A stretch of 53,322 bases of DNA from the NCBI GenBank assembly GCA_030616165.1, contig JAUWXV010000002.1, positions 1 to 53,322 on the forward strand. The letters run 5' to 3'. The DNA is from a bacterium (lineage in GTDB: Bacteria; SM23-31; JAUVVT01). Shown here in pieces: positions 1 through 53,322 of this stretch; within the stretch, counting starts at the first letter, position 1; each line of letters opens with the position of its first letter. Below the pieces are notes generated by a model, which made no database searches, was not told the origin of the DNA, and worked only from the letters and a program-made list of their open reading frames with translations. The translations under genes and the position numbers were made by a program.

Positions 1-612
1 AGCCAAAAAAAGTTTGGGCAGAAGTTCTGGGTCGATAGGCTCATAAAGACCGCAACCATGTTTTTCCATTATTTTTTTATTAAAGTCCATATATACAACC
101 CCTTCATAAACCTGTATGACTCTATCCTGAAGACCAGCAGTAATACCGAGTTCGTCAGATTCGATATTTAAGATTAAGTTTGCCTGAATTGGTTTTGGAA
201 TTTCTACGTTATAAAATTTCATCAATGCTCTCAAAGATGCAGTTATTATAGCACTGGAACCGGCAAGACCGACCTGGCGGGGGATATTTGTTTCATATCC
301 GATGGTGAAATTCTTCTTTTCTAAGATTATGCTATTTTTTTTGCAGTAGTCTCCAAATTTTTTTATTGTTGCTTTGATAAGTCTTACACCGCCATAATAT
401 CCACTTTTTCTGACATCGTTAATTAATTCCTGAATGCCTGCGAACATTGATTTATCCCTTTCATCCGGGATTATATTGATTTCTGGACTTTCATAAAGTG
501 TTATTTCAGCCTTGAAATTTTTTAGTATTGTAGAAATGGTTTTACCAAAATATCCATCAGAGGGATTTCCAATCAATCCTGCTCTGGAATATGCTGAAGT
601 ATTAATTATCAT
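1..612 (-). CDS. GHMP-family sugar kinase (glucuronokinase-like), 3' end outside window
   Basis: The first 204 codons of a GHMP-superfamily small-molecule kinase are present; the C-terminus lies beyond base 1. The ATG is at 610-612 with no convincing Shine-Dalgarno site. An N-terminal block GLIGNPSDGYFGK (about residues 12-24) resembles plant glucuronokinases and related sugar-1-kinases. The GHMP ATP-binding loop PRQVGLAGSSAI lies at about residues 111-122. Family members phosphorylate sugars, often at C1, or mevalonate-type substrates using ATP in the cytoplasm. The substrate cannot be read from this fragment. The nearest gene, the M1-like peptidase, is on the same strand upstream, 216 bases away, so a shared transcript is possible but not shown. 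Family call is confident; the glucuronokinase sub-assignment is tentative. Confidence 0.85.
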   Translation of the reverse strand, partial: MIINTSAYSRAGLIGNPSDGYFGKTISTILKNFKAEITLYESPEINIIPDERDKSMFAGIQELINDVRKSGYYGGVRLIKATIKKFGDYCKKNSIILEKKNFTIGYETNIPRQVGLAGSSAIITASLRALMKFYNVEIPKPIQANLILNIESDELGITAGLQDRVIQVYEGVVYMDFNKKIMEKHGCGLYEPIDPELLPKLFLA

Positions 613-828
613 TTTATTTTATTGATGAGCCCTTTTTGTTATATATCGGAATCTATTGACTAAAAATTTAAAAAAAAATATTGTAATTGTCAATAATGAA
701 ATTTGTTTCCATTTCAAATTTATCCCAAGTGTTTAGGATGAATTAGAAATAAGAATAAAGTTTCTTTTCTGTCTCAGGCGGATACGCCGTGGCGGAGATT
801 ACTTTCTTTTCAAAGAAAGTGCTTTATT
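613..828. repeat. Intergenic region with two short palindromes
   Basis: This gap lies between two minus-strand genes. It contains a GC-rich patch at 774-800 with GGCG GATA CGCC inside it. Directly before the peptidase stop codon is a perfect 9-base inverted repeat, ACTTTCTTT (801-809), TC, AAAGAAAGT (812-820). The same CTTTCTTT/AAAGAAAG palindrome recurs at 19832-19849 and 30143-30168, so it belongs to a dispersed family rather than being a local terminator. I see no gene here. Confidence 0.6.
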
Positions 829-3159
829 TTATTCATACTTTACTTTGCAAAGTACAGCATCAAAATCGTTGAATATTACCTTTTTCGGTTCATTTTCAAA
901 GCCGTCAAGGTTAAAATAAACAACTTTTCTGTCAATAAGTATAGAATAGGTTTTATTTCTTCCGTTTTCAAATACTATTGTAATGGGAATATACATTTTG
1001 AAGTCTTCGGGGACATTTTCCTGAATAACTTTTCCCTTTATGGCGAAATTATTGTATTTCGAGTCTACTTTTGAATATGAGAAACGGTAGAGAGGGATTT
1101 CTGTTCCGTAGACCCATTGATTGAAAAACCAGTCCATGTCGTATCCAATATGTTTTTCAACAATTGATTTAAAATCTTCAGTAGATGCTAACTTTTCTCT
1201 GTATGAATCAACAAAGTCGCGGAGCATATTTTTGAATTTGCTGTCGTCCATTGAGTTAAGGTTTGTCATAAGAATTTTAAGCATATGTAGGATATAAGCC
1301 CCTTTTTCATATACATTAACATCATAATCTGCTTTAAATCTTTGTCCAAGTCTTGTTCCTAACCAGAGGGGACCGGCTCCAATTCCCTCGCTTTTGTGGA
1401 TTTCTTCGAAGGAATAATTATATTTCATTAATCCCAGAGTCGAACCGATATTCCCCTTTTCGATGATGTCGTCTTTCCATGCAGATACAACCATCCTGAA
1501 TTTTTCATCATCGCCAATCCCTTCTTTTACAAACCATGCAGCCGAATATTCTGCGAATCCCTCACTTAACCATATATCATGATAAGTTTTCCAGAAGACA
1601 GTATGTCCCCACCACTGGTGCGAAACCTCATGTGCACAGTATAAATCTGTATAATCTTCTTCCTTGTACTTGTATGTAAAATTTGGAAGATAAATTAGAT
1701 TAGGAAATCCCTGCCCATAATATTGTGGAATTTCAGTTACAAATAATTTATTAAATTGGTATGCTCCGAGATTCTCAATAAAAAATCTTAATGCATTTGC
1801 AGTCTTTTTCCCGATTTCATTCAAGGTTTTATCGCTGTTTTCGACTCTGCCGTAAATAATAATCGGCGGTAGATTCTCCTCTTTTACTTCAATTTTCTTG
1901 TAAAAGCCGAGATTAAATGATGCAATAATAACGGGGATATTAACTTCCCATTCCGAACACATCAAATTGTCTTCATTCCATTCCCTTATTTTATCACCGC
2001 TTGAGACCAGTTTATATTTTTTTGGGAAGCGGTATGTAATTTTGTATATTGAGCGCTGATAAAAATCATATTTCGGAAACCATATATTCGATTTTTTTAT
2101 TGAAAAATATCCATCTTTTGTTTTTTCGAGTATTTTTCCTGAGTATTCTATTGTTATTTCATATTTATCGAATTTTTTCAAAGTGTCATTCAGTATGACG
2201 CTGAATCCCAATTCATCCTTTTTCTGAATAAAATCAAGTGTATTTTCTTTCTGATTGTAAATTTTGTCAACTTTCAGTTCTTTATCAAGTAAAAAGTTTA
2301 TCACCCGAGGGTTATTAACATTGGATATAAAACCAATTTTAGATTTAGCGTCGATTTTACCGTTCTCTGATATTTTTATATCAATATTATACTCCTTAAC
2401 ATCAATTTCTTCTTTGCTCCCGGAAAAAGATTCTTCAGGAGAGAAAAGGTTAATCCTGTAATATGGTTTATCCACTCTCTTTTCGAAATACTGGTCAAGT
2501 GATATTTCTTCTTTCCTTTTTGAGTCTTTGATTAGCACAAGATGACCCGGGTCCTTATATCCATTCTTGCTCATCTTTATATCGGCGAGGAAGAAACCAT
2601 CCTGATTTTCTGAAAGGATATCCGACAGAATTCTTGGAGAAATGTTATAGCTCATTCTTTTTAAGAAAAATTTAAATATATCTTTTTGGATTTTTTTGAC
2701 TTTTTTCGGAATATTATGTTTATTTAATTCAATTTTATTTTCTTTATCGAATTCTATGTTTCCTGTATATCTTATATAGACTTCAGAAAAATTTTCAATT
2801 AAACTATCTTTATCAGTAAATCTTTTTAGTTGGTATTTTTCTATATCATTTGGGGGATAATATTTAAAATCACCTTCTCCAATGAATAGAAAACCTGTTG
2901 TTATTCCTTTTATTGGTTCCAGAAAGTAGATTTTACCTTTTTTCAGATAAAAATTGCTGTTATAAATTTTTAAGTTTAATTTTTCTATATTTGCTACCCT
3001 ATTTTCATCGAATTTTATGTTATCAAGTTTGTCATATATAAAGATAGCTTCTGATTTATTATTTGATGTTTTGTCAACATTTATAAGAGATTTCCCGCAT
3101 AAAGTAACAAAGGGTACTAATAAAAGCAAGAGGACAATTTTATTTTTGATTTTTTTCAC
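829..3159 (-). CDS. Secreted M1-like zinc metallopeptidase (gluzincin) with altered GAMEN site
   Basis: A 776-residue protein starting at GTG (3157-3159); the start is accepted because an N-terminal hydrophobic signal (residues 9-21) follows at once, with Cys21 after it (VTLC-GKS, a poor lipobox). The zinc site HEVSH (H510, E511, H514) is followed after exactly 18 residues by E533 (LSEGFAEY), the M1 family signature HEXXH-x18-E. The usual exopeptidase motif GAMEN, expected about 25-30 residues upstream, is replaced by GQGFPN (482-487). About 260 residues of unrecognised sequence precede the M1-like part. Proteins of this family hydrolyse peptides outside the cytoplasm. Because GAMEN binds the substrate N-terminus, aminopeptidase activity is uncertain. 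It is divergent from the export operon starting at 3340. Confidence 0.85.
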   Translation of the reverse strand: MKKIKNKIVLLLLLVPFVTLCGKSLINVDKTSNNKSEAIFIYDKLDNIKFDENRVANIEKLNLKIYNSNFYLKKGKIYFLEPIKGITTGFLFIGEGDFKYYPPNDIEKYQLKRFTDKDSLIENFSEVYIRYTGNIEFDKENKIELNKHNIPKKVKKIQKDIFKFFLKRMSYNISPRILSDILSENQDGFFLADIKMSKNGYKDPGHLVLIKDSKRKEEISLDQYFEKRVDKPYYRINLFSPEESFSGSKEEIDVKEYNIDIKISENGKIDAKSKIGFISNVNNPRVINFLLDKELKVDKIYNQKENTLDFIQKKDELGFSVILNDTLKKFDKYEITIEYSGKILEKTKDGYFSIKKSNIWFPKYDFYQRSIYKITYRFPKKYKLVSSGDKIREWNEDNLMCSEWEVNIPVIIASFNLGFYKKIEVKEENLPPIIIYGRVENSDKTLNEIGKKTANALRFFIENLGAYQFNKLFVTEIPQYYGQGFPNLIYLPNFTYKYKEEDYTDLYCAHEVSHQWWGHTVFWKTYHDIWLSEGFAEYSAAWFVKEGIGDDEKFRMVVSAWKDDIIEKGNIGSTLGLMKYNYSFEEIHKSEGIGAGPLWLGTRLGQRFKADYDVNVYEKGAYILHMLKILMTNLNSMDDSKFKNMLRDFVDSYREKLASTEDFKSIVEKHIGYDMDWFFNQWVYGTEIPLYRFSYSKVDSKYNNFAIKGKVIQENVPEDFKMYIPITIVFENGRNKTYSILIDRKVVYFNLDGFENEPKKVIFNDFDAVLCKVKYE

Positions 3160-3339
3160 TTTTATGTTTAAAATATTGAAACTTTTTATTATATTATAAC
3201 ATTATAATATAATAGGGAATATGGTTAAAACCAAATCTAATTTATCAAATGTAAAATATAAAAAAAATTGAATGTTTTTTAAAAATATTTGTATTTATAT
3301 TAGAGTATAAATTTCAATAATTTACTAAAAATTAATATT

Positions 3340-4896
3340 ATGAATATTTCATTTATAAACAGGTTCAGCAGAAGAAATATTATCATTCTCGGTATATTTT
3401 TGGTTGTATTATTAGGACTAATATTAAACTATTACGTTGGGCATGGGAGAGTTAAGATTCCAACTGCGGAAGTAAGAAGGGGTGAAATTCTAATAACTCA
3501 AACAGAGACTGGAGAAGTGAGAGCGTCCAAAAACCAAACTATAACAGCACCAGCATCGTCAAGAAGAATGAGCAATCTTCAGATTGTTGATATGATTCCC
3601 GAGGGAACTACGGTAGAAAAGGGTGATGTACTTATTCAATTTGATACTAACGAGATGGAGGATTTAATTAATCAAAGAGAGGAATCGTTACAATCCTTGG
3701 AAGAGAATCTTGAAAAATTGGAGGCACAGCAGGCTTCGACTATGGAGGACTTTGATGCTGATTTGAAGACCATAAATAATAATTATGAACTTGCTAATCT
3801 TACTTTTGAAAATATGAGATACGAATCCGAAAATAAAAGGCAGGAAGCAAAACTCCAGTATGATAATGCAAAGTTGAATTATGATGCTCAAATTACCAGG
3901 ATTGAAAACCAAAAAATTATAAATAGAGTTGATAAAAATAATAGACTACGGCAAATTGAAGAAGCAAAAAATGACCTGGAATGGGCAAAAGCACAGTTGA
4001 AAAGATTAACCGTAACTGCTCCAAGCCCTGGACTGGTTGTCTATAAAGAGACTTTTAGCATAGGGACATTTGAAAAAGTAGAAATCGGGGATAATGTTTT
4101 CCCACAACAGCCACTTATAGAACTCCCAGACCTCAGTGAGATTCAGGTAAAAATGAGGATTAATGAAATTGATGTGGATAAATATGAGAAAGGTATGGAG
4201 GTTAATGTAACACTCGACGCCTATCCTGAAGAATCATTTACAGGAATTGTCACAGAAATATCCCCTCTGGTTGAAGGATTTATGCAGAATATAAAACTCT
4301 TTAATGTTATTATGACTATTAAAGAAAAAAACAACCCTATGCTCAGACCGGGTTTTACCGCAAGAGCCGAGATTGTCCTGAAGAAAATGCCCAATGCTCT
4401 TTATGTTCCTGTAGAAGCAGTCTTTGAAAAAGAAGGTAATCCGATAGTTTTTACTAAAGGGTCAGGATATAAACATAAAGAGGTGACAATCGGCGATAGA
4501 AATGAAAATTATATCGTTATTTTAGACAACTTGGAAGAGGGAGAGGAGGTGGCTCTGATTGACCCAACCGGAAATGCTGAAAGATTAGGGGCTGCACTCG
4601 AACTGCGGTTAAGGTTGGAGAGGAGAAAAGAAATAATCGAAAGATTCCTTGCAGGTCCTGCCCTCCCTGAAGAAAAAAGGGCAAAAAGTGGAAGAGATGC
4701 ATTTATTCCTGAGCAGGCAACTCCTGAAATTATGGGTGATTATTTAAATGAACTTCTTCAGGACCCAGAAATCAAAAAAGAATATTATAAAATGATTGAA
4801 AAAGACCCTGAGTTTGAAAAAGATACACAAAAGAGAACTCAGTTTTATATGGAAATGCTTCAGAAAATCAGAGAAAAAAATATAGAAAAAGAATAA
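3340..4896 (+). CDS. Membrane-fusion (periplasmic adaptor) protein, HlyD/MacA family, paralogue 1
   Basis: A 518-residue adaptor of an ABC-type tripartite exporter. A single N-terminal membrane anchor (about residues 14-32) follows a short basic cytoplasmic tail. Next comes the lipoyl-like half (about 40-95), a long coiled-coil hairpin rich in E, Q, K and N (about 100-225), the second lipoyl half (TVTAPSPGLVVYKE) and a beta-barrel containing ELPDLSEIQVKMRINEID. A charged C-terminal extension of roughly 90 residues goes beyond the usual family end. The start ATG has no Shine-Dalgarno site, unlike the downstream genes. It is the first gene of a plus-strand operon with a second adaptor, a permease and a TolC-like channel. 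It is clearly a paralogue of the next gene, sharing VVYKE..F and IELPDLS..QVK..INEID blocks. Confidence 0.88.
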   Translation: MNISFINRFSRRNIIILGIFLVVLLGLILNYYVGHGRVKIPTAEVRRGEILITQTETGEVRASKNQTITAPASSRRMSNLQIVDMIPEGTTVEKGDVLIQFDTNEMEDLINQREESLQSLEENLEKLEAQQASTMEDFDADLKTINNNYELANLTFENMRYESENKRQEAKLQYDNAKLNYDAQITRIENQKIINRVDKNNRLRQIEEAKNDLEWAKAQLKRLTVTAPSPGLVVYKETFSIGTFEKVEIGDNVFPQQPLIELPDLSEIQVKMRINEIDVDKYEKGMEVNVTLDAYPEESFTGIVTEISPLVEGFMQNIKLFNVIMTIKEKNNPMLRPGFTARAEIVLKKMPNALYVPVEAVFEKEGNPIVFTKGSGYKHKEVTIGDRNENYIVILDNLEEGEEVALIDPTGNAERLGAALELRLRLERRKEIIERFLAGPALPEEKRAKSGRDAFIPEQATPEIMGDYLNELLQDPEIKKEYYKMIEKDPEFEKDTQKRTQFYMEMLQKIREKNIEKE

Positions 4897-4966
4897 TAAT
4901 CTGAAATAAAACAAAATTTTTATAAAAAATTATTTTATTTATAATTAAAAGGATGTGAGGTAAATC

Positions 4967-6346
4967 ATGAATATAAAAAGATTCTTAACTCGTAAGAATA
5001 TTATTTTGAGCACTGCTGCTTTAATAATAATAGTAGTTTTTTTAAATTTGGTAATCAAGCCCGGAACTGCTGATATAGCGGCGTATGCTGTAACGCAAGG
5101 TCCTTTTGTTATTAGCATAAATCAGAGTGGAGAGATGTTTGCAAAGAATTCTGAATCTATATCCGTACCCGATGATGTTCGGGGGAATCTACAGATAATT
5201 TATCTGGCTCCAGAAGGTTTACGAATAACGAAGGGGGATATATTGATAATGTTTGATACAAGTGATTTGGATACAAGGATTGAGGAAAGAGAAGCGACAC
5301 TTCTTCAAAGACAAGAAGAACTTGAGAAACTTGAGGCAAGTCAATCCTCACAGACGGCATCCCTTATGTCTTCATTAGAGGTTACCAAGAATAATTATGA
5401 ACTTTCTAAGATACGTTTACAGCAGATGCAGTTTGAAGCGGAAACAAGAAAACAGATAGAAGAATTGAACTATAAAAATTCTCAGATTAATCTTAGAAAA
5501 CAGGAACAGAATATTGAACATCAGAAGACAATTAATGGTGTTGACTTAAACAATTCTAAATTGAGGATAGAGAGAGCACAAAGAAATCTTGATGAAGCCA
5601 AACAGGAACGTGAAAAACTCATTGTAAGAGCGCCGATGGAAGGATTGGTTGTATATAAAGAGAATTTCAGAAGTGCTAACCGGGAGAAGGTAAAGGTTGG
5701 AGACACTCCGCATCGAAGAATGGCTTTGATAGAACTCCCAGACCTTTCTGTAATGCAGGTAAAAACAGCTATTAATGAAATAGATATCAGGAATGTGGAG
5801 AAAGGACAGGATGCTGTTGTGAGATTAGATGCTGTACAGGATGCAGTATTTACCGGAAAAGTAACCGATGTGGCATATCTTGCAAGGAGAGAGAAAGGTT
5901 CAGACGTTAAAGTTTTTGATGTAATCATTACGATAGATGGTGGAGAAAATCCATTATTGAAGCCGGGAATGTCGGCAACGGTGGAGATAGTTACTGAAAA
6001 AATGGATGAAAAGGTTTTCATTCCGCTGGAATCAGTTTTTGGAAAAGAGGGAAAGACTATTGCCTATGTATTGACTTCGTCCTGGCAAGAGAGGGAAATA
6101 AAAGTTAGTAAAAGCAACAGCAATTATATTGTTGTTGATGAGGGATTAAGTGTAGGGGAACAAGTGGCATTGAGGGACCCGACAGTAAGACTCGAACAAT
6201 TTGGGACAGAAATTAAGGCACCTGCTGAAAGAACTTCTTCCTCCAAGGGGGGAGCGGGAGCCGGCAGTGGGATGTTTGATATAGGGAGAATTAGAGATAT
6301 GATGATGAGAGGCGGGGGTGGGGGAATGGGAAGAGGGGAACGTTAA
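4967..6346 (+). CDS. Membrane-fusion (periplasmic adaptor) protein, HlyD/MacA family, paralogue 2
   Basis: A 459-residue adaptor with the same architecture as its upstream neighbour: membrane anchor (about 12-32), split lipoyl domain around a coiled-coil hairpin (about 95-215), then a barrel containing IELPDLSVMQVKTAINEID. The start ATG has a good ribosome site (GAGGT about 6 bases upstream). The final 36 residues differ from the paralogue and are rich in glycine, serine and methionine (RDMMMRGGGGGMG). Such proteins bridge an inner-membrane permease to an outer-membrane channel. Two different adaptors in one operon suggest a mixed adaptor ring or two functional states; this is inference. It lies 70 bases after paralogue 1 and 84 bases before the permease. 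Confidence 0.88.
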   Translation: MNIKRFLTRKNIILSTAALIIIVVFLNLVIKPGTADIAAYAVTQGPFVISINQSGEMFAKNSESISVPDDVRGNLQIIYLAPEGLRITKGDILIMFDTSDLDTRIEEREATLLQRQEELEKLEASQSSQTASLMSSLEVTKNNYELSKIRLQQMQFEAETRKQIEELNYKNSQINLRKQEQNIEHQKTINGVDLNNSKLRIERAQRNLDEAKQEREKLIVRAPMEGLVVYKENFRSANREKVKVGDTPHRRMALIELPDLSVMQVKTAINEIDIRNVEKGQDAVVRLDAVQDAVFTGKVTDVAYLARREKGSDVKVFDVIITIDGGENPLLKPGMSATVEIVTEKMDEKVFIPLESVFGKEGKTIAYVLTSSWQEREIKVSKSNSNYIVVDEGLSVGEQVALRDPTVRLEQFGTEIKAPAERTSSSKGGAGAGSGMFDIGRIRDMMMRGGGGGMGRGER

Positions 6347-6430
6347 ATTAACATATTTACTTGTAATTTAATGGATAATCTTTTTTAAATTAATAAAAAA
6401 ACAATAATAAATAAAAATAATTAAGAGAAA

Positions 6431-7666
6431 ATGAATATAAGTGAAAGTTTTAAAACTGGACTGGATGGAATCAATTCTCATAAACTTCGGTCATTTTTGA
6501 CTATGCTTGGGATAATCTTTGGTGTATCAGCAGTTATTGCAATGCTTTCAATAGGGGAAGGTGCAAAACAGGAGGCACTCGAACAGATAAGAGTTATGGG
6601 AATGAATAACATATTAATTCAAGATTTTCAGTTAGAGACAGAAGACCTGGCTTCTATTAGAACAAATTTCTCAAGGGGACTTACATATGAAGATGCAAGG
6701 TCAATTGGGGATATATGTCCTCTTATAGATTATGCCACACCTCAGAAGGAATTTAATTTATCTGTTAGTTATAAGGATAAAGTAACAATGGCTACCGTAG
6801 TAGGAACAACTCCAGAATATTCAGAAGTATTAAATTTCCCGGTAAGTGAGGGTTCATTTGTAACTTATTACGACGTGGCTAACCGAAACAGGATCTGCGT
6901 TTTGGGTGGTGGAATAAAAAAGGATTTGTTCGGATTTGAAGACCCGATTGAGAAAAAGATTAAGGTTGAAGACCTCTGGTTTACTGTAATTGGAGTTATG
7001 ATAGATAAAGATATACCTGCTGGAAAACAAGGGAGCATTAAAACAAGAAATCTTAATCAGGATATATATATACCAATTACTGCATCTTTCAAGAGGTTTG
7101 TTAATGACCCATTTGCAAGTGAGATAGACCAGGTTACTGCGAGAGTTGTTAATTCCGAAAGGATAACTGAAGCGGCAAATATAATTAGAAATATTATGAA
7201 CAGGAGACACATGGGTGTTCCCGATTTTCAAATTATTATACCTGAGGCGTTACTTCGTCAAAGTCAGGAAACTCAGCGTATATTCAACATAGTTATGGGT
7301 GCTATTGCCGGGATTTCCCTTTTAGTTGGAGGGATAGGGATTATGAATATTATGCTCGCATCGATATTGGAAAGAACAAGAGAAATTGGTGTTAGGAGAG
7401 CGGTTGGAGCAACAAGGATGGACATTCTCGGACAATTTATTATTGAAGCGATTCTGATAAGTTTTTCCGGAGGAATTATTGGGATTTTTCTCGGATATGG
7501 TTTGACAATAGCGATAGCTTTTTATGCTGACTGGAATACCATAGTCAGTTTCTATATGCTTATGTTAGCTTTTGGAGTTTCGGTAACGGTGGGATTAATA
7601 TTCGGTATTCTGCCTGCAAGAAAAGCAGCACTTCTTGACCCTATTGATTCATTGAGATATGAATAG
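6431..7666 (+). CDS. ABC exporter permease, MacB/FtsX type, without ATPase domain
   Basis: A 411-residue inner-membrane protein. It has one N-terminal membrane helix (SFLTMLGIIFGVSAVIAML, about residues 21-39), a large periplasmic MacB-type domain (about 45-275) and three C-terminal helices of the FtsX domain. The cytoplasmic signature ERTREIGVRRAVGAT is between helices 2 and 3. In Escherichia coli MacB, an ATP-binding domain is fused before this unit; here there is none, and no ATP-binding protein is encoded anywhere in the plus-strand operon. A partner ATPase must be supplied from elsewhere. The start is ATG with a weak purine-rich site (AAGAGAAA). Family members export peptides, lipoproteins or macrolides, driving the adaptor and channel mechanically. 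Confidence 0.9.
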   Translation: MNISESFKTGLDGINSHKLRSFLTMLGIIFGVSAVIAMLSIGEGAKQEALEQIRVMGMNNILIQDFQLETEDLASIRTNFSRGLTYEDARSIGDICPLIDYATPQKEFNLSVSYKDKVTMATVVGTTPEYSEVLNFPVSEGSFVTYYDVANRNRICVLGGGIKKDLFGFEDPIEKKIKVEDLWFTVIGVMIDKDIPAGKQGSIKTRNLNQDIYIPITASFKRFVNDPFASEIDQVTARVVNSERITEAANIIRNIMNRRHMGVPDFQIIIPEALLRQSQETQRIFNIVMGAIAGISLLVGGIGIMNIMLASILERTREIGVRRAVGATRMDILGQFIIEAILISFSGGIIGIFLGYGLTIAIAFYADWNTIVSFYMLMLAFGVSVTVGLIFGILPARKAALLDPIDSLRYE

Positions 7667-7687
7667 AGGTCTCTTTTTAATGATGGG

Positions 7688-7755
7688 GGACAGACAAGAA
7701 TGTCTGTCCTACCATCTAATGTTTTTGTGTAAGACTAATCCGCTTCAGGCGGATT
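7688..7755. repeat. Two intergenic palindromes (GGACAGACA family and AATCCGC)
   Basis: GGACAGACA (7688-7696), AGAA, TGTCTGTCC (7701-7709) is a perfect 9-base inverted repeat followed by CTACCATCTAAT. The same palindrome, with CTACC and often TCTAAT beside it, recurs at 37164-37185, 37198-37219, 40382-40403 and 40457-40478. A second inverted repeat AATCCGC (7737-7743), TTCAG, GCGGATT (7749-7755) follows. Both lie inside the operon between the permease and the TolC-like gene, so they would form hairpins in the transcript. Confidence 0.75.
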
Positions 7756-7821
7756 TGTTATTTTATAAAACTTTGGTAAAAAAATTCTTAATTTAAACAA
7801 ATTAATATGAGAGGTGAAACT

Positions 7822-9357
7822 ATGAAAAGTAAAAATTTATATAAGAAAATTATTCCCTTTATAATTTTAATCTTCTTGTTTTCGTTAAACACCTATGGAC
7901 AGGAAAAAAGGGTTCTTACACTCCAGGAGGCTATCGATATAGCATTAAGGGAAAGTTATACGGTAAAATCTTTCCAGCAGGATGTAATAATGATGGCAGA
8001 AAGGTATCGTTCACAAAGGGCAAACTTTAGACCATACGCTAATTTTAATATTAGAACACCAAGTTTTATGGAAAGTGTCAATGCAACATATACAGGAGGG
8101 CTTCCAGTTTATCAATCACGCGGGAATTTGCAATTTGATGGTTCACTTGATTTTAATTATGTAATTCCAACTAATGGAACATTTACGTTAAGGTCGTCTT
8201 TAGAAAGGACAAGAAATGATGTATGGAGAACGGACAATGAAACAGGTGAATACATAATGCTGCGGGATAATAAAGCGCTTACAAATTTGCGTCTGAGTTT
8301 CAGGCAGCCTATTTTTACTGATAATACTTTGAAAGAGGGACTTCAACAAGCAGAATACAGTTATGAAAGGTCTCTTAATAGATTTAACAGTAATGAAAGG
8401 GATATAATCTTTAATGTAACTAGTGCCTTTTTTAATCTTTATCGTGCTACCAGGCAGTTGGAAATATACAGAGAGAGAATGAATAATTCGCTCGATGCTT
8501 ATACACTGGCAAAAATGAAGTATGACGCTGGAATTATTCCTGAAGTTCAGGCACTTCAACTGCAGGTTGACAAGGCACAGAGTGAGGCTAATTATGTCTC
8601 TGCAGAGAATTCTCTTGAAAGTGAAAAGATTTCTTTTAAGCAATTAATTGGCCTTGACATTGATGATGATATAGAAGTTGTTGCGGATATAGAATATAAA
8701 TCCTTTAAAATTGACCTTAATAAGGCTTTAGAGGAGGGTTTAAAAAATCGCTCCGAACTCAGTGTGAGTGAAATAGAGATTGAATTAAGTAAAATTAATG
8801 TGAAGAGTACGAGAAGACAAAAAGAATTTAAAGGGGATATAAATTTATATTATGATTTCACAGGTGTGAGTTCTACTCCAACAGACCTTTTTCCTTCATC
8901 ATTTGAAGATTTTTGGAATCGACCGCCTAACCGGGGTATTACCCTGACATTTTCATATCCGATAATTGATTGGGGAAGAAATGATGCAAGAGTCCAGTCT
9001 TCACTCGCATCCTTAAGGGATGCAGAACTTAGGCTTGATAATCTGAAAGTTACCATTGAAAGGGATATAAGAGATGTAGTGAGAAATGTAAAAGAATCGG
9101 AAACCACGCTGGAAATATTGAAGATTGCTCAGGAAGTTGCTCAAAAAAGTTATGAAATCAGTAAAGGGCGATTTGACAACGGGGATATTACAAGTCAGGA
9201 ACTTGCCAGAGACCAGGAAGCACTTACCAATACACAGTTGAGTTACCTGACCGCTTTTATTGCTTATAAGAGAAGCGTCGCTGACCTGAAAAGAAAGACT
9301 ATGTGGGACTTCGAAAGGAATGAATCATATCTCAAAGATACATATATTGATGAGTGA
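7822..9357 (+). CDS. TolC-family outer-membrane efflux protein
   Basis: A protein of 511 residues. The ATG at 7822 is preferred over the upstream in-frame ATG at 7807 because AGAGGTG sits about 6 bases before it, and it begins directly with a signal peptide (MKSKNLYKKIIPFIILIFLF, cleavage likely near NTYG/QEKR). The sequence LTLQEAIDIALRESY is the typical start of an OEP repeat. Two such repeats with long amphipathic helices follow (LNRFNSNERDIIFNVTSAFF; LRDAELRLDNLKVTIERDIR). Proteins of this family form trimeric channels through the outer membrane and periplasm. As the last gene of the operon it completes the adaptor-permease-channel export set, and it is followed by a strong terminator. 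Confidence 0.92.
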   Translation: MKSKNLYKKIIPFIILIFLFSLNTYGQEKRVLTLQEAIDIALRESYTVKSFQQDVIMMAERYRSQRANFRPYANFNIRTPSFMESVNATYTGGLPVYQSRGNLQFDGSLDFNYVIPTNGTFTLRSSLERTRNDVWRTDNETGEYIMLRDNKALTNLRLSFRQPIFTDNTLKEGLQQAEYSYERSLNRFNSNERDIIFNVTSAFFNLYRATRQLEIYRERMNNSLDAYTLAKMKYDAGIIPEVQALQLQVDKAQSEANYVSAENSLESEKISFKQLIGLDIDDDIEVVADIEYKSFKIDLNKALEEGLKNRSELSVSEIEIELSKINVKSTRRQKEFKGDINLYYDFTGVSSTPTDLFPSSFEDFWNRPPNRGITLTFSYPIIDWGRNDARVQSSLASLRDAELRLDNLKVTIERDIRDVVRNVKESETTLEILKIAQEVAQKSYEISKGRFDNGDITSQELARDQEALTNTQLSYLTAFIAYKRSVADLKRKTMWDFERNESYLKDTYIDE

Positions 9358-9385
9358 GAAGAATATTAAGAATTAATTTTTTTAT

Positions 9386-9414
9386 AAAAACCGCCAATTC
9401 TTTTGGCGGTTTTT
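9386..9414. terminator. Bidirectional rho-independent terminator
   Basis: A perfect 12-base stem AAAAACCGCCAA (9386-9397), 5-base loop, TTGGCGGTTTTT (9403-9414). The stem ends in A and T runs, so it reads as a terminator on both strands. It lies 28 bases after the TolC-like stop codon and also downstream of the minus-strand gene ending at 9839, which fits the convergent gene arrangement. Confidence 0.9.
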
Positions 9415-9838
9415 ATTTGTAAAATATCCAGCAGCACGTTAATAATCTTTTAGATTAACACAAAACATGAAAATATATCCTGTTTTAGGATTAATAATTT
9501 TTTTATATTTATAACATAGTTATTGCGTAGGGGCGGGCTTGTCCGCCTCTGGTGGGTTTACCCGCCCTCATTATAAGGGCGAACCCAAAGGACAAGCAAG
9601 TTCGCCCCTACGTGGGAATTTATCAGATATTATAAATATAAATACCTTTTGTCATTCCCCCGAGTACTCGGGGGAATGACAACTCTTGCTAATGCTTTTT
9701 TTGATTATTTCTAATAAAGTATTTTTATGAAACCCTATTAAATAGAAGAGGATTTCACGAAGTTCGTAAGTTATCCCGAGTATTAGGGGGAATCCAGTAA
9801 TATTTAGTGGCTGAACAACAAGTGTAATTATAATTTTT
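9415..9838. repeat. Gene-free stretch with composite palindromic repeats
   Basis: No gene is seen. An outer inverted repeat CGTAGGGGCG (9526-9535) and CGCCCCTACG (9603-9612) encloses GGCTTGTCC / GGACAAGC and a CCGCCTCTGG segment also present at 48209-48218. About 40 bases further is a perfect 30-base palindrome at 9651-9680, with half-site GTCATTCCCCCGAGT. A decayed related piece (TTATCCCGAGTATTAGGGGG) is at about 9771-9790. These look like dispersed non-coding elements piled up in a convergent intergenic space. Confidence 0.75.
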
Positions 9839-12800
9839 TCAATTTATGTTTTGTAATTTCAAGATTTCTTCAATAGTTTTTTCTACTCTCTCAATATCGG
9901 TTTGATTATCTGAACGCTTAATAAATTCCTTCAGTGATGAAATTGCGTTTTCGATCATACCCCTATTGTAATATAATAATCCCATAGACCAATATGGCAT
10001 AGTGAGAGTAGTATCAACTTCCAATGATTTTTTATAGAAGTCAAGTGCCTCATCGAGCCTGCCAATGCCTTCATAAATGGCTCCTAAATTTAAATATGCA
10101 AGTCCGTGATTTGGATAAAGTCGAATAGCCTGTCTGAGTTGAAAAATAGCCTCATCAATCATCTCTAATTTATAAAATGTAAAAGATGAATTGAACCTCA
10201 ATTCAGGATTGTTTGGGTCAAGTTTCAACGCTTCTCTATACTCTACTAATGCCTCTTTAAGTAAATTTACCGTAGCATAGCAATTAGCAAGACCTTGACG
10301 AAAATTCGCATTTTTTGGCTTTAATCTGACTGCTTCTTTAAACTCTTCCAAAGCCTTATCTATTTCATTATTTCCTAAATAAGCATTAGCAAGACCATAT
10401 CTTATATCTGCATTTTTTGAGTTTAATTTTTTTGCCTCTTCAAATTCTCTCAGAGCACTTAGATTCATACCACTATCGTTGAGGAAATAACCAATTCTGA
10501 AGCGGAGTTCACTGCTTTTAGGGTCAATGGCAATAGCCTTATTAAACATACTCAGGGCTTTATCCTTTTCCCCCAACTGCATATAAACTACTCCAAGTCC
10601 AATATATGGGTCTGAATCATTTGGATCAAGCTTCATAGCTTTCTCAAGATAATATATAGAATTCTCCAATTTATTTTCTTTTAAATAGTATAACGCCATC
10701 TCAGAGTAATTTGTAGGATTCAATGAATCTGCTTCAATCTTTTTCTTCAAGTTTATCTCTTCTTTTTCAATTTCCTCTAATAAATATTTGGCATTAAGGT
10801 CATCTGGATTAATCTTTAGAGCCTCATAATATATTTGACTTCTCATTTCGGGGATTCCTTCTCTGTCTGCTAAATGACCCACTATAACATGGTTAGAAGC
10901 TTCAGAATATTTTTCAAGTTCAGCCCTTATTCTATTTTTATCGTCTTCATCACTGCCTGCATTAATAAGATAAGGGAAAATAATCTTTCTAAATTTTAAA
11001 ATTTCAGAGATATTCTCCATTTCGTTTTCTATCCTGTCTGTCAGCAGGATGTCCTTTGAAAATTCGAGTAAGGGTTTATTATCAGTATTCATAGTGGCAT
11101 ATCTTGCCAATACTTTAATATCTTCTTCATTAAGTAGAAATCCATCAAGAAGAGCAACAGGATTGCTAAGATTGACTTCGCCAAGGTCTTCTTTTATTTT
11201 TTCATCGCCCATCATCTCAACAAAATGATTATAATCTAACCCGAGTCTATTTTTCATACCAATAAGGATTCCATGTTTATTGGTTGAATAACTTACATTC
11301 CAGAAATATGAATATGGAAAAACAGACTGAAAAGTTTTTAAAATCATCCTAAAGTCATTAGTGGCAAGGTGAAGGGGGACCCATGTCGAAACAACGCCAT
11401 TCTCATTTAATTTTCTACTTAAAGTAAGAAAATGGTCTTTTGTATATAGAGAAGCACAAGTACCCACAGTTGGATATGCCGAATAATTTATTATTACGTC
11501 GTATTTTTCATTTGTAAGAATGGCATAACTTTTACCATCCATTATTATAGGATTCAGTCTTTTATCTTTTATAACATCTTTATTCACATCAGAAAAATAT
11601 ATTTCAGCAGTTTTCAAGATATCCTCAGAGAGTTCTACCATATCAAGTCTGTCGACATTATGGAGTAAAACTGCATTGGACGTTTCACCATTTCCAAATC
11701 CAATCTGCATGACTTTTTTGGCATTCCCATGGATTAAAAGAGGAAGATGACCCTGGAGTTTTTGAGTAGTCCGAAGCATAAATTCTGTTCCTGCCACATT
11801 AGTCCCATCAATTGCAACACGATTCCCCTCGAAATAATATTCCGGATACGTGTGAAAAGTCACCGTTCCAGAAATTCCCTCTTTAAAATAGATTAATTCA
11901 CTTCCCTCTTCGAATCTATTTAAAAGTGGCAAAAATTTATCCTTTTTAATATAAAATGGCTGAATGACAATCAATACTAATAATATTGCTGTTATGGGAA
12001 CTTTAATTTGTAATTTGATGGTGGGAATGAGATAAAATACAGTTGTGCCAATTATAATATTTATAAAGGCGATAAACATTATTCCTTTTGGTATTCCAAG
12101 GAATGGAACAATTATAAATCCTGCAACAATCAGACCCAATAATGAACCTATTATATTAAACGAATAAACCTTACCAATAGAACTTCCCACCTTTTTAATG
12201 TTACCAGTCCAGACTTTTCCAACTATGGGGAAAACAGAGCCCATTAATAGCGTTGGTATAAATAATATAAATCCAGTTTCAACAAACCTTATTAAATTCC
12301 ATTTATACCATCCTTCCTCGCCAAACACATCAGCAAGTTTATTGTGAATATCTAAAAAATCACTTAAAAGATATACGGTTCCTAAAGCGACAAAACCAAT
12401 TAAGACTTCAATGAGTGAAAATAATTTTATTCCATCAAATCGGTCGGAGAGTTTACCACCAATATATCCACCCAGAGCGAGTCCAAATAAAAATGTGGTC
12501 AGCATTATAGTGAAAGTATAAACAGATGCTGTAATAATATAAATAAGAATCCTCGTCCATAAAACTCCATAAGCAAGTGCACAGAAACCGGATAGTGCAA
12601 ATCCATACAATACTACTTTTTCAATAGTTCTGGTATGCTCTATATTTTTAGTTTCAAGATTTTTTAACTCTGAAGTCGCGATAACTTCTTCTTTTAGGGC
12701 AGATTCTTCTATTGCTTCTTTCCTGCTCATTATCCATATAGAAATCCCTATCAAAACATTAATAACGGCAAATAAGTAAACCGATGCATTTACCCCAAAA

Positions 12801-13339
12801 GTGCTAATCATATAAAATCCAGCAAGAAAGCACCCGATTACCGCCCCGAAAGTATTTATACTATAAAGAACTCCTACTTTGCTTCCCAGGTCTGTTTTCT
12901 TTCTTATAAAATATTTACTTAATACAGGAAGAGTTCCTCCCATCATTGCCGTCGGAATAAGCATTATTAAAAATGAAATAAAAAATCCCGCAAAGCTCAA
13001 TATAAAGTAATTTAATCCAAATATGTCATATTTTAGAGAATAAAAATAATTCGATAAGTGAATGAAAAGTGGAATCAAAAAAGCAATAATACCAATACCT
13101 ATTTCGAGTGCGGCGAAGAATTTAATGGGGTTCTCCTTTTTGTCAATCAATTTACCAAAATAATAACTTCCCAGGGCAAGCCCCGCCATAAAAGCCGATA
13201 AAACAGTGCATACTGCAAGAGTTGTATTGCCAAGAAAATGGGTAAACATTCTTGTCCATATAACGGCATAAACGAGACATGCTGCACCCGATATAAAGAA
13301 AAAAACAAAAATAAATCCTCTTATTCTCTTGTTCCTCAT
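9839..13339 (-). CDS. Spermidine-synthase-like membrane protein fused to TPR repeats
   Basis: A 1166-residue protein; ATG with GGAGC about 6 bases upstream. Three parts are visible. Residues 1-470 are polytopic membrane sequence built from two similar modules, each opening with an SG..ALxYxxxWTR motif (residues about 17-30 and 246-260). Residues about 480-780 form a spermidine-synthase-like Rossmann domain (MQIGFGNGETSNAVLL, DMVELSEDILKTAE, DGKSYAILTNEKYDVII). Residues about 840-1166 carry at least eight tetratricopeptide repeats. Fused membrane/SpeE-like proteins are widespread and mostly uncharacterised; polyamine synthesis is not established for them. The TPR tail suggests a protein-binding scaffold. 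It is followed by the convergent terminator and preceded by ridA (82 bases). Confidence 0.85.
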   Translation of the reverse strand: MRNKRIRGFIFVFFFISGAACLVYAVIWTRMFTHFLGNTTLAVCTVLSAFMAGLALGSYYFGKLIDKKENPIKFFAALEIGIGIIAFLIPLFIHLSNYFYSLKYDIFGLNYFILSFAGFFISFLIMLIPTAMMGGTLPVLSKYFIRKKTDLGSKVGVLYSINTFGAVIGCFLAGFYMISTFGVNASVYLFAVINVLIGISIWIMSRKEAIEESALKEEVIATSELKNLETKNIEHTRTIEKVVLYGFALSGFCALAYGVLWTRILIYIITASVYTFTIMLTTFLFGLALGGYIGGKLSDRFDGIKLFSLIEVLIGFVALGTVYLLSDFLDIHNKLADVFGEEGWYKWNLIRFVETGFILFIPTLLMGSVFPIVGKVWTGNIKKVGSSIGKVYSFNIIGSLLGLIVAGFIIVPFLGIPKGIMFIAFINIIIGTTVFYLIPTIKLQIKVPITAILLVLIVIQPFYIKKDKFLPLLNRFEEGSELIYFKEGISGTVTFHTYPEYYFEGNRVAIDGTNVAGTEFMLRTTQKLQGHLPLLIHGNAKKVMQIGFGNGETSNAVLLHNVDRLDMVELSEDILKTAEIYFSDVNKDVIKDKRLNPIIMDGKSYAILTNEKYDVIINYSAYPTVGTCASLYTKDHFLTLSRKLNENGVVSTWVPLHLATNDFRMILKTFQSVFPYSYFWNVSYSTNKHGILIGMKNRLGLDYNHFVEMMGDEKIKEDLGEVNLSNPVALLDGFLLNEEDIKVLARYATMNTDNKPLLEFSKDILLTDRIENEMENISEILKFRKIIFPYLINAGSDEDDKNRIRAELEKYSEASNHVIVGHLADREGIPEMRSQIYYEALKINPDDLNAKYLLEEIEKEEINLKKKIEADSLNPTNYSEMALYYLKENKLENSIYYLEKAMKLDPNDSDPYIGLGVVYMQLGEKDKALSMFNKAIAIDPKSSELRFRIGYFLNDSGMNLSALREFEEAKKLNSKNADIRYGLANAYLGNNEIDKALEEFKEAVRLKPKNANFRQGLANCYATVNLLKEALVEYREALKLDPNNPELRFNSSFTFYKLEMIDEAIFQLRQAIRLYPNHGLAYLNLGAIYEGIGRLDEALDFYKKSLEVDTTLTMPYWSMGLLYYNRGMIENAISSLKEFIKRSDNQTDIERVEKTIEEILKLQNIN

Positions 13340-13421
13340 TAAATTGCTCCTAATCTTTTATAAAAATTTTTAGATATGCAACTTTTCCTGTAAAAAAATT
13401 CACATAAAAAACTTTAAATTA

Positions 13422-13802
13422 TTATTTTAAAGCAGCAATAACATCAATTTCAACCTTAATTCCAAATGGAAGTGCTGAAACCTCAACAGTAGTCCTGGCT
13501 GGTTTCCCTTCTGAAAAATATTCGCTGTAAACTTCATTCATTTCTTTAAAGTCATCCATATTTGTTAAAAATACAGAAGATTTTACTACATCCCTCATAG
13601 TCAGTCCAGTAGATTTTAATATTTCGGCAATATTTTCCAACGTTCTTATTGTCTGGCTCTTAACATCGCCCAGTTCAAACTGATTAGTTGCAGGATTAAT
13701 AGGACCCTGACCCGAAACAAAAACAAACCCATTTGCAGCGACAGCCTGAGAATATGGACCTTTTGGTTCTGGTGCTGAATCAGTCTTTATTATTTCCCTC
13801 AT
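13422..13802 (-). CDS. ridA: RidA/YjgF family reactive-intermediate deaminase
   Basis: A complete 126-residue RidA protein with ATG and a strong GGAGG site 7 bases upstream. Family motifs are clear: PKGPYSQAV near the N-terminus, FVSGQGP, TLENIAEILKSTGLTMRDVVK, and the C-terminal PARTTVEVSALP containing the substrate-binding arginine. RidA trimers hydrolyse enamine/imine intermediates released by PLP enzymes such as threonine dehydratase, preventing enzyme damage. It lies 48 bases downstream of an amino-acid permease gene on the same strand, a pairing consistent with amino-acid catabolism. Confidence 0.95.
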   Translation of the reverse strand: MREIIKTDSAPEPKGPYSQAVAANGFVFVSGQGPINPATNQFELGDVKSQTIRTLENIAEILKSTGLTMRDVVKSSVFLTNMDDFKEMNEVYSEYFSEGKPARTTVEVSALPFGIKVEIDVIAALK

Positions 13803-13850
13803 TTCAATTATCCTCCAATTTAATATACAAATTTGTTTTCATATTAATTA

Positions 13851-15188
13851 TTAAATTTTTTTTGACCAGTAATAATAAGCAGGGAGACCGGATAATATTA
13901 TAAAAATAAGTAGAAAGGCATTTTTGGGTTCCGTCATAAATGTATTCACAAATGCGTTAATAACGAAAGCCACTATCACCACAATAAAAATTATCGGAGC
14001 CACTGGATATCCCCATACTTTATAAGGTCTTTTAATTTCTGGATATTTTTTCCTTAATACGAATACAGAACCCACAGTTAGAGCATAAAAAATAGCAGAT
14101 GCAGATATAACAAAGGTAAATAAACCACTGTATGTTCCAATAATCAGGGTAAGAATTGCTGCCCAAATCCCTTGAATTAAAACTGAAACATGAGGAGATT
14201 TAAATTTCGGATGAACCTTTGCTACTTTGCTGAAAAATAACTTATCCCTTGCCATTGCAAAAAATACCCTTGGTCCCGAGACCATATTTGTATGTGCAGC
14301 TCCAAACATAGATATCAAAATCGCTACTGAGATCAACAATCCGCCAATTACACCTGCAAAACGTTCTGTTGCATCGGCAGCAACAAAATCAGAACTTGCT
14401 ATCTCATTTACAGGTATATAATAAATATATAAAATATTTGCCAAAAGGTAAATGAAAATTATTATAAAAATTCCTATAATCAAAGAAAGAGGAAGATTTT
14501 TTCGTGGATTTTTTATTTCACCTCCAATAAAACAAACTAAGTGCCAGCCTTCGTAAGCCCATAAAGTTCCTATCATAGCCACACCAATTATACTTAAATA
14601 TTTAAAAGAAAATTCAGATGGGAAAAAGGGATGCATATTATTAAAGTCTCCTTTGCCTGCTGCAAAACCGAAAAAAATCATCCCAATAAGTGCACCGACT
14701 TTTAAAAAGGTAAAAATATTCTGAACTGTCGCATTAAACCGAATTCCTCTGTAATTAATAATGGTTAAAATTCCCACACAGGAGACCGCAATTACCTTTT
14801 CCGAGATTATGCCAACAGGGAAAAGATACTTTGAGTACATCGAAAATGCCACGGCAAGCGTAGCAATAGAGCCGGCATTCATCACCCAGAAGGATGTCCA
14901 GCCATAAAAAAAACTTAAGAAATTTCCATAAGCCTCTCTGAGATATACATACTGACCACCGGTAAAAGGCATCATTGCACCAAGTTCAGCATAGGAAAGT
15001 CCCCCAAAAAAAGCAATAATCCCTGAGGCTATCCAGATTAATAACATCATACCGGGTTGATGGATACTCTGTGCAACAGAACTCGGAACAAGAAAAATAC
15101 CTGAACCTATAACCGAGCCGACTACCAGTGCTGCACCATCAATAAGATACAATTCCCTCTTTAAACCATCAGGTCGTTCCTTTATCAT
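13851..15188 (-). CDS. APC-superfamily amino acid permease
   Basis: A 445-residue integral membrane protein with about 12 predicted helices. The APC first-helix signature is present (LYLIDGAALVVGSVIGSGIF, residues about 13-32), and GAMMPFTGGQYVYLREAYG follows helix 2. Proteins of this family are amino acid/cation symporters or exchangers of the LAT/serine-threonine type. The start is ATG with only a weak GAG upstream. Downstream is ridA, suggesting that imported amino acids feed PLP-dependent breakdown. Substrate specificity cannot be read from sequence. Confidence 0.9.
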   Translation of the reverse strand: MIKERPDGLKRELYLIDGAALVVGSVIGSGIFLVPSSVAQSIHQPGMMLLIWIASGIIAFFGGLSYAELGAMMPFTGGQYVYLREAYGNFLSFFYGWTSFWVMNAGSIATLAVAFSMYSKYLFPVGIISEKVIAVSCVGILTIINYRGIRFNATVQNIFTFLKVGALIGMIFFGFAAGKGDFNNMHPFFPSEFSFKYLSIIGVAMIGTLWAYEGWHLVCFIGGEIKNPRKNLPLSLIIGIFIIIFIYLLANILYIYYIPVNEIASSDFVAADATERFAGVIGGLLISVAILISMFGAAHTNMVSGPRVFFAMARDKLFFSKVAKVHPKFKSPHVSVLIQGIWAAILTLIIGTYSGLFTFVISASAIFYALTVGSVFVLRKKYPEIKRPYKVWGYPVAPIIFIVVIVAFVINAFVNTFMTEPKNAFLLIFIILSGLPAYYYWSKKI

Positions 15189-15381
15189 ATTTCTACTCTT
15201 TTGTTCGATAAAATCCTATCTCAATTTTCGGGCAATTATCAATTCTTAAAGAATTAATTTTAATAATATATTCAATTGGAAAGGTTGAATAAGGTAAGTT
15301 ATCAAAAAATTGTTAAAAAAATCTATAATAAAATAAAAGAATGATTTTTCCAACTGCCATATTTAACAAATACATTCTGTT

Positions 15382-15960
15382 TTATCTTTGTGAGAGAATT
15401 CTTTTTATGTCTATTAATTCATTCCGTATACTCTCAAGTATTGATACAAAATCAGTTTCTTTTTCCCCAACCAATTCGGAACTAATTTTTAATTTAACTT
15501 TATCAGTTAACGCAGCAGCGAATTTTTGAAAATCGATTATACCTCTAATAATCCCTTCTGCAGTCATCTGACCTGAATAACCTGCAGTATGGACTAAAAT
15601 TTTCCCCAATCCAAAACTCCTTTCAATTGGCCCTTGATGAATCTCTACATTCTGAACCTTCTCGAATGGTATGGTAGATAGTCTTTTCCAGAATACACCT
15701 TTTTGGATTCTAATAAAATCATCTGAAACCATATACTTTATACTCTTGAAATAACTAGATATCCACAACCAAATAAGAACTGCAGTTGGGATTTCAACTA
15801 TCGAAATCAATATAACTGCAATCAATAAACCTTTCTCCGTGGTAACTGCATAAAAAATAAGAAGGATTACTACTAAGAGTATATACAGAATAAAAAAACA
15901 TAATCCCCAAATTGTCTGCCACACTGTTTTTAACTTCGCATCAGGATAATATTCTTCCAT
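15382..15960 (-). CDS. Membrane protein with bacterial PH domain (YdbS-like, DUF304)
   Basis: A 192-residue protein with ATG and a strong AGGAGGAG site. Two membrane helices (about residues 17-39 and 45-67) are followed by a bacterial PH domain (bPH2): YMVSDDFIRIQKGVFWKRLSTIPFEKVQNVEIHQGPIERSFGLGKILVHTAG in outline, residues about 76-130. A charged helical tail of about 40 residues follows. Family members such as YdbS are inner-membrane proteins of unclear role, implicated in envelope stress in some bacteria. It sits alone between the GH36-like gene (180 bases) and the permease (193 bases). Confidence 0.85.
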   Translation of the reverse strand: MEEYYPDAKLKTVWQTIWGLCFFILYILLVVILLIFYAVTTEKGLLIAVILISIVEIPTAVLIWLWISSYFKSIKYMVSDDFIRIQKGVFWKRLSTIPFEKVQNVEIHQGPIERSFGLGKILVHTAGYSGQMTAEGIIRGIIDFQKFAAALTDKVKLKISSELVGEKETDFVSILESIRNELIDIKRILSQR

Positions 15961-16054
15961 TCTCCTCCTTTTTATCGGTTTTATTTAGATTAAAATAATC
16001 TGATAAAACATTAATAAAATTTACAATTTTATATATTGTTGTAACTTTTTAAAA

Positions 16055-16074
16055 AAAGTTTCTTTAAAAACTTT
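16055..16074 (-). terminator. Possible weak terminator after the GH36-like gene
   Basis: Read on the minus strand, an AAAGTTT stem, 6-base loop and AAACTTT stem is followed by a short U tract, 67 bases downstream of the GH36-like stop codon. The stem is almost all A/U and so weak. It is the only terminator-like structure in this gap. Confidence 0.3.
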
Positions 16075-16140
16075 ATAATATTCCTAAATGGTTGCGAAAA
16101 ATGAATTAGAAAAGATTTATAAATTATCATAATTTATGAA

Positions 16141-18279
16141 CTATTCCACTGGTACACACTTAATTAAGAGATGACCTTCAAACATAGTTGATATAACAGC
16201 ATCAGTACCTTCTACTTTTCCTAATAATTTGTCATTCTCATAATCGTAAACATCATATGTTTTATTTTTAAGACCGCGGAGATTAAGTTCACCATCCCAA
16301 GATGCTGCAAAGAATCCATAATACATCATATCACCCTTTTTGACAGCATGACCTTCTGGTTTATCGTATCCTATATCATAAAGATTTTCATATTCACCTT
16401 TGCTTATCATCTCACTTGTATATATGTCAACATATTTCTTCCAATACTTTTCTTTTTCAGGGTCAAGCAGTGGACTCCTGCCTCTTCTGGATTCTGGGGA
16501 GGTAGGCCAGGTAAATTTAGATCCTATTACCCCACCAATCCCAATAGTAGAAGCGAAGTCGTTTCTTCCGGTACTGAGTTCCACATGGTCGCCATAATAT
16601 GGAGTATCCGGTCCCATCAGAGCCTTAAAGACTTTGCCTCTATGTCTGATTTGCCACGAACTTCTTGCGTCAGATGAAACTGGCTGGTCGTTGCTCCTCA
16701 TATTAAAGAACGACGCCATTGCTCCGCAGGGACAGAGTTCTACTACACAGTCTTGTTTGATTGATTTTGCCTTTTCAAAAATCTTTCTGAAAACTTCGGC
16801 GGTCTTTTCACAAGATTCATAAGGAGATTTGTGATTATGTGCAGGATTGTAACATGGAGGAACGAGATTTAAACACTGACCATCAATTTTTAATCCATCA
16901 AAATCCCAATCTTCAATAAATCTCCTCACAAGTTCGACTTGATACTCCTGTACTTCTGGTACTGCCGGACATAGATAAAACGATTTCCACCATGATATCC
17001 CGCACTTATTTCCATCTTTATCAAGGACAAACCAGTCGGGATGCTCTTTTTCGATATCACTTCCCGGGTGAGCATCCAGGGGAACGTACCAAAGTTTGGA
17101 TTTCATACCCATTTCTTTTAATGTTTTTGTAAAGGATTTTATATCCTCTTCCCCATTTGGAAATTTGGATTTTATGAGGAACCAATCTCCATTTTTAGTC
17201 TGCCAGCCGTCATCGAGTACAGCCCATTTGAAACCTAATTCTCTTGCTTTTGGCAGTGCTCCATATACTTGCTCTGTTTCAAATTGTCTGCCATATCCCC
17301 ATGCACACCATATTGGTTCATACGCTCCTTCAGAAAATTTATCAAATGTTAATCCCTGTTTCTGCATGATGGAAGAATAAATGCTCAACCCATTATAAAA
17401 ATCACCGCTGTGAACCAAAACCATAGTCCTGATTGAGTGATACTCTCCTTGAGGAGGTATTAAATTATTTTCGGGATTCAATACAACACCAATCATAACA
17501 TTCTTATCTGGCTGAACCACAACAGGAAGGTTTACTGGCTTAAAAACAGGTTCAATATGGGCGACAGCCATTCCCATAGTTTTATTCCACAAATCGCTAA
17601 CAGGTGTTCCTCCCCCATAATCTCTTGCATTCATCCCTTGATAATTTTCCTGGGAAAAATTGTCCTTTATCGGAAGAATCCAATCAGGCCTTCTCGAATA
17701 TGACCCGCCTTGAAATGACCAGAAATCGTATGAACTTGAAGCATCACCCGCTAAGTTTGAATTTAGATGATAAGTTTCACTATAAACATTATCAATTTTA
17801 AGTTCTCTTGATGAATCGAGATTCTTATAAACTGCGAAAGTAATTGCTATGTTCGGATAATCATTAAAAAGTTTTATAGTTAAAGTCTTTTCAATCTTTA
17901 TACCTTCCGGACCTTCAGATATTCCATTGATAATAAGTTGTTTTCCAACTCCGAATTCCTCCTTTATATCAGAAAATTTCAGATTGCTGTAATCTACATC
18001 AAAATCCTTTATATCCTGCCCATTAACTTTGATATAGTGTGAAGGAAATGAAAGATTCACCCCACGGACAGCATTATTTATCGACAATTCCTTATTATCC
18101 AGTTTATAAAAAACTTTACAATACATCTTGTCATCAAACTTGAGTTCAATTTCTGTGTTTTTAAACCAGATATCTCCGCCTTCTTTGGAATAAAATTTTA
18201 TCTGGTTATCAGATATAACACAGTTGAAAAATAAAAGTGTGAGAAGTATTAAAAACATGCTTGAGTGTAATTTTTTCAT
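16141..18279 (-). CDS. Secreted GH36-like alpha-galactosidase (melibiase clan)
   Basis: A 712-residue exported glycosidase; ATG with GGAGGG 6 bases upstream. The N-terminus is a signal peptide with Cys20 (LLFFNC-VIS), perhaps a lipoprotein with an atypical lipobox. A beta-sandwich N-terminal region (about 25-310) precedes a TIM barrel with WAVLDDGWQTKNGDW at its first strands. DGLKIDGQ holds the presumed nucleophile D466, and SSDARSSW holds D537 at the acid/base position. The C-terminal ~80 residues form a small beta domain. Clan GH-D enzymes release terminal alpha-galactosyl or related residues. The presence of both aspartates suggests an active enzyme; the exact substrate is unknown. It lies at the downstream end of a sugar-gene cluster. 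Confidence 0.82.
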   Translation of the reverse strand: MKKLHSSMFLILLTLLFFNCVISDNQIKFYSKEGGDIWFKNTEIELKFDDKMYCKVFYKLDNKELSINNAVRGVNLSFPSHYIKVNGQDIKDFDVDYSNLKFSDIKEEFGVGKQLIINGISEGPEGIKIEKTLTIKLFNDYPNIAITFAVYKNLDSSRELKIDNVYSETYHLNSNLAGDASSSYDFWSFQGGSYSRRPDWILPIKDNFSQENYQGMNARDYGGGTPVSDLWNKTMGMAVAHIEPVFKPVNLPVVVQPDKNVMIGVVLNPENNLIPPQGEYHSIRTMVLVHSGDFYNGLSIYSSIMQKQGLTFDKFSEGAYEPIWCAWGYGRQFETEQVYGALPKARELGFKWAVLDDGWQTKNGDWFLIKSKFPNGEEDIKSFTKTLKEMGMKSKLWYVPLDAHPGSDIEKEHPDWFVLDKDGNKCGISWWKSFYLCPAVPEVQEYQVELVRRFIEDWDFDGLKIDGQCLNLVPPCYNPAHNHKSPYESCEKTAEVFRKIFEKAKSIKQDCVVELCPCGAMASFFNMRSNDQPVSSDARSSWQIRHRGKVFKALMGPDTPYYGDHVELSTGRNDFASTIGIGGVIGSKFTWPTSPESRRGRSPLLDPEKEKYWKKYVDIYTSEMISKGEYENLYDIGYDKPEGHAVKKGDMMYYGFFAASWDGELNLRGLKNKTYDVYDYENDKLLGKVEGTDAVISTMFEGHLLIKCVPVE

Positions 18280-18501
18280 CAGTTTCCCTCCTGATTTTAT
18301 TATTAATAATCAATTGTAATTAATTTTTCTAACCTGAATAATATATAAATATTTATTTTTGTGGTTTATAACTTATATAAATACAAACAATTTAATTATT
18401 ATAAAAACGAAAAGGTTTTATTAATATAAATTTGGCAAATATTTAAATTTGCAATTTTTTCGTTAATAAAGATGTTTAAAAAACCTTAAATTTATTCAAT
18501 T

Positions 18502-18933
18502 TCATTCACCCATTACCTGGATGCAAAAAGTTCTTTCCAGAGGGCCGTCAAATTCGAGGAAATATATGGTCTGGCGGGAGCCTTTAACTATTTTTTTGTT
18601 TTCAATAGGGAAAAATGTATTTATTCCACCGAGGATACTTTTAATATGAGTATCGGCATTAAAGGCAATTCTTCCATCGATATCCAGATATCTCATATGC
18701 CTGTAATCTCCATCCTCGGGGACGAGTTTTTCTAAATGATTGAGAATATCGGTTTCCAAACAGGGAAGTCCCTCGGTCACTATCAGGCCAGATGAGGTAT
18801 GTGTGGTAAAAATAAATACTATTCCGTTAGTGACTCCGCTCTTTTCCACGACATCTTCAACAATTGGAGTAACATTTATAGCCTCTACATCCTTTTTAGA
18901 TTTAATAGGGATTTTTTCTAACTTTATAATCAT
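18502..18933 (-). CDS. YjbQ/UPF0047 family protein
   Basis: A 143-residue protein. The ATG at 18931-18933 is chosen over an upstream in-frame TTG (18945) because GGAG lies 7 bases before it. Family motifs: FIFTTHTSSGLIVTEG, HMRYLDIDGRIAFNADTHIKSILGG, and GSRQTIYFLEFDGPLERTF. Members of this family are linked to thiamin-phosphate-synthase side activity and form compact trimers with conserved His/Asp residues; the physiological role is not settled. It begins only 17 bases after the amidohydrolase stop, so the two are probably co-translated. Confidence 0.9.
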   Translation of the reverse strand: MIIKLEKIPIKSKKDVEAINVTPIVEDVVEKSGVTNGIVFIFTTHTSSGLIVTEGLPCLETDILNHLEKLVPEDGDYRHMRYLDIDGRIAFNADTHIKSILGGINTFFPIENKKIVKGSRQTIYFLEFDGPLERTFCIQVMGE

Positions 18934-18950
18934 TTTTATCTCCAATATAA

Positions 18951-19793
18951 TTAAATATTTAACAACTTTTCTGCGTTTTCTTTAAAGATTAACTCAAGGC
19001 ATCCTTCAGAAAGCCCCAGACTTCTTATGGCATTTGCCATATTTTTTATTTCTACTCTGGGATAATTTGAACCAAACACTATCTTATCTCTCAGACTTCT
19101 TTCAATGAGGGTAACAGGGATTTGACGATTCATAACAAAATGGATGAACTCTTTTGGGCTGTCAAAAAATAAAGCGGATGTATCAATATAGATGTTTTTA
19201 TACTTCAGGGAGAGGGCAGCAGTTTCGACAACCCAGGGCCAACCAAAGTGTGCAATGACAATATTAAGGTTTGGAAAATCATAAGCAACCTCTTCTAAAA
19301 GCATCGGGTAACCAGGCGCAATCTTTGTTCCGGGCTCCCAACTCATTCCCATATGAAATAAAATCGGCAAATTTAGACTCGATGCCTTTTCATAAACCGG
19401 ATAGGCGTACTCTTTATCGGTTGGGGAAAAATCTTGTGTAGCAGGAGAAAGTTTCAAACCTTTAAGGTTCCATTTTTTTACATCTTCCTCAAGATTTTTT
19501 GGTGCATCTTTATCGATTGGGTCAACACTTGCAAATCCCATAAAACGGCTATTTTCTTTACATAGTTTCCCGATTATTTCATTTGTTAAGATTGGCAGAC
19601 CTTTGCTTCTCCTGCAATCAATTGGGAGTAATACAGCCTTTTCAATTCCCGAAACATCCATCTCTAAAAAAAATATATCTAATGGTTGAAGGTTGTTACC
19701 AATATCGAATATCTTTCTTGTAACTTTAAGCAGTTCTGGGTCGTCTCCAATGATTTCACGAACCAATAATGGATGGGTATGAAAATCTATCAC
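18951..19793 (-). CDS. Amidohydrolase-family TIM-barrel metal hydrolase
   Basis: A protein of 280 residues from the GTG at 19791-19793, chosen because AGGAG lies 7 bases upstream and the family start VIDFHTHP follows immediately. The longer reading frame to 19880 would translate a dispersed palindromic repeat and is rejected. Metal and active-site motifs: FHTH near the N-terminus, ILFHMG (His on a central strand), IVIAHFGWPW and YIDTSALF. These match the amidohydrolase 2 group, which contains decarboxylases and lactone or amide hydrolases; the substrate is unknown. It is co-directional with the sugar cluster and directly precedes the YjbQ gene. Confidence 0.85.
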   Translation of the reverse strand: MIDFHTHPLLVREIIGDDPELLKVTRKIFDIGNNLQPLDIFFLEMDVSGIEKAVLLPIDCRRSKGLPILTNEIIGKLCKENSRFMGFASVDPIDKDAPKNLEEDVKKWNLKGLKLSPATQDFSPTDKEYAYPVYEKASSLNLPILFHMGMSWEPGTKIAPGYPMLLEEVAYDFPNLNIVIAHFGWPWVVETAALSLKYKNIYIDTSALFFDSPKEFIHFVMNRQIPVTLIERSLRDKIVFGSNYPRVEIKNMANAIRSLGLSEGCLELIFKENAEKLLNI

Positions 19794-19831
19794 TATTTTT
19801 CTCCTTTTATTAAATTTTGACTTTCCTTTTG

Positions 19832-19875
19832 CTTTCTTTGAAAAGAAAGTAGGCTCCCCGAGTACTCGGGGGAGC
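19832..19875. repeat. Two adjoining dispersed palindromes
   Basis: CTTTCTTT (19832-19839), GA, AAAGAAAG (19842-19849) is followed at once by GCTCCCCGAGT (19853-19863) and ACTCGGGGGAGC (19864-19875). The second has the CCCGAGTACTCGGG core also found at 9651-9680 and 50925-50940. Together they make a false N-terminal extension to the amidohydrolase reading frame. Confidence 0.8.
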
Positions 19876-19953
19876 TGCATAAAACGGAAAAGAAACTTTA
19901 TACTTATTTTTAATTCAACACGAGTACTTGGAATTAATTAAAAAATTTAAAAC

Positions 19954-20640
19954 TTATCTATCATCAAACCATCCCCAGAATTTTTCTTTAAGTATTTCTT
20001 CAAGGGATTTAACTATTTTATCTGCATTAATAATGTCATCAATTGTATTAAAAGGGGTAATCAGTCCAATTACACTGCATCCTGCAGATTTAGCAGACTT
20101 TATACCAATCTCTGAATCTTCAATAGCAAGACATTCAGATGATTGTAAATTTAGTTTATTTATTACATAAAGATATATATCTGGGAAAGGTTTTTTTCTT
20201 CTGACATCCTCAGCAGTGGCAAATGCATCGAAAAAATTGTATATGGATTCAGAAATCTCCATCTTCTTAAATACACATTCCAGAACCTTCTCTACCATTG
20301 TCTTTTTGGAAGAAGAACAAATGCCGAGTTTAATCCTATTTTTTTCCCCCCATAAAAGTATCTCCTTTAACCCTTGATTTGGACTTATAGTATTTTTTTC
20401 TAAGAGGGAAATATATTCTTCATTCCGTACTTTTGCGTATTCTTCAACATCCACATCAATATTAAAATCTTTATTTATTTTAACGATATTATCTTTAACG
20501 GTGCCCCCAATAAGGCTTCGGTGATACTCTGGAGTAAGATTAATTTTAAAACTATCAAAAGTTTTTTGAAAGGCTTTTAGATGTATAGATTCTGTTTCCG
20601 CAATGACCCCATCCACATCAAAAATAATTGCCTTCAGCAT
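19954..20640 (-). CDS. HAD-superfamily hydrolase, beta-phosphoglucomutase-like
   Basis: A 228-residue HAD enzyme; ATG with AGGA upstream. All four HAD motifs are intact: FDVDGVI (nucleophile D8, acid/base D10), GICSSSKK (motif II), RRKKPFPDIYL (motif III lysine) and CLAIEDSEIGIKSA (motif IV). A helical cap lies between motifs I and II (about residues 16-85). The subgroup includes beta-phosphoglucomutase and sugar-phosphate phosphatases. It lies 20 bases downstream of the phosphofructokinase gene, so it probably acts on a phosphosugar of the same pathway. Confidence 0.88.
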   Translation of the reverse strand: MLKAIIFDVDGVIAETESIHLKAFQKTFDSFKINLTPEYHRSLIGGTVKDNIVKINKDFNIDVDVEEYAKVRNEEYISLLEKNTISPNQGLKEILLWGEKNRIKLGICSSSKKTMVEKVLECVFKKMEISESIYNFFDAFATAEDVRRKKPFPDIYLYVINKLNLQSSECLAIEDSEIGIKSAKSAGCSVIGLITPFNTIDDIINADKIVKSLEEILKEKFWGWFDDR

Positions 20641-20660
20641 ACTCGAATTTCCTATTTGTA

Positions 20661-21866
20661 TTAAATACTAACTTTATTAAAATCAAGATTATAATATCTG
20701 GGGAGTTCACCAACAAGGGGTTTAATATAATCTATGAAAGCCTGGGTAACCATACTGCCTGATGGAGCAATAAAATCATCTGGCATAGGTTTAGCCCCTT
20801 CTGCAGCCTTTTCGAGTTCAATGGTTCCGATTGAACAATGATATTCTGGAGAGTCATCCCTCACCAGAGTGACCATAAGACCGGTTTTCCCTTCGGCGGC
20901 TAACTTAACAGCCTCGACTCCGCATCGATATGCTTCATCAACATCGACCTCTGAAACCCGGTCTGCACCGCACATCTGTAAAGATTCTACTACCTGGAAC
21001 TCTCCTCTAAAATCAAATTTATTACAAGCCATCCTGTGAAGAACCATCGCAGAAGATACTCCTCCCATTGCACCAAATTCTATATTCTGGAATTTATCCC
21101 TGACGGTTGAGGATGTCACCGGGGTTTTATCAGCATAGGAAATACCTTCACCAATTGATGCTGATACCCATCCATATTCCTTGTAGCATCTCTCCACGTC
21201 GGCAAGAAATTTCTCATCTTCAAAAGGTACCTCAGGGATATAAATTAAGTGAGGTGGATCCTCTTCCCTTTCTTTTGCCGCAATTGAAGATGCAGCAAGC
21301 CATCCTGAATCCCTTCCCACAGCCTGATAAATGACTATTTGGTCAACCTTCTGCATATCCCTTGCAAGAATTCCGCCCTGCTTTACCGACATAGCAACAT
21401 ACCTTGCGGAACTCGGATATCCGGGAGTATGGTCTGTACCAAAGAGGTCATTATCAACAGTTTTTGGTATTCCTATGCCAATCAATTCATAATTGTTTTC
21501 TCCGCAATATTTCTCGACTCGGTGAATAGTGTCCATTGTATCATTTCCGCCTATAAGAAACATATATCTGATATTATATTTTTTCATCATTTTCAGAATT
21601 GGCTCAAAATCTTCTTCTTTTAACTTATGTCTGCATGAACCAAGTGCAGACGACGGGGTTCTGCGAAGTCCATCAACTGTATCCGAGTTTTCTTTTTTCA
21701 AGTCTATGACATCCTCATTCATAAATCCTTCAATACCCCAGCGCATTCCATAAACGCCTGTTATAAAATCACATCTTGATGTTTCCTGGAGCACTCCAAC
21801 TAAACTGCTATTTATTACAGAAGTTGGTCCTCCCGATTGACCTATCACTGCGTTGCCTTTAATCAT
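20661..21866 (-). CDS. PPi-type 6-phosphofructokinase (PfkA superfamily)
   Basis: A 401-residue enzyme; ATG with GGGAG upstream. GQSGGPTSVINSS opens the protein. The phosphoryl-donor motif reads GGNDT (106-110), with Asp at the position that is Gly in ATP-dependent PFKs. PKTVDND (134-140) has Lys135, also typical of pyrophosphate-using enzymes; D138 is the catalytic base position. The first Asp of GGD is Asn, as I recall for some clostridial-type members. Expected reaction: reversible phosphorylation of fructose-6-phosphate using PPi. Related enzymes also accept sedoheptulose-7-phosphate or other ketose phosphates. Its place beside an AgaS-like isomerase leaves open a ketose phosphate other than fructose-6-P. 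Confidence 0.88.
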   Translation of the reverse strand: MIKGNAVIGQSGGPTSVINSSLVGVLQETSRCDFITGVYGMRWGIEGFMNEDVIDLKKENSDTVDGLRRTPSSALGSCRHKLKEEDFEPILKMMKKYNIRYMFLIGGNDTMDTIHRVEKYCGENNYELIGIGIPKTVDNDLFGTDHTPGYPSSARYVAMSVKQGGILARDMQKVDQIVIYQAVGRDSGWLAASSIAAKEREEDPPHLIYIPEVPFEDEKFLADVERCYKEYGWVSASIGEGISYADKTPVTSSTVRDKFQNIEFGAMGGVSSAMVLHRMACNKFDFRGEFQVVESLQMCGADRVSEVDVDEAYRCGVEAVKLAAEGKTGLMVTLVRDDSPEYHCSIGTIELEKAAEGAKPMPDDFIAPSGSMVTQAFIDYIKPLVGELPRYYNLDFNKVSI

Positions 21867-21925
21867 AAAAATTCTCCCATATTATTTGTTAAATATATTA
21901 ATCTTCATTTTTATTAAAATTCTTT

Positions 21926-21955
21926 TTCACCGCAGAGACGCAGAGAAACAGAGAA
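21926..21955. repeat. Fragment of CACCGCAGAGACGCAGAG-type intergenic repeat
   Basis: The stretch reads TTCACCGCAGAGACGCAGAG followed by AAACAGAGAA, between the isomerase and phosphofructokinase genes. From memory this word is a common dispersed repeat in environmental bacterial genomes. Only one copy is present in the window, so the assignment rests on recollection plus its GC contrast with the surrounding AT-rich spacer. Confidence 0.45.
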
Positions 21956-22016
21956 TTTTAAAAATTATTTACAATACGTTTTATTACACCTTTAATAACA
22001 GGAACATTTCTAATAA

Positions 22017-23225
22017 CTATCCTGCAATTACTTTAAATTCTTTTTTTTCTTGAAATAAGGGTCTGTCATAAATTTTAACTCCTTTGACTACCCTACTTAT
22101 AATTCCTGCTTCCGAAGGTGAATCCGGCTTTAAATTATAGTATAAAGACTTAAAAAGACCCATTGACTGCCCGACAATGACATAAGCGGGTGTAAGATAA
22201 TCATCTGGAATGCCATCAGTCTGGTGTTCGATTATGATATCGCAGAGCGAACTTAATTCATCATCCGACTTCTTACATACTCCAACTTTTTTCAGTCCTA
22301 TTTGTTTTTCTTTTACTTCATTTACGAGGTCCATTTCGTACTTCCGAATAAAGGTATCTTCAGAAAACAAATAAACAACAACAGTTTGTTCATCAATTAC
22401 TGCTTCTGGACCGTGTCGAAGACCTAAAAATGAGTCGTGTTTAGCAACAACCTTTCCGCTTGTCATTTCTTGCAATTTTAGGTGACATTCTGTTGCACAT
22501 CCTTGAAGAGTATTAGAGCCAAGAAAGACAGCCCTTGTAAATTCCTCCTGACATAAAGAGTTTATAGCATCACTGTATTTATCCATAATAAGTTCACCTG
22601 CTTTTGCGAGATTTTCAATAATTTCAGCAGGTTTTTCGAGACTGGTAATCGTTGCCAAACATTGACCAGCAACAACCATACTCGAAAAGGAAGATGTCAT
22701 CGCAAGACCTCTATCGTTGGTCTTTTCTGGGAGAAGAATCATTAATGATTCAACAGTTTTGCCCATCTGCGCTAGTTTGCCCTCTTTATTGCAAGTAATT
22801 ACTATATGTTTTATATCGGCAGAAGATTCCTCAGCCAATGTAAATGTTCCTATACTTTCTGGTGAATTGCCGGAACGTGCAAAGTGAACCAGAAAATACT
22901 TTTTGTCTGTCTGAAATGCAGCATCAGGGTCGGTGATAATGTCGGTGGTGGCTATGGCTTTTGTATCATAACCGGAAACTTTATTAAATAAATTTGCAAG
23001 AGATAAGCCAATAAATGCTGATGTTCCCGCTCCAGAGAGAATAAATTGTCTATCTTTTTGGCCGCCAAGAAAATCAATAATTTCTTCTTTCTGATTTTTA
23101 ATTATTTTCAATGTTTCCCTCCACATTTCCGGCTGTTGATATATCTCTTCCGGAGTAGCCTGAACACCTTTTATCTCTTTATCGGCATCGCTTAAATTTA
23201 TTAAATCTGTTAATGAATTACCCAT
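22017..23225 (-). CDS. agaS: SIS-domain sugar-phosphate isomerase/deaminase, AgaS-like
   Basis: A 402-residue protein with two SIS domains; ATG with AGGA upstream. Characteristic blocks: FILSGAGTSAFIGLSLA (first SIS domain, about residues 61-77), HFARSGNSPESIGT, and ILLPEKTNDRGLAMTSSFSSM. KLQEMTSGKVVAKHDSFLGLRHGPEAVID follows in the second domain, with the catalytic region. AgaS proteins act on galactosamine-6-phosphate or tagatose/ketose phosphates as deaminase or isomerase in the cytoplasm. The gene lies between a divergent HAD gene (64 bases) and the PPi-type PFK (150 bases), a plausible isomerase-then-kinase order. Exact substrate unknown. Confidence 0.87.
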   Translation of the reverse strand: MGNSLTDLINLSDADKEIKGVQATPEEIYQQPEMWRETLKIIKNQKEEIIDFLGGQKDRQFILSGAGTSAFIGLSLANLFNKVSGYDTKAIATTDIITDPDAAFQTDKKYFLVHFARSGNSPESIGTFTLAEESSADIKHIVITCNKEGKLAQMGKTVESLMILLPEKTNDRGLAMTSSFSSMVVAGQCLATITSLEKPAEIIENLAKAGELIMDKYSDAINSLCQEEFTRAVFLGSNTLQGCATECHLKLQEMTSGKVVAKHDSFLGLRHGPEAVIDEQTVVVYLFSEDTFIRKYEMDLVNEVKEKQIGLKKVGVCKKSDDELSSLCDIIIEHQTDGIPDDYLTPAYVIVGQSMGLFKSLYYNLKPDSPSEAGIISRVVKGVKIYDRPLFQEKKEFKVIAG

Positions 23226-23289
23226 TTCCTAATCCTTTCAATTTTCTTTTTAAATATTGAACTTTACCTACTTTTTTTTCAAAGGAATT

Positions 23290-24441
23290 TTACGCTTTTG
23301 ATTTAATTCTATGTGCTTCAGCGAGCGCCAAAGCAAAATCCCTGACATCTATTACACTCACAGAAGGAACATTTTTTTCTTTTGCAATTGGTTCCGCATC
23401 CGAATCTTTTTGTGGAAAAAAGAGAGCATTATCCAGTGTTTGTGGAATATCGGAATCTTTATCTCCAATTATGGCTAAAATAAATGGTACGTCACCAAAT
23501 GCATCTTTACCGAATTCCCTTAAACCTGCGTCTTTTGAATAATTTCCTTCTTCTGCCTCTTTTGAAATTAAATCTACACCGTGGTCTTCATAAACGAGGG
23601 ATTTCCTTCCTGTTTCATTTTCAGCGGCTTTTGCAAATTCTCTCACCTTTTCAAGGTCAAAGTCAGGATTATCTTTGGGGTCAATTCGTAAAGACAATTT
23701 TTCATCCTCTTCCTTTTTCACTCTGACACTGATTAATGGATGAACTTTGAACAGTGTTTCAGCAAGCCCTTTCAGATTTTCTGGTTTATTTTCAAATAAA
23801 ATCCTTTCCTCTTTTTCTATTAGTTCCACATTAGACTTTTCTTTTGCCGCATTATATATCTGCTGGATTGATGGTCTTCTTCCTTTTACCAGTGGATGAG
23901 CCAGAAGCTCACCGTGTTCATCAGCCTCGACACAAATAGCCCCACTCCCCGGAGAATAATTCCCCTGAAATGCAACCTTGATATCCATCTCTGAAGCAAC
24001 CTTTAGAATGGAATACATAAAATTTAATCTTTCCTCTTCTCGGTACGGATAAAGATACCTGAAATTTCCTTTTCTTTCGTAAACCATACCGTATTCGCCG
24101 ACGATTCCAATCGCAGGAAGATTAAGTTTATTTTTCCTGAAGAAATCCATAGTAGATAAATCCCATCCAGTCATAAGGCTCACCTCTATGCCTGAGGTAT
24201 TTATCAGATGATTTATACATTCGGTAGCACAATTAAATGGCATTAAATTATTATCCCCGCAGGCAACTATCGGTCCATTAACATCAAGTCCGACAACTAT
24301 ATTTCCGCCTATATTGTAGTTCATCTCATCAGTCTTTTTGAGTATATTTTCGATTAAACTTGTAAGATAAGCATTCTCTAAAGGCACGCAGTCTGCAAGT
24401 TCTTTTACTTTTTCTGAAAGTTCAATTTGATATAATGACAC
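23290..24441 (-). CDS. Divergent HAD-like protein of unknown function
   Basis: A 383-residue protein starting at GTG (24439-24441), supported by GGAGGGG just upstream. The HAD motif I appears as VVGLDVNGPIV (D53, N55), so the second Asp normally needed for phosphatase chemistry is Asn. SLMTGWDLSTMDFF resembles motif II and LAIIGDKDSDIP (about 327-336) resembles motif IV. Between them lies a long insertion containing GIVGEYGMVYERKG, as in Cof/sucrose-phosphatase-type HAD proteins. An unusual C-terminal ~50 residues follows. It may be a phosphatase with changed chemistry, a phosphomutase or a sugar-phosphate sensor. Its place between the mutarotase and AgaS genes ties it to the same sugar. Confidence 0.65.
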   Translation of the reverse strand: MSLYQIELSEKVKELADCVPLENAYLTSLIENILKKTDEMNYNIGGNIVVGLDVNGPIVACGDNNLMPFNCATECINHLINTSGIEVSLMTGWDLSTMDFFRKNKLNLPAIGIVGEYGMVYERKGNFRYLYPYREEERLNFMYSILKVASEMDIKVAFQGNYSPGSGAICVEADEHGELLAHPLVKGRRPSIQQIYNAAKEKSNVELIEKEERILFENKPENLKGLAETLFKVHPLISVRVKKEEDEKLSLRIDPKDNPDFDLEKVREFAKAAENETGRKSLVYEDHGVDLISKEAEEGNYSKDAGLREFGKDAFGDVPFILAIIGDKDSDIPQTLDNALFFPQKDSDAEPIAKEKNVPSVSVIDVRDFALALAEAHRIKSKA

Positions 24442-24480
24442 TACCCCTCCATAAAAATTTAATTAAAAGATTTAAGATAG

Positions 24481-24520
24481 AAACTTAACTATCCCGGTTA
24501 TTCGGGATAATTTTAAGTTT
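24481..24520. repeat. Intercistronic inverted repeat with CCCGRTTATTCGGG-like core
   Basis: Outer arms AAACTTAA (24481-24488) and TTAAGTTT (24513-24520) enclose TATCCCG (24490-24496) and CGGGATA (24503-24509). It lies between the mutarotase and the divergent HAD gene. No U tract follows on the minus strand, so it is not a standard terminator; it could set differential mRNA stability or be another dispersed palindrome. Confidence 0.65.
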
Positions 24521-24546
24521 TTTCGATAATGTAACTATACAAAAAT

Positions 24547-25506
24547 TCACACGAAGTACGGTCTGACATTAATGCTTCTTCTATCGATGTCGCCGGGCGG
24601 TAGTTTGACCACTCCTACCTTTTTATCAAATTGCTCCTGTTCTTCATGGTCATCCATACCCTGCCATGGTTCAACGCAGATAAAATTATGTCCGGGTTCA
24701 GACCAGAATCCTAAATGTGGAAATTCTTTAAAATCAACCTCAATTTTCAACTTTGCTGCTGGGTCATATATAGAGCAGATTCTGTTATTCGGGTCGTCTA
24801 TTTCCAGCATTATGGTAGCCTCGAGTTCATCTTCTGTTCTTTCAAGCGCACCATCAAGTTCAATTTCACTTGTTTCGCCTGTCAAACGACAATATTCGTT
24901 GTTATGGTATTTTCTATATTTCCCTTTTTTTAATAATATTTGACATTCCGCTTTGCTGCCAAGTCTATCAATTACAGGTGTCTTAAAACCGGGATGCCAG
25001 CCAAAACAATAGTATATATCATCTACTTCCTCAGTGTTTTTTATTGAAAAATTAACAGCGAGGTCATTTCCACTCAGTTGATAGATTATATCAAACTCAA
25101 AATTAAAGGGATAATACACTTTTGTTTCTTCATCAGCGCTCAACCTATAATGAAGGCTTGCTTTATCATTTGTATCTTGACCAACAAGCGAAAATGTCGA
25201 ATGTCTCGGAAAACCATGATTTCCTCTGCTTGATATGACCTTATCTCCGAGATAACTTTTGTTATTCTTTAATCCGCCAACTATTGGAAATAGAATTGTA
25301 GCATGATTTTTCCAGCCAGAAGAAGGCTTTTCTGCCAGTCCATCCCGATAAAGGAGGGGGAGTTCTTTACCTCTATTTTTATCGTAAATCCTGTATCCAA
25401 TCAACTCTCCACCAAATCGGTTAATTATAATGGAAGATTTATCAGATTCGTTAATTATTTTATCAATCTGCGAACTCTCATCGGTTAAAATTGAATATTC
25501 TGCCAT
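24547..25506 (-). CDS. Aldose 1-epimerase (galactose mutarotase) family protein
   Basis: A 319-residue protein. The ATG at 25504-25506 has AGGAG 7 bases upstream and is preferred over a TTG 21 bases earlier. Features typical of the family: IINRFGGELIGYRIYD near the N-terminus, NHATILFPIVGGL, SSRGNHGFPRHSTF (histidine-containing block), CFGWHPGF (second active-site His) and FICVEPWQGMDD with the catalytic acidic residue region. Such enzymes interconvert alpha and beta anomers of free or phosphorylated sugars. It is the first gene of the minus-strand sugar cluster, with about 350 bases of gene-free sequence upstream. Confidence 0.9.
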   Translation of the reverse strand: MAEYSILTDESSQIDKIINESDKSSIIINRFGGELIGYRIYDKNRGKELPLLYRDGLAEKPSSGWKNHATILFPIVGGLKNNKSYLGDKVISSRGNHGFPRHSTFSLVGQDTNDKASLHYRLSADEETKVYYPFNFEFDIIYQLSGNDLAVNFSIKNTEEVDDIYYCFGWHPGFKTPVIDRLGSKAECQILLKKGKYRKYHNNEYCRLTGETSEIELDGALERTEDELEATIMLEIDDPNNRICSIYDPAAKLKIEVDFKEFPHLGFWSEPGHNFICVEPWQGMDDHEEQEQFDKKVGVVKLPPGDIDRRSINVRPYFV

Positions 25507-25853
25507 TTTAAATCTCCTCTTAAACAATTATTTATACTAAGAATATAATGAGATAAAAATATACAGTAAGTTCTATTATATATCAATCATTTTATTTAAA
25601 GATTAAACATTAATACCTTTTTTATGGGTGTGCAAAAGATTAAATAATCAGCAAATAAATTTGAAATTTTCGATTATTTTTAATAATTTGAAATTATCTA
25701 TAATATTATAAAATCAAACTTAAATATTAACAAAATTATTTAAAAAAGTAAAGTAAAAAATGACTCTAAATATTCAAGAGTTTTTCTTCGCAAATTCTTT
25801 CACATTTAAATTGCATGATTAAAAATCAGCCGTAGTTTTGTTAATAATATTCT
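25507..25853. other. Gene-free AT-rich spacer upstream of the sugar cluster
   Basis: About 350 bases, strongly AT-rich, between the YhaN-like stop and the mutarotase start. It must hold the sugar-cluster promoter if that cluster has its own, but I cannot place -10/-35 boxes with confidence. A 5-base-stem hairpin (ACTCT ... AGAGT, about 25763-25781) followed by a T run on the minus strand is a weak terminator candidate for the YhaN-like gene. Confidence 0.4.
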
Positions 25854-28760
25854 CTAATTTTTGCTTTTTAAAAAACATATTTCGACATTTTTATCAAACC
25901 ATATCGGATTAATATCTCTAAGATATTCGTGCCTGTTTTTATGACAGGTCAAAAGAATTACTTGATGCTCTTCTGCCAGTTCTGATATTATAAATTTCAT
26001 CCCATCTGCAAATCTTTCATCATCACTTGTGATAAATGGGTCATCCATAATGAAAGGAAGTTTCCAACCTGATTGTGAAAAATATTTCCCAAGAGCCAAT
26101 CTAATCGAGAGATAAATCTGGTCTTTTGCACCTGCACTCAACTGATAAACAACCTCCTTTTGACTGCATATCCTATTCCACTCCTTCGGTCTAACGGTAA
26201 AACTTAAATCAGAATCAAATTTCAAATCTTCGTAATTTTTATTAATTTTACCAAGAATTATATTTACACTACTATTTAAGATTAATGCCCAGTTCTTGTG
26301 ACTCTCTTTGGATATTCTTTCAAGAGCATCAAATGCAAGTTCAACTGAAGTTTTAAAATTTTTCGTTTTTTTAAGAATATCTTTTAAATTGGACAATTCA
26401 TTTAGCAGTTTTGGAAACTTTTCCCGATATTCTTTCATAACTGTACCTATTGATTCTGATAATTCCAATTTTTCATCCTGTATTTTTTTAAGTACCATAT
26501 CATTCTTTCTATACTCGTCATTATATTCAGCGGTGGATTTTTCAACCTCAAAACCTCTAAAATCCGGAAATTCCTTTACTATGCTTTCGGCTTTTTTTTC
26601 TAAAACTCTTATCTTAGCATTTTTAATATTAATGTCCTGATTGTTCAGCATAGAATTCTCTAAAGGTGGTATCAATTCGTTCTTCAGTTTTATATATCTA
26701 TTATATTCTTTGAACTTTTCCTTATATTTTTCAATTCCCTTATCTACATCCTCTTTTTCATCTATTTCAGATTCATCAAAAATCTTGTAAATTTCTCTTT
26801 CGATGGTCTCCTTTTCTTGCAATGCTGCATTAATTCGCTCTGTCTTCTCTTTTATTTTTTTATCCAAATTCATCTTATTAAGGTAAAGAGAGAAATATTT
26901 TTCAAGATTATTTTTAAATTTTTCACAAAACTCAACAGTTATGTCAGAAACATCCAAATCAGTATTAATCTTTTTTAGATACCGTAATATTTCCGATTTT
27001 ATTTCTTCTGCTTCTTTCTTTAATATTTCAAAGTCTTGATTCATTTTGTTGAGTGTATCAGTCCTTCCATTAAGTCTTTTGTAAAATTTGAATTTTTCGA
27101 CTAAGTCCTGATAATTTTCAAAATTATATTTCCTGCTTATACTCTCAATTTTGTTTTCAGCATTATCTTTTTCACTTAATAGTCTGCTTTTTTCTTCCTC
27201 AGATAATTCAAATTTGTTTTTCAAGTCGATATATTTATCACTTTCCATAGAATTTGCTGTTAAATATAATACAAAACCATAAACAGCGGCAATAATACCC
27301 AAAATCAAAGATGGAATCAGAAAAAATATTCCGAGAGTCAGGAATAAACCTAAAGTTAAAACTATAATTCCTGAAAAGGATAGAAGTATGCCATTTTTCT
27401 TTCTTGCTCTTCTGAGATTTATTATTTTATCTGTTTCTTCTTTTAAATTTTCAATTTCAGATATTGCTTCATTTATTTTAGAATTTTTTTTCCAGAAATA
27501 TTCATTATAATCTCCGATAAAATCCTTATCTTCGTCACTAACTTCATCAAATATCTTTTTCAATAATTTGTAATCTGCAAGTTTATAACCCTCATCTTTT
27601 ATTTTTTCTTTTTCACTTTCAATATCCTCTTTCTTTTCTTCTAATTTTTTTAAATTTTCTTTTAACTTGATTAAAAGAATTTCAATATCCTTTTTTTCGT
27701 TTTCGGTAAATTTTTTAAATTCCTCATAACCTTTCAACTCTTTTTCACACTCTTCCTTTATCTTTTCGACTTTTTCCATATCCGTTTTTTCATTCTTAAT
27801 ATCATCTTCTATACTTGACAGTTTACCCTGCATCTGTAAAAGTAAATCATTTTTATCAATTGGGAAATTAGATAAACGTTTTAACGATTCAAGTTCTTTT
27901 AAATAATTTTCCAATTTTTCTTTGTTTTTCTTATCTTGATGAAGTTGATTCTTTAATTCCTTAATTTCAGATAACTTTCCAAGATAATCCATCATCTTCA
28001 TATCTGAATTTATTTTTTGTTCTTTTTCGCTTAATCTTTCAATCTTTGTTATTTCGCTATCGACTTCCAGTCTTCTTTCATCAAGACTTTTGAGTTCGGA
28101 CTCGATTTCGGTTATTCTTTTATTAAGGTTATTTATCTCATTCTTGACCATTCCCTTTCCTTTTAAAGTATATCCCTGATATTTATTCAGAGCGGTATTC
28201 AAAACATCAATTGCATCAAGTGCAGTGGTATCACCGGATGAAGTGTCAACTATCTTTTGTATACTTTTTGTAATACTGTCAGAGTCTTTCGAACTTTGAA
28301 TTTCGTGCTGGCGAATTAAGGCGGTCTTTAAAAATACATCCCTTGGTAATTTCAGTAGAAACTCACCAACTGGGTATTCCCTCTTCCCTTTGTAAAAATC
28401 TTCACTTATATCCTTACCGGTTAATATATCATAAATGAAAACCTTATCCTTTTCAAAATCTCTTTTAATCAGCAGTTCCTTTTTATTAATCTCGATTTCG
28501 AGTTCAATTTCATAGGAATCATTATCCCATGGTTTCAATCTATCAAATTCTTTCATTTCATCTTTTTTTGCGCGAACTAAAGGAAACCCATATAAACCCG
28601 CCAATATCCCATCAACAAAAGTAGATTTCCCCTCTTCATTACTCTCAACTATCAAAGTAACCTTGTCAGGATTTAAAACGATTTCCCCATCAAGACAGCC
28701 AAATTTATTTGCTTTGAATCTCTTAATCTTCATATCGATTATCGTTATTAGCGTATTCAT
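25854..28760 (-). CDS. YhaN/SbcC-like coiled-coil ATPase with central membrane hairpin
   Basis: A 968-residue SMC/Rad50-type ATPase. The ATG at 28758-28760 has AAGGG upstream; the longer frame starts at TTG in a hairpin. The P-loop reads ESNEEGKST (39-47), with Glu replacing the first glycine. The ABC signature YQLSAGAKDQIYLSIRLALG is at about 870 and Walker B PFIMDDPF at about 903, followed by a D-loop region and LLTCHKN. Long coiled coils fill about 190-860. Where Rad50/SbcC carry a CxxC zinc hook there are instead two adjacent membrane helices (about 455-500, GIIVLTLGLFLTLGIFFLIP onward). This matches the YhaN type. It pairs with the phosphoesterase gene 41 bases upstream. Confidence 0.85.
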   Translation of the reverse strand: MNTLITIIDMKIKRFKANKFGCLDGEIVLNPDKVTLIVESNEEGKSTFVDGILAGLYGFPLVRAKKDEMKEFDRLKPWDNDSYEIELEIEINKKELLIKRDFEKDKVFIYDILTGKDISEDFYKGKREYPVGEFLLKLPRDVFLKTALIRQHEIQSSKDSDSITKSIQKIVDTSSGDTTALDAIDVLNTALNKYQGYTLKGKGMVKNEINNLNKRITEIESELKSLDERRLEVDSEITKIERLSEKEQKINSDMKMMDYLGKLSEIKELKNQLHQDKKNKEKLENYLKELESLKRLSNFPIDKNDLLLQMQGKLSSIEDDIKNEKTDMEKVEKIKEECEKELKGYEEFKKFTENEKKDIEILLIKLKENLKKLEEKKEDIESEKEKIKDEGYKLADYKLLKKIFDEVSDEDKDFIGDYNEYFWKKNSKINEAISEIENLKEETDKIINLRRARKKNGILLSFSGIIVLTLGLFLTLGIFFLIPSLILGIIAAVYGFVLYLTANSMESDKYIDLKNKFELSEEEKSRLLSEKDNAENKIESISRKYNFENYQDLVEKFKFYKRLNGRTDTLNKMNQDFEILKKEAEEIKSEILRYLKKINTDLDVSDITVEFCEKFKNNLEKYFSLYLNKMNLDKKIKEKTERINAALQEKETIEREIYKIFDESEIDEKEDVDKGIEKYKEKFKEYNRYIKLKNELIPPLENSMLNNQDINIKNAKIRVLEKKAESIVKEFPDFRGFEVEKSTAEYNDEYRKNDMVLKKIQDEKLELSESIGTVMKEYREKFPKLLNELSNLKDILKKTKNFKTSVELAFDALERISKESHKNWALILNSSVNIILGKINKNYEDLKFDSDLSFTVRPKEWNRICSQKEVVYQLSAGAKDQIYLSIRLALGKYFSQSGWKLPFIMDDPFITSDDERFADGMKFIISELAEEHQVILLTCHKNRHEYLRDINPIWFDKNVEICFLKSKN

Positions 28761-28764
28761 TACC

Positions 28765-28787
28765 CATCCCTTGTAATGCAAGGGATG
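28765..28787 (-). promoter_or_regulatory. Hairpin overlapping the ribosome site of the YhaN-like gene
   Basis: A perfect inverted repeat CATCCCTTG (28765-28773), 5-base loop, CAAGGGATG (28779-28787). In the minus-strand mRNA the arm nearest the start codon contains the AAGGG Shine-Dalgarno sequence, so folding would hide it. The upstream phosphoesterase ends 15 bases before the hairpin; terminating ribosomes could open it, giving translational coupling. It may also simply be a dispersed palindrome. Confidence 0.55.
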
Positions 28788-28801
28788 AAAAAGAAAGTAA
28801 G

Positions 28802-30010
28802 TTAATCTTCATATCTTGGTTTTACCGATTTTTGCGTTAACGCATCAAGCCCATAATAGATGGCATTCTCGATAATTATCCTTTCCGAATCGTCAGACGC
28901 ATTTGCCACGAGAGAACTTAACTCCTTAACGAATTTACTTTCAGTAGTATCTGCAGTATCAGGAATTTCAATGTATTTCTGAATATCATAATCTGGTTGA
29001 ACATCACTTTTATCGAATGTTATGTGAAAATAATCATCTTTTAAAAAATTTCCTGGAATTTCGATAATATTTCCCGGCGGGAATCTCCCAATTAATCTAA
29101 CGTAAACTATGTCGTTCTTATTCACTGTTTTCACTTTAACCTTTTCCTTAATTGCATTCAAAACCGCCTCGTTGTGATTCAAACCGGTGCAGTTAATAGA
29201 TATTTCATATATAGTTCTGTGGTCAATTTTTCTTTTTTCTATTTCGACTTTTCTATTTTCATAAATTTTCCCGATAATTATAAACTTTTCTCCACATTCT
29301 CTAAGATTTCTTCCCATCGGGCATCCCGCATAGGCGCCTCTTACATTTCCATCTGCATCCGTAACTTTAGAATATGAATGATAATGTCCGATTGCAGAAT
29401 AATCAAAACCAAGTTTAATAAGTTCTTCATCTGAAAAAGGAAGTGTTACTTTCTTATCTGGTGGACAGTATCCATCACGCGAACCATGAAAAACCAGGAT
29501 ATTTATGCTGTCTTTTCTTCTTGGAATATTACCTACCAGAAATCGTTCATCAAATGGGCGATTTTCAGAATGTGATATACCAGTAACAGATATACCCCTA
29601 CAATATGGCAAATCTATTGATTCAAAGGTATGATGTTTAAAAATTATTACATTATTAGACCAAACACTCTGCCTCTTCTCTGTCAGGAAATCAGGATTAT
29701 ACATACTGCTCGGCGAATAAAAATCATGATTGCCGGGAGTGATTATTATCGGTATTGGAGAAATACTTGAAAATTTATCTATCAAAAAATTTGTCGTATC
29801 CGCAGTGGAAGATTCAAAGTCTATCAAGTCTCCGGGAATTAAAACAATATCAATATCTTCATCCTTTACCATCTTGCAAATATTCGATATTATACCCTTA
29901 TGCTCCTCTTTTCTGATTTTGAGTTTGTCTGGGGGAAAATTCAACCTTGCAGAAAAACTTGAATCAAGATGAACATCAGAAACCTGTAAAAATTTTAAAA
30001 CATGAATCAT
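28802..30010 (-). CDS. SbcD/YhaO-like metallophosphoesterase (DNA exonuclease subunit)
   Basis: A 402-residue calcineurin-type phosphoesterase. Metal-binding motifs are complete: FLQVSDVHLD (D12, H14), VLIPGDLIDF, PIIITPGNHDFYS, LVFHGSRDG and YSAIGHYHSY. A C-terminal domain of roughly 150 residues follows, as in SbcD/Mre11-type nucleases. In such complexes the phosphoesterase is a Mn-dependent nuclease acting on double-strand ends, gated by the ATPase encoded next. The start is ATG with a weak AGGT site. It lies directly downstream of two helicase-nuclease genes and upstream of the YhaN-like ATPase, so a DNA-end-processing role is likely. Confidence 0.88.
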   Translation of the reverse strand: MIHVLKFLQVSDVHLDSSFSARLNFPPDKLKIRKEEHKGIISNICKMVKDEDIDIVLIPGDLIDFESSTADTTNFLIDKFSSISPIPIIITPGNHDFYSPSSMYNPDFLTEKRQSVWSNNVIIFKHHTFESIDLPYCRGISVTGISHSENRPFDERFLVGNIPRRKDSINILVFHGSRDGYCPPDKKVTLPFSDEELIKLGFDYSAIGHYHSYSKVTDADGNVRGAYAGCPMGRNLRECGEKFIIIGKIYENRKVEIEKRKIDHRTIYEISINCTGLNHNEAVLNAIKEKVKVKTVNKNDIVYVRLIGRFPPGNIIEIPGNFLKDDYFHITFDKSDVQPDYDIQKYIEIPDTADTTESKFVKELSSLVANASDDSERIIIENAIYYGLDALTQKSVKPRYED

Positions 30011-30090
30011 AATGATTTACCTGAGATCTATTATCTCCAAAATGTATTAAAAATGGCTAAAACATTAATCATAAAAAAGAAACGTAAAAA

Positions 30091-30123
30091 TTTTTCACTC
30101 ATTGCAAAGCAATGAGTGAAAAA
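30091..30123. repeat. Perfect 15-base inverted repeat between helicase and phosphoesterase genes
   Basis: TTTTTCACTCATTGC (30091-30105), AAA, GCAATGAGTGAAAAA (30109-30123). It lies between the stop codon of the downstream-most helicase-nuclease (30144) and the start of the SbcD-like gene (30010). In the minus-strand RNA the stem ends in a U run, so it could partly terminate or stabilise the helicase transcript. Confidence 0.8.
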
Positions 30124-30142
30124 TAATTATAAAGTTTCTTTG

Positions 30143-30168
30143 CCTACTTTCTTTTCAAAGAAAGTAGG
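30143..30168. repeat. Palindrome that supplies the helicase stop codon
   Basis: CCTACTTTCTTT (30143-30154), TC, AAAGAAAGTAGG (30157-30168). On the minus strand it encodes the last seven residues (LLSLKRK) and the TAG stop of the upstream helicase-nuclease. Related palindromes occur at 801-820 and 19832-19849. Confidence 0.85.
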
Positions 30169-33100
30169 TTTTCTTTACAAAGTCCCGTTAATCCACCAAA
30201 TTCGCAATTCCAGCAGTCTCTATCCTTATGAAGTGCTTCATAGATATTAAAATTTTCCTCAATAATACCATTTGCAGTCGATAAAACAAACTCCTTTATA
30301 TTTGGATTTCTTTTAACTTGATGCACTGTTTCTTCTTCAAGAAAATATATCTTCAATATCGGATTTTCAACATCCTCAAAGACACCTTCACTAACTGCAA
30401 GGTCATATATCTGCATCTGCATTTCATCGTCCTGCAAATTTTTTGTAGTCCCCTTTAAACCGGTTTTATAGTCTGCTATCTCCCAGATACCATTTTTCTT
30501 GTCAATTCTATCTATGAATCCCTTGATATGTATGTCGTAGTCCCTATAATCACAGTACCATAAATTAAACTCCTTTTCTGTGTAAATTGGCTGGGATTTA
30601 TCGAGTCCAAACTTTTTAAAATTAATAAATATTTTCTCTCCACGTTCTTTATACCCTTCTTCATAATTCTTTCCACTGACTCCATATCCAATTATCAATC
30701 TTTTTAATGATTCAGGATGGTCTTCTATGTTATAATAATTTTCTAAAATTTTATGCACACAGATACCAAATATTAATCTGCTGTATTTATCCTCTGAGTC
30801 TTTTGCATCAATCTTTTCGGTCTCTTTTTCTAATAGTGATAACCTGTAAACAGGAAATTTATACTCATAAATGTACTTATATTTTAACGGACAATTTTTA
30901 TATTCCTTCATCATCGAAAAATCCAACTTCATTATCTTTTTCTTTGGTGATATTTTTGTTTTTTCTTGCTTTTGTGAGTATGTTTTCAATAATTTTTCAA
31001 CCCTATTTTCCAAATCGACTCTATCTGAAATCTTTTCTTTGGCTGCCAATCTGTTTATCCCTATTTCACTCATCTTTACTTCGAGAACTTTATCAGCGTA
31101 TTTTTTATCGCCAAACTCATTGAGCATCTTTTTATAATAACTGGAGAGTTTCCCTTTTGATTGGGTTGCAGTTAAAAAGAGCATCTCTTTTGCTCTTGTT
31201 GTTGCAACATATTTTAATCTTATTTCTTCATTTTTTCTTTTTCCCTCCAATCTCAATCTCTCTTTTGCCTTGATATATTTTTCTGTTTTATCACTTCTGC
31301 TCCCAAGAATATCATCTTTATATTTTAAAACAAGCCCATAGCCAGAAAATTCTCCTTTTGAATTTTCCTTTTCTATATCAAGTAAAATCCTTGATTCATC
31401 TCTGAAATATCCATCCCTGATATCGCAAAAAAATACATAGTCAAACTCAAGTCCCTTCGCTTTGTGAATGGTTAAAAAAACCACCCTCTCCTTGTCAGTC
31501 TCTTCCGGTATTTCATCCTCTCCTCTTTCATCTTCAATTTTAAGTTCTAAATATTTCACAAAATCTGAAATAGAAGAATTTTCGTATTTTTTCTCGAACA
31601 ATTGACTCATTAAATAAATATTCTTAAGAATGTTTATTCTATTTCTAATAAAACTGTAATCACCCGAATAAATCATCTTAAAATACTTACTCTCATCAAG
31701 CAGGGTATAAATCAGGTTTGCCAGAGGAAGTTTATCCTTTTTTAAACTAAAATTTCTAAACAAATTATCCAAATTTGCTATTTTTTTCTTTGTATATCCG
31801 CTAATCTCTTTATTATTCAATATATTTTCAAAAATCAAAAAGATATTTACAAATTCTTCTTTCCTCCTATACCTTTCTTTCAATTCCTTAATAATACTGC
31901 CGATTTTCATCATTGCATCGAGATTTAAAGGATAAGGTGCATTCTCTAATATTCTTATAAGAGATGGAATATCGAAGGGATTCTCAAGAATTTTAAGGTA
32001 GGCAATAACATCCTTAATCTCTTCCCTGTCAAAGTAACCTCCTCCTATTGAACAGAAAGATATACCCTTTTCACGAAATACCTCCTCAAAAATTCTGGGA
32101 TACGTTTTCGACCTGAATAATACCGCAATATTATTTAAAGATATACCTTCTTTACTCAATTTTATAATCTCATTTGCAACAAATTCCGCTTCATTCTTTC
32201 TATTGTCGGAATAAAACATTTTTACTGCGACCTCACCCTTATATCCTTTTTTATCATTTTTTATTTCCAGAAATTTTCTTTTCTCGGAGAAATATGGGTC
32301 TTGAAATATGGTGAAATTTGCCAAATCCAATATTTCGTTATAAGAGCGGTGGTTTTCTTTAAGGAATCTTTCTTCTCCCGGAAATACTCTAATATTTTCG
32401 ATTTCAGCATCTCTCCATCCAAAAATAGACTGTTTATCATCGCCAACTACTGTTACATTTTTGAAATTGTCTTCTGATAAAAGTTTTAAAATCTCAAACT
32501 GACCGTAACTCGTATCCTGCATCTCGTCAATTAATATGTATCTGAATTTTTTTCGATATTTCTCTGCTACGACAGGATTATCTTTCAATAAATAATATGC
32601 CTTCAGTAAAATATCGCTGAAATCCAGAACCTTTTTCTCAACAATTTTTCTTCTATAATTGTTGTATAGTCTCGAATACAATTCTGCATATTCTAATTCG
32701 GTTTCATAATTGCTATCTTCTTTAAATTCTTCTTTATATTGTTCAATCTTTTTAAAAATAATCTTTTTAAAATAGATTTCATCAAGTAATTTTATCTTCG
32801 CTTTCTCTATAATCTCAAATCCACTTAATAAAATTCTCCTTATATCTGTCAGATTAATATTTTTCAAATTCAATATAAAATCCTTATCAGTCTTCGTTAT
32901 CATTTCATCTATGATTTCGTCCCTCAATATTCTTCTATCGGTATTATCCATAATTTTAAATTCACTGTCGATGCCACTTAAATAAGTATTTTCAAATATC
33001 AGTCTAAGCCAGAACGAGTCGAAAGTATATATGTTTGCCTTTAACATCTGATAATCATTGTCAATGACTTCTGAAACCTTTTTCTTTAAATTGAATGCAG

Positions 33101-33305
33101 CCTTCTTGGTAAAGGTCAAGGCAAGTATATTTTCAGGATTTATATTTTTTTCTAAGACTAAATGCAGGTATCTATATGACAGGACAGTAGTCTTCCCGGT
33201 TCCTGCACCAGCAACAATCTTCAGCGCCTTATCAATCGGGAATTTCACCGCATCTATTTGCGCCGGTGTAAATTCGGAATATATATCTCTTGAATTTTCT
33301 GCCAT
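30144..33305 (-). CDS. UvrD/RecB-type helicase-nuclease (AdnB-like), second of a tandem pair
   Basis: A 1053-residue superfamily 1A helicase fused to a RecB-type nuclease. Helicase motifs are canonical: GAGTGKT (33-39), DEMQD (260-264), GDDKQSIFGWRD, NHRS, TIHKAKGLEFDYVF (about 612-625) and VATTRAKEML. The nuclease has an N-terminal GICVHKILE histidine, then GFIDRID and EIADYKTG (about 925-947). Cysteines for an iron-sulfur staple are at about 805 (NCPLKY), 1031, 1034 and 1043. Such enzymes unwind and cut DNA ends for recombination. The ATG has no Shine-Dalgarno site and lies 18 bases after the preceding helicase gene, suggesting coupled translation and a heterodimer. The last residues come from a dispersed palindrome. 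Confidence 0.9.
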   Translation of the reverse strand: MAENSRDIYSEFTPAQIDAVKFPIDKALKIVAGAGTGKTTVLSYRYLHLVLEKNINPENILALTFTKKAAFNLKKKVSEVIDNDYQMLKANIYTFDSFWLRLIFENTYLSGIDSEFKIMDNTDRRILRDEIIDEMITKTDKDFILNLKNINLTDIRRILLSGFEIIEKAKIKLLDEIYFKKIIFKKIEQYKEEFKEDSNYETELEYAELYSRLYNNYRRKIVEKKVLDFSDILLKAYYLLKDNPVVAEKYRKKFRYILIDEMQDTSYGQFEILKLLSEDNFKNVTVVGDDKQSIFGWRDAEIENIRVFPGEERFLKENHRSYNEILDLANFTIFQDPYFSEKRKFLEIKNDKKGYKGEVAVKMFYSDNRKNEAEFVANEIIKLSKEGISLNNIAVLFRSKTYPRIFEEVFREKGISFCSIGGGYFDREEIKDVIAYLKILENPFDIPSLIRILENAPYPLNLDAMMKIGSIIKELKERYRRKEEFVNIFLIFENILNNKEISGYTKKKIANLDNLFRNFSLKKDKLPLANLIYTLLDESKYFKMIYSGDYSFIRNRINILKNIYLMSQLFEKKYENSSISDFVKYLELKIEDERGEDEIPEETDKERVVFLTIHKAKGLEFDYVFFCDIRDGYFRDESRILLDIEKENSKGEFSGYGLVLKYKDDILGSRSDKTEKYIKAKERLRLEGKRKNEEIRLKYVATTRAKEMLFLTATQSKGKLSSYYKKMLNEFGDKKYADKVLEVKMSEIGINRLAAKEKISDRVDLENRVEKLLKTYSQKQEKTKISPKKKIMKLDFSMMKEYKNCPLKYKYIYEYKFPVYRLSLLEKETEKIDAKDSEDKYSRLIFGICVHKILENYYNIEDHPESLKRLIIGYGVSGKNYEEGYKERGEKIFINFKKFGLDKSQPIYTEKEFNLWYCDYRDYDIHIKGFIDRIDKKNGIWEIADYKTGLKGTTKNLQDDEMQMQIYDLAVSEGVFEDVENPILKIYFLEEETVHQVKRNPNIKEFVLSTANGIIEENFNIYEALHKDRDCWNCEFGGLTGLCKENLLSLKRK

Positions 33306-33323
33306 TTTAAAAATATAGTAATT

Positions 33324-36300
33324 CTATAACTGTGATTGGTTGCATATTTTCAGGTATTCGCATTTGTAACCACGATAAGGTTTACATTCTGTATCCTTAC
33401 CCCTATCGAAATCAGGTCTTTCCTTTGCAATCTCATCAAGAATAGAGACTAACCTTGATTTTACCTGTTCCATCATCTCCGGACTAACATGTTTTATTCT
33501 TCCTTTAACATCAAGATTCATTATAGGAATTTCAACCTTTTCGCATTCTCGCTTCTTGTCAAAATCGAAGAATATATATGTAAAAAAGGACGGATTAATG
33601 CCAAGAGAATCTTTTGCACCGTAGTAATATACAGGCATCTGAAAATCTTTATCATATTTATAAAACAGGTTTATCAGTTTATTCTCTTTACCCTCACCGC
33701 TCTTTTTATAGTCAATTATCTCATAACCGTCTTCTCTCTTGTCGATTCTGTCAATCTTTCCTGAAATTATATATCTATTATTTAGAAAGAATTTAAAATC
33801 CTTTTCAGTTTCATAGACATCTTTACAATATTTTCCATATTTATTTATATAATCAAGAATTCTCCCGGTAACATATTTTTTCCATATAATCTCGTAAAAT
33901 TCGCTTTCAAATTCACCTTTATATCTTTCCCAGACATCATTTAATATTTCTTTAAAAAGGTTTTCATCAATTTGTGGATATTTTTTCTGATTATGAAGAT
34001 TACGCACAATCTCGTGTTCAATGCTTCCTATAGTCAGATGGATACTCTTAGCGCCCATTATATCTAATATTCTTGAATAATAGAATTTTCTTGGGCATTC
34101 CAGATAACTTTTTATTGATGTATGACTGTATATAAAGTCAGTACCGATATTCCTGCTAACAGGTGATTCTGGTAAACAGGGATTTTCCAATAATAAATAA
34201 GTTTTATCCAAATACCCCAATTTATATTTATCAAGCATATTTGAAAATTTCTCTTTATCAAGTCCATATCTAATAAATCTTTTTAAGACAATCTCCAATT
34301 CTTCTTTTGAAGTTATGTGTGCATTTACTTCTTGGTCATATACCTCCAATTTTGTAACCTTTTCAAAAAAATCAGAATATCCGTTTTCTTCATAAATCAC
34401 CGAATGACCATTGACTTTAATCTTTTCGCAATTTTCTCTGGTAATTTCTCTTCCGCCGAATATATTTTTCAAAAATATTGAAGGTCTGACTTCTTCGACT
34501 GCCGGTATATTATTCGGGAAGGAAAGAAAAACTCTTTCTCTTGCTCTGGTCAGGGCTGTAAGAAATAAATTTTTTTCTCTTTTTATGTGTTCATTAAAAT
34601 CCACTGCATTTGTAAAATATAATTCAATATTCTTAAGTCTTTTGAATCTTTTCTGGAAATCATTAATATCTTTAACATAAAAAAATCTTTCGCCAGAAAA
34701 ATCAGCAGGAAAATTATTTTCTGTTAATAATGGAATAAAAACAACGGAAAATTCCCTTCCCCTCGACCGATGTATCGATGTTATTTTCACGCTGTCTGAC
34801 TCTTTCTCTCTAATTCCCAAATTGTCAAAAAGATTTTGTTTATTTTCTTCAAAAAAATTAAGAAAATTCTTTAAACTTACTTCCCATTTCATTGTGGATG
34901 AAATTTCATAGTAATCAATGGTAATATCAATGAACCTTTTCAATACAGGATATTTATCATCTTCAAATAAATCATATAGAAAAACACCATAGATAGCTTT
35001 TAAAATAAATTCGGGAAGGGATAGTTTTTGTGAAAATCTTTGTAATAAATCAAACCTGTTAATAAATGATTTGACTTTATCAATTAGTCTTTCATTTTCA
35101 AAATTGATAATATTCGAATCGATATTTTTCATAACATCATAGATGCCTCTCTTCCCCCTTTTAGACGCATCTAATAGGGACTGCAATTCAATTGGACTGA
35201 ATCCCGAAAAGGAGTTCGACAATAATTTTTTAAACACTTTGTCATCGTATTGATTGTCTAAAAGTCTTAAATACACCAAAAGATAATTCAATTCTTTAAA
35301 ACAGGAAATATTTACAGAACCCTCTGTTTGATTGGGAATTTTCAAATAATCCAAAACCTGCTTGTAAATAGACCCATACTTATTAACGTTTCTAAGTAAT
35401 ATTGCAAAATCTGAGTATGTGAATCCTTCATTGGTATCTGAATCATAACTGATGCTTTTCGTTTCTGAACTGATAATCTTTTTTATCTTTTTCCCAATAT
35501 AGAACGCCTCATCTATTATACTTCTTTCAAGAGCGATAGTAAAAAGACTATTTGGACAATTATAAATAGACCTCGGAATCTTCATAAAATCATGCGTTCC
35601 AAAATCATAAATTTTATCAACAGCATCCAATATCTGATTATCTGACCTGTAATTAGTCTCAAGATAAACAGTCTTGGTATTTGGAAAATCTTTCAGAAAC
35701 CTCTCCATTACATTCTTTGTCTGTTCTCCTCTAAATCCGAATAAAGCCTGTTTTTCATCACCTGTAATAAAAATTTTATCTAATTTATCTGTCAGGACTT
35801 TTATAAGTCTGTATTGTAATGGATTGATATCTAAAAAATCATCGACAATAATCTTCTTAAACCTATTTATATATGATTTAGATTTCTCGGTATCCTCAAA
35901 AAACTCTATGGTCTTTAAAATTGCATCCTCAAAATCAAGATATTCATATTTTTTTAATATCTCAGAATAGGTTTTATATATATTCTTTGCATCAAGAAAC
36001 CGCACTTCAAATTTACCTGCATTTATTACATTTTCAAACTCCTGAACTGAAATTCTATTCTGTTTCAAAAATCTGATAAATTCAGAAATCTCACGTTTAA
36101 TATCTATGAATTTCCATCTATATCCTTTTGGTCTTATATTCTTTACTATTTCATCTATTATAGTATTTCTTTTAAAATCGCTCAGTATTCTAAAATTCGG
36201 ATACATTCCTTCTATCAGGTTCCAATTTTTTTTCAGTATTTTCAAACAGAAGGAAATGATTGAATTAACATAGTTTTCAGAATAATTTTTTCTGACCAGT

Positions 36301-36539
36301 TTATAAATGTTTCTTTCTATCTGCTCTTCAGAATTTGAAATACCGCAAAATATGAGTACTTCATCACTTTTATAATCATACTCAAGCATAAGATATGCAG
36401 CATGACAACAAACAACTCTGGTTTTTCCTGTTCCTGAACCGCCGGAAACAAATATATAATTATCCTTTGATTTTACAGCATCTTTTTGACTTTGATCAAG
36501 GTCGTTAAATACTACATAAAAATTTTCTTTATCCTTCAT
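33324..36539 (-). CDS. UvrD/RecB-type helicase-nuclease (AdnA-like), first of a tandem pair
   Basis: A 1071-residue paralogue of the next gene with the same plan: SF1A helicase then PD-(D/E)xK nuclease. The P-loop GGSGTGKT (33-40) is intact. Walker B is VDDFLD (D233, D234, D237), with Asp in place of the catalytic Glu. Motif III is GDEKQALFGFRG and motif VI LTALTRARERVFL. Motif V is altered to SIHRSRGREF (about 587-596), where KGLEF is usual. The nuclease (GKIDRID, EIIDYKKS, about 925-940) looks intact. Cysteines at about 814 (LECPRKF), 1052, 1060 and 1066 fit an iron-sulfur staple. The helicase motor may therefore be weaker than its partner's. Its start overlaps the DUF457 gene by 11 bases. 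Confidence 0.88.
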   Translation of the reverse strand: MKDKENFYVVFNDLDQSQKDAVKSKDNYIFVSGGSGTGKTRVVCCHAAYLMLEYDYKSDEVLIFCGISNSEEQIERNIYKLVRKNYSENYVNSIISFCLKILKKNWNLIEGMYPNFRILSDFKRNTIIDEIVKNIRPKGYRWKFIDIKREISEFIRFLKQNRISVQEFENVINAGKFEVRFLDAKNIYKTYSEILKKYEYLDFEDAILKTIEFFEDTEKSKSYINRFKKIIVDDFLDINPLQYRLIKVLTDKLDKIFITGDEKQALFGFRGEQTKNVMERFLKDFPNTKTVYLETNYRSDNQILDAVDKIYDFGTHDFMKIPRSIYNCPNSLFTIALERSIIDEAFYIGKKIKKIISSETKSISYDSDTNEGFTYSDFAILLRNVNKYGSIYKQVLDYLKIPNQTEGSVNISCFKELNYLLVYLRLLDNQYDDKVFKKLLSNSFSGFSPIELQSLLDASKRGKRGIYDVMKNIDSNIINFENERLIDKVKSFINRFDLLQRFSQKLSLPEFILKAIYGVFLYDLFEDDKYPVLKRFIDITIDYYEISSTMKWEVSLKNFLNFFEENKQNLFDNLGIREKESDSVKITSIHRSRGREFSVVFIPLLTENNFPADFSGERFFYVKDINDFQKRFKRLKNIELYFTNAVDFNEHIKREKNLFLTALTRARERVFLSFPNNIPAVEEVRPSIFLKNIFGGREITRENCEKIKVNGHSVIYEENGYSDFFEKVTKLEVYDQEVNAHITSKEELEIVLKRFIRYGLDKEKFSNMLDKYKLGYLDKTYLLLENPCLPESPVSRNIGTDFIYSHTSIKSYLECPRKFYYSRILDIMGAKSIHLTIGSIEHEIVRNLHNQKKYPQIDENLFKEILNDVWERYKGEFESEFYEIIWKKYVTGRILDYINKYGKYCKDVYETEKDFKFFLNNRYIISGKIDRIDKREDGYEIIDYKKSGEGKENKLINLFYKYDKDFQMPVYYYGAKDSLGINPSFFTYIFFDFDKKRECEKVEIPIMNLDVKGRIKHVSPEMMEQVKSRLVSILDEIAKERPDFDRGKDTECKPYRGYKCEYLKICNQSQL

Positions 36540-37110
36540 ACTTATACATTTTTTTCTTTAATATATTTCCAATTAATATTATTAAAATTCCCACTAATGA
36601 AGAAATTATTATTTCCATTATCACAGGAAAAAAGTTGTAGTATCTGAATACGGTTTGATAGTTGAGATATCCATCCTTAAATAATGCGCCAGAAAATAGG
36701 ACGATAGATGACCTGAACAGGCTGAAACTGAAAGGAAAAAATATTGGTAAACCGAAGCCGTTTATTTCTCCAGTATCAATTGTAAAAAGGTCGAGAATTA
36801 TATGAAAGAGATATAAAGCAGTAAATAGAAAAGCACGGGATAGAAAAAATCTCTTTTTGAACAAAAATGTTAATAAAGAAAACAAAAGTGCGAAGACTAT
36901 TCCGGAAACGAACGAATGTGTTATACCATGATGGTATTTACTCGGTAAACCGACAAAAATTCCTGGTATTATATCAAAATCGGGGACAGCAGAAACAAAA
37001 ATTATCAAAAAATAACTCAAAAAATTATTTTTAAAAATATTTTTAACACCCTTTTCAAAATTTGAAGCTATAGACAACCCAACTATACTGTGAGCAATCG
37101 GTGAAGGCAT
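36529..37110 (-). CDS. DUF457 membrane protein (YdjM-like, metal-dependent hydrolase family)
   Basis: A protein of 193 residues from the ATG at 37108-37110, chosen because family members begin MPxPxxH. The longer frame to 37173 would translate a dispersed palindrome. Four to five membrane helices are visible, with conserved His/Asp clusters: MPSPIAHSIVGLS, VPDFDIIPG, YHHGITHSFVSG and LFHIILDLFT. The E. coli relative YdjM is a LexA-regulated inner-membrane protein of unknown function. Here the gene overlaps the first helicase-nuclease gene by 11 bases, placing it in a DNA-repair operon. No good ribosome site was seen at the chosen start. Confidence 0.8.
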   Translation of the reverse strand: MPSPIAHSIVGLSIASNFEKGVKNIFKNNFLSYFLIIFVSAVPDFDIIPGIFVGLPSKYHHGITHSFVSGIVFALLFSLLTFLFKKRFFLSRAFLFTALYLFHIILDLFTIDTGEINGFGLPIFFPFSFSLFRSSIVLFSGALFKDGYLNYQTVFRYYNFFPVIMEIIISSLVGILIILIGNILKKKMYKYEG

Positions 37111-37163
37111 AAACTTATACTTATAATGATTAAATATATAACTGAACTTCGGTAAATTAGGTA

Positions 37164-37219
37164 GGACAGGCATTCATGCCTGTCCATCCATTATTATGGT
37201 CAGACAAGAATGGCTGACC
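37164..37219. repeat. Pair of GGACAGRCA-family palindromes
   Basis: GGACAGGCAT (37164-37173), TC, ATGCCTGTCC (37176-37185) is followed 12 bases later by GGTCAG (37198-37203), 10 bases, CTGACC (37214-37219). GTAGG precedes the first and CTACCGTCTAAT follows the second, as at other copies. The pair lies between the Pgi stop and the DUF457 start. Confidence 0.8.
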
Positions 37220-37258
37220 TACCGTCTAATTTAATAATTAAATAAAAAAACTGTTTTG

Positions 37259-38656
37259 TTAAATAATATATTTTTTCTTTTTTCTGGTTTCAATTTCTTC
37301 TTTTTTATTTCCAATCCCATTTTTTCTTAATAGATTATATGCAAACTTTTTTCCCTCTTCCACACCGGGTTGGTCAAATGGATTGATATTATAGAGATAG
37401 CCGGTAAATGCAGTTTGAATCTCAAACATATAAAACAACTGTCCCAGAGTAAATTCATTTATTTCAGGTAACGATATTAAACAGTTTGGTCTGGCGTTTT
37501 TTGTCAGAGTGGCTTCTGTAGCGATCCGTTCAGCATGAAAAAGTTCATTTAGTGAATGACCAGAAAGATAAGAAGGTCCCTCAATCCAATTGTAATGAGA
37601 AACCATTTCAATTTCTGATTTAAATTTTTCGACGCATAGCATTGTAATCACCTTATCATTTGGACCTTCGATATATAATTGAAGTTGGGAATGATGATCA
37701 GTTACTCCAAGCGCCTTAACCGGGGTTTGACCAGTGTGGACGATTTCTCCATTCAAAGAATATTTTTTCCCAAGGCTTTCAGCCAAGAGTTGTCTATACC
37801 AGTCGACTATTCCAAATAATGCATCCGAATACGATATCATCACTGAAATATTTTTGCCTTTTTTTGTATCAAAGAGATAATGCAGAACACCATTCATATA
37901 AGCAGGATTTTCCCAGATATTGAAATTTTCACAGGTTTTATCCATTGAAATAGCGCCTTCTAAGAGTTTATTAATATTAATTCCAGATACGGCGGATGGT
38001 AAAAGACCAACTGGTGATAGAACCGAAAATCTTCCTCCAACGCCTTTAGGTATAATAAAACTTTTCATTCCCTCTTCATCTGCAATCTTCCTAAAGTTCC
38101 CATTTTGTTCCTTAGTAGTGAATACAACATGCTTTTTAATGTCCTTATTTCCTAATGCTTTTTTTAATCTTTCAATAAATATGAGAAACTGTGCATTTGT
38201 TTCAGCAGTATTTCCAGATTTGCTGATAAAATTAAAACAGGAGGATTTCAGGTCAATAACATCAAAAATTCCCGAATGAGTATCCGGATCGATATTGTCC
38301 AGAAAAAATACTTTTGGATTTTTTCCTCCTTTATCTTTTGACAGAAGTTTATAATAAGGATGGTTTAATCCTCTTTGAAGTGCTATTCCTCCAAGAGCAG
38401 AGCCACCTATCCCCAAAACAATAAAATATTCAAACTCATTCTTAATATAATCCGCATAATCATTTATATCCTTTACCACATCTTCCTGATAGGGCAGTTC
38501 AAAAAATTTGATTTCTCCTCTCATTCGCATACTTTTTAAGTTCGTGTCTATTCTTTCACACTTTTTGATTAATGAATTTATCTCTTCTTCTGATATTCCG
38601 TTCTCTATTCCAATGAAATCAGCCATCATATTATTAAAATCATACTTTATTTCCAT
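37259..38656 (-). CDS. pgi: Glucose-6-phosphate isomerase
   Basis: A 465-residue enzyme; ATG with GGAG 6 bases upstream. Family features: FIVLGIGGSALGGIALQRGL, NFISKSGNTAETNAQFLIF (phosphate-binding loops), PKGVGGRFSVLSPVGLLPSA (signature 1) and DHHSQLQLYIEGPNDKVIT. GHSLNELFHAERIATEATL holds the ring-opening histidine region. The length fits the shorter bacterial form. It interconverts glucose-6-P and fructose-6-P in glycolysis and gluconeogenesis. Together with the glycogen synthase gene just upstream and the PPi-PFK, it places central sugar metabolism in this block. The gap to the glycogen synthase gene is 191 bases. Confidence 0.95.
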   Translation of the reverse strand: MEIKYDFNNMMADFIGIENGISEEEINSLIKKCERIDTNLKSMRMRGEIKFFELPYQEDVVKDINDYADYIKNEFEYFIVLGIGGSALGGIALQRGLNHPYYKLLSKDKGGKNPKVFFLDNIDPDTHSGIFDVIDLKSSCFNFISKSGNTAETNAQFLIFIERLKKALGNKDIKKHVVFTTKEQNGNFRKIADEEGMKSFIIPKGVGGRFSVLSPVGLLPSAVSGININKLLEGAISMDKTCENFNIWENPAYMNGVLHYLFDTKKGKNISVMISYSDALFGIVDWYRQLLAESLGKKYSLNGEIVHTGQTPVKALGVTDHHSQLQLYIEGPNDKVITMLCVEKFKSEIEMVSHYNWIEGPSYLSGHSLNELFHAERIATEATLTKNARPNCLISLPEINEFTLGQLFYMFEIQTAFTGYLYNINPFDQPGVEEGKKFAYNLLRKNGIGNKKEEIETRKKKKYII

Positions 38657-38847
38657 TTTAACTCCGTTATAATTATTTAGTTCTTATAAACTCTTATTTT
38701 ATTAAGTCTCATCTTCTCTTGAAAAAGTAAAGTAGAAAAGAAAATATAAAAATTGCAAAATTTCTACTCGTAAATACAGAAAAATTACTAAAAATTTTTT
38801 AACTTGTTTAAAGAGAAAATTTCGCAGAATCAAAAATTTATCAAAAT

Positions 38848-40299
38848 CTATGTTTTTAATCTTTTATAAAGGTCAGTATATTTTTTGGCGGATGCTTTCC
38901 ATGAAAAGTCTGATTTCATACAATTTGAGACTAAAATCCTCCATGTTTTTTTGTCCTTATAGAGATTCACAGCCCTTTCAACAGTAGAGACAAGTTCTCC
39001 CGGCAGATAAACATCAAAAACAAAACCATTTCCACTTTTATCATTTAAATCAAATTCCTTCACTGTATCAGCCAATCCACCTGTTTTATGAACAATGGGA
39101 ACAGTTCCATACTTCATAGATATCATCTGTCCCAGACCGCACGGTTCATAATTTGATGGCATAAGGAAAATATCTACACCAGCATAAATTAGATGAGCAA
39201 GTGCTTCATCAAATCTTAAATTCAATGCAATCTTTTCCGGATACTTTTCACTTATAGATTTTAAAATTTGTTGAAATTTTTTCTCCCCTGTTCCGAGAAT
39301 GACTAACTGAAGATTAAAACCTATCAATTCTTCAATGCATTCTCCAATTAAACCTAATCCCTTCTGTTCGTCTAATCTCGATATCATACCTATTAAAGGT
39401 ATTCTTTCTTCTTTAATAATTGGTAGTTCGTTTATTTTCAGGAGTTTTTCTTTATTAATCGCTTTGTTTTTCACAGTTTTAAGAGAATAAACCAATTCTA
39501 TAAGAGTATCAGTTTTGGGATTCCAGACTGTATAATCAATACCGTTAATAATCCCATAAAGGTCTTTTGCTCTCCATTCGAGAACACCCTCAAATCCACA
39601 CCCGAACTCTTTTGTCTGAATTTCCTTACTGTAAGTTTCACTAACTGTATTGATAATGTCTGAGTATACTATTCCGGCCTTTATCAGACTAAAATTTCCG
39701 AAAAATTCAATCTTCTCAAGTGCAAATTCTTTCCAACTTAATCCAGTAATATAATAAAGTTGACGTGGAAAATTACCCTGATATGCAAGGTTATGAATAG
39801 TGAATATAGTTGATATTCCTTGATAAAAAGGCTCATTCTGATAAATGGTTTTGAGATAAGCAGGCACGAGTCCGGTCTGCCAGTCATGACAATGAATGAT
39901 GTCAGGCTTCCAGTCAATTAATTTTAATGCTTCAAGAACACCTCTACAAAAAAATGTGAACCTTTGTAGGTTATCACGATAATCACCCGTTTCATCACCA
40001 TATAAAAAATCACGGTCAAAATATTCTTCATTGCCAATAAAGAAAACATCTATTTTTCTTCCGGTTTTACCTTTACTTAAAGTTCCGGACTTTTTCTCTG
40101 CACCTATTGGAACGTTGAAATCAAGACCAGTCTTTTCAATTTTGAAATCATCTTTATTAATCATTCTATAATCTGGCATCATAATCTTAACTTCGATACC
40201 TAATTTTTCAAGTTCTTTTGGCAAAGCTCCTGTTACATCCGCAAGACCTCCAGTTTTTGCAAATGGAGATACCTCAGATGAAACTAACAATACTTTCAT
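38848..40299 (-). CDS. glgA: Glycogen synthase (GT5 family)
   Basis: A 483-residue enzyme. The ATG at 40297-40299 is preferred over the TTG three codons earlier because the family starts MKVLLVSSEVSPFAKTGGLADV and AGGA lies about 9 bases upstream. The ADP-glucose-binding KTGGLAD (K15) and C-terminal site MPSNYEPCGLGQMISMKYG with KTGGLADTV are intact, and the fold matches GT5 (GT-B). It elongates alpha-1,4-glucan from ADP-glucose. The upstream spacer carries two dispersed palindromes. No glgB, glgC or glgP is present in the window. Confidence 0.95.
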   Translation of the reverse strand: MKVLLVSSEVSPFAKTGGLADVTGALPKELEKLGIEVKIMMPDYRMINKDDFKIEKTGLDFNVPIGAEKKSGTLSKGKTGRKIDVFFIGNEEYFDRDFLYGDETGDYRDNLQRFTFFCRGVLEALKLIDWKPDIIHCHDWQTGLVPAYLKTIYQNEPFYQGISTIFTIHNLAYQGNFPRQLYYITGLSWKEFALEKIEFFGNFSLIKAGIVYSDIINTVSETYSKEIQTKEFGCGFEGVLEWRAKDLYGIINGIDYTVWNPKTDTLIELVYSLKTVKNKAINKEKLLKINELPIIKEERIPLIGMISRLDEQKGLGLIGECIEELIGFNLQLVILGTGEKKFQQILKSISEKYPEKIALNLRFDEALAHLIYAGVDIFLMPSNYEPCGLGQMISMKYGTVPIVHKTGGLADTVKEFDLNDKSGNGFVFDVYLPGELVSTVERAVNLYKDKKTWRILVSNCMKSDFSWKASAKKYTDLYKRLKT

Positions 40300-40618
40300 A
40301 ATATTCAATCCTATATTATTAAAATAATTTAATGTTAAGTAATTTCATTTAATTAACTGAACTTTGTTAAATTCTTAATATGGTCAGACAGGAATGTCTA
40401 ACCTACCATTATTATTGATATTCTCACGCTCTTTTATTGAACTGTATGAACAGGTAGGACAGACATTCTTGTCTGTCCAAACGCAATTCGTATCTTTAAA
40501 AAAACACTAAGGTTCTGTAATTAATTTATTTATACTTTCTGAAAAATACATTGATTAGTCAAATTGATTCCTATATTATTAAAAATATTTAATTAAAGTG
40601 ATAAAACTTTAATAATAA
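40300..40618. repeat. Gene-free spacer with a pair of GGACAGACA palindromes
   Basis: No gene is seen. GGTCAGACA (40382-40390), GGAA, TGTCTAACC (40395-40403) and GGACAGACA (40457-40465), TTCT, TGTCTGTCC (40470-40478) lie about 75 bases apart in opposite orientation. CTACC follows the first and GGTA precedes the second, so the pair itself forms a larger inverted repeat. The rest of the spacer is AT-rich. Confidence 0.8.
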
Positions 40619-40644
40619 AAAAGCACACATTTATGTATGCTTTT
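40619..40644 (-). terminator. Rho-independent terminator of the serA-aminotransferase operon
   Basis: In minus-strand RNA, AAAAGCAUACAU, AA, AUGUGUGCUUUU forms a 12-pair stem with one G-U wobble, followed by UUAUUAUU. It lies 50 bases after the aminotransferase stop codon. Confidence 0.8.
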
Positions 40645-40693
40645 CAAATGTGAATGTATATACAAATTATAAAAAAGACAAAGTTTATCTCTT

Positions 40694-41800
40694 TCATTTT
40701 TTCTTGATAATCTCATCAATACTGTGAAGATACTCATCGAGTATTTCTTCTGTTAAATCACCCATAGTGGGAATTCTGAAAGTATGATAACCTTTTGCAA
40801 CAAGTTTTTTATAACCTGCATCAAATAGATATCCTCTCTTTCTGAGTTCGCTTTTCAAAAAGTTTTTATCAAGTTCTGGAGGATGCTGAATACAGGTAAC
40901 AGTATCAGATGCAACATCGATAGAAGGAAACAACTTAAATCCCTCGTGTCCAATATAAATCCAGTCTCTTACTTTCTGGGCAAGTTTAGAATGTCTTATA
41001 AATCTATTTTCTAATCCCTCTTCATATAAGATATAATTTAGTTGGAAGTTTAAAGCATCGATTAATGCTTCGTTAGGTGTTGTTGGTGTCTGCTCTTTTA
41101 GATTGGAATCTCTGAAAGTAAGAAAATTAAAATATGTACCTTTTCTTTGCACAGTTTCAGCTTTTCTCATTGCTTCTTCGCTAACAGCACCAACAGCAAG
41201 CCCAGGTGGAAGACCAAAACACTTCTGTGTGGAAGAAACAACTATGTCAATATTCCAATCTTTAACTGGTATGGGTACGCCAGCCATCGAACTTACCGTA
41301 TCTACCATAACAAGTGCGCCGTAATTTTTAATAATCCCTGCTATCTCTTTAACCGGGTTTATCACACCGGTACTGGTTTCATTATGGGTTATTGTGACAG
41401 CACTGAATTTTTCATCCTTCATATGTTTTTCTATAATTTCTGGGTCTGCCGCCTTACCTGGTTCAAACGATACCCTTACAGCCCTCTTACCACAGCTCTC
41501 CACTATTTTGTGCCATAGGTCTCCGAACGCACCAATGCTAATACACAAAACGCTTTCTTCATCATTAACACAGTTCAATATAGCTGCTTCCATTAATCCT
41601 GTTCCTGAAGATGTGGAAATAATCATTTCATAATTGATGTTCTCAATATAAAGCAATTTTTTAAGATTTTCTTTTATCGGTTTTAGGCGTTTTGGAGTTT
41701 CTTCACTATCACGATGTCCCCACTGTGAACTGCTCATAATATTTAAAATTTCCGGTCTCACATAAACCGGTCCAGGAATCATTAATTTAAGATAACTCAA
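40694..41800 (-). CDS. Class V aminotransferase (serine-pyruvate/alanine-glyoxylate type)
   Basis: A 368-residue PLP enzyme. It starts at TTG (41798-41800), supported by a strong AGGAGG site 6 bases upstream; the first ATG, at codon 7, would be too far from it. MIPGPVYVRPEI opens the fold. The PLP-binding lysine is K193 in SSTQKCFGLPPG, and VDTVSSMAGVP holds the cofactor-contacting Asp. It lies 44 bases downstream of serA, so it probably aminates 3-phosphohydroxypyruvate as a SerC substitute. A serine-glyoxylate role is also possible. Confidence 0.87.
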   Translation of the reverse strand: MSYLKLMIPGPVYVRPEILNIMSSSQWGHRDSEETPKRLKPIKENLKKLLYIENINYEMIISTSSGTGLMEAAILNCVNDEESVLCISIGAFGDLWHKIVESCGKRAVRVSFEPGKAADPEIIEKHMKDEKFSAVTITHNETSTGVINPVKEIAGIIKNYGALVMVDTVSSMAGVPIPVKDWNIDIVVSSTQKCFGLPPGLAVGAVSEEAMRKAETVQRKGTYFNFLTFRDSNLKEQTPTTPNEALIDALNFQLNYILYEEGLENRFIRHSKLAQKVRDWIYIGHEGFKLFPSIDVASDTVTCIQHPPELDKNFLKSELRKRGYLFDAGYKKLVAKGYHTFRIPTMGDLTEEILDEYLHSIDEIIKKK

Positions 41801-41844
41801 TCACCACCTCCTAATTTTTTACTCAATATTAAACAATTCATGCA

Positions 41845-43443
41845 TTAAAAATGAACGACAAAGGCTTTATCGGCTCTTATTTTTTCTTTTATATTTTGAA
41901 TTATATTTAGGTTTACTGGACGTGAAGTATTTAAAACCGCTATTGCAAATTTCCCATCAATACTTGTCTTGTATCTTCCATCCAATATGTTAATATCATT
42001 TTCACTATAAATACTGCCTATTTGTCCGGAAATACCTTTTCGGTCATCATATGTAAAGACGGAAATATTTCCGGAAGGAATAATATCGACATTTTCAAAA
42101 TTGTCCACTCTCCTAATAATTGCTTTATCTCCTGTTATAAGTGTTCCTCTGACGCTGGTTTCTGTATATCTATCCATAATTTTTGCGACAATATCAAGTG
42201 TTATAGAATCTCCATGCCCTTTAAGGTCGTCAGGTCTTCGTGGAGTGATTATTATTCCGTTCTCTTGAGCCACATTCTCTGCCATAATAGGGGTAACCTT
42301 TTTATCAAGAAAATTATCAAGAACACCCATTATTCCCGATTTTAATAAAATAGATGTATATTTAAACAGATTCCCATAACAAGTTATCTTTATTTCGTAA
42401 GGCTGTCCATGGTCTTTAATCATATAATAGGCAAATTTACCAAGCAGCATAGCAAGATTCATATACATAGTGTTTAAATCAAAGGGAATTTCGATAAGAT
42501 TTACAGAATTTTTAATAACTCCAGCATTAAAGAAATTCACAGTCTGTTCGGCACTTTGTTTTGCTGTTCGATAATTAGCATCTTTTGTGCTGGCTCCTAT
42601 ATGAGGGGTCATTATAACTCTATTACCAAAAGACGAAAGGCTTTTTTCACCTTCCTTATCTCCTTCGTAAAAAAGGTCAGCGGCTGCCGTGATGCTCGGC
42701 TTTTCATCCAAAATCTTTTCAAGTGCTCCCTCCTCTATCAATTCTGCCCTTGATGCATTTATTATCATTGCATTTTCTTTCATCAATTTGAGGGTCTTAT
42801 ATTTTATCATTCCTTTAGTATCGGGTGTTAGAGGAACATGCAATGTTATAAAGTCGCTATTTTTAAAGAGTTCATCCAGTGAAACAATCTTCACCCCTAA
42901 TATGCTGGCACGTTCTGAGGATAGTATAGGGTCATAGCATATAATATTCATATCAAATCCTTTTGCTTTTCTTGCAACCCTACTGCCAATATTTCCAACA
43001 CCCACAATACCAATAGTTTTTCCTGTAAGTTCAAATCCCATCAACTGTTTTTTAAGCCATTCGCCTTTTTTTGTTGTAGAGTCAGCCTTTAATATTAACC
43101 TTGATGAGACAAACATATATGCAAAAACAAGTTCAGCAACAGAATTAGAATTAGCATCTGGTGTATTCATTACAAGGATATCCCTTTTTGAAGCACTTTC
43201 AAGATCGATAGTATTTACCCCGGAACCCGCTCTCACTATCAATTTCAGATTTTTCCCTGCATCGATAACAGATTCATTAACCTGTTCACTTCTCACTATT
43301 AATCCGTGATAATCACCAATCACAGATTCAAGTCCTTCCGGTATGGTCTCCATAACAACTGGTTCAAGCCCACCACTTTTTAATATATCACTAACAACGG
43401 GACTTAATTTTGTTGCTATTAATATCTTAATATTACTTTTCAT
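41845..43443 (-). CDS. serA: D-3-phosphoglycerate dehydrogenase with ACT domain
   Basis: A 532-residue long-form SerA; ATG with a weak AGAG site. NAD-binding GKTIGIVGVGNIGSRVARKAKGF is at about 140-162. The active-site region includes LHVPLTPDTKGMI, INASRAELIEEGAL and VIMTPHIGAST (catalytic His). The usual ARGG-type loop reads SRAE, an uncommon variation that keeps the Arg. An intervening domain (about 310-450) and a C-terminal ACT domain (about 455-532) follow, as in serine-feedback-regulated forms. It catalyses the first step of serine synthesis from 3-phosphoglycerate. The next gene encodes the probable transaminase. No serB is present nearby. Confidence 0.93.
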   Translation of the reverse strand: MKSNIKILIATKLSPVVSDILKSGGLEPVVMETIPEGLESVIGDYHGLIVRSEQVNESVIDAGKNLKLIVRAGSGVNTIDLESASKRDILVMNTPDANSNSVAELVFAYMFVSSRLILKADSTTKKGEWLKKQLMGFELTGKTIGIVGVGNIGSRVARKAKGFDMNIICYDPILSSERASILGVKIVSLDELFKNSDFITLHVPLTPDTKGMIKYKTLKLMKENAMIINASRAELIEEGALEKILDEKPSITAAADLFYEGDKEGEKSLSSFGNRVIMTPHIGASTKDANYRTAKQSAEQTVNFFNAGVIKNSVNLIEIPFDLNTMYMNLAMLLGKFAYYMIKDHGQPYEIKITCYGNLFKYTSILLKSGIMGVLDNFLDKKVTPIMAENVAQENGIIITPRRPDDLKGHGDSITLDIVAKIMDRYTETSVRGTLITGDKAIIRRVDNFENVDIIPSGNISVFTYDDRKGISGQIGSIYSENDINILDGRYKTSIDGKFAIAVLNTSRPVNLNIIQNIKEKIRADKAFVVHF

Positions 43444-43883
43444 TGCTCGCTCTTTTAGTTAATTAACAAAACTTTAGCAAATTATTAAATTTACAAATTT
43501 TTTATAAAAAATTTAGAAATACTTTAAATCATTTTAAATTTAAAGTTTTGATTATTAAGAATTTAGGATAACTCATTCTTAAGATTTTTAATTATTAAGA
43601 GAATAATTTTTTTATAAATTTATATTATAATTATTATAAAGTCAAATAAATTTTTTTGTGAATTATTTAATCCAAATAATTTATAAAATTCTTTATTTTA
43701 TTAAACAATTTACTGATATTATTAAAATTAATACAGAATTAACCTTGAAACAAGTTCAGAATGAAAATAACAAAATTTGTGAATAAATCAGGTTAGAGAA
43801 CTTTAGATGACCTGATAAACTAAAATTTAAAAATATTCTTTAGTTCTTCCGTTTTTTTCTATTTCGATTTTTGTGATTAAATA
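43444..43883. other. Gene-free AT-rich spacer upstream of serA
   Basis: About 440 bases of very AT-rich sequence (long A and T runs) between the small secreted protein and serA. I see no reading frame of note, no strong hairpin and no recognisable riboswitch. It presumably contains the serA promoter. Confidence 0.5.
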
Positions 43884-44291
43884 TTAATAATCTGATTTAA
43901 TTCCTGGAATATTTAATTTTAAAACATTTTCTTCCTTTTCCCATTCATATTTCCATCCAAAAGCATTGGAAAGTATGTCAACCGGAAAATAATATTCTTT
44001 TAAAATTACTATCATATCACCTTCATTTCTGCCAACGGTAAAAGGAATGCATAATTCATCCATACAAACGCCAAATTGTTCTCCTTTAGCCAATTCTTTT
44101 ATTTCCAAATCTAAATGCTTTTCCAGGAAATAAGCAGACGTGTATAACTTTTCATTATAAACAATAATATTTTTATTAGAAGAATCAATAAGTTTACTAT
44201 TAATAATGACTTTTGACACGCTCTGTGGAAATTTTCCACAAAGGGAAAAGAGCAATAATATTAATAGAAAATAAAAATATAATTTAATCAT
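43884..44291 (-). CDS. Small secreted protein with copper-amine-oxidase-N-like stalk domain
   Basis: A protein of 135 residues from the ATG at 44289-44291; an upstream TTG at 44306 is also in frame, and neither has a clear ribosome site. A hydrophobic signal (about residues 4-18) ends at Cys18 (FSLC-GKF), the same LCGK junction as in the M1-like peptidase. The mature part, with KVIINSKLIDS, KLYTSAYFLEKHL, and FPVDILSNAFGWKYEWEKEENVLKLNI, follows the pattern of the copper amine oxidase N-terminal (stalk) domain, a beta-rich surface-binding module. Function unknown. It lies 45 bases after the T9SS cargo gene. Confidence 0.6.
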   Translation of the reverse strand: MIKLYFYFLLILLLFSLCGKFPQSVSKVIINSKLIDSSNKNIIVYNEKLYTSAYFLEKHLDLEIKELAKGEQFGVCMDELCIPFTVGRNEGDMIVILKEYYFPVDILSNAFGWKYEWEKEENVLKLNIPGIKSDY

Positions 44292-44336
44292 TTTATTCTG
44301 CACCAAAATGTTAATTAATAAGTTTTAAAATTTTCT

Positions 44337-45422
44337 TTATTGCAACATAATTAGTTTTTTCGTATCTATAAAGTCTCTTATTTTTATTTTATAAAGATAA
44401 ATTCCACTGGAAACTTTTGTACCAGATATGTTCGTTCCATCCCATCTAACTAAATAATGTCCTGCAGTTTTCTTTTCATTTACTAAAGTTTTCACATCTT
44501 GACCGAGAATACTATATATATTCAAAACTACAAAACTATTAAAAGGTATCTGATAATTAATAGTTGTTTCTGAATTAAATGGATTAGGATGGTTTTGAAA
44601 TAATTTGAAATTATCAGGATGAAATAAATCGCCATATTCTTCTTTAATACCTGTAGTTTGTGATAAGTCAGTCTCCTCTGCTTGTTGTACTGGACCTATA
44701 CCGTTACCCAAATCTTCATGGACAAAGACAACAATATGACAGAGCCTGTCGTTATAGTCTGAATTTAATGAAAAATTATAATTTTTCTGGATACTTGTAT
44801 TATTGCTTAATGGGGAAGTATTCAGAACTTCACCAAATACTCCAGTAATCATCTCCCGCACTACATGCTTATGGTAGTAAGGAGATATTTCAGTATATGG
44901 TTTTCCGTAGATTTTCTGCGTATAGTTGAGACTGTCTTCACTTATCACCACATTAATACGATATGTGCCCGATAAGTCGGCAAGGGTTTTAAGGTTAACA
45001 TTAAGACTTACATTCCGTGTCGAGGAATTATAATCACCTTCTAATGATATTGAAAATGTCGGGCTTACTGAAGATCGTTCAAGACATCTTTTCCCCCAAT
45101 CACCGCGGCTTATTGGAATTTTCGAAGCGCCAGGGAATTGAATCCTGTCAATAGCCGCCTGAGGATAAGCAGGCGACATTGCATCGATTAACTGGTCTCC
45201 ATAGGAAGTACTCATTGGATCCGATTTATGGTAAGCTATAACAATTACATCATTTCTCTCCGACAATATCTGTTTAATAATATCCGCTCCATAAGGACAC
45301 CAACCGCACCAGGTTCCTGTGAACTCCTCCAGTAAAACCTTTCGCTGACCATAGACAGTTAAGGAAATAAAAATAGTCAACACAAAAATAGAGAATAAAA
45401 TATTTCTTATCATTTTAATCAT
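44337..45422 (-). CDS. Omp28-like thioredoxin-fold protein with T9SS sorting domain
   Basis: A 361-residue secreted protein; ATG with AAGGAAGAAGGAA upstream. Signal peptide of about 25 residues (cleavage near VYG/QRK). A thioredoxin-like CGWC (C39, C42, in EEFTGTWCGWCP) opens an Omp28-type domain to about residue 250. The final ~95 residues form a type IX secretion C-terminal sorting domain: FQNHPNPFNSETTINYQI, LNIYSILGQDVKTLV, GHYLVRWDGTN and SSGIYLYKIK. Such cargo is exported by T9SS and often held on the cell surface. The upstream neighbours encode a barrel protein and a TlpA-like thioredoxin, suggesting a secreted-redox module. Confidence 0.88.
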   Translation of the reverse strand: MIKMIRNILFSIFVLTIFISLTVYGQRKVLLEEFTGTWCGWCPYGADIIKQILSERNDVIVIAYHKSDPMSTSYGDQLIDAMSPAYPQAAIDRIQFPGASKIPISRGDWGKRCLERSSVSPTFSISLEGDYNSSTRNVSLNVNLKTLADLSGTYRINVVISEDSLNYTQKIYGKPYTEISPYYHKHVVREMITGVFGEVLNTSPLSNNTSIQKNYNFSLNSDYNDRLCHIVVFVHEDLGNGIGPVQQAEETDLSQTTGIKEEYGDLFHPDNFKLFQNHPNPFNSETTINYQIPFNSFVVLNIYSILGQDVKTLVNEKKTAGHYLVRWDGTNISGTKVSSGIYLYKIKIRDFIDTKKLIMLQ

Positions 45423-45487
45423 TTCCTTCTTCCTTCATTTAAATTTAAGGTTAAATGTGAACTATTGTCTTCCCTTTCTAAATAAAT

Positions 45488-47146
45488 TTATAGTTGTGTG
45501 GTTATATTAAATCTCCATCCTTTAAAAGCAGGAACAAACCTGCATAAACCATTAGTGCAGATTAATCCTCCTCGTTCATTTCCGTAAGTTATTTCAAATA
45601 TTTGCCTTGAACGAAACCTATATTGAATAGAACCTGAAACCCATGATGTTTTCCCAGAAATGTCGGCTCCTTTTGATAAAAACTCTGTATTTATTCCAAA
45701 ACTCCAATTTGGTGCCTTTGAGAAACCTAAACTCAGAATTTGATTGTTAAAATATTTCCCGGGATGTATTGATTCTGAAAATCGCTGATATTCAGAGGAT
45801 AGAAGCAAAGTATAAACGCTTGATATCAAATAATTTATACGTAACGGCAAAACAAACATCCTTCTCTGTTCAGATATTTCTGGAAAAAAGTCATTATAAA
45901 TAGTCTCAAAAACATAAGAAATACCACCAGTTATAGATGAGCCATTCATTAAATAATGTTCAACCTCAGCATAAATGTTCCAGAAAGGTGAAAATGAATT
46001 ATCCAGAGAAGGAATCCATGAGAAGTGGTCATCTCGACGAATAAATTCTCCGCTTGTAGTCTTTAAATAATTATAATGCCTGCTTGCTATACCTCCATTT
46101 AAGTTCAAAATAGTCTGTGATGCGAGCGAATGATAAAAATCTAACTGCAATCCTACTTCGTCATTAAAATCTACAATGTGAAGGCTTCGGCTAAGAAAAA
46201 TCCAGCTGTGTTCCTTCAAAGCAATCGGAGGATTTTGAAATGATAGAAATCGGTTATGACGAAGTTCAAACTCTCGTTTTTCTGGGGAAACAAGTCCAAA
46301 TCTATAACTTTTGTATTCCATTGCTAATCCGGAAGTTTCATTAGAATAATTAACTCCAATATAAACACTGTTTTTATCTTTAAAAAATAAATTTTTTCCA
46401 CTTTGAGATTTTGATGCGATATTTCCATATAACTGCAGACTCCTAATTTGTAGGTCACACCATATTTCGGCTAAATATGTGTCGAAAGATTCACGGTTAT
46501 ATCCTACATCCTGCGAGATATTAGCCCAGACGAAACTGCCTCCGAGATGTATATTTTCAGAGATTTTACGTTGAAGTAATCCCCCTCTTGGAGCATATTT
46601 TATGACATCGCGGGAATATGGTATTCTTTCGTAATTGTAAGACCCTGCTATCAGGTTGATCAATGACTCCTCAGATTCATATTTTATATTAATTCCGCTA
46701 ATTTCACTGTCATGACCTATTGGCTTCTCTTCATAAGAGTTCAGCACCAGGCCGCGTGAAAAAAGAGAACTGAATGTACCTGTTCTCACGCGCCACGGTC
46801 CCTTACGGTATTCTAAATAATACTTTCTGAGTTTGTTGTGACTAATTCCGAATTCTGCAGGATGTTCATATTCATATCTGCTGCCTACTATAAAATTTTT
46901 CCATGTGAGTTGAAGGTTGAATTCCTGTTCGAGATATTCCTTTTCATTTTCCATTCCAAAGAATTCTTCATCTCCTTTACCGAGTCTGATATAGTTTGAA
47001 ATAGAAATACCCGGCTTCTGCGCTCTGATTACAGTTAAATCATGAATAAATAAGACACATAACCCTATCCCTATCACTCCTTTTAAGGATATTTTATTTT
47101 TTATTCTGAAGATGGAGTTCAATTTCTTTTTGTAAAAATTTTTCAT
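45488..47146 (-). CDS. Outer-membrane beta-barrel protein (DUF6029-like)
   Basis: A 552-residue exported protein with alternating aromatic strands typical of outer-membrane barrels: VGSRYEYEHPAEFG, RKYYLEYRKGPWRVRTGTF, VYIGVNYSNETSGLAMEYKSYRFG and SGSIQYRFRSRQIFEITYG. The signal region is long (KGVIGIGLCVLFIHDLTVIRA, about 22-42). The frame opens with ATG at 47146, overlapping the thioredoxin gene by 53 bases, with GGGAG directly abutting the start; a GTG at codon 24 has AAAGGA abutting it too, so the start is uncertain. It resembles DUF6029 proteins of Bacteroidota-related genomes, which lack an assigned function. Confidence 0.72.
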   Translation of the reverse strand: MKNFYKKKLNSIFRIKNKISLKGVIGIGLCVLFIHDLTVIRAQKPGISISNYIRLGKGDEEFFGMENEKEYLEQEFNLQLTWKNFIVGSRYEYEHPAEFGISHNKLRKYYLEYRKGPWRVRTGTFSSLFSRGLVLNSYEEKPIGHDSEISGINIKYESEESLINLIAGSYNYERIPYSRDVIKYAPRGGLLQRKISENIHLGGSFVWANISQDVGYNRESFDTYLAEIWCDLQIRSLQLYGNIASKSQSGKNLFFKDKNSVYIGVNYSNETSGLAMEYKSYRFGLVSPEKREFELRHNRFLSFQNPPIALKEHSWIFLSRSLHIVDFNDEVGLQLDFYHSLASQTILNLNGGIASRHYNYLKTTSGEFIRRDDHFSWIPSLDNSFSPFWNIYAEVEHYLMNGSSITGGISYVFETIYNDFFPEISEQRRMFVLPLRINYLISSVYTLLLSSEYQRFSESIHPGKYFNNQILSLGFSKAPNWSFGINTEFLSKGADISGKTSWVSGSIQYRFRSRQIFEITYGNERGGLICTNGLCRFVPAFKGWRFNITTQL

Positions 47147-47594
47147 CTCCCGATAAATAACCTGTATGCCTTAGAATAATTTCCCGCTCTTTACTGATTA
47201 GCACAGTAAATGGAATTGCCCAGCTATTAAAAAGATGAAGGAGTTCCTGATTAGGATCGATACAAAAAATAAAGGGGAATCGGTGAATTGATATATAACT
47301 TCGGACTCTGGCAAGGCTTCTGGGTCTATCTTGGTTAACGGCTACTATTGAAATTTGATTAAAAGGATATTCATCTTTGAGCCTGTTTAATGCCTGTAGC
47401 TCTTCTTTACAAGGATTGCACCAAAGTGCCCAAAAAGTGATTAGTACTGGAGCCTTGTTAATCAGTGAATCGATGAGAATAATTTCATTTTTCAATGTTT
47501 TGAGAGAGAATTGAAATGACTTTTCGCCGGCATTTACAGATGCATAAAAGTTTACCAGAATAACAATTGAAATTGTGTATATTTTTAATTTCAT
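47094..47594 (-). CDS. Periplasmic TlpA/ResA-like thioredoxin
   Basis: A protein of 167 residues from the ATG at 47592-47594; the frame extends to a GTG at 47648, but the signal peptide begins at the chosen ATG (MKLKIYTISIVILVNFYASV, cleavage near SVNA/GEK). The redox motif is WCNPC (C59, C62) in ITFWALWCNPCKEELQ, and the cis-proline segment is AIPFTVLIS. Such proteins reduce or oxidise cysteines in periplasmic partners. The end of the gene overlaps the barrel gene, so they are probably co-translated. A partner could be the CGWC-containing cargo encoded further down the operon. Confidence 0.85.
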   Translation of the reverse strand: MKLKIYTISIVILVNFYASVNAGEKSFQFSLKTLKNEIILIDSLINKAPVLITFWALWCNPCKEELQALNRLKDEYPFNQISIVAVNQDRPRSLARVRSYISIHRFPFIFCIDPNQELLHLFNSWAIPFTVLISKEREIILRHTGYLSGDEKFLQKEIELHLQNKK

Positions 47595-48265
47595 AAGAAA
47601 TATATTAAAGTTGCTCAGTATGTGTAAATTTTCTATTGATATACGCACACATTCGCAGTTTACAACCTGATGTAAATATGATTGAACTTTGAAAATCTTT
47701 TATAAATTTAATATTTTAATGCTTTATTGTCAACAGGTATAATCTTTGAGTAAATGAAAAATGCTTTTTGATAGGTGCAAGTATTCTAAATATATTAATG
47801 CAAAAATATCAGAAATTTGACTTCGTCAAAAATCTAACATACTATTATATATTTTTATATCGTAGGGATAAAACACTATTCTGTCCTTACATTAAATACA
47901 TTTTTACAAATAATTTAACAGATAATGATTAATAATAATTTTTATTTTTACAATTATAAATAATAGCGATAGAATTCTTTTATTATCAAAAATTTACAAT
48001 TTTGTTTGTTGTTCCTGAATGACTTAAACTTCGGTCAATTATTATGAATAAAAGAAAAATAAAAATTAATCCCCTTTTTGTATTCCATAATTTGTCTCAC
48101 TATGGAAAATATTAACAAAAAAAATAGTCAAATTTGAAACATCAAGTTAGATTTTTTAATATCATAATCAACTTGTAGGCAATACTGGACTTGTCCCGCA
48201 CAGCGGGATCCGCCTCTGGAGGAAACCCATGACCTTCTGCTTGTAAGAAACATTTAAACTATATT
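47595..48265. repeat. Gene-free spacer with a CTTGTCCGCC-family repeat
   Basis: Nearly 670 bases, mostly very AT-rich, with no gene visible. A GC-rich patch at about 48190-48229 reads CTTGTC, then TCCCGC ACA GCGGGA (48194-48208), then CCGCCTCTGGAGGAAACCC. The same outer sequence without the inner palindrome (CTTGTCCGCCTCTGGTGGG) is at 9538-9556, so one copy carries a 14-base palindromic insertion or the other has lost it. Confidence 0.65.
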
Positions 48266-50821
48266 TTAAAGCGGCATTTCCCTTCCAGAAACATAAACAT
48301 GTTTAATATCGAGATTACCCATTTTCATTTCGACAAAGTATTTGCCGTTTTTAAGTCCGACCGTACCGAATCCGGTTTCTGTGGAAAGGAATGACCTGAA
48401 GTTATCGCCGACCTTAGAGTCAATGTAGAGCGCCTTTCCCACAGCATCGTATCGGACACCGGTTAGTCCCTGAATTAGGCCGTAGCTTGACAATGCACGT
48501 GCATACCAGTGACCGCATTCGTATTCGTTGAACGGGTTGCGTACGGTACCATCATAGCGGTCACGGCAGGTGCGCACGATATCGAGCCCTTCCTCCGCCA
48601 TTCCCTCAAGCATGAGATGTGAGGCGACCTGGTATTCGATACCTGTCCATGCTTCGTCGCTGTAAACAAAGGGAAGTGTGGGCTTGCCGCCCCTCGGCCA
48701 TGTGCAGAGTAGAAGTCCGCCTTCGTTCCCGAGGGCGTATGAGGGACGCTGGGGATTGGCGTGCTCGGAGAGGTCATGCTTGAGATTGTACTTGTATATC
48801 GCTTTCAGGTTACTCCTGACTTTTTCCTTGTCAACTATATCGCCCAGACCACACATTCGGGCTATCCAGAAGCCCAGAACCCCATCGGAAAGACACCCTG
48901 TTCCATACTGATACTTGGGACCTTCCTTGTTGAGGAGAGCAATGGCTTCTTTGTAGCCTGCTCCGTTTAAAGAAAAATCGAGCGGTTTAAACGTAGCTTC
49001 CAATCCTTGCGTCTGGATCTTCTGGTAAAAATATTCACCATTATAGAGTTCTGTTTCGAGATACTTTTTTCCTTTTTCGAGGAGACGACGGTATTGTGAA
49101 ACATCCTCATCCAGTTCCTTACCCATCTCTATAGCGGCGGTCAAAGCACCCAGATAAAAACTGCTGCAGTGACCGTCAGGTCCCCAGTACTCGATGTCAT
49201 AGGTGTTGTGGTGAGGTTCCACAAGAACACCATTTCCTTTGGGGTCCCAGGTCTTGATACAGTAATCCAGGCTCTGCTTTACCTTAGGCAAGAGGGCTTT
49301 AAGCCAGGCAGTGTCCCCTGAAATACGCCACTCCCGGTACATTTTCATGATGCCCCCAAGTTGTCCATCCGAAGCGGCATATCCCACATGGGTAATTGGG
49401 CGAATAGGAAGGCCAGAACGGAAAACCTGGTGTCCGCGCTCATCCTGGCTTTCGTTGAATTCGGTCTTACGGAGACTCCGCTCGAGTTCGGGGAACAGGT
49501 GTGGAATCGCCTGAGCGTAATTCCAGACGTGTGTGCATGATCCATAGCAGCAGCCACTGTTGTCAGAACATCCCTCGAAACACCAGAGACGCCCATCGGT
49601 CTGCCTGAGCACCGTTGGCGATTTGAGTATTGTCAGGTTTGCCGCGACTGCCTCAATAACCTCCTCGGGGAGGGTCGTGTCGTAAAAGGTATCCCTGAAC
49701 AGTGCGGTTTTTTCGCGCAGGTCATCATACTTGAATCGCCAGTAGTCCGCCACCTCATTGACATTCTTAAACCTGCCAGCATACCAGGGGATGTGTGTGT
49801 TAGGCAAGCCTTTAGACTCCGAGGCGCCCGTGGGGTCTCTGCCGTAGCGCAGGTCTGTATTCGGGACATACCACGAGAGCATGACACGGATGGTCTTTTC
49901 TTGACCGGGGTTTAATGTGAACGGCACGAAAAGTGATGCGCCCGGGCACGGTCCTTCTACCGGAGGATTGTCGAGTGGAGTGCCTTCCTCGATGTTCTTC
50001 CAGACCAGGGTGAGGGGGTCCCACCAACCGCCTTTGAACCAGCAGTGATCGACGACGGCATTGTCATCATTAACAAATACAGCAAAGGCACCCTCATCTG
50101 CAGGTCTTTTTTCTGTTGGTGCCTGCCAGAGCACAAAACCATTTTTAATCGGCAGTACCGTATTACTTTCCCTTTCTGACGCTGTAAAATGCCTCCTCTG
50201 ACCCGATGCTGCCATAAAATTCTTGGAGTTGAACGCAAAAACTGCATCGATGGATGAACTGGATGGATTTTTGAAATGATATTCAAGGGCGCCGACCGGA
50301 AGGCTCGAATCATCAGCATTACCCGGAATGAACGGACTCCAGCCCGTTAACTCAACATTTAAAGGAATATTTGGGTCGGTGAGTGTTACAGTGCCGAAGG
50401 GGAATCGGGCGAGAAACGATGCCTCCTTGAATCGCGGCAGTCCGAAACTGCTCCCGCCGGCTCCACTGCCGGTGCCAGCAGGACCGAAGATTTTCCAGTC
50501 GGGCACAGGACCTTCAAGGACTCTCGCCGCGTTTTCCTCCCCCTTGATACACAGCGTGGCAAACGTGCATGGTTCGTTGAAAAACTGCATTATGTTCCTG
50601 ACTGAAACGTGGGAGATGGCTCCAGTCCCCTCAAGGCAAATCATACCTGCTCCAATACCACCAATCGGGAATGCTACCCTGTTAAGGTAAGGACCGGTAT
50701 ATGGACTATTGTACGCTCTGTCGGGAACTTTAGTGCTTGTGTTTGTGCACTCGTTCAGCCCAAGAGAGAGAAGTATAAGCATAGTTATAAGAAACAATAT
50801 TTTAAAAAATCTCTTGTACAT
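48266..50821 (-). CDS. GH116-family glycosidase (GBA2-like), predicted lipoprotein
   Basis: An 851-residue exported glycoside hydrolase; ATG with a strong AGGAGGT site. The signal ends at Cys25 (GLNEC-TNTS). An N-terminal beta domain opens with YLNRVAFPIGGIGAGMICLEG, the GH116 hallmark. The (alpha/alpha)6 catalytic part includes VLVEPHHNTYDIEYWGP (E535, E544) and TGCLSDGVLGFW (D646), the likely acidic catalytic residues, which I cannot assign exactly; SYALGNEGGLLLCTWP and SDEAWTGIEYQVA follow. GH116 enzymes act on beta-glucosides, beta-xylosides or glucosylceramide. GC content is near 50% (32 of 60 bases in one line counted), against about 25-30% in neighbours, and codon use is GC-rich, suggesting transfer. 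It is divergent from the Gfo/Idh gene. Confidence 0.88.
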   Translation of the reverse strand: MYKRFFKILFLITMLILLSLGLNECTNTSTKVPDRAYNSPYTGPYLNRVAFPIGGIGAGMICLEGTGAISHVSVRNIMQFFNEPCTFATLCIKGEENAARVLEGPVPDWKIFGPAGTGSGAGGSSFGLPRFKEASFLARFPFGTVTLTDPNIPLNVELTGWSPFIPGNADDSSLPVGALEYHFKNPSSSSIDAVFAFNSKNFMAASGQRRHFTASERESNTVLPIKNGFVLWQAPTEKRPADEGAFAVFVNDDNAVVDHCWFKGGWWDPLTLVWKNIEEGTPLDNPPVEGPCPGASLFVPFTLNPGQEKTIRVMLSWYVPNTDLRYGRDPTGASESKGLPNTHIPWYAGRFKNVNEVADYWRFKYDDLREKTALFRDTFYDTTLPEEVIEAVAANLTILKSPTVLRQTDGRLWCFEGCSDNSGCCYGSCTHVWNYAQAIPHLFPELERSLRKTEFNESQDERGHQVFRSGLPIRPITHVGYAASDGQLGGIMKMYREWRISGDTAWLKALLPKVKQSLDYCIKTWDPKGNGVLVEPHHNTYDIEYWGPDGHCSSFYLGALTAAIEMGKELDEDVSQYRRLLEKGKKYLETELYNGEYFYQKIQTQGLEATFKPLDFSLNGAGYKEAIALLNKEGPKYQYGTGCLSDGVLGFWIARMCGLGDIVDKEKVRSNLKAIYKYNLKHDLSEHANPQRPSYALGNEGGLLLCTWPRGGKPTLPFVYSDEAWTGIEYQVASHLMLEGMAEEGLDIVRTCRDRYDGTVRNPFNEYECGHWYARALSSYGLIQGLTGVRYDAVGKALYIDSKVGDNFRSFLSTETGFGTVGLKNGKYFVEMKMGNLDIKHVYVSGREMPL

Positions 50822-50853
50822 CTGTTACCTCCTGTTCTATTTTTATATTCAGA

Positions 50854-50994
50854 GACCGCTGAAAAAGTAGATTACCAAGTCGTTTCGCTCCTCGTAATGA
50901 CATGTATGATATTGTCATTGCGAGTCCCGAGTACTCGGGACGTGGCAATCTTGCCTCAAATTAATTATTTATTTGATTTTTTCAGAAGTCTAAT
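50854..50994. repeat. Composite inverted element with GTCATTRCGAG arms
   Basis: CTCGTAATGAC (50891-50901) and GTCATTGCGAG (50914-50924) are inverted, one mismatch. Outside them are GATTACCAAGTCG and CGTGGCAATC, then GCTGAAAAAGT and TTTTTTCAGAAG. The right half carries a perfect 16-base palindrome TCCCGAGTACTCGGGA (50925-50940) where the left half has AGCGAAA. Two diverged copies in opposite orientation make a MITE-like unit between the GH116 gene and its divergent neighbour. Confidence 0.7.
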
Positions 50995-51298
50995 TCATTA
51001 AAAGTTCTTTTTCATTATAAATTCCCCTTTTTAAAATATAACAAAAATTAATTATTTAAAAAGAGTTTTTTTGTTTTTTTGATTGATAAACATCAATTCT
51101 TATATTATCTTATAATTATGAAAAGTAGAAAATTTTCTTAAGCTGCAATTGTAGATATATCTTCAGTATTTTTAATTCAAAAAACTTCTATGCAATAATA
51201 ATAAAGAAATCTTAAAATTAAAGAGTAAATAAAATTAACTTTAAAACTTTATATAATTGACTAATAACTATAAATTTATTAAATAAGGAGTTCAAAAA
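50995..51298. other. AT-rich divergent promoter region
   Basis: About 300 bases of AT-rich sequence upstream of the Gfo/Idh gene. It sharply contrasts with the GC-rich genes on both sides. It should contain the promoter of the Gfo/Idh gene, but no -35/-10 pair with acceptable spacing stands out. An AAGGAG ribosome site is at 51284-51289. Confidence 0.4.
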
Positions 51299-52603
51299 AT
51301 GATACGTGAAAAGAAAGGTAAAATGACACGGCGTAAATTTGTCGTAGCAGGTGCGGCTGCTGCGACAACCGTAGTTTCAGGATTCCCATTTGTGCGTACT
51401 TCACGTGCACAAAATGTCGAACCAATTAAAGTCGGTTTGGTTGGCTGTGGTGGGAGAGGAACCGGAGCAGCGGATGAATGTCTCAATGCAGCTCCCAATA
51501 TGCACCTTGTTGCACTGGCTGACCTATTTCCAGACCGGATTGAAAGATGTAAAAATCTCTTAACCAATCCAAAACGCAGAGGAGGACCACTCCCCGGCTT
51601 CGAAGTGAAAAATGACCACTGCTTTTCCGGATTTAATGCTTTTGAAAGGCTTCTTGAGACGGATGTGGATTATGTGATTCTTGCAGAACCTCCTGGTTTT
51701 CGTCCAGACAATTTTACTGCCGCCGTCAATGCAGGGAAACACGTTTTTATGGAAAAACCGGTAGCGGTTGACCCTGTTGGAGTACGAAAGGTTATTGAAG
51801 CAGGCAGAAGAGCAAAACAAAAAGGACTGGGAGTTGTCGCAGGAACCCAGCGGCGGCATCAGAAGTCATACAGAGATACCATTAAGCGGATTCATGACGG
51901 TGCGATCGGAGAAATTCTCTCTGCTCAATGTTATTGGATTGGAGATACAGGTTATCACGAAAATACATTTCCTAACCGGAGAGATGCGGGATGGACAGAT
52001 ATGGAGTGGCAGATTCGCAACTGGTATTATTTCTGCTGGCTTTCGGGAGACCATATCGTTGAACAACATGTCCATAATATCGACGTTATAAATTGGGTTC
52101 TGGGAACCCATCCTGTCAAAGCGTTGGGAGTTGGCGGGCGTCAGGTTCGAACAGGCCCGCTGTTTGGAAGTATTTACGACCATTTCGCAGTTGACTTTGA
52201 ATATCCAGATGAAGTCCTCGTGATGAGCATGTGTCGACAGATGGCTAAATGTGATAACAGAGTTAGTGAATTTATTGTCGGAAACAGGGGAAAAAGTAAT
52301 CCGAATGGTGAAATTGCAGGAGCGAATGAATGGAAATTCAGAGGAAAATCACCGAATCCGTATGTTCAGGAACATGCTGACCTTATTGAAAGTATTAGAA
52401 ATGGCAATCCTTTAAATGAGGCGCAGAATGTGGCAGAGAGCGTGATGACAGCAATCATGGGAAGAGAATCTGCGTATACCGGAAAAGAAGTCACCTGGGA
52501 TGAAATGATGAACTCTGATCTTGACCTTTTCCCAAAGAAACTTGAATTTGGACCAATCTCTGTTCGGCCAGTGCCGATGCCCGGACAGCCCAGGCCTCGA
52601 TAA
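51299..52603 (+). CDS. Tat-exported Gfo/Idh/MocA-family oxidoreductase
   Basis: A 434-residue protein; ATG with AAGGAG 9 bases upstream. The N-terminus has a twin-arginine signal (MTRRKFVVAGAAAATT, R11-R12) with cleavage likely near SRAQ. The NAD(P)-binding motif is VGLVGCGGRGTGAA, and the family catalytic-region lysine is in MEKPVAVDP (about residue 152). Conserved EQHVHNIDVINW follows. Gfo/Idh/MocA enzymes oxidise, reduce or epimerise sugars and inositols; Tat-exported members carry bound cofactor and work in the periplasm or at the surface. GC content is intermediate (about 45-47% by eye), nearer the divergent GH116 gene than the rest, so the two may have been acquired together. Confidence 0.93.
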   Translation: MIREKKGKMTRRKFVVAGAAAATTVVSGFPFVRTSRAQNVEPIKVGLVGCGGRGTGAADECLNAAPNMHLVALADLFPDRIERCKNLLTNPKRRGGPLPGFEVKNDHCFSGFNAFERLLETDVDYVILAEPPGFRPDNFTAAVNAGKHVFMEKPVAVDPVGVRKVIEAGRRAKQKGLGVVAGTQRRHQKSYRDTIKRIHDGAIGEILSAQCYWIGDTGYHENTFPNRRDAGWTDMEWQIRNWYYFCWLSGDHIVEQHVHNIDVINWVLGTHPVKALGVGGRQVRTGPLFGSIYDHFAVDFEYPDEVLVMSMCRQMAKCDNRVSEFIVGNRGKSNPNGEIAGANEWKFRGKSPNPYVQEHADLIESIRNGNPLNEAQNVAESVMTAIMGRESAYTGKEVTWDEMMNSDLDLFPKKLEFGPISVRPVPMPGQPRPR

Positions 52604-53070
52604 TTGTACTGAATAAAAAAATGTACTCTTTAGGGATACGATATCCAGTTAGTAAAGATAAATGGGATAAGAGATGTAGATTAAATGGAACTTCTAAGAC
52701 CAAGTTCCGATACGCTGCATTATGCTTTTGAAGAACTTTTAATAAAAAAGGCTGACTCTGAATTTACAGAACCAGCACTCTTTTTTTAGTTTGGGTTTGT
52801 AACTTATTATCTAAAAATAAAAAGAGACGCATTGTCCACAATGAACTATTTCATAGTAATGCGTCTCTACATTAACTATTCATCTGCGAATTACGCAAAT
52901 ATTAACATTTCGCGGTTTACATTTTCTCTAAGTACAATCAGGACTTTTTATACCTACATCCCTCACAGAAGGATATTAGTCGAATGAAGGCGACCCGCCC
53001 GTGTCGCTCCCACAAATTCAAACGCTTTAAAATCAGCGGAAAAGCAAGAATTCCTATCTTTCTCCTTTCA
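52604..53070. repeat. Gene-free stretch with terminator, hairpin repeat and GC-rich patch
   Basis: After the Gfo/Idh stop codon there is no convincing gene. A terminator lies at 52751-52787. An 11-base inverted repeat AGAGACGCATT (52823-52833) and AATGCGTCTCT (52858-52868) encloses a 24-base loop. A GC-rich patch (GGCGACCCGCCCGTGTCGCT, about 52991-53010) looks like another repeat remnant. Confidence 0.6.
52751..52787 (+). terminator. Probable rho-independent terminator of the Gfo/Idh gene
   Basis: GCTGACTCTG (52751-52760), 6-base loop, CAGAACCAGC (52767-52776), pairing at 8 of 10 positions, followed by ACTC and seven T residues. It is about 150 bases after the stop codon. Confidence 0.65.
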
Positions 53071-53322
53071 CTAAAATGAAGCTCCAATAGAGATTCTGTT
53101 TACCGCATCAAAGACTCCCAAGTCACTATAGGAATAATCAATCTTTATGCCAAATCCTCCTTCAACGGCGTATTTAATACCAACTCCTGCAGATAGTCCC
53201 TCCTCATCGTAATTATATTTATAACCAGCACGAAGTGCTATCATATCCATATACCAGTATTCTCCTCCAATATGAATTCTCTCTGTGTAATCACGTGGAT
53301 GCACAGCATCAACTGCCAATAC
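53071..53322 (-). CDS. PorV/PorQ-family outer-membrane protein, 5' part outside window
   Basis: Only the last 83 or so codons are present; the frame is open to the window edge. Beta-barrel strands with aromatic belts are visible: RIHIGGEYWYMDMIALRAGYKYN, LSAGVGIKYAV and FGIKIDYSYSDLGVFDAVNRISIGASF. The final strand and terminal Phe are as in the C-termini of PorV/PorQ (UPF0164-like) proteins, which in T9SS organisms shuttle or anchor sorting-domain cargo at the outer membrane. This fits the T9SS cargo protein at 44337-45422. Family call is good but based on the C-terminus only. Confidence 0.78.
   Translation of the reverse strand, partial: VLAVDAVHPRDYTERIHIGGEYWYMDMIALRAGYKYNYDEEGLSAGVGIKYAVEGGFGIKIDYSYSDLGVFDAVNRISIGASF

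Follow-up and report, generated by a model that had tools for sequence, protein, structure and literature searches.

HelA-HelB, a tandem pair of helicase-nuclease genes outside Actinobacteria that probably encodes an AddAB/AdnAB-class enzyme

Two tandem helicase-nuclease genes lie among five adjacent minus-strand genes in contig JAUWXV010000002.1 (assembly GCA_030616165.1; the window analysed here is the whole stretch of 53,322 nt, forward strand). They raise the question of whether the five genes form one DNA-end-processing system, and to which class of enzyme the helicase pair belongs. A first-pass annotation had placed all five in a compact locus at 28760-37110. Open reading frames and Pfam matches confirmed the five genes at their places, but the lower limit of this span leaves almost the entire SbcC-like gene, whose far end is at 25854, outside. 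The features of the locus are the following:

36529-37110, minus strand: YdjM/DUF457-like membrane protein (PF04307, 56.1 bits against a cut-off of 29; likely start ATG at 37110)
33324-36539, minus strand: HelA, 1071 residues, with UvrD-helicase, UvrD_C and PDDEXK_1 domains, a C-terminal RecB-family nuclease and Fe-S cysteines; putative AddB/AdnA-type subunit
30144-33305, minus strand: HelB, 1053 residues, with UvrD-helicase, UvrD_C and PDDEXK_1 domains, a C-terminal RecB-family nuclease and Fe-S cysteines; putative AddA/AdnB/RecB-type subunit
30090-30124, minus strand: predicted intrinsic-terminator-like hairpin of 16 pairs followed by a T run (-21.6 kcal/mol, z -8.55), at the 3' end of the HelA-HelB unit
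28802-30010, minus strand: SbcD/YhaO-like metallophosphoesterase, 402 residues (Pfam metallophosphoesterase)
25854-28781, minus strand: SbcC/YhaN-like ATPase, 975 residues (Pfam AAA_27), with a membrane hairpin within the coiled coil; likely start at 28733

The 11-base overlap between the YdjM-like gene and HelA and the 18-base gap between HelA and HelB had been given correctly. Pfam and hydrophobic segments also bore out the identities of the SbcD/YhaN-like pair with its membrane hairpin and of the YdjM-like membrane protein. A perfect palindrome (GGACAGGCATGAATGCCTGTCC-like stem) at 37164-37185 overlaps the start of the longer YdjM open reading frame; it was considered as a repeat family and rejected, as only one further near copy is present in the genome. 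Elsewhere in the window, an Omp28-family protein (44337-45422, minus strand) whose sorting tail is of the Por-secretion type hints at a type IX-like secretion system, and in a 1166-residue protein (9839-13339, minus strand) a spermidine-synthase domain occurs together with an MFS-like part and numerous TPR repeats.

The five genes had been described as tightly arranged, which did not hold for the whole locus. HelB ends at 30144 and the SbcD-like gene starts at 30010, leaving 133 bases between them. This intergenic region has the terminator-like stem-loop at 30124-30090 (none of the shuffled sequences was as stable) and a second hairpin at 30142-30169. With what looks like an intrinsic terminator between them, HelA-HelB and the SbcD/SbcC-like genes are most likely transcribed separately.

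Gene order in relatives, the check named beforehand, also went against the five-gene arrangement. In blastp searches against the window proteins, no YdjM, SbcD or SbcC homologue was found beside HelA-HelB in the other loci carrying the pair (several of these contigs end near the pair, and their flanks are incomplete). The SbcD-like and SbcC-like genes of two of the genomes (G060 and G029) sit on other contigs as a two-gene unit of their own, and YdjM-family genes in the other pair-bearing genomes are located elsewhere where present; otherwise YdjM, SbcD and SbcC genes were not detected in these genomes. Thus, the five genes are apart in relatives, the helicase pair alone persists, and the unit is HelA-HelB; the YdjM-like and SbcCD-like neighbours are best explained as genes independent of it. 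A five-gene, membrane-associated end-processing system would account for the collinearity of the genes in the window, the overlap of YdjM with HelA, and the hydrophobic segments in YdjM and the YhaN-like ATPase. Against this stand the predicted terminator and the neighbours in relatives, on which the five-gene system was dropped as hardly credible. The proposal that end processing takes place at the membrane is likewise unsupported, since it rests solely on neighbours that relatives do not share; no hydrophobic segment was found in HelA or HelB.

The anatomy of the two proteins was computed directly (domains, catalytic residues and cysteines). Pfam and alignments confirmed two tandem UvrD-RecB fusions on the AdnAB plan, each with its own nuclease and four iron-staple cysteines. 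In each nuclease the catalytic residues (H, D, DYK and Q..Y) are present, along with all four cysteines. HelB has all the UvrD motifs in the alignment (AGAGTGKT, TFTKKAA, DEMQDT, GDDKQSIFGWR, NHRS, TIHKAKGLEF and TTRA). HelA retains motifs I, III, IV and VI (GGSGTGKT, GDEKQALFGFR, NYRS and ALTRA), and motifs Ia (CGISNSEE), II (DDFLD) and V (SIHRSRGREF) are altered, which suggests that the window HelA motor probably hydrolyses ATP weakly or not at all. Its relatives are graded: the HelA motor is nearly intact in Abyssobacteria and G125, worn in the window, G213 and G122, and decayed in an AddB-like manner in G231 and G218. In the candidate division B38 HelA it is the nuclease residues that are lost, and the DYK motif is gone. 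The mycobacterial AdnA motor has Walker motifs, and ATP hydrolysis by it was not detected in a 2026 study (PMC13309787), so there is nothing unusual about a quiet second motor within the AddAB/AdnAB class.

Pairing of the two genes extends across distant lineages. Ten further loci were found (three Abyssobacterial genomes, G263, G125, B38, G231, G213, G122 and G218), and HelA lies upstream of HelB in all of them where both genes are readable. One of the Abyssobacterial genomes is Ca. Abyssobacteria SURF_17, where the end of the contig truncates HelB. In candidate division B38 the two genes are approximately 4 kb apart, with several unrelated genes between them (L132:11472-15276). The HelB-like protein of G231 (L234:9650-14299, plus strand; 1549 residues) carries a second SF1-type helicase, Upf1/DNA2-like by eye, C-terminal to its nuclease. 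The pair was found in none of the other five genomes of the phylum of the window (63-83% complete; six examined in all), so among close relatives it is not conserved. One of these five, G004, of the same class as the window, has instead a 2052-residue open reading frame (L219:7560-13718, plus strand) whose N-terminal half resembles AddA and whose C-terminal half resembles AddB; the latter half of this natural AddA-AddB fusion ends in Fe-S cysteines. In a scan of named genomes, the relatives included Ca. Abyssobacteria and candidate division B38, and most matches were proteobacterial UvrD; matches listed in a plasmid collection were only of the UvrD/PcrA/Rep type.

Immediately upstream of the pair, both in the window (37259-38656, minus strand) and in G218 (L237:6644-8029, minus strand; 41% identity, E 4e-115), is a gene for phosphoglucose isomerase. 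In both cases a small membrane-protein gene is located between it and the pair, YdjM-like in the window and VanZ-like in G218. The B38 phosphoglucose isomerase gene (L132:3-689, minus strand) is about 7 kb from the pair. This neighbourhood may reflect either chance or old synteny.

Three PDDEXK_1 proteins are present in the genome of the window (~90% complete): HelA, HelB and one single-chain fusion. This points to HelA-HelB as the only two-subunit candidate for end resection found there. The single-chain fusion, on contig C112 (genome G000, L051:2573-5350, plus strand; 925 residues), is a UvrD-nuclease with Fe-S cysteines, and an RNase_H_2-type exonuclease gene follows it.

The kinship of the pair was analysed in motor trees of 44 and then 53 rows. 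Identities in all comparisons are 12-30% and the branches are long, and deep placements may be artefacts. One of the AdnAB references was recognised by its 71% identity to part of the M. smegmatis AdnA sequence in the PDB. HelA formed one clade (support 100/100 with 44 rows and 100/99 with 53 rows). HelB grouped with AddA and RecB (100/98 and 97/93 respectively), away from the actinobacterial AdnA and AdnB motors, which were sisters to each other (99/97 and 100/96). AddA and RecB fell weakly among the HelB lineages in the 53-row tree; the HelB proteins did not come together as a clade in the unconstrained trees, but a single HelB clade was not rejected (p 0.236). In the nuclease tree, HelA, AddB and AdnA were split from HelB, AddA, AdnB, RecB and the single-chain fusions (97/96; 96/97 for the first group in another tree).

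The first-pass annotation had assigned the pair to the AdnAB plan rather than to RecBCD or AddAB, and had proposed a tree of both helicases as a check. The domain plan is indeed that of AdnAB, but AddAB has the same layout, and by kinship HelB goes with AddA and RecB and the HelA nuclease with AddB as well as AdnA. No RecC or RecD, which would be the mark of RecBCD, was found beside HelB among the locus neighbours scanned, all of which belong to other families. The pair might also be AdnAB proper, an orthologue of the mycobacterial enzyme that is present outside Actinobacteria by descent or transfer. The plan and gene order are identical, HelB matches mycobacterial AdnB at 2.6e-22 and the AdnA nuclease at 2.8e-4, and the HelA nuclease shares its group with AdnA as well as AddB. 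The motor clade of HelA with AdnA, for which the AU test gave p 0.037 with 44 rows, was not rejected in the larger set (p 0.097 with 53 rows). However, a HelB(5)+AdnB clade was rejected (AU test, p 0.020), as was a single clade of all four groups (p 0.006); the AdnA and AdnB motors are each other's sisters, and actinobacterial AdnB is without the Fe-S cysteines that HelB carries. Orthology with AdnAB is not supported by the trees and AU tests, and we consider it unlikely.

Profiles and predicted folds were compared with both subunits of AddAB. In profile-profile comparisons, the best partner of AddB was HelA (465), ahead of the single fusions (382), HelB (300) and AdnA (293), and AddA scored 977 against HelB. 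Among solved structures the HelA profile reached B. subtilis AddB (3.1e-25), and the NCBIfam AddB model matched the Abyssobacterial HelA motor (5.7e-31). The window proteins themselves are below the curated NCBIfam cut-offs (HelB 172 bits against 708 for AddA; HelA 17.5 bits against 486.5 for AddB). With the nuclease domains alone, a PDB search gave a weak match of HelB to AdnA (E 0.025) and no meaningful match for HelA. The single-chain predicted models of HelA and HelB had mean pLDDT values of 74 and 72.5. The HelA model aligned with AddB (Z 26.3 over 873 residues) and the HelB model with AddA (Z 23.7-25.5 over 781-820 residues; Z 25.5 over 781); these full-length matches have a large rmsd, and domain placement in the models is unreliable. 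UvrD-type helicases outscored the AddAB subunits in the fold comparison, but they cover the motor only. AdnA chains were not among the matches listed (best 50, one chain per entry), and no inference is drawn from this. Trees, profiles and fold together argue that, in an AddAB-class enzyme, HelA is the subunit of B type and HelB that of A type.

The two proteins could instead be independent single-chain UvrD-nuclease fusions, brought together by chance or duplication and acting in defence or accessory repair. The HelB nuclease is near the single-chain fusions in the tree and the highest profile score of HelB is against them (1268); such fusions have been surveyed and are partly linked to defence (PMC5704561), and PADLOC yields many GajB-type UvrD matches. 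However, the pair recurs in constant order in the ten further loci, HelA is a distinct clade with a B-type nuclease, and neither GajA nor another defence gene was found among the neighbours scanned. We regard independent fusions as very unlikely. Gabija and other defence systems were rejected as an identity: the PADLOC matches, GajB included, are generic UvrD, and GajA is absent among the five proteins scanned.

HelA and HelB therefore probably assemble into a single heterodimeric helicase-nuclease, a member of the AddAB/AdnAB class that resects double-strand ends for recombination. Motor and strand roles are assigned by analogy with AddAB, for which the B. subtilis enzyme is well established. 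The heterodimer would load onto DNA double-strand ends. HelB, as the counterpart of AddA, AdnB and RecB, would use its intact UvrD motor to move the complex in the 3'-to-5' direction on the 3'-ended strand, which its nuclease could cut. HelA, as the counterpart of AddB and AdnA, would mainly split and channel the DNA with its motor fold (Walker A is kept), and its Fe-S-stapled nuclease would cut the 5'-ended strand. The HelA motor fold may perhaps also scan for a Chi-like signal. We infer this polarity and strand assignment, with the resection role and Chi scanning, from the known enzyme.

Most likely, to judge from the sequences, HelA-HelB is a deep-branching relative of AddAB in which the two nucleases, the two Fe-S staples and a large part of the second motor persist. 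A common view is that AddAB and RecBCD became asymmetric as a more symmetrical ancestor lost functions. HelA-HelB might be a surviving form of that ancestor, with two UvrD-type motors, two nucleases and two Fe-S staples; this is a possible reading, which we advance tentatively. If it is true, the HelA series from intact through worn to AddB-like motors records the stepwise loss of the second motor. A HelA-HelB family outside Actinobacteria makes that loss directly testable, its natural variants are material for the study of two motors sharing one DNA end, and the pair has some bearing on how AddAB and RecBCD arose. According to a large survey, the AdnAB type is found exclusively in Actinobacteria (PMC6452273). 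No paper describing a tandem HelA-HelB family outside Actinobacteria was found, which is weak evidence of novelty, as the search covered few subscription papers and did not include the founding ones on AdnAB.

Compared with known systems, the SbcD/SbcC-like pair of the window resembles YhaO-YhaN in having a metallophosphoesterase followed by an adjacent Rad50-like ATPase with a membrane hairpin; it differs in nothing notable and is unlinked to the helicase pair. The single-chain UvrD-Cas4-like fusions (PMC5704561) share a UvrD motor and an Fe-S RecB-family nuclease, and HelB is similar to them. However, these fusions stand alone, whereas HelA and HelB are paired and the HelA nuclease is AddB-type. 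AdnAB of Actinobacteria is also encoded by tandem genes and shares the two UvrD-type motors, the two nucleases and the Fe-S cysteines of the first subunit. By contrast, AdnB has no Fe-S cysteines in three references while HelB has them, and a clade of HelB with AdnB was rejected. AddAB (RexAB) is likewise built of two subunits that both combine a UvrD-type fold with a RecB-family nuclease; its B-type gene lies upstream of the A-type, its B-type subunit has an Fe-S staple, and HelA resembles AddB and HelB resembles AddA by trees, profiles and fold. The differences are that HelA still has most of the helicase motifs lost by AddB, which keeps Walker A without the others; that HelB has Fe-S cysteines, which most sampled AddA lack and two have; and that both proteins score far under the curated AddA and AddB cut-offs. 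Our verdict is that HelA-HelB is AdnAB in plan but appears to be nearer to AddAB by descent.
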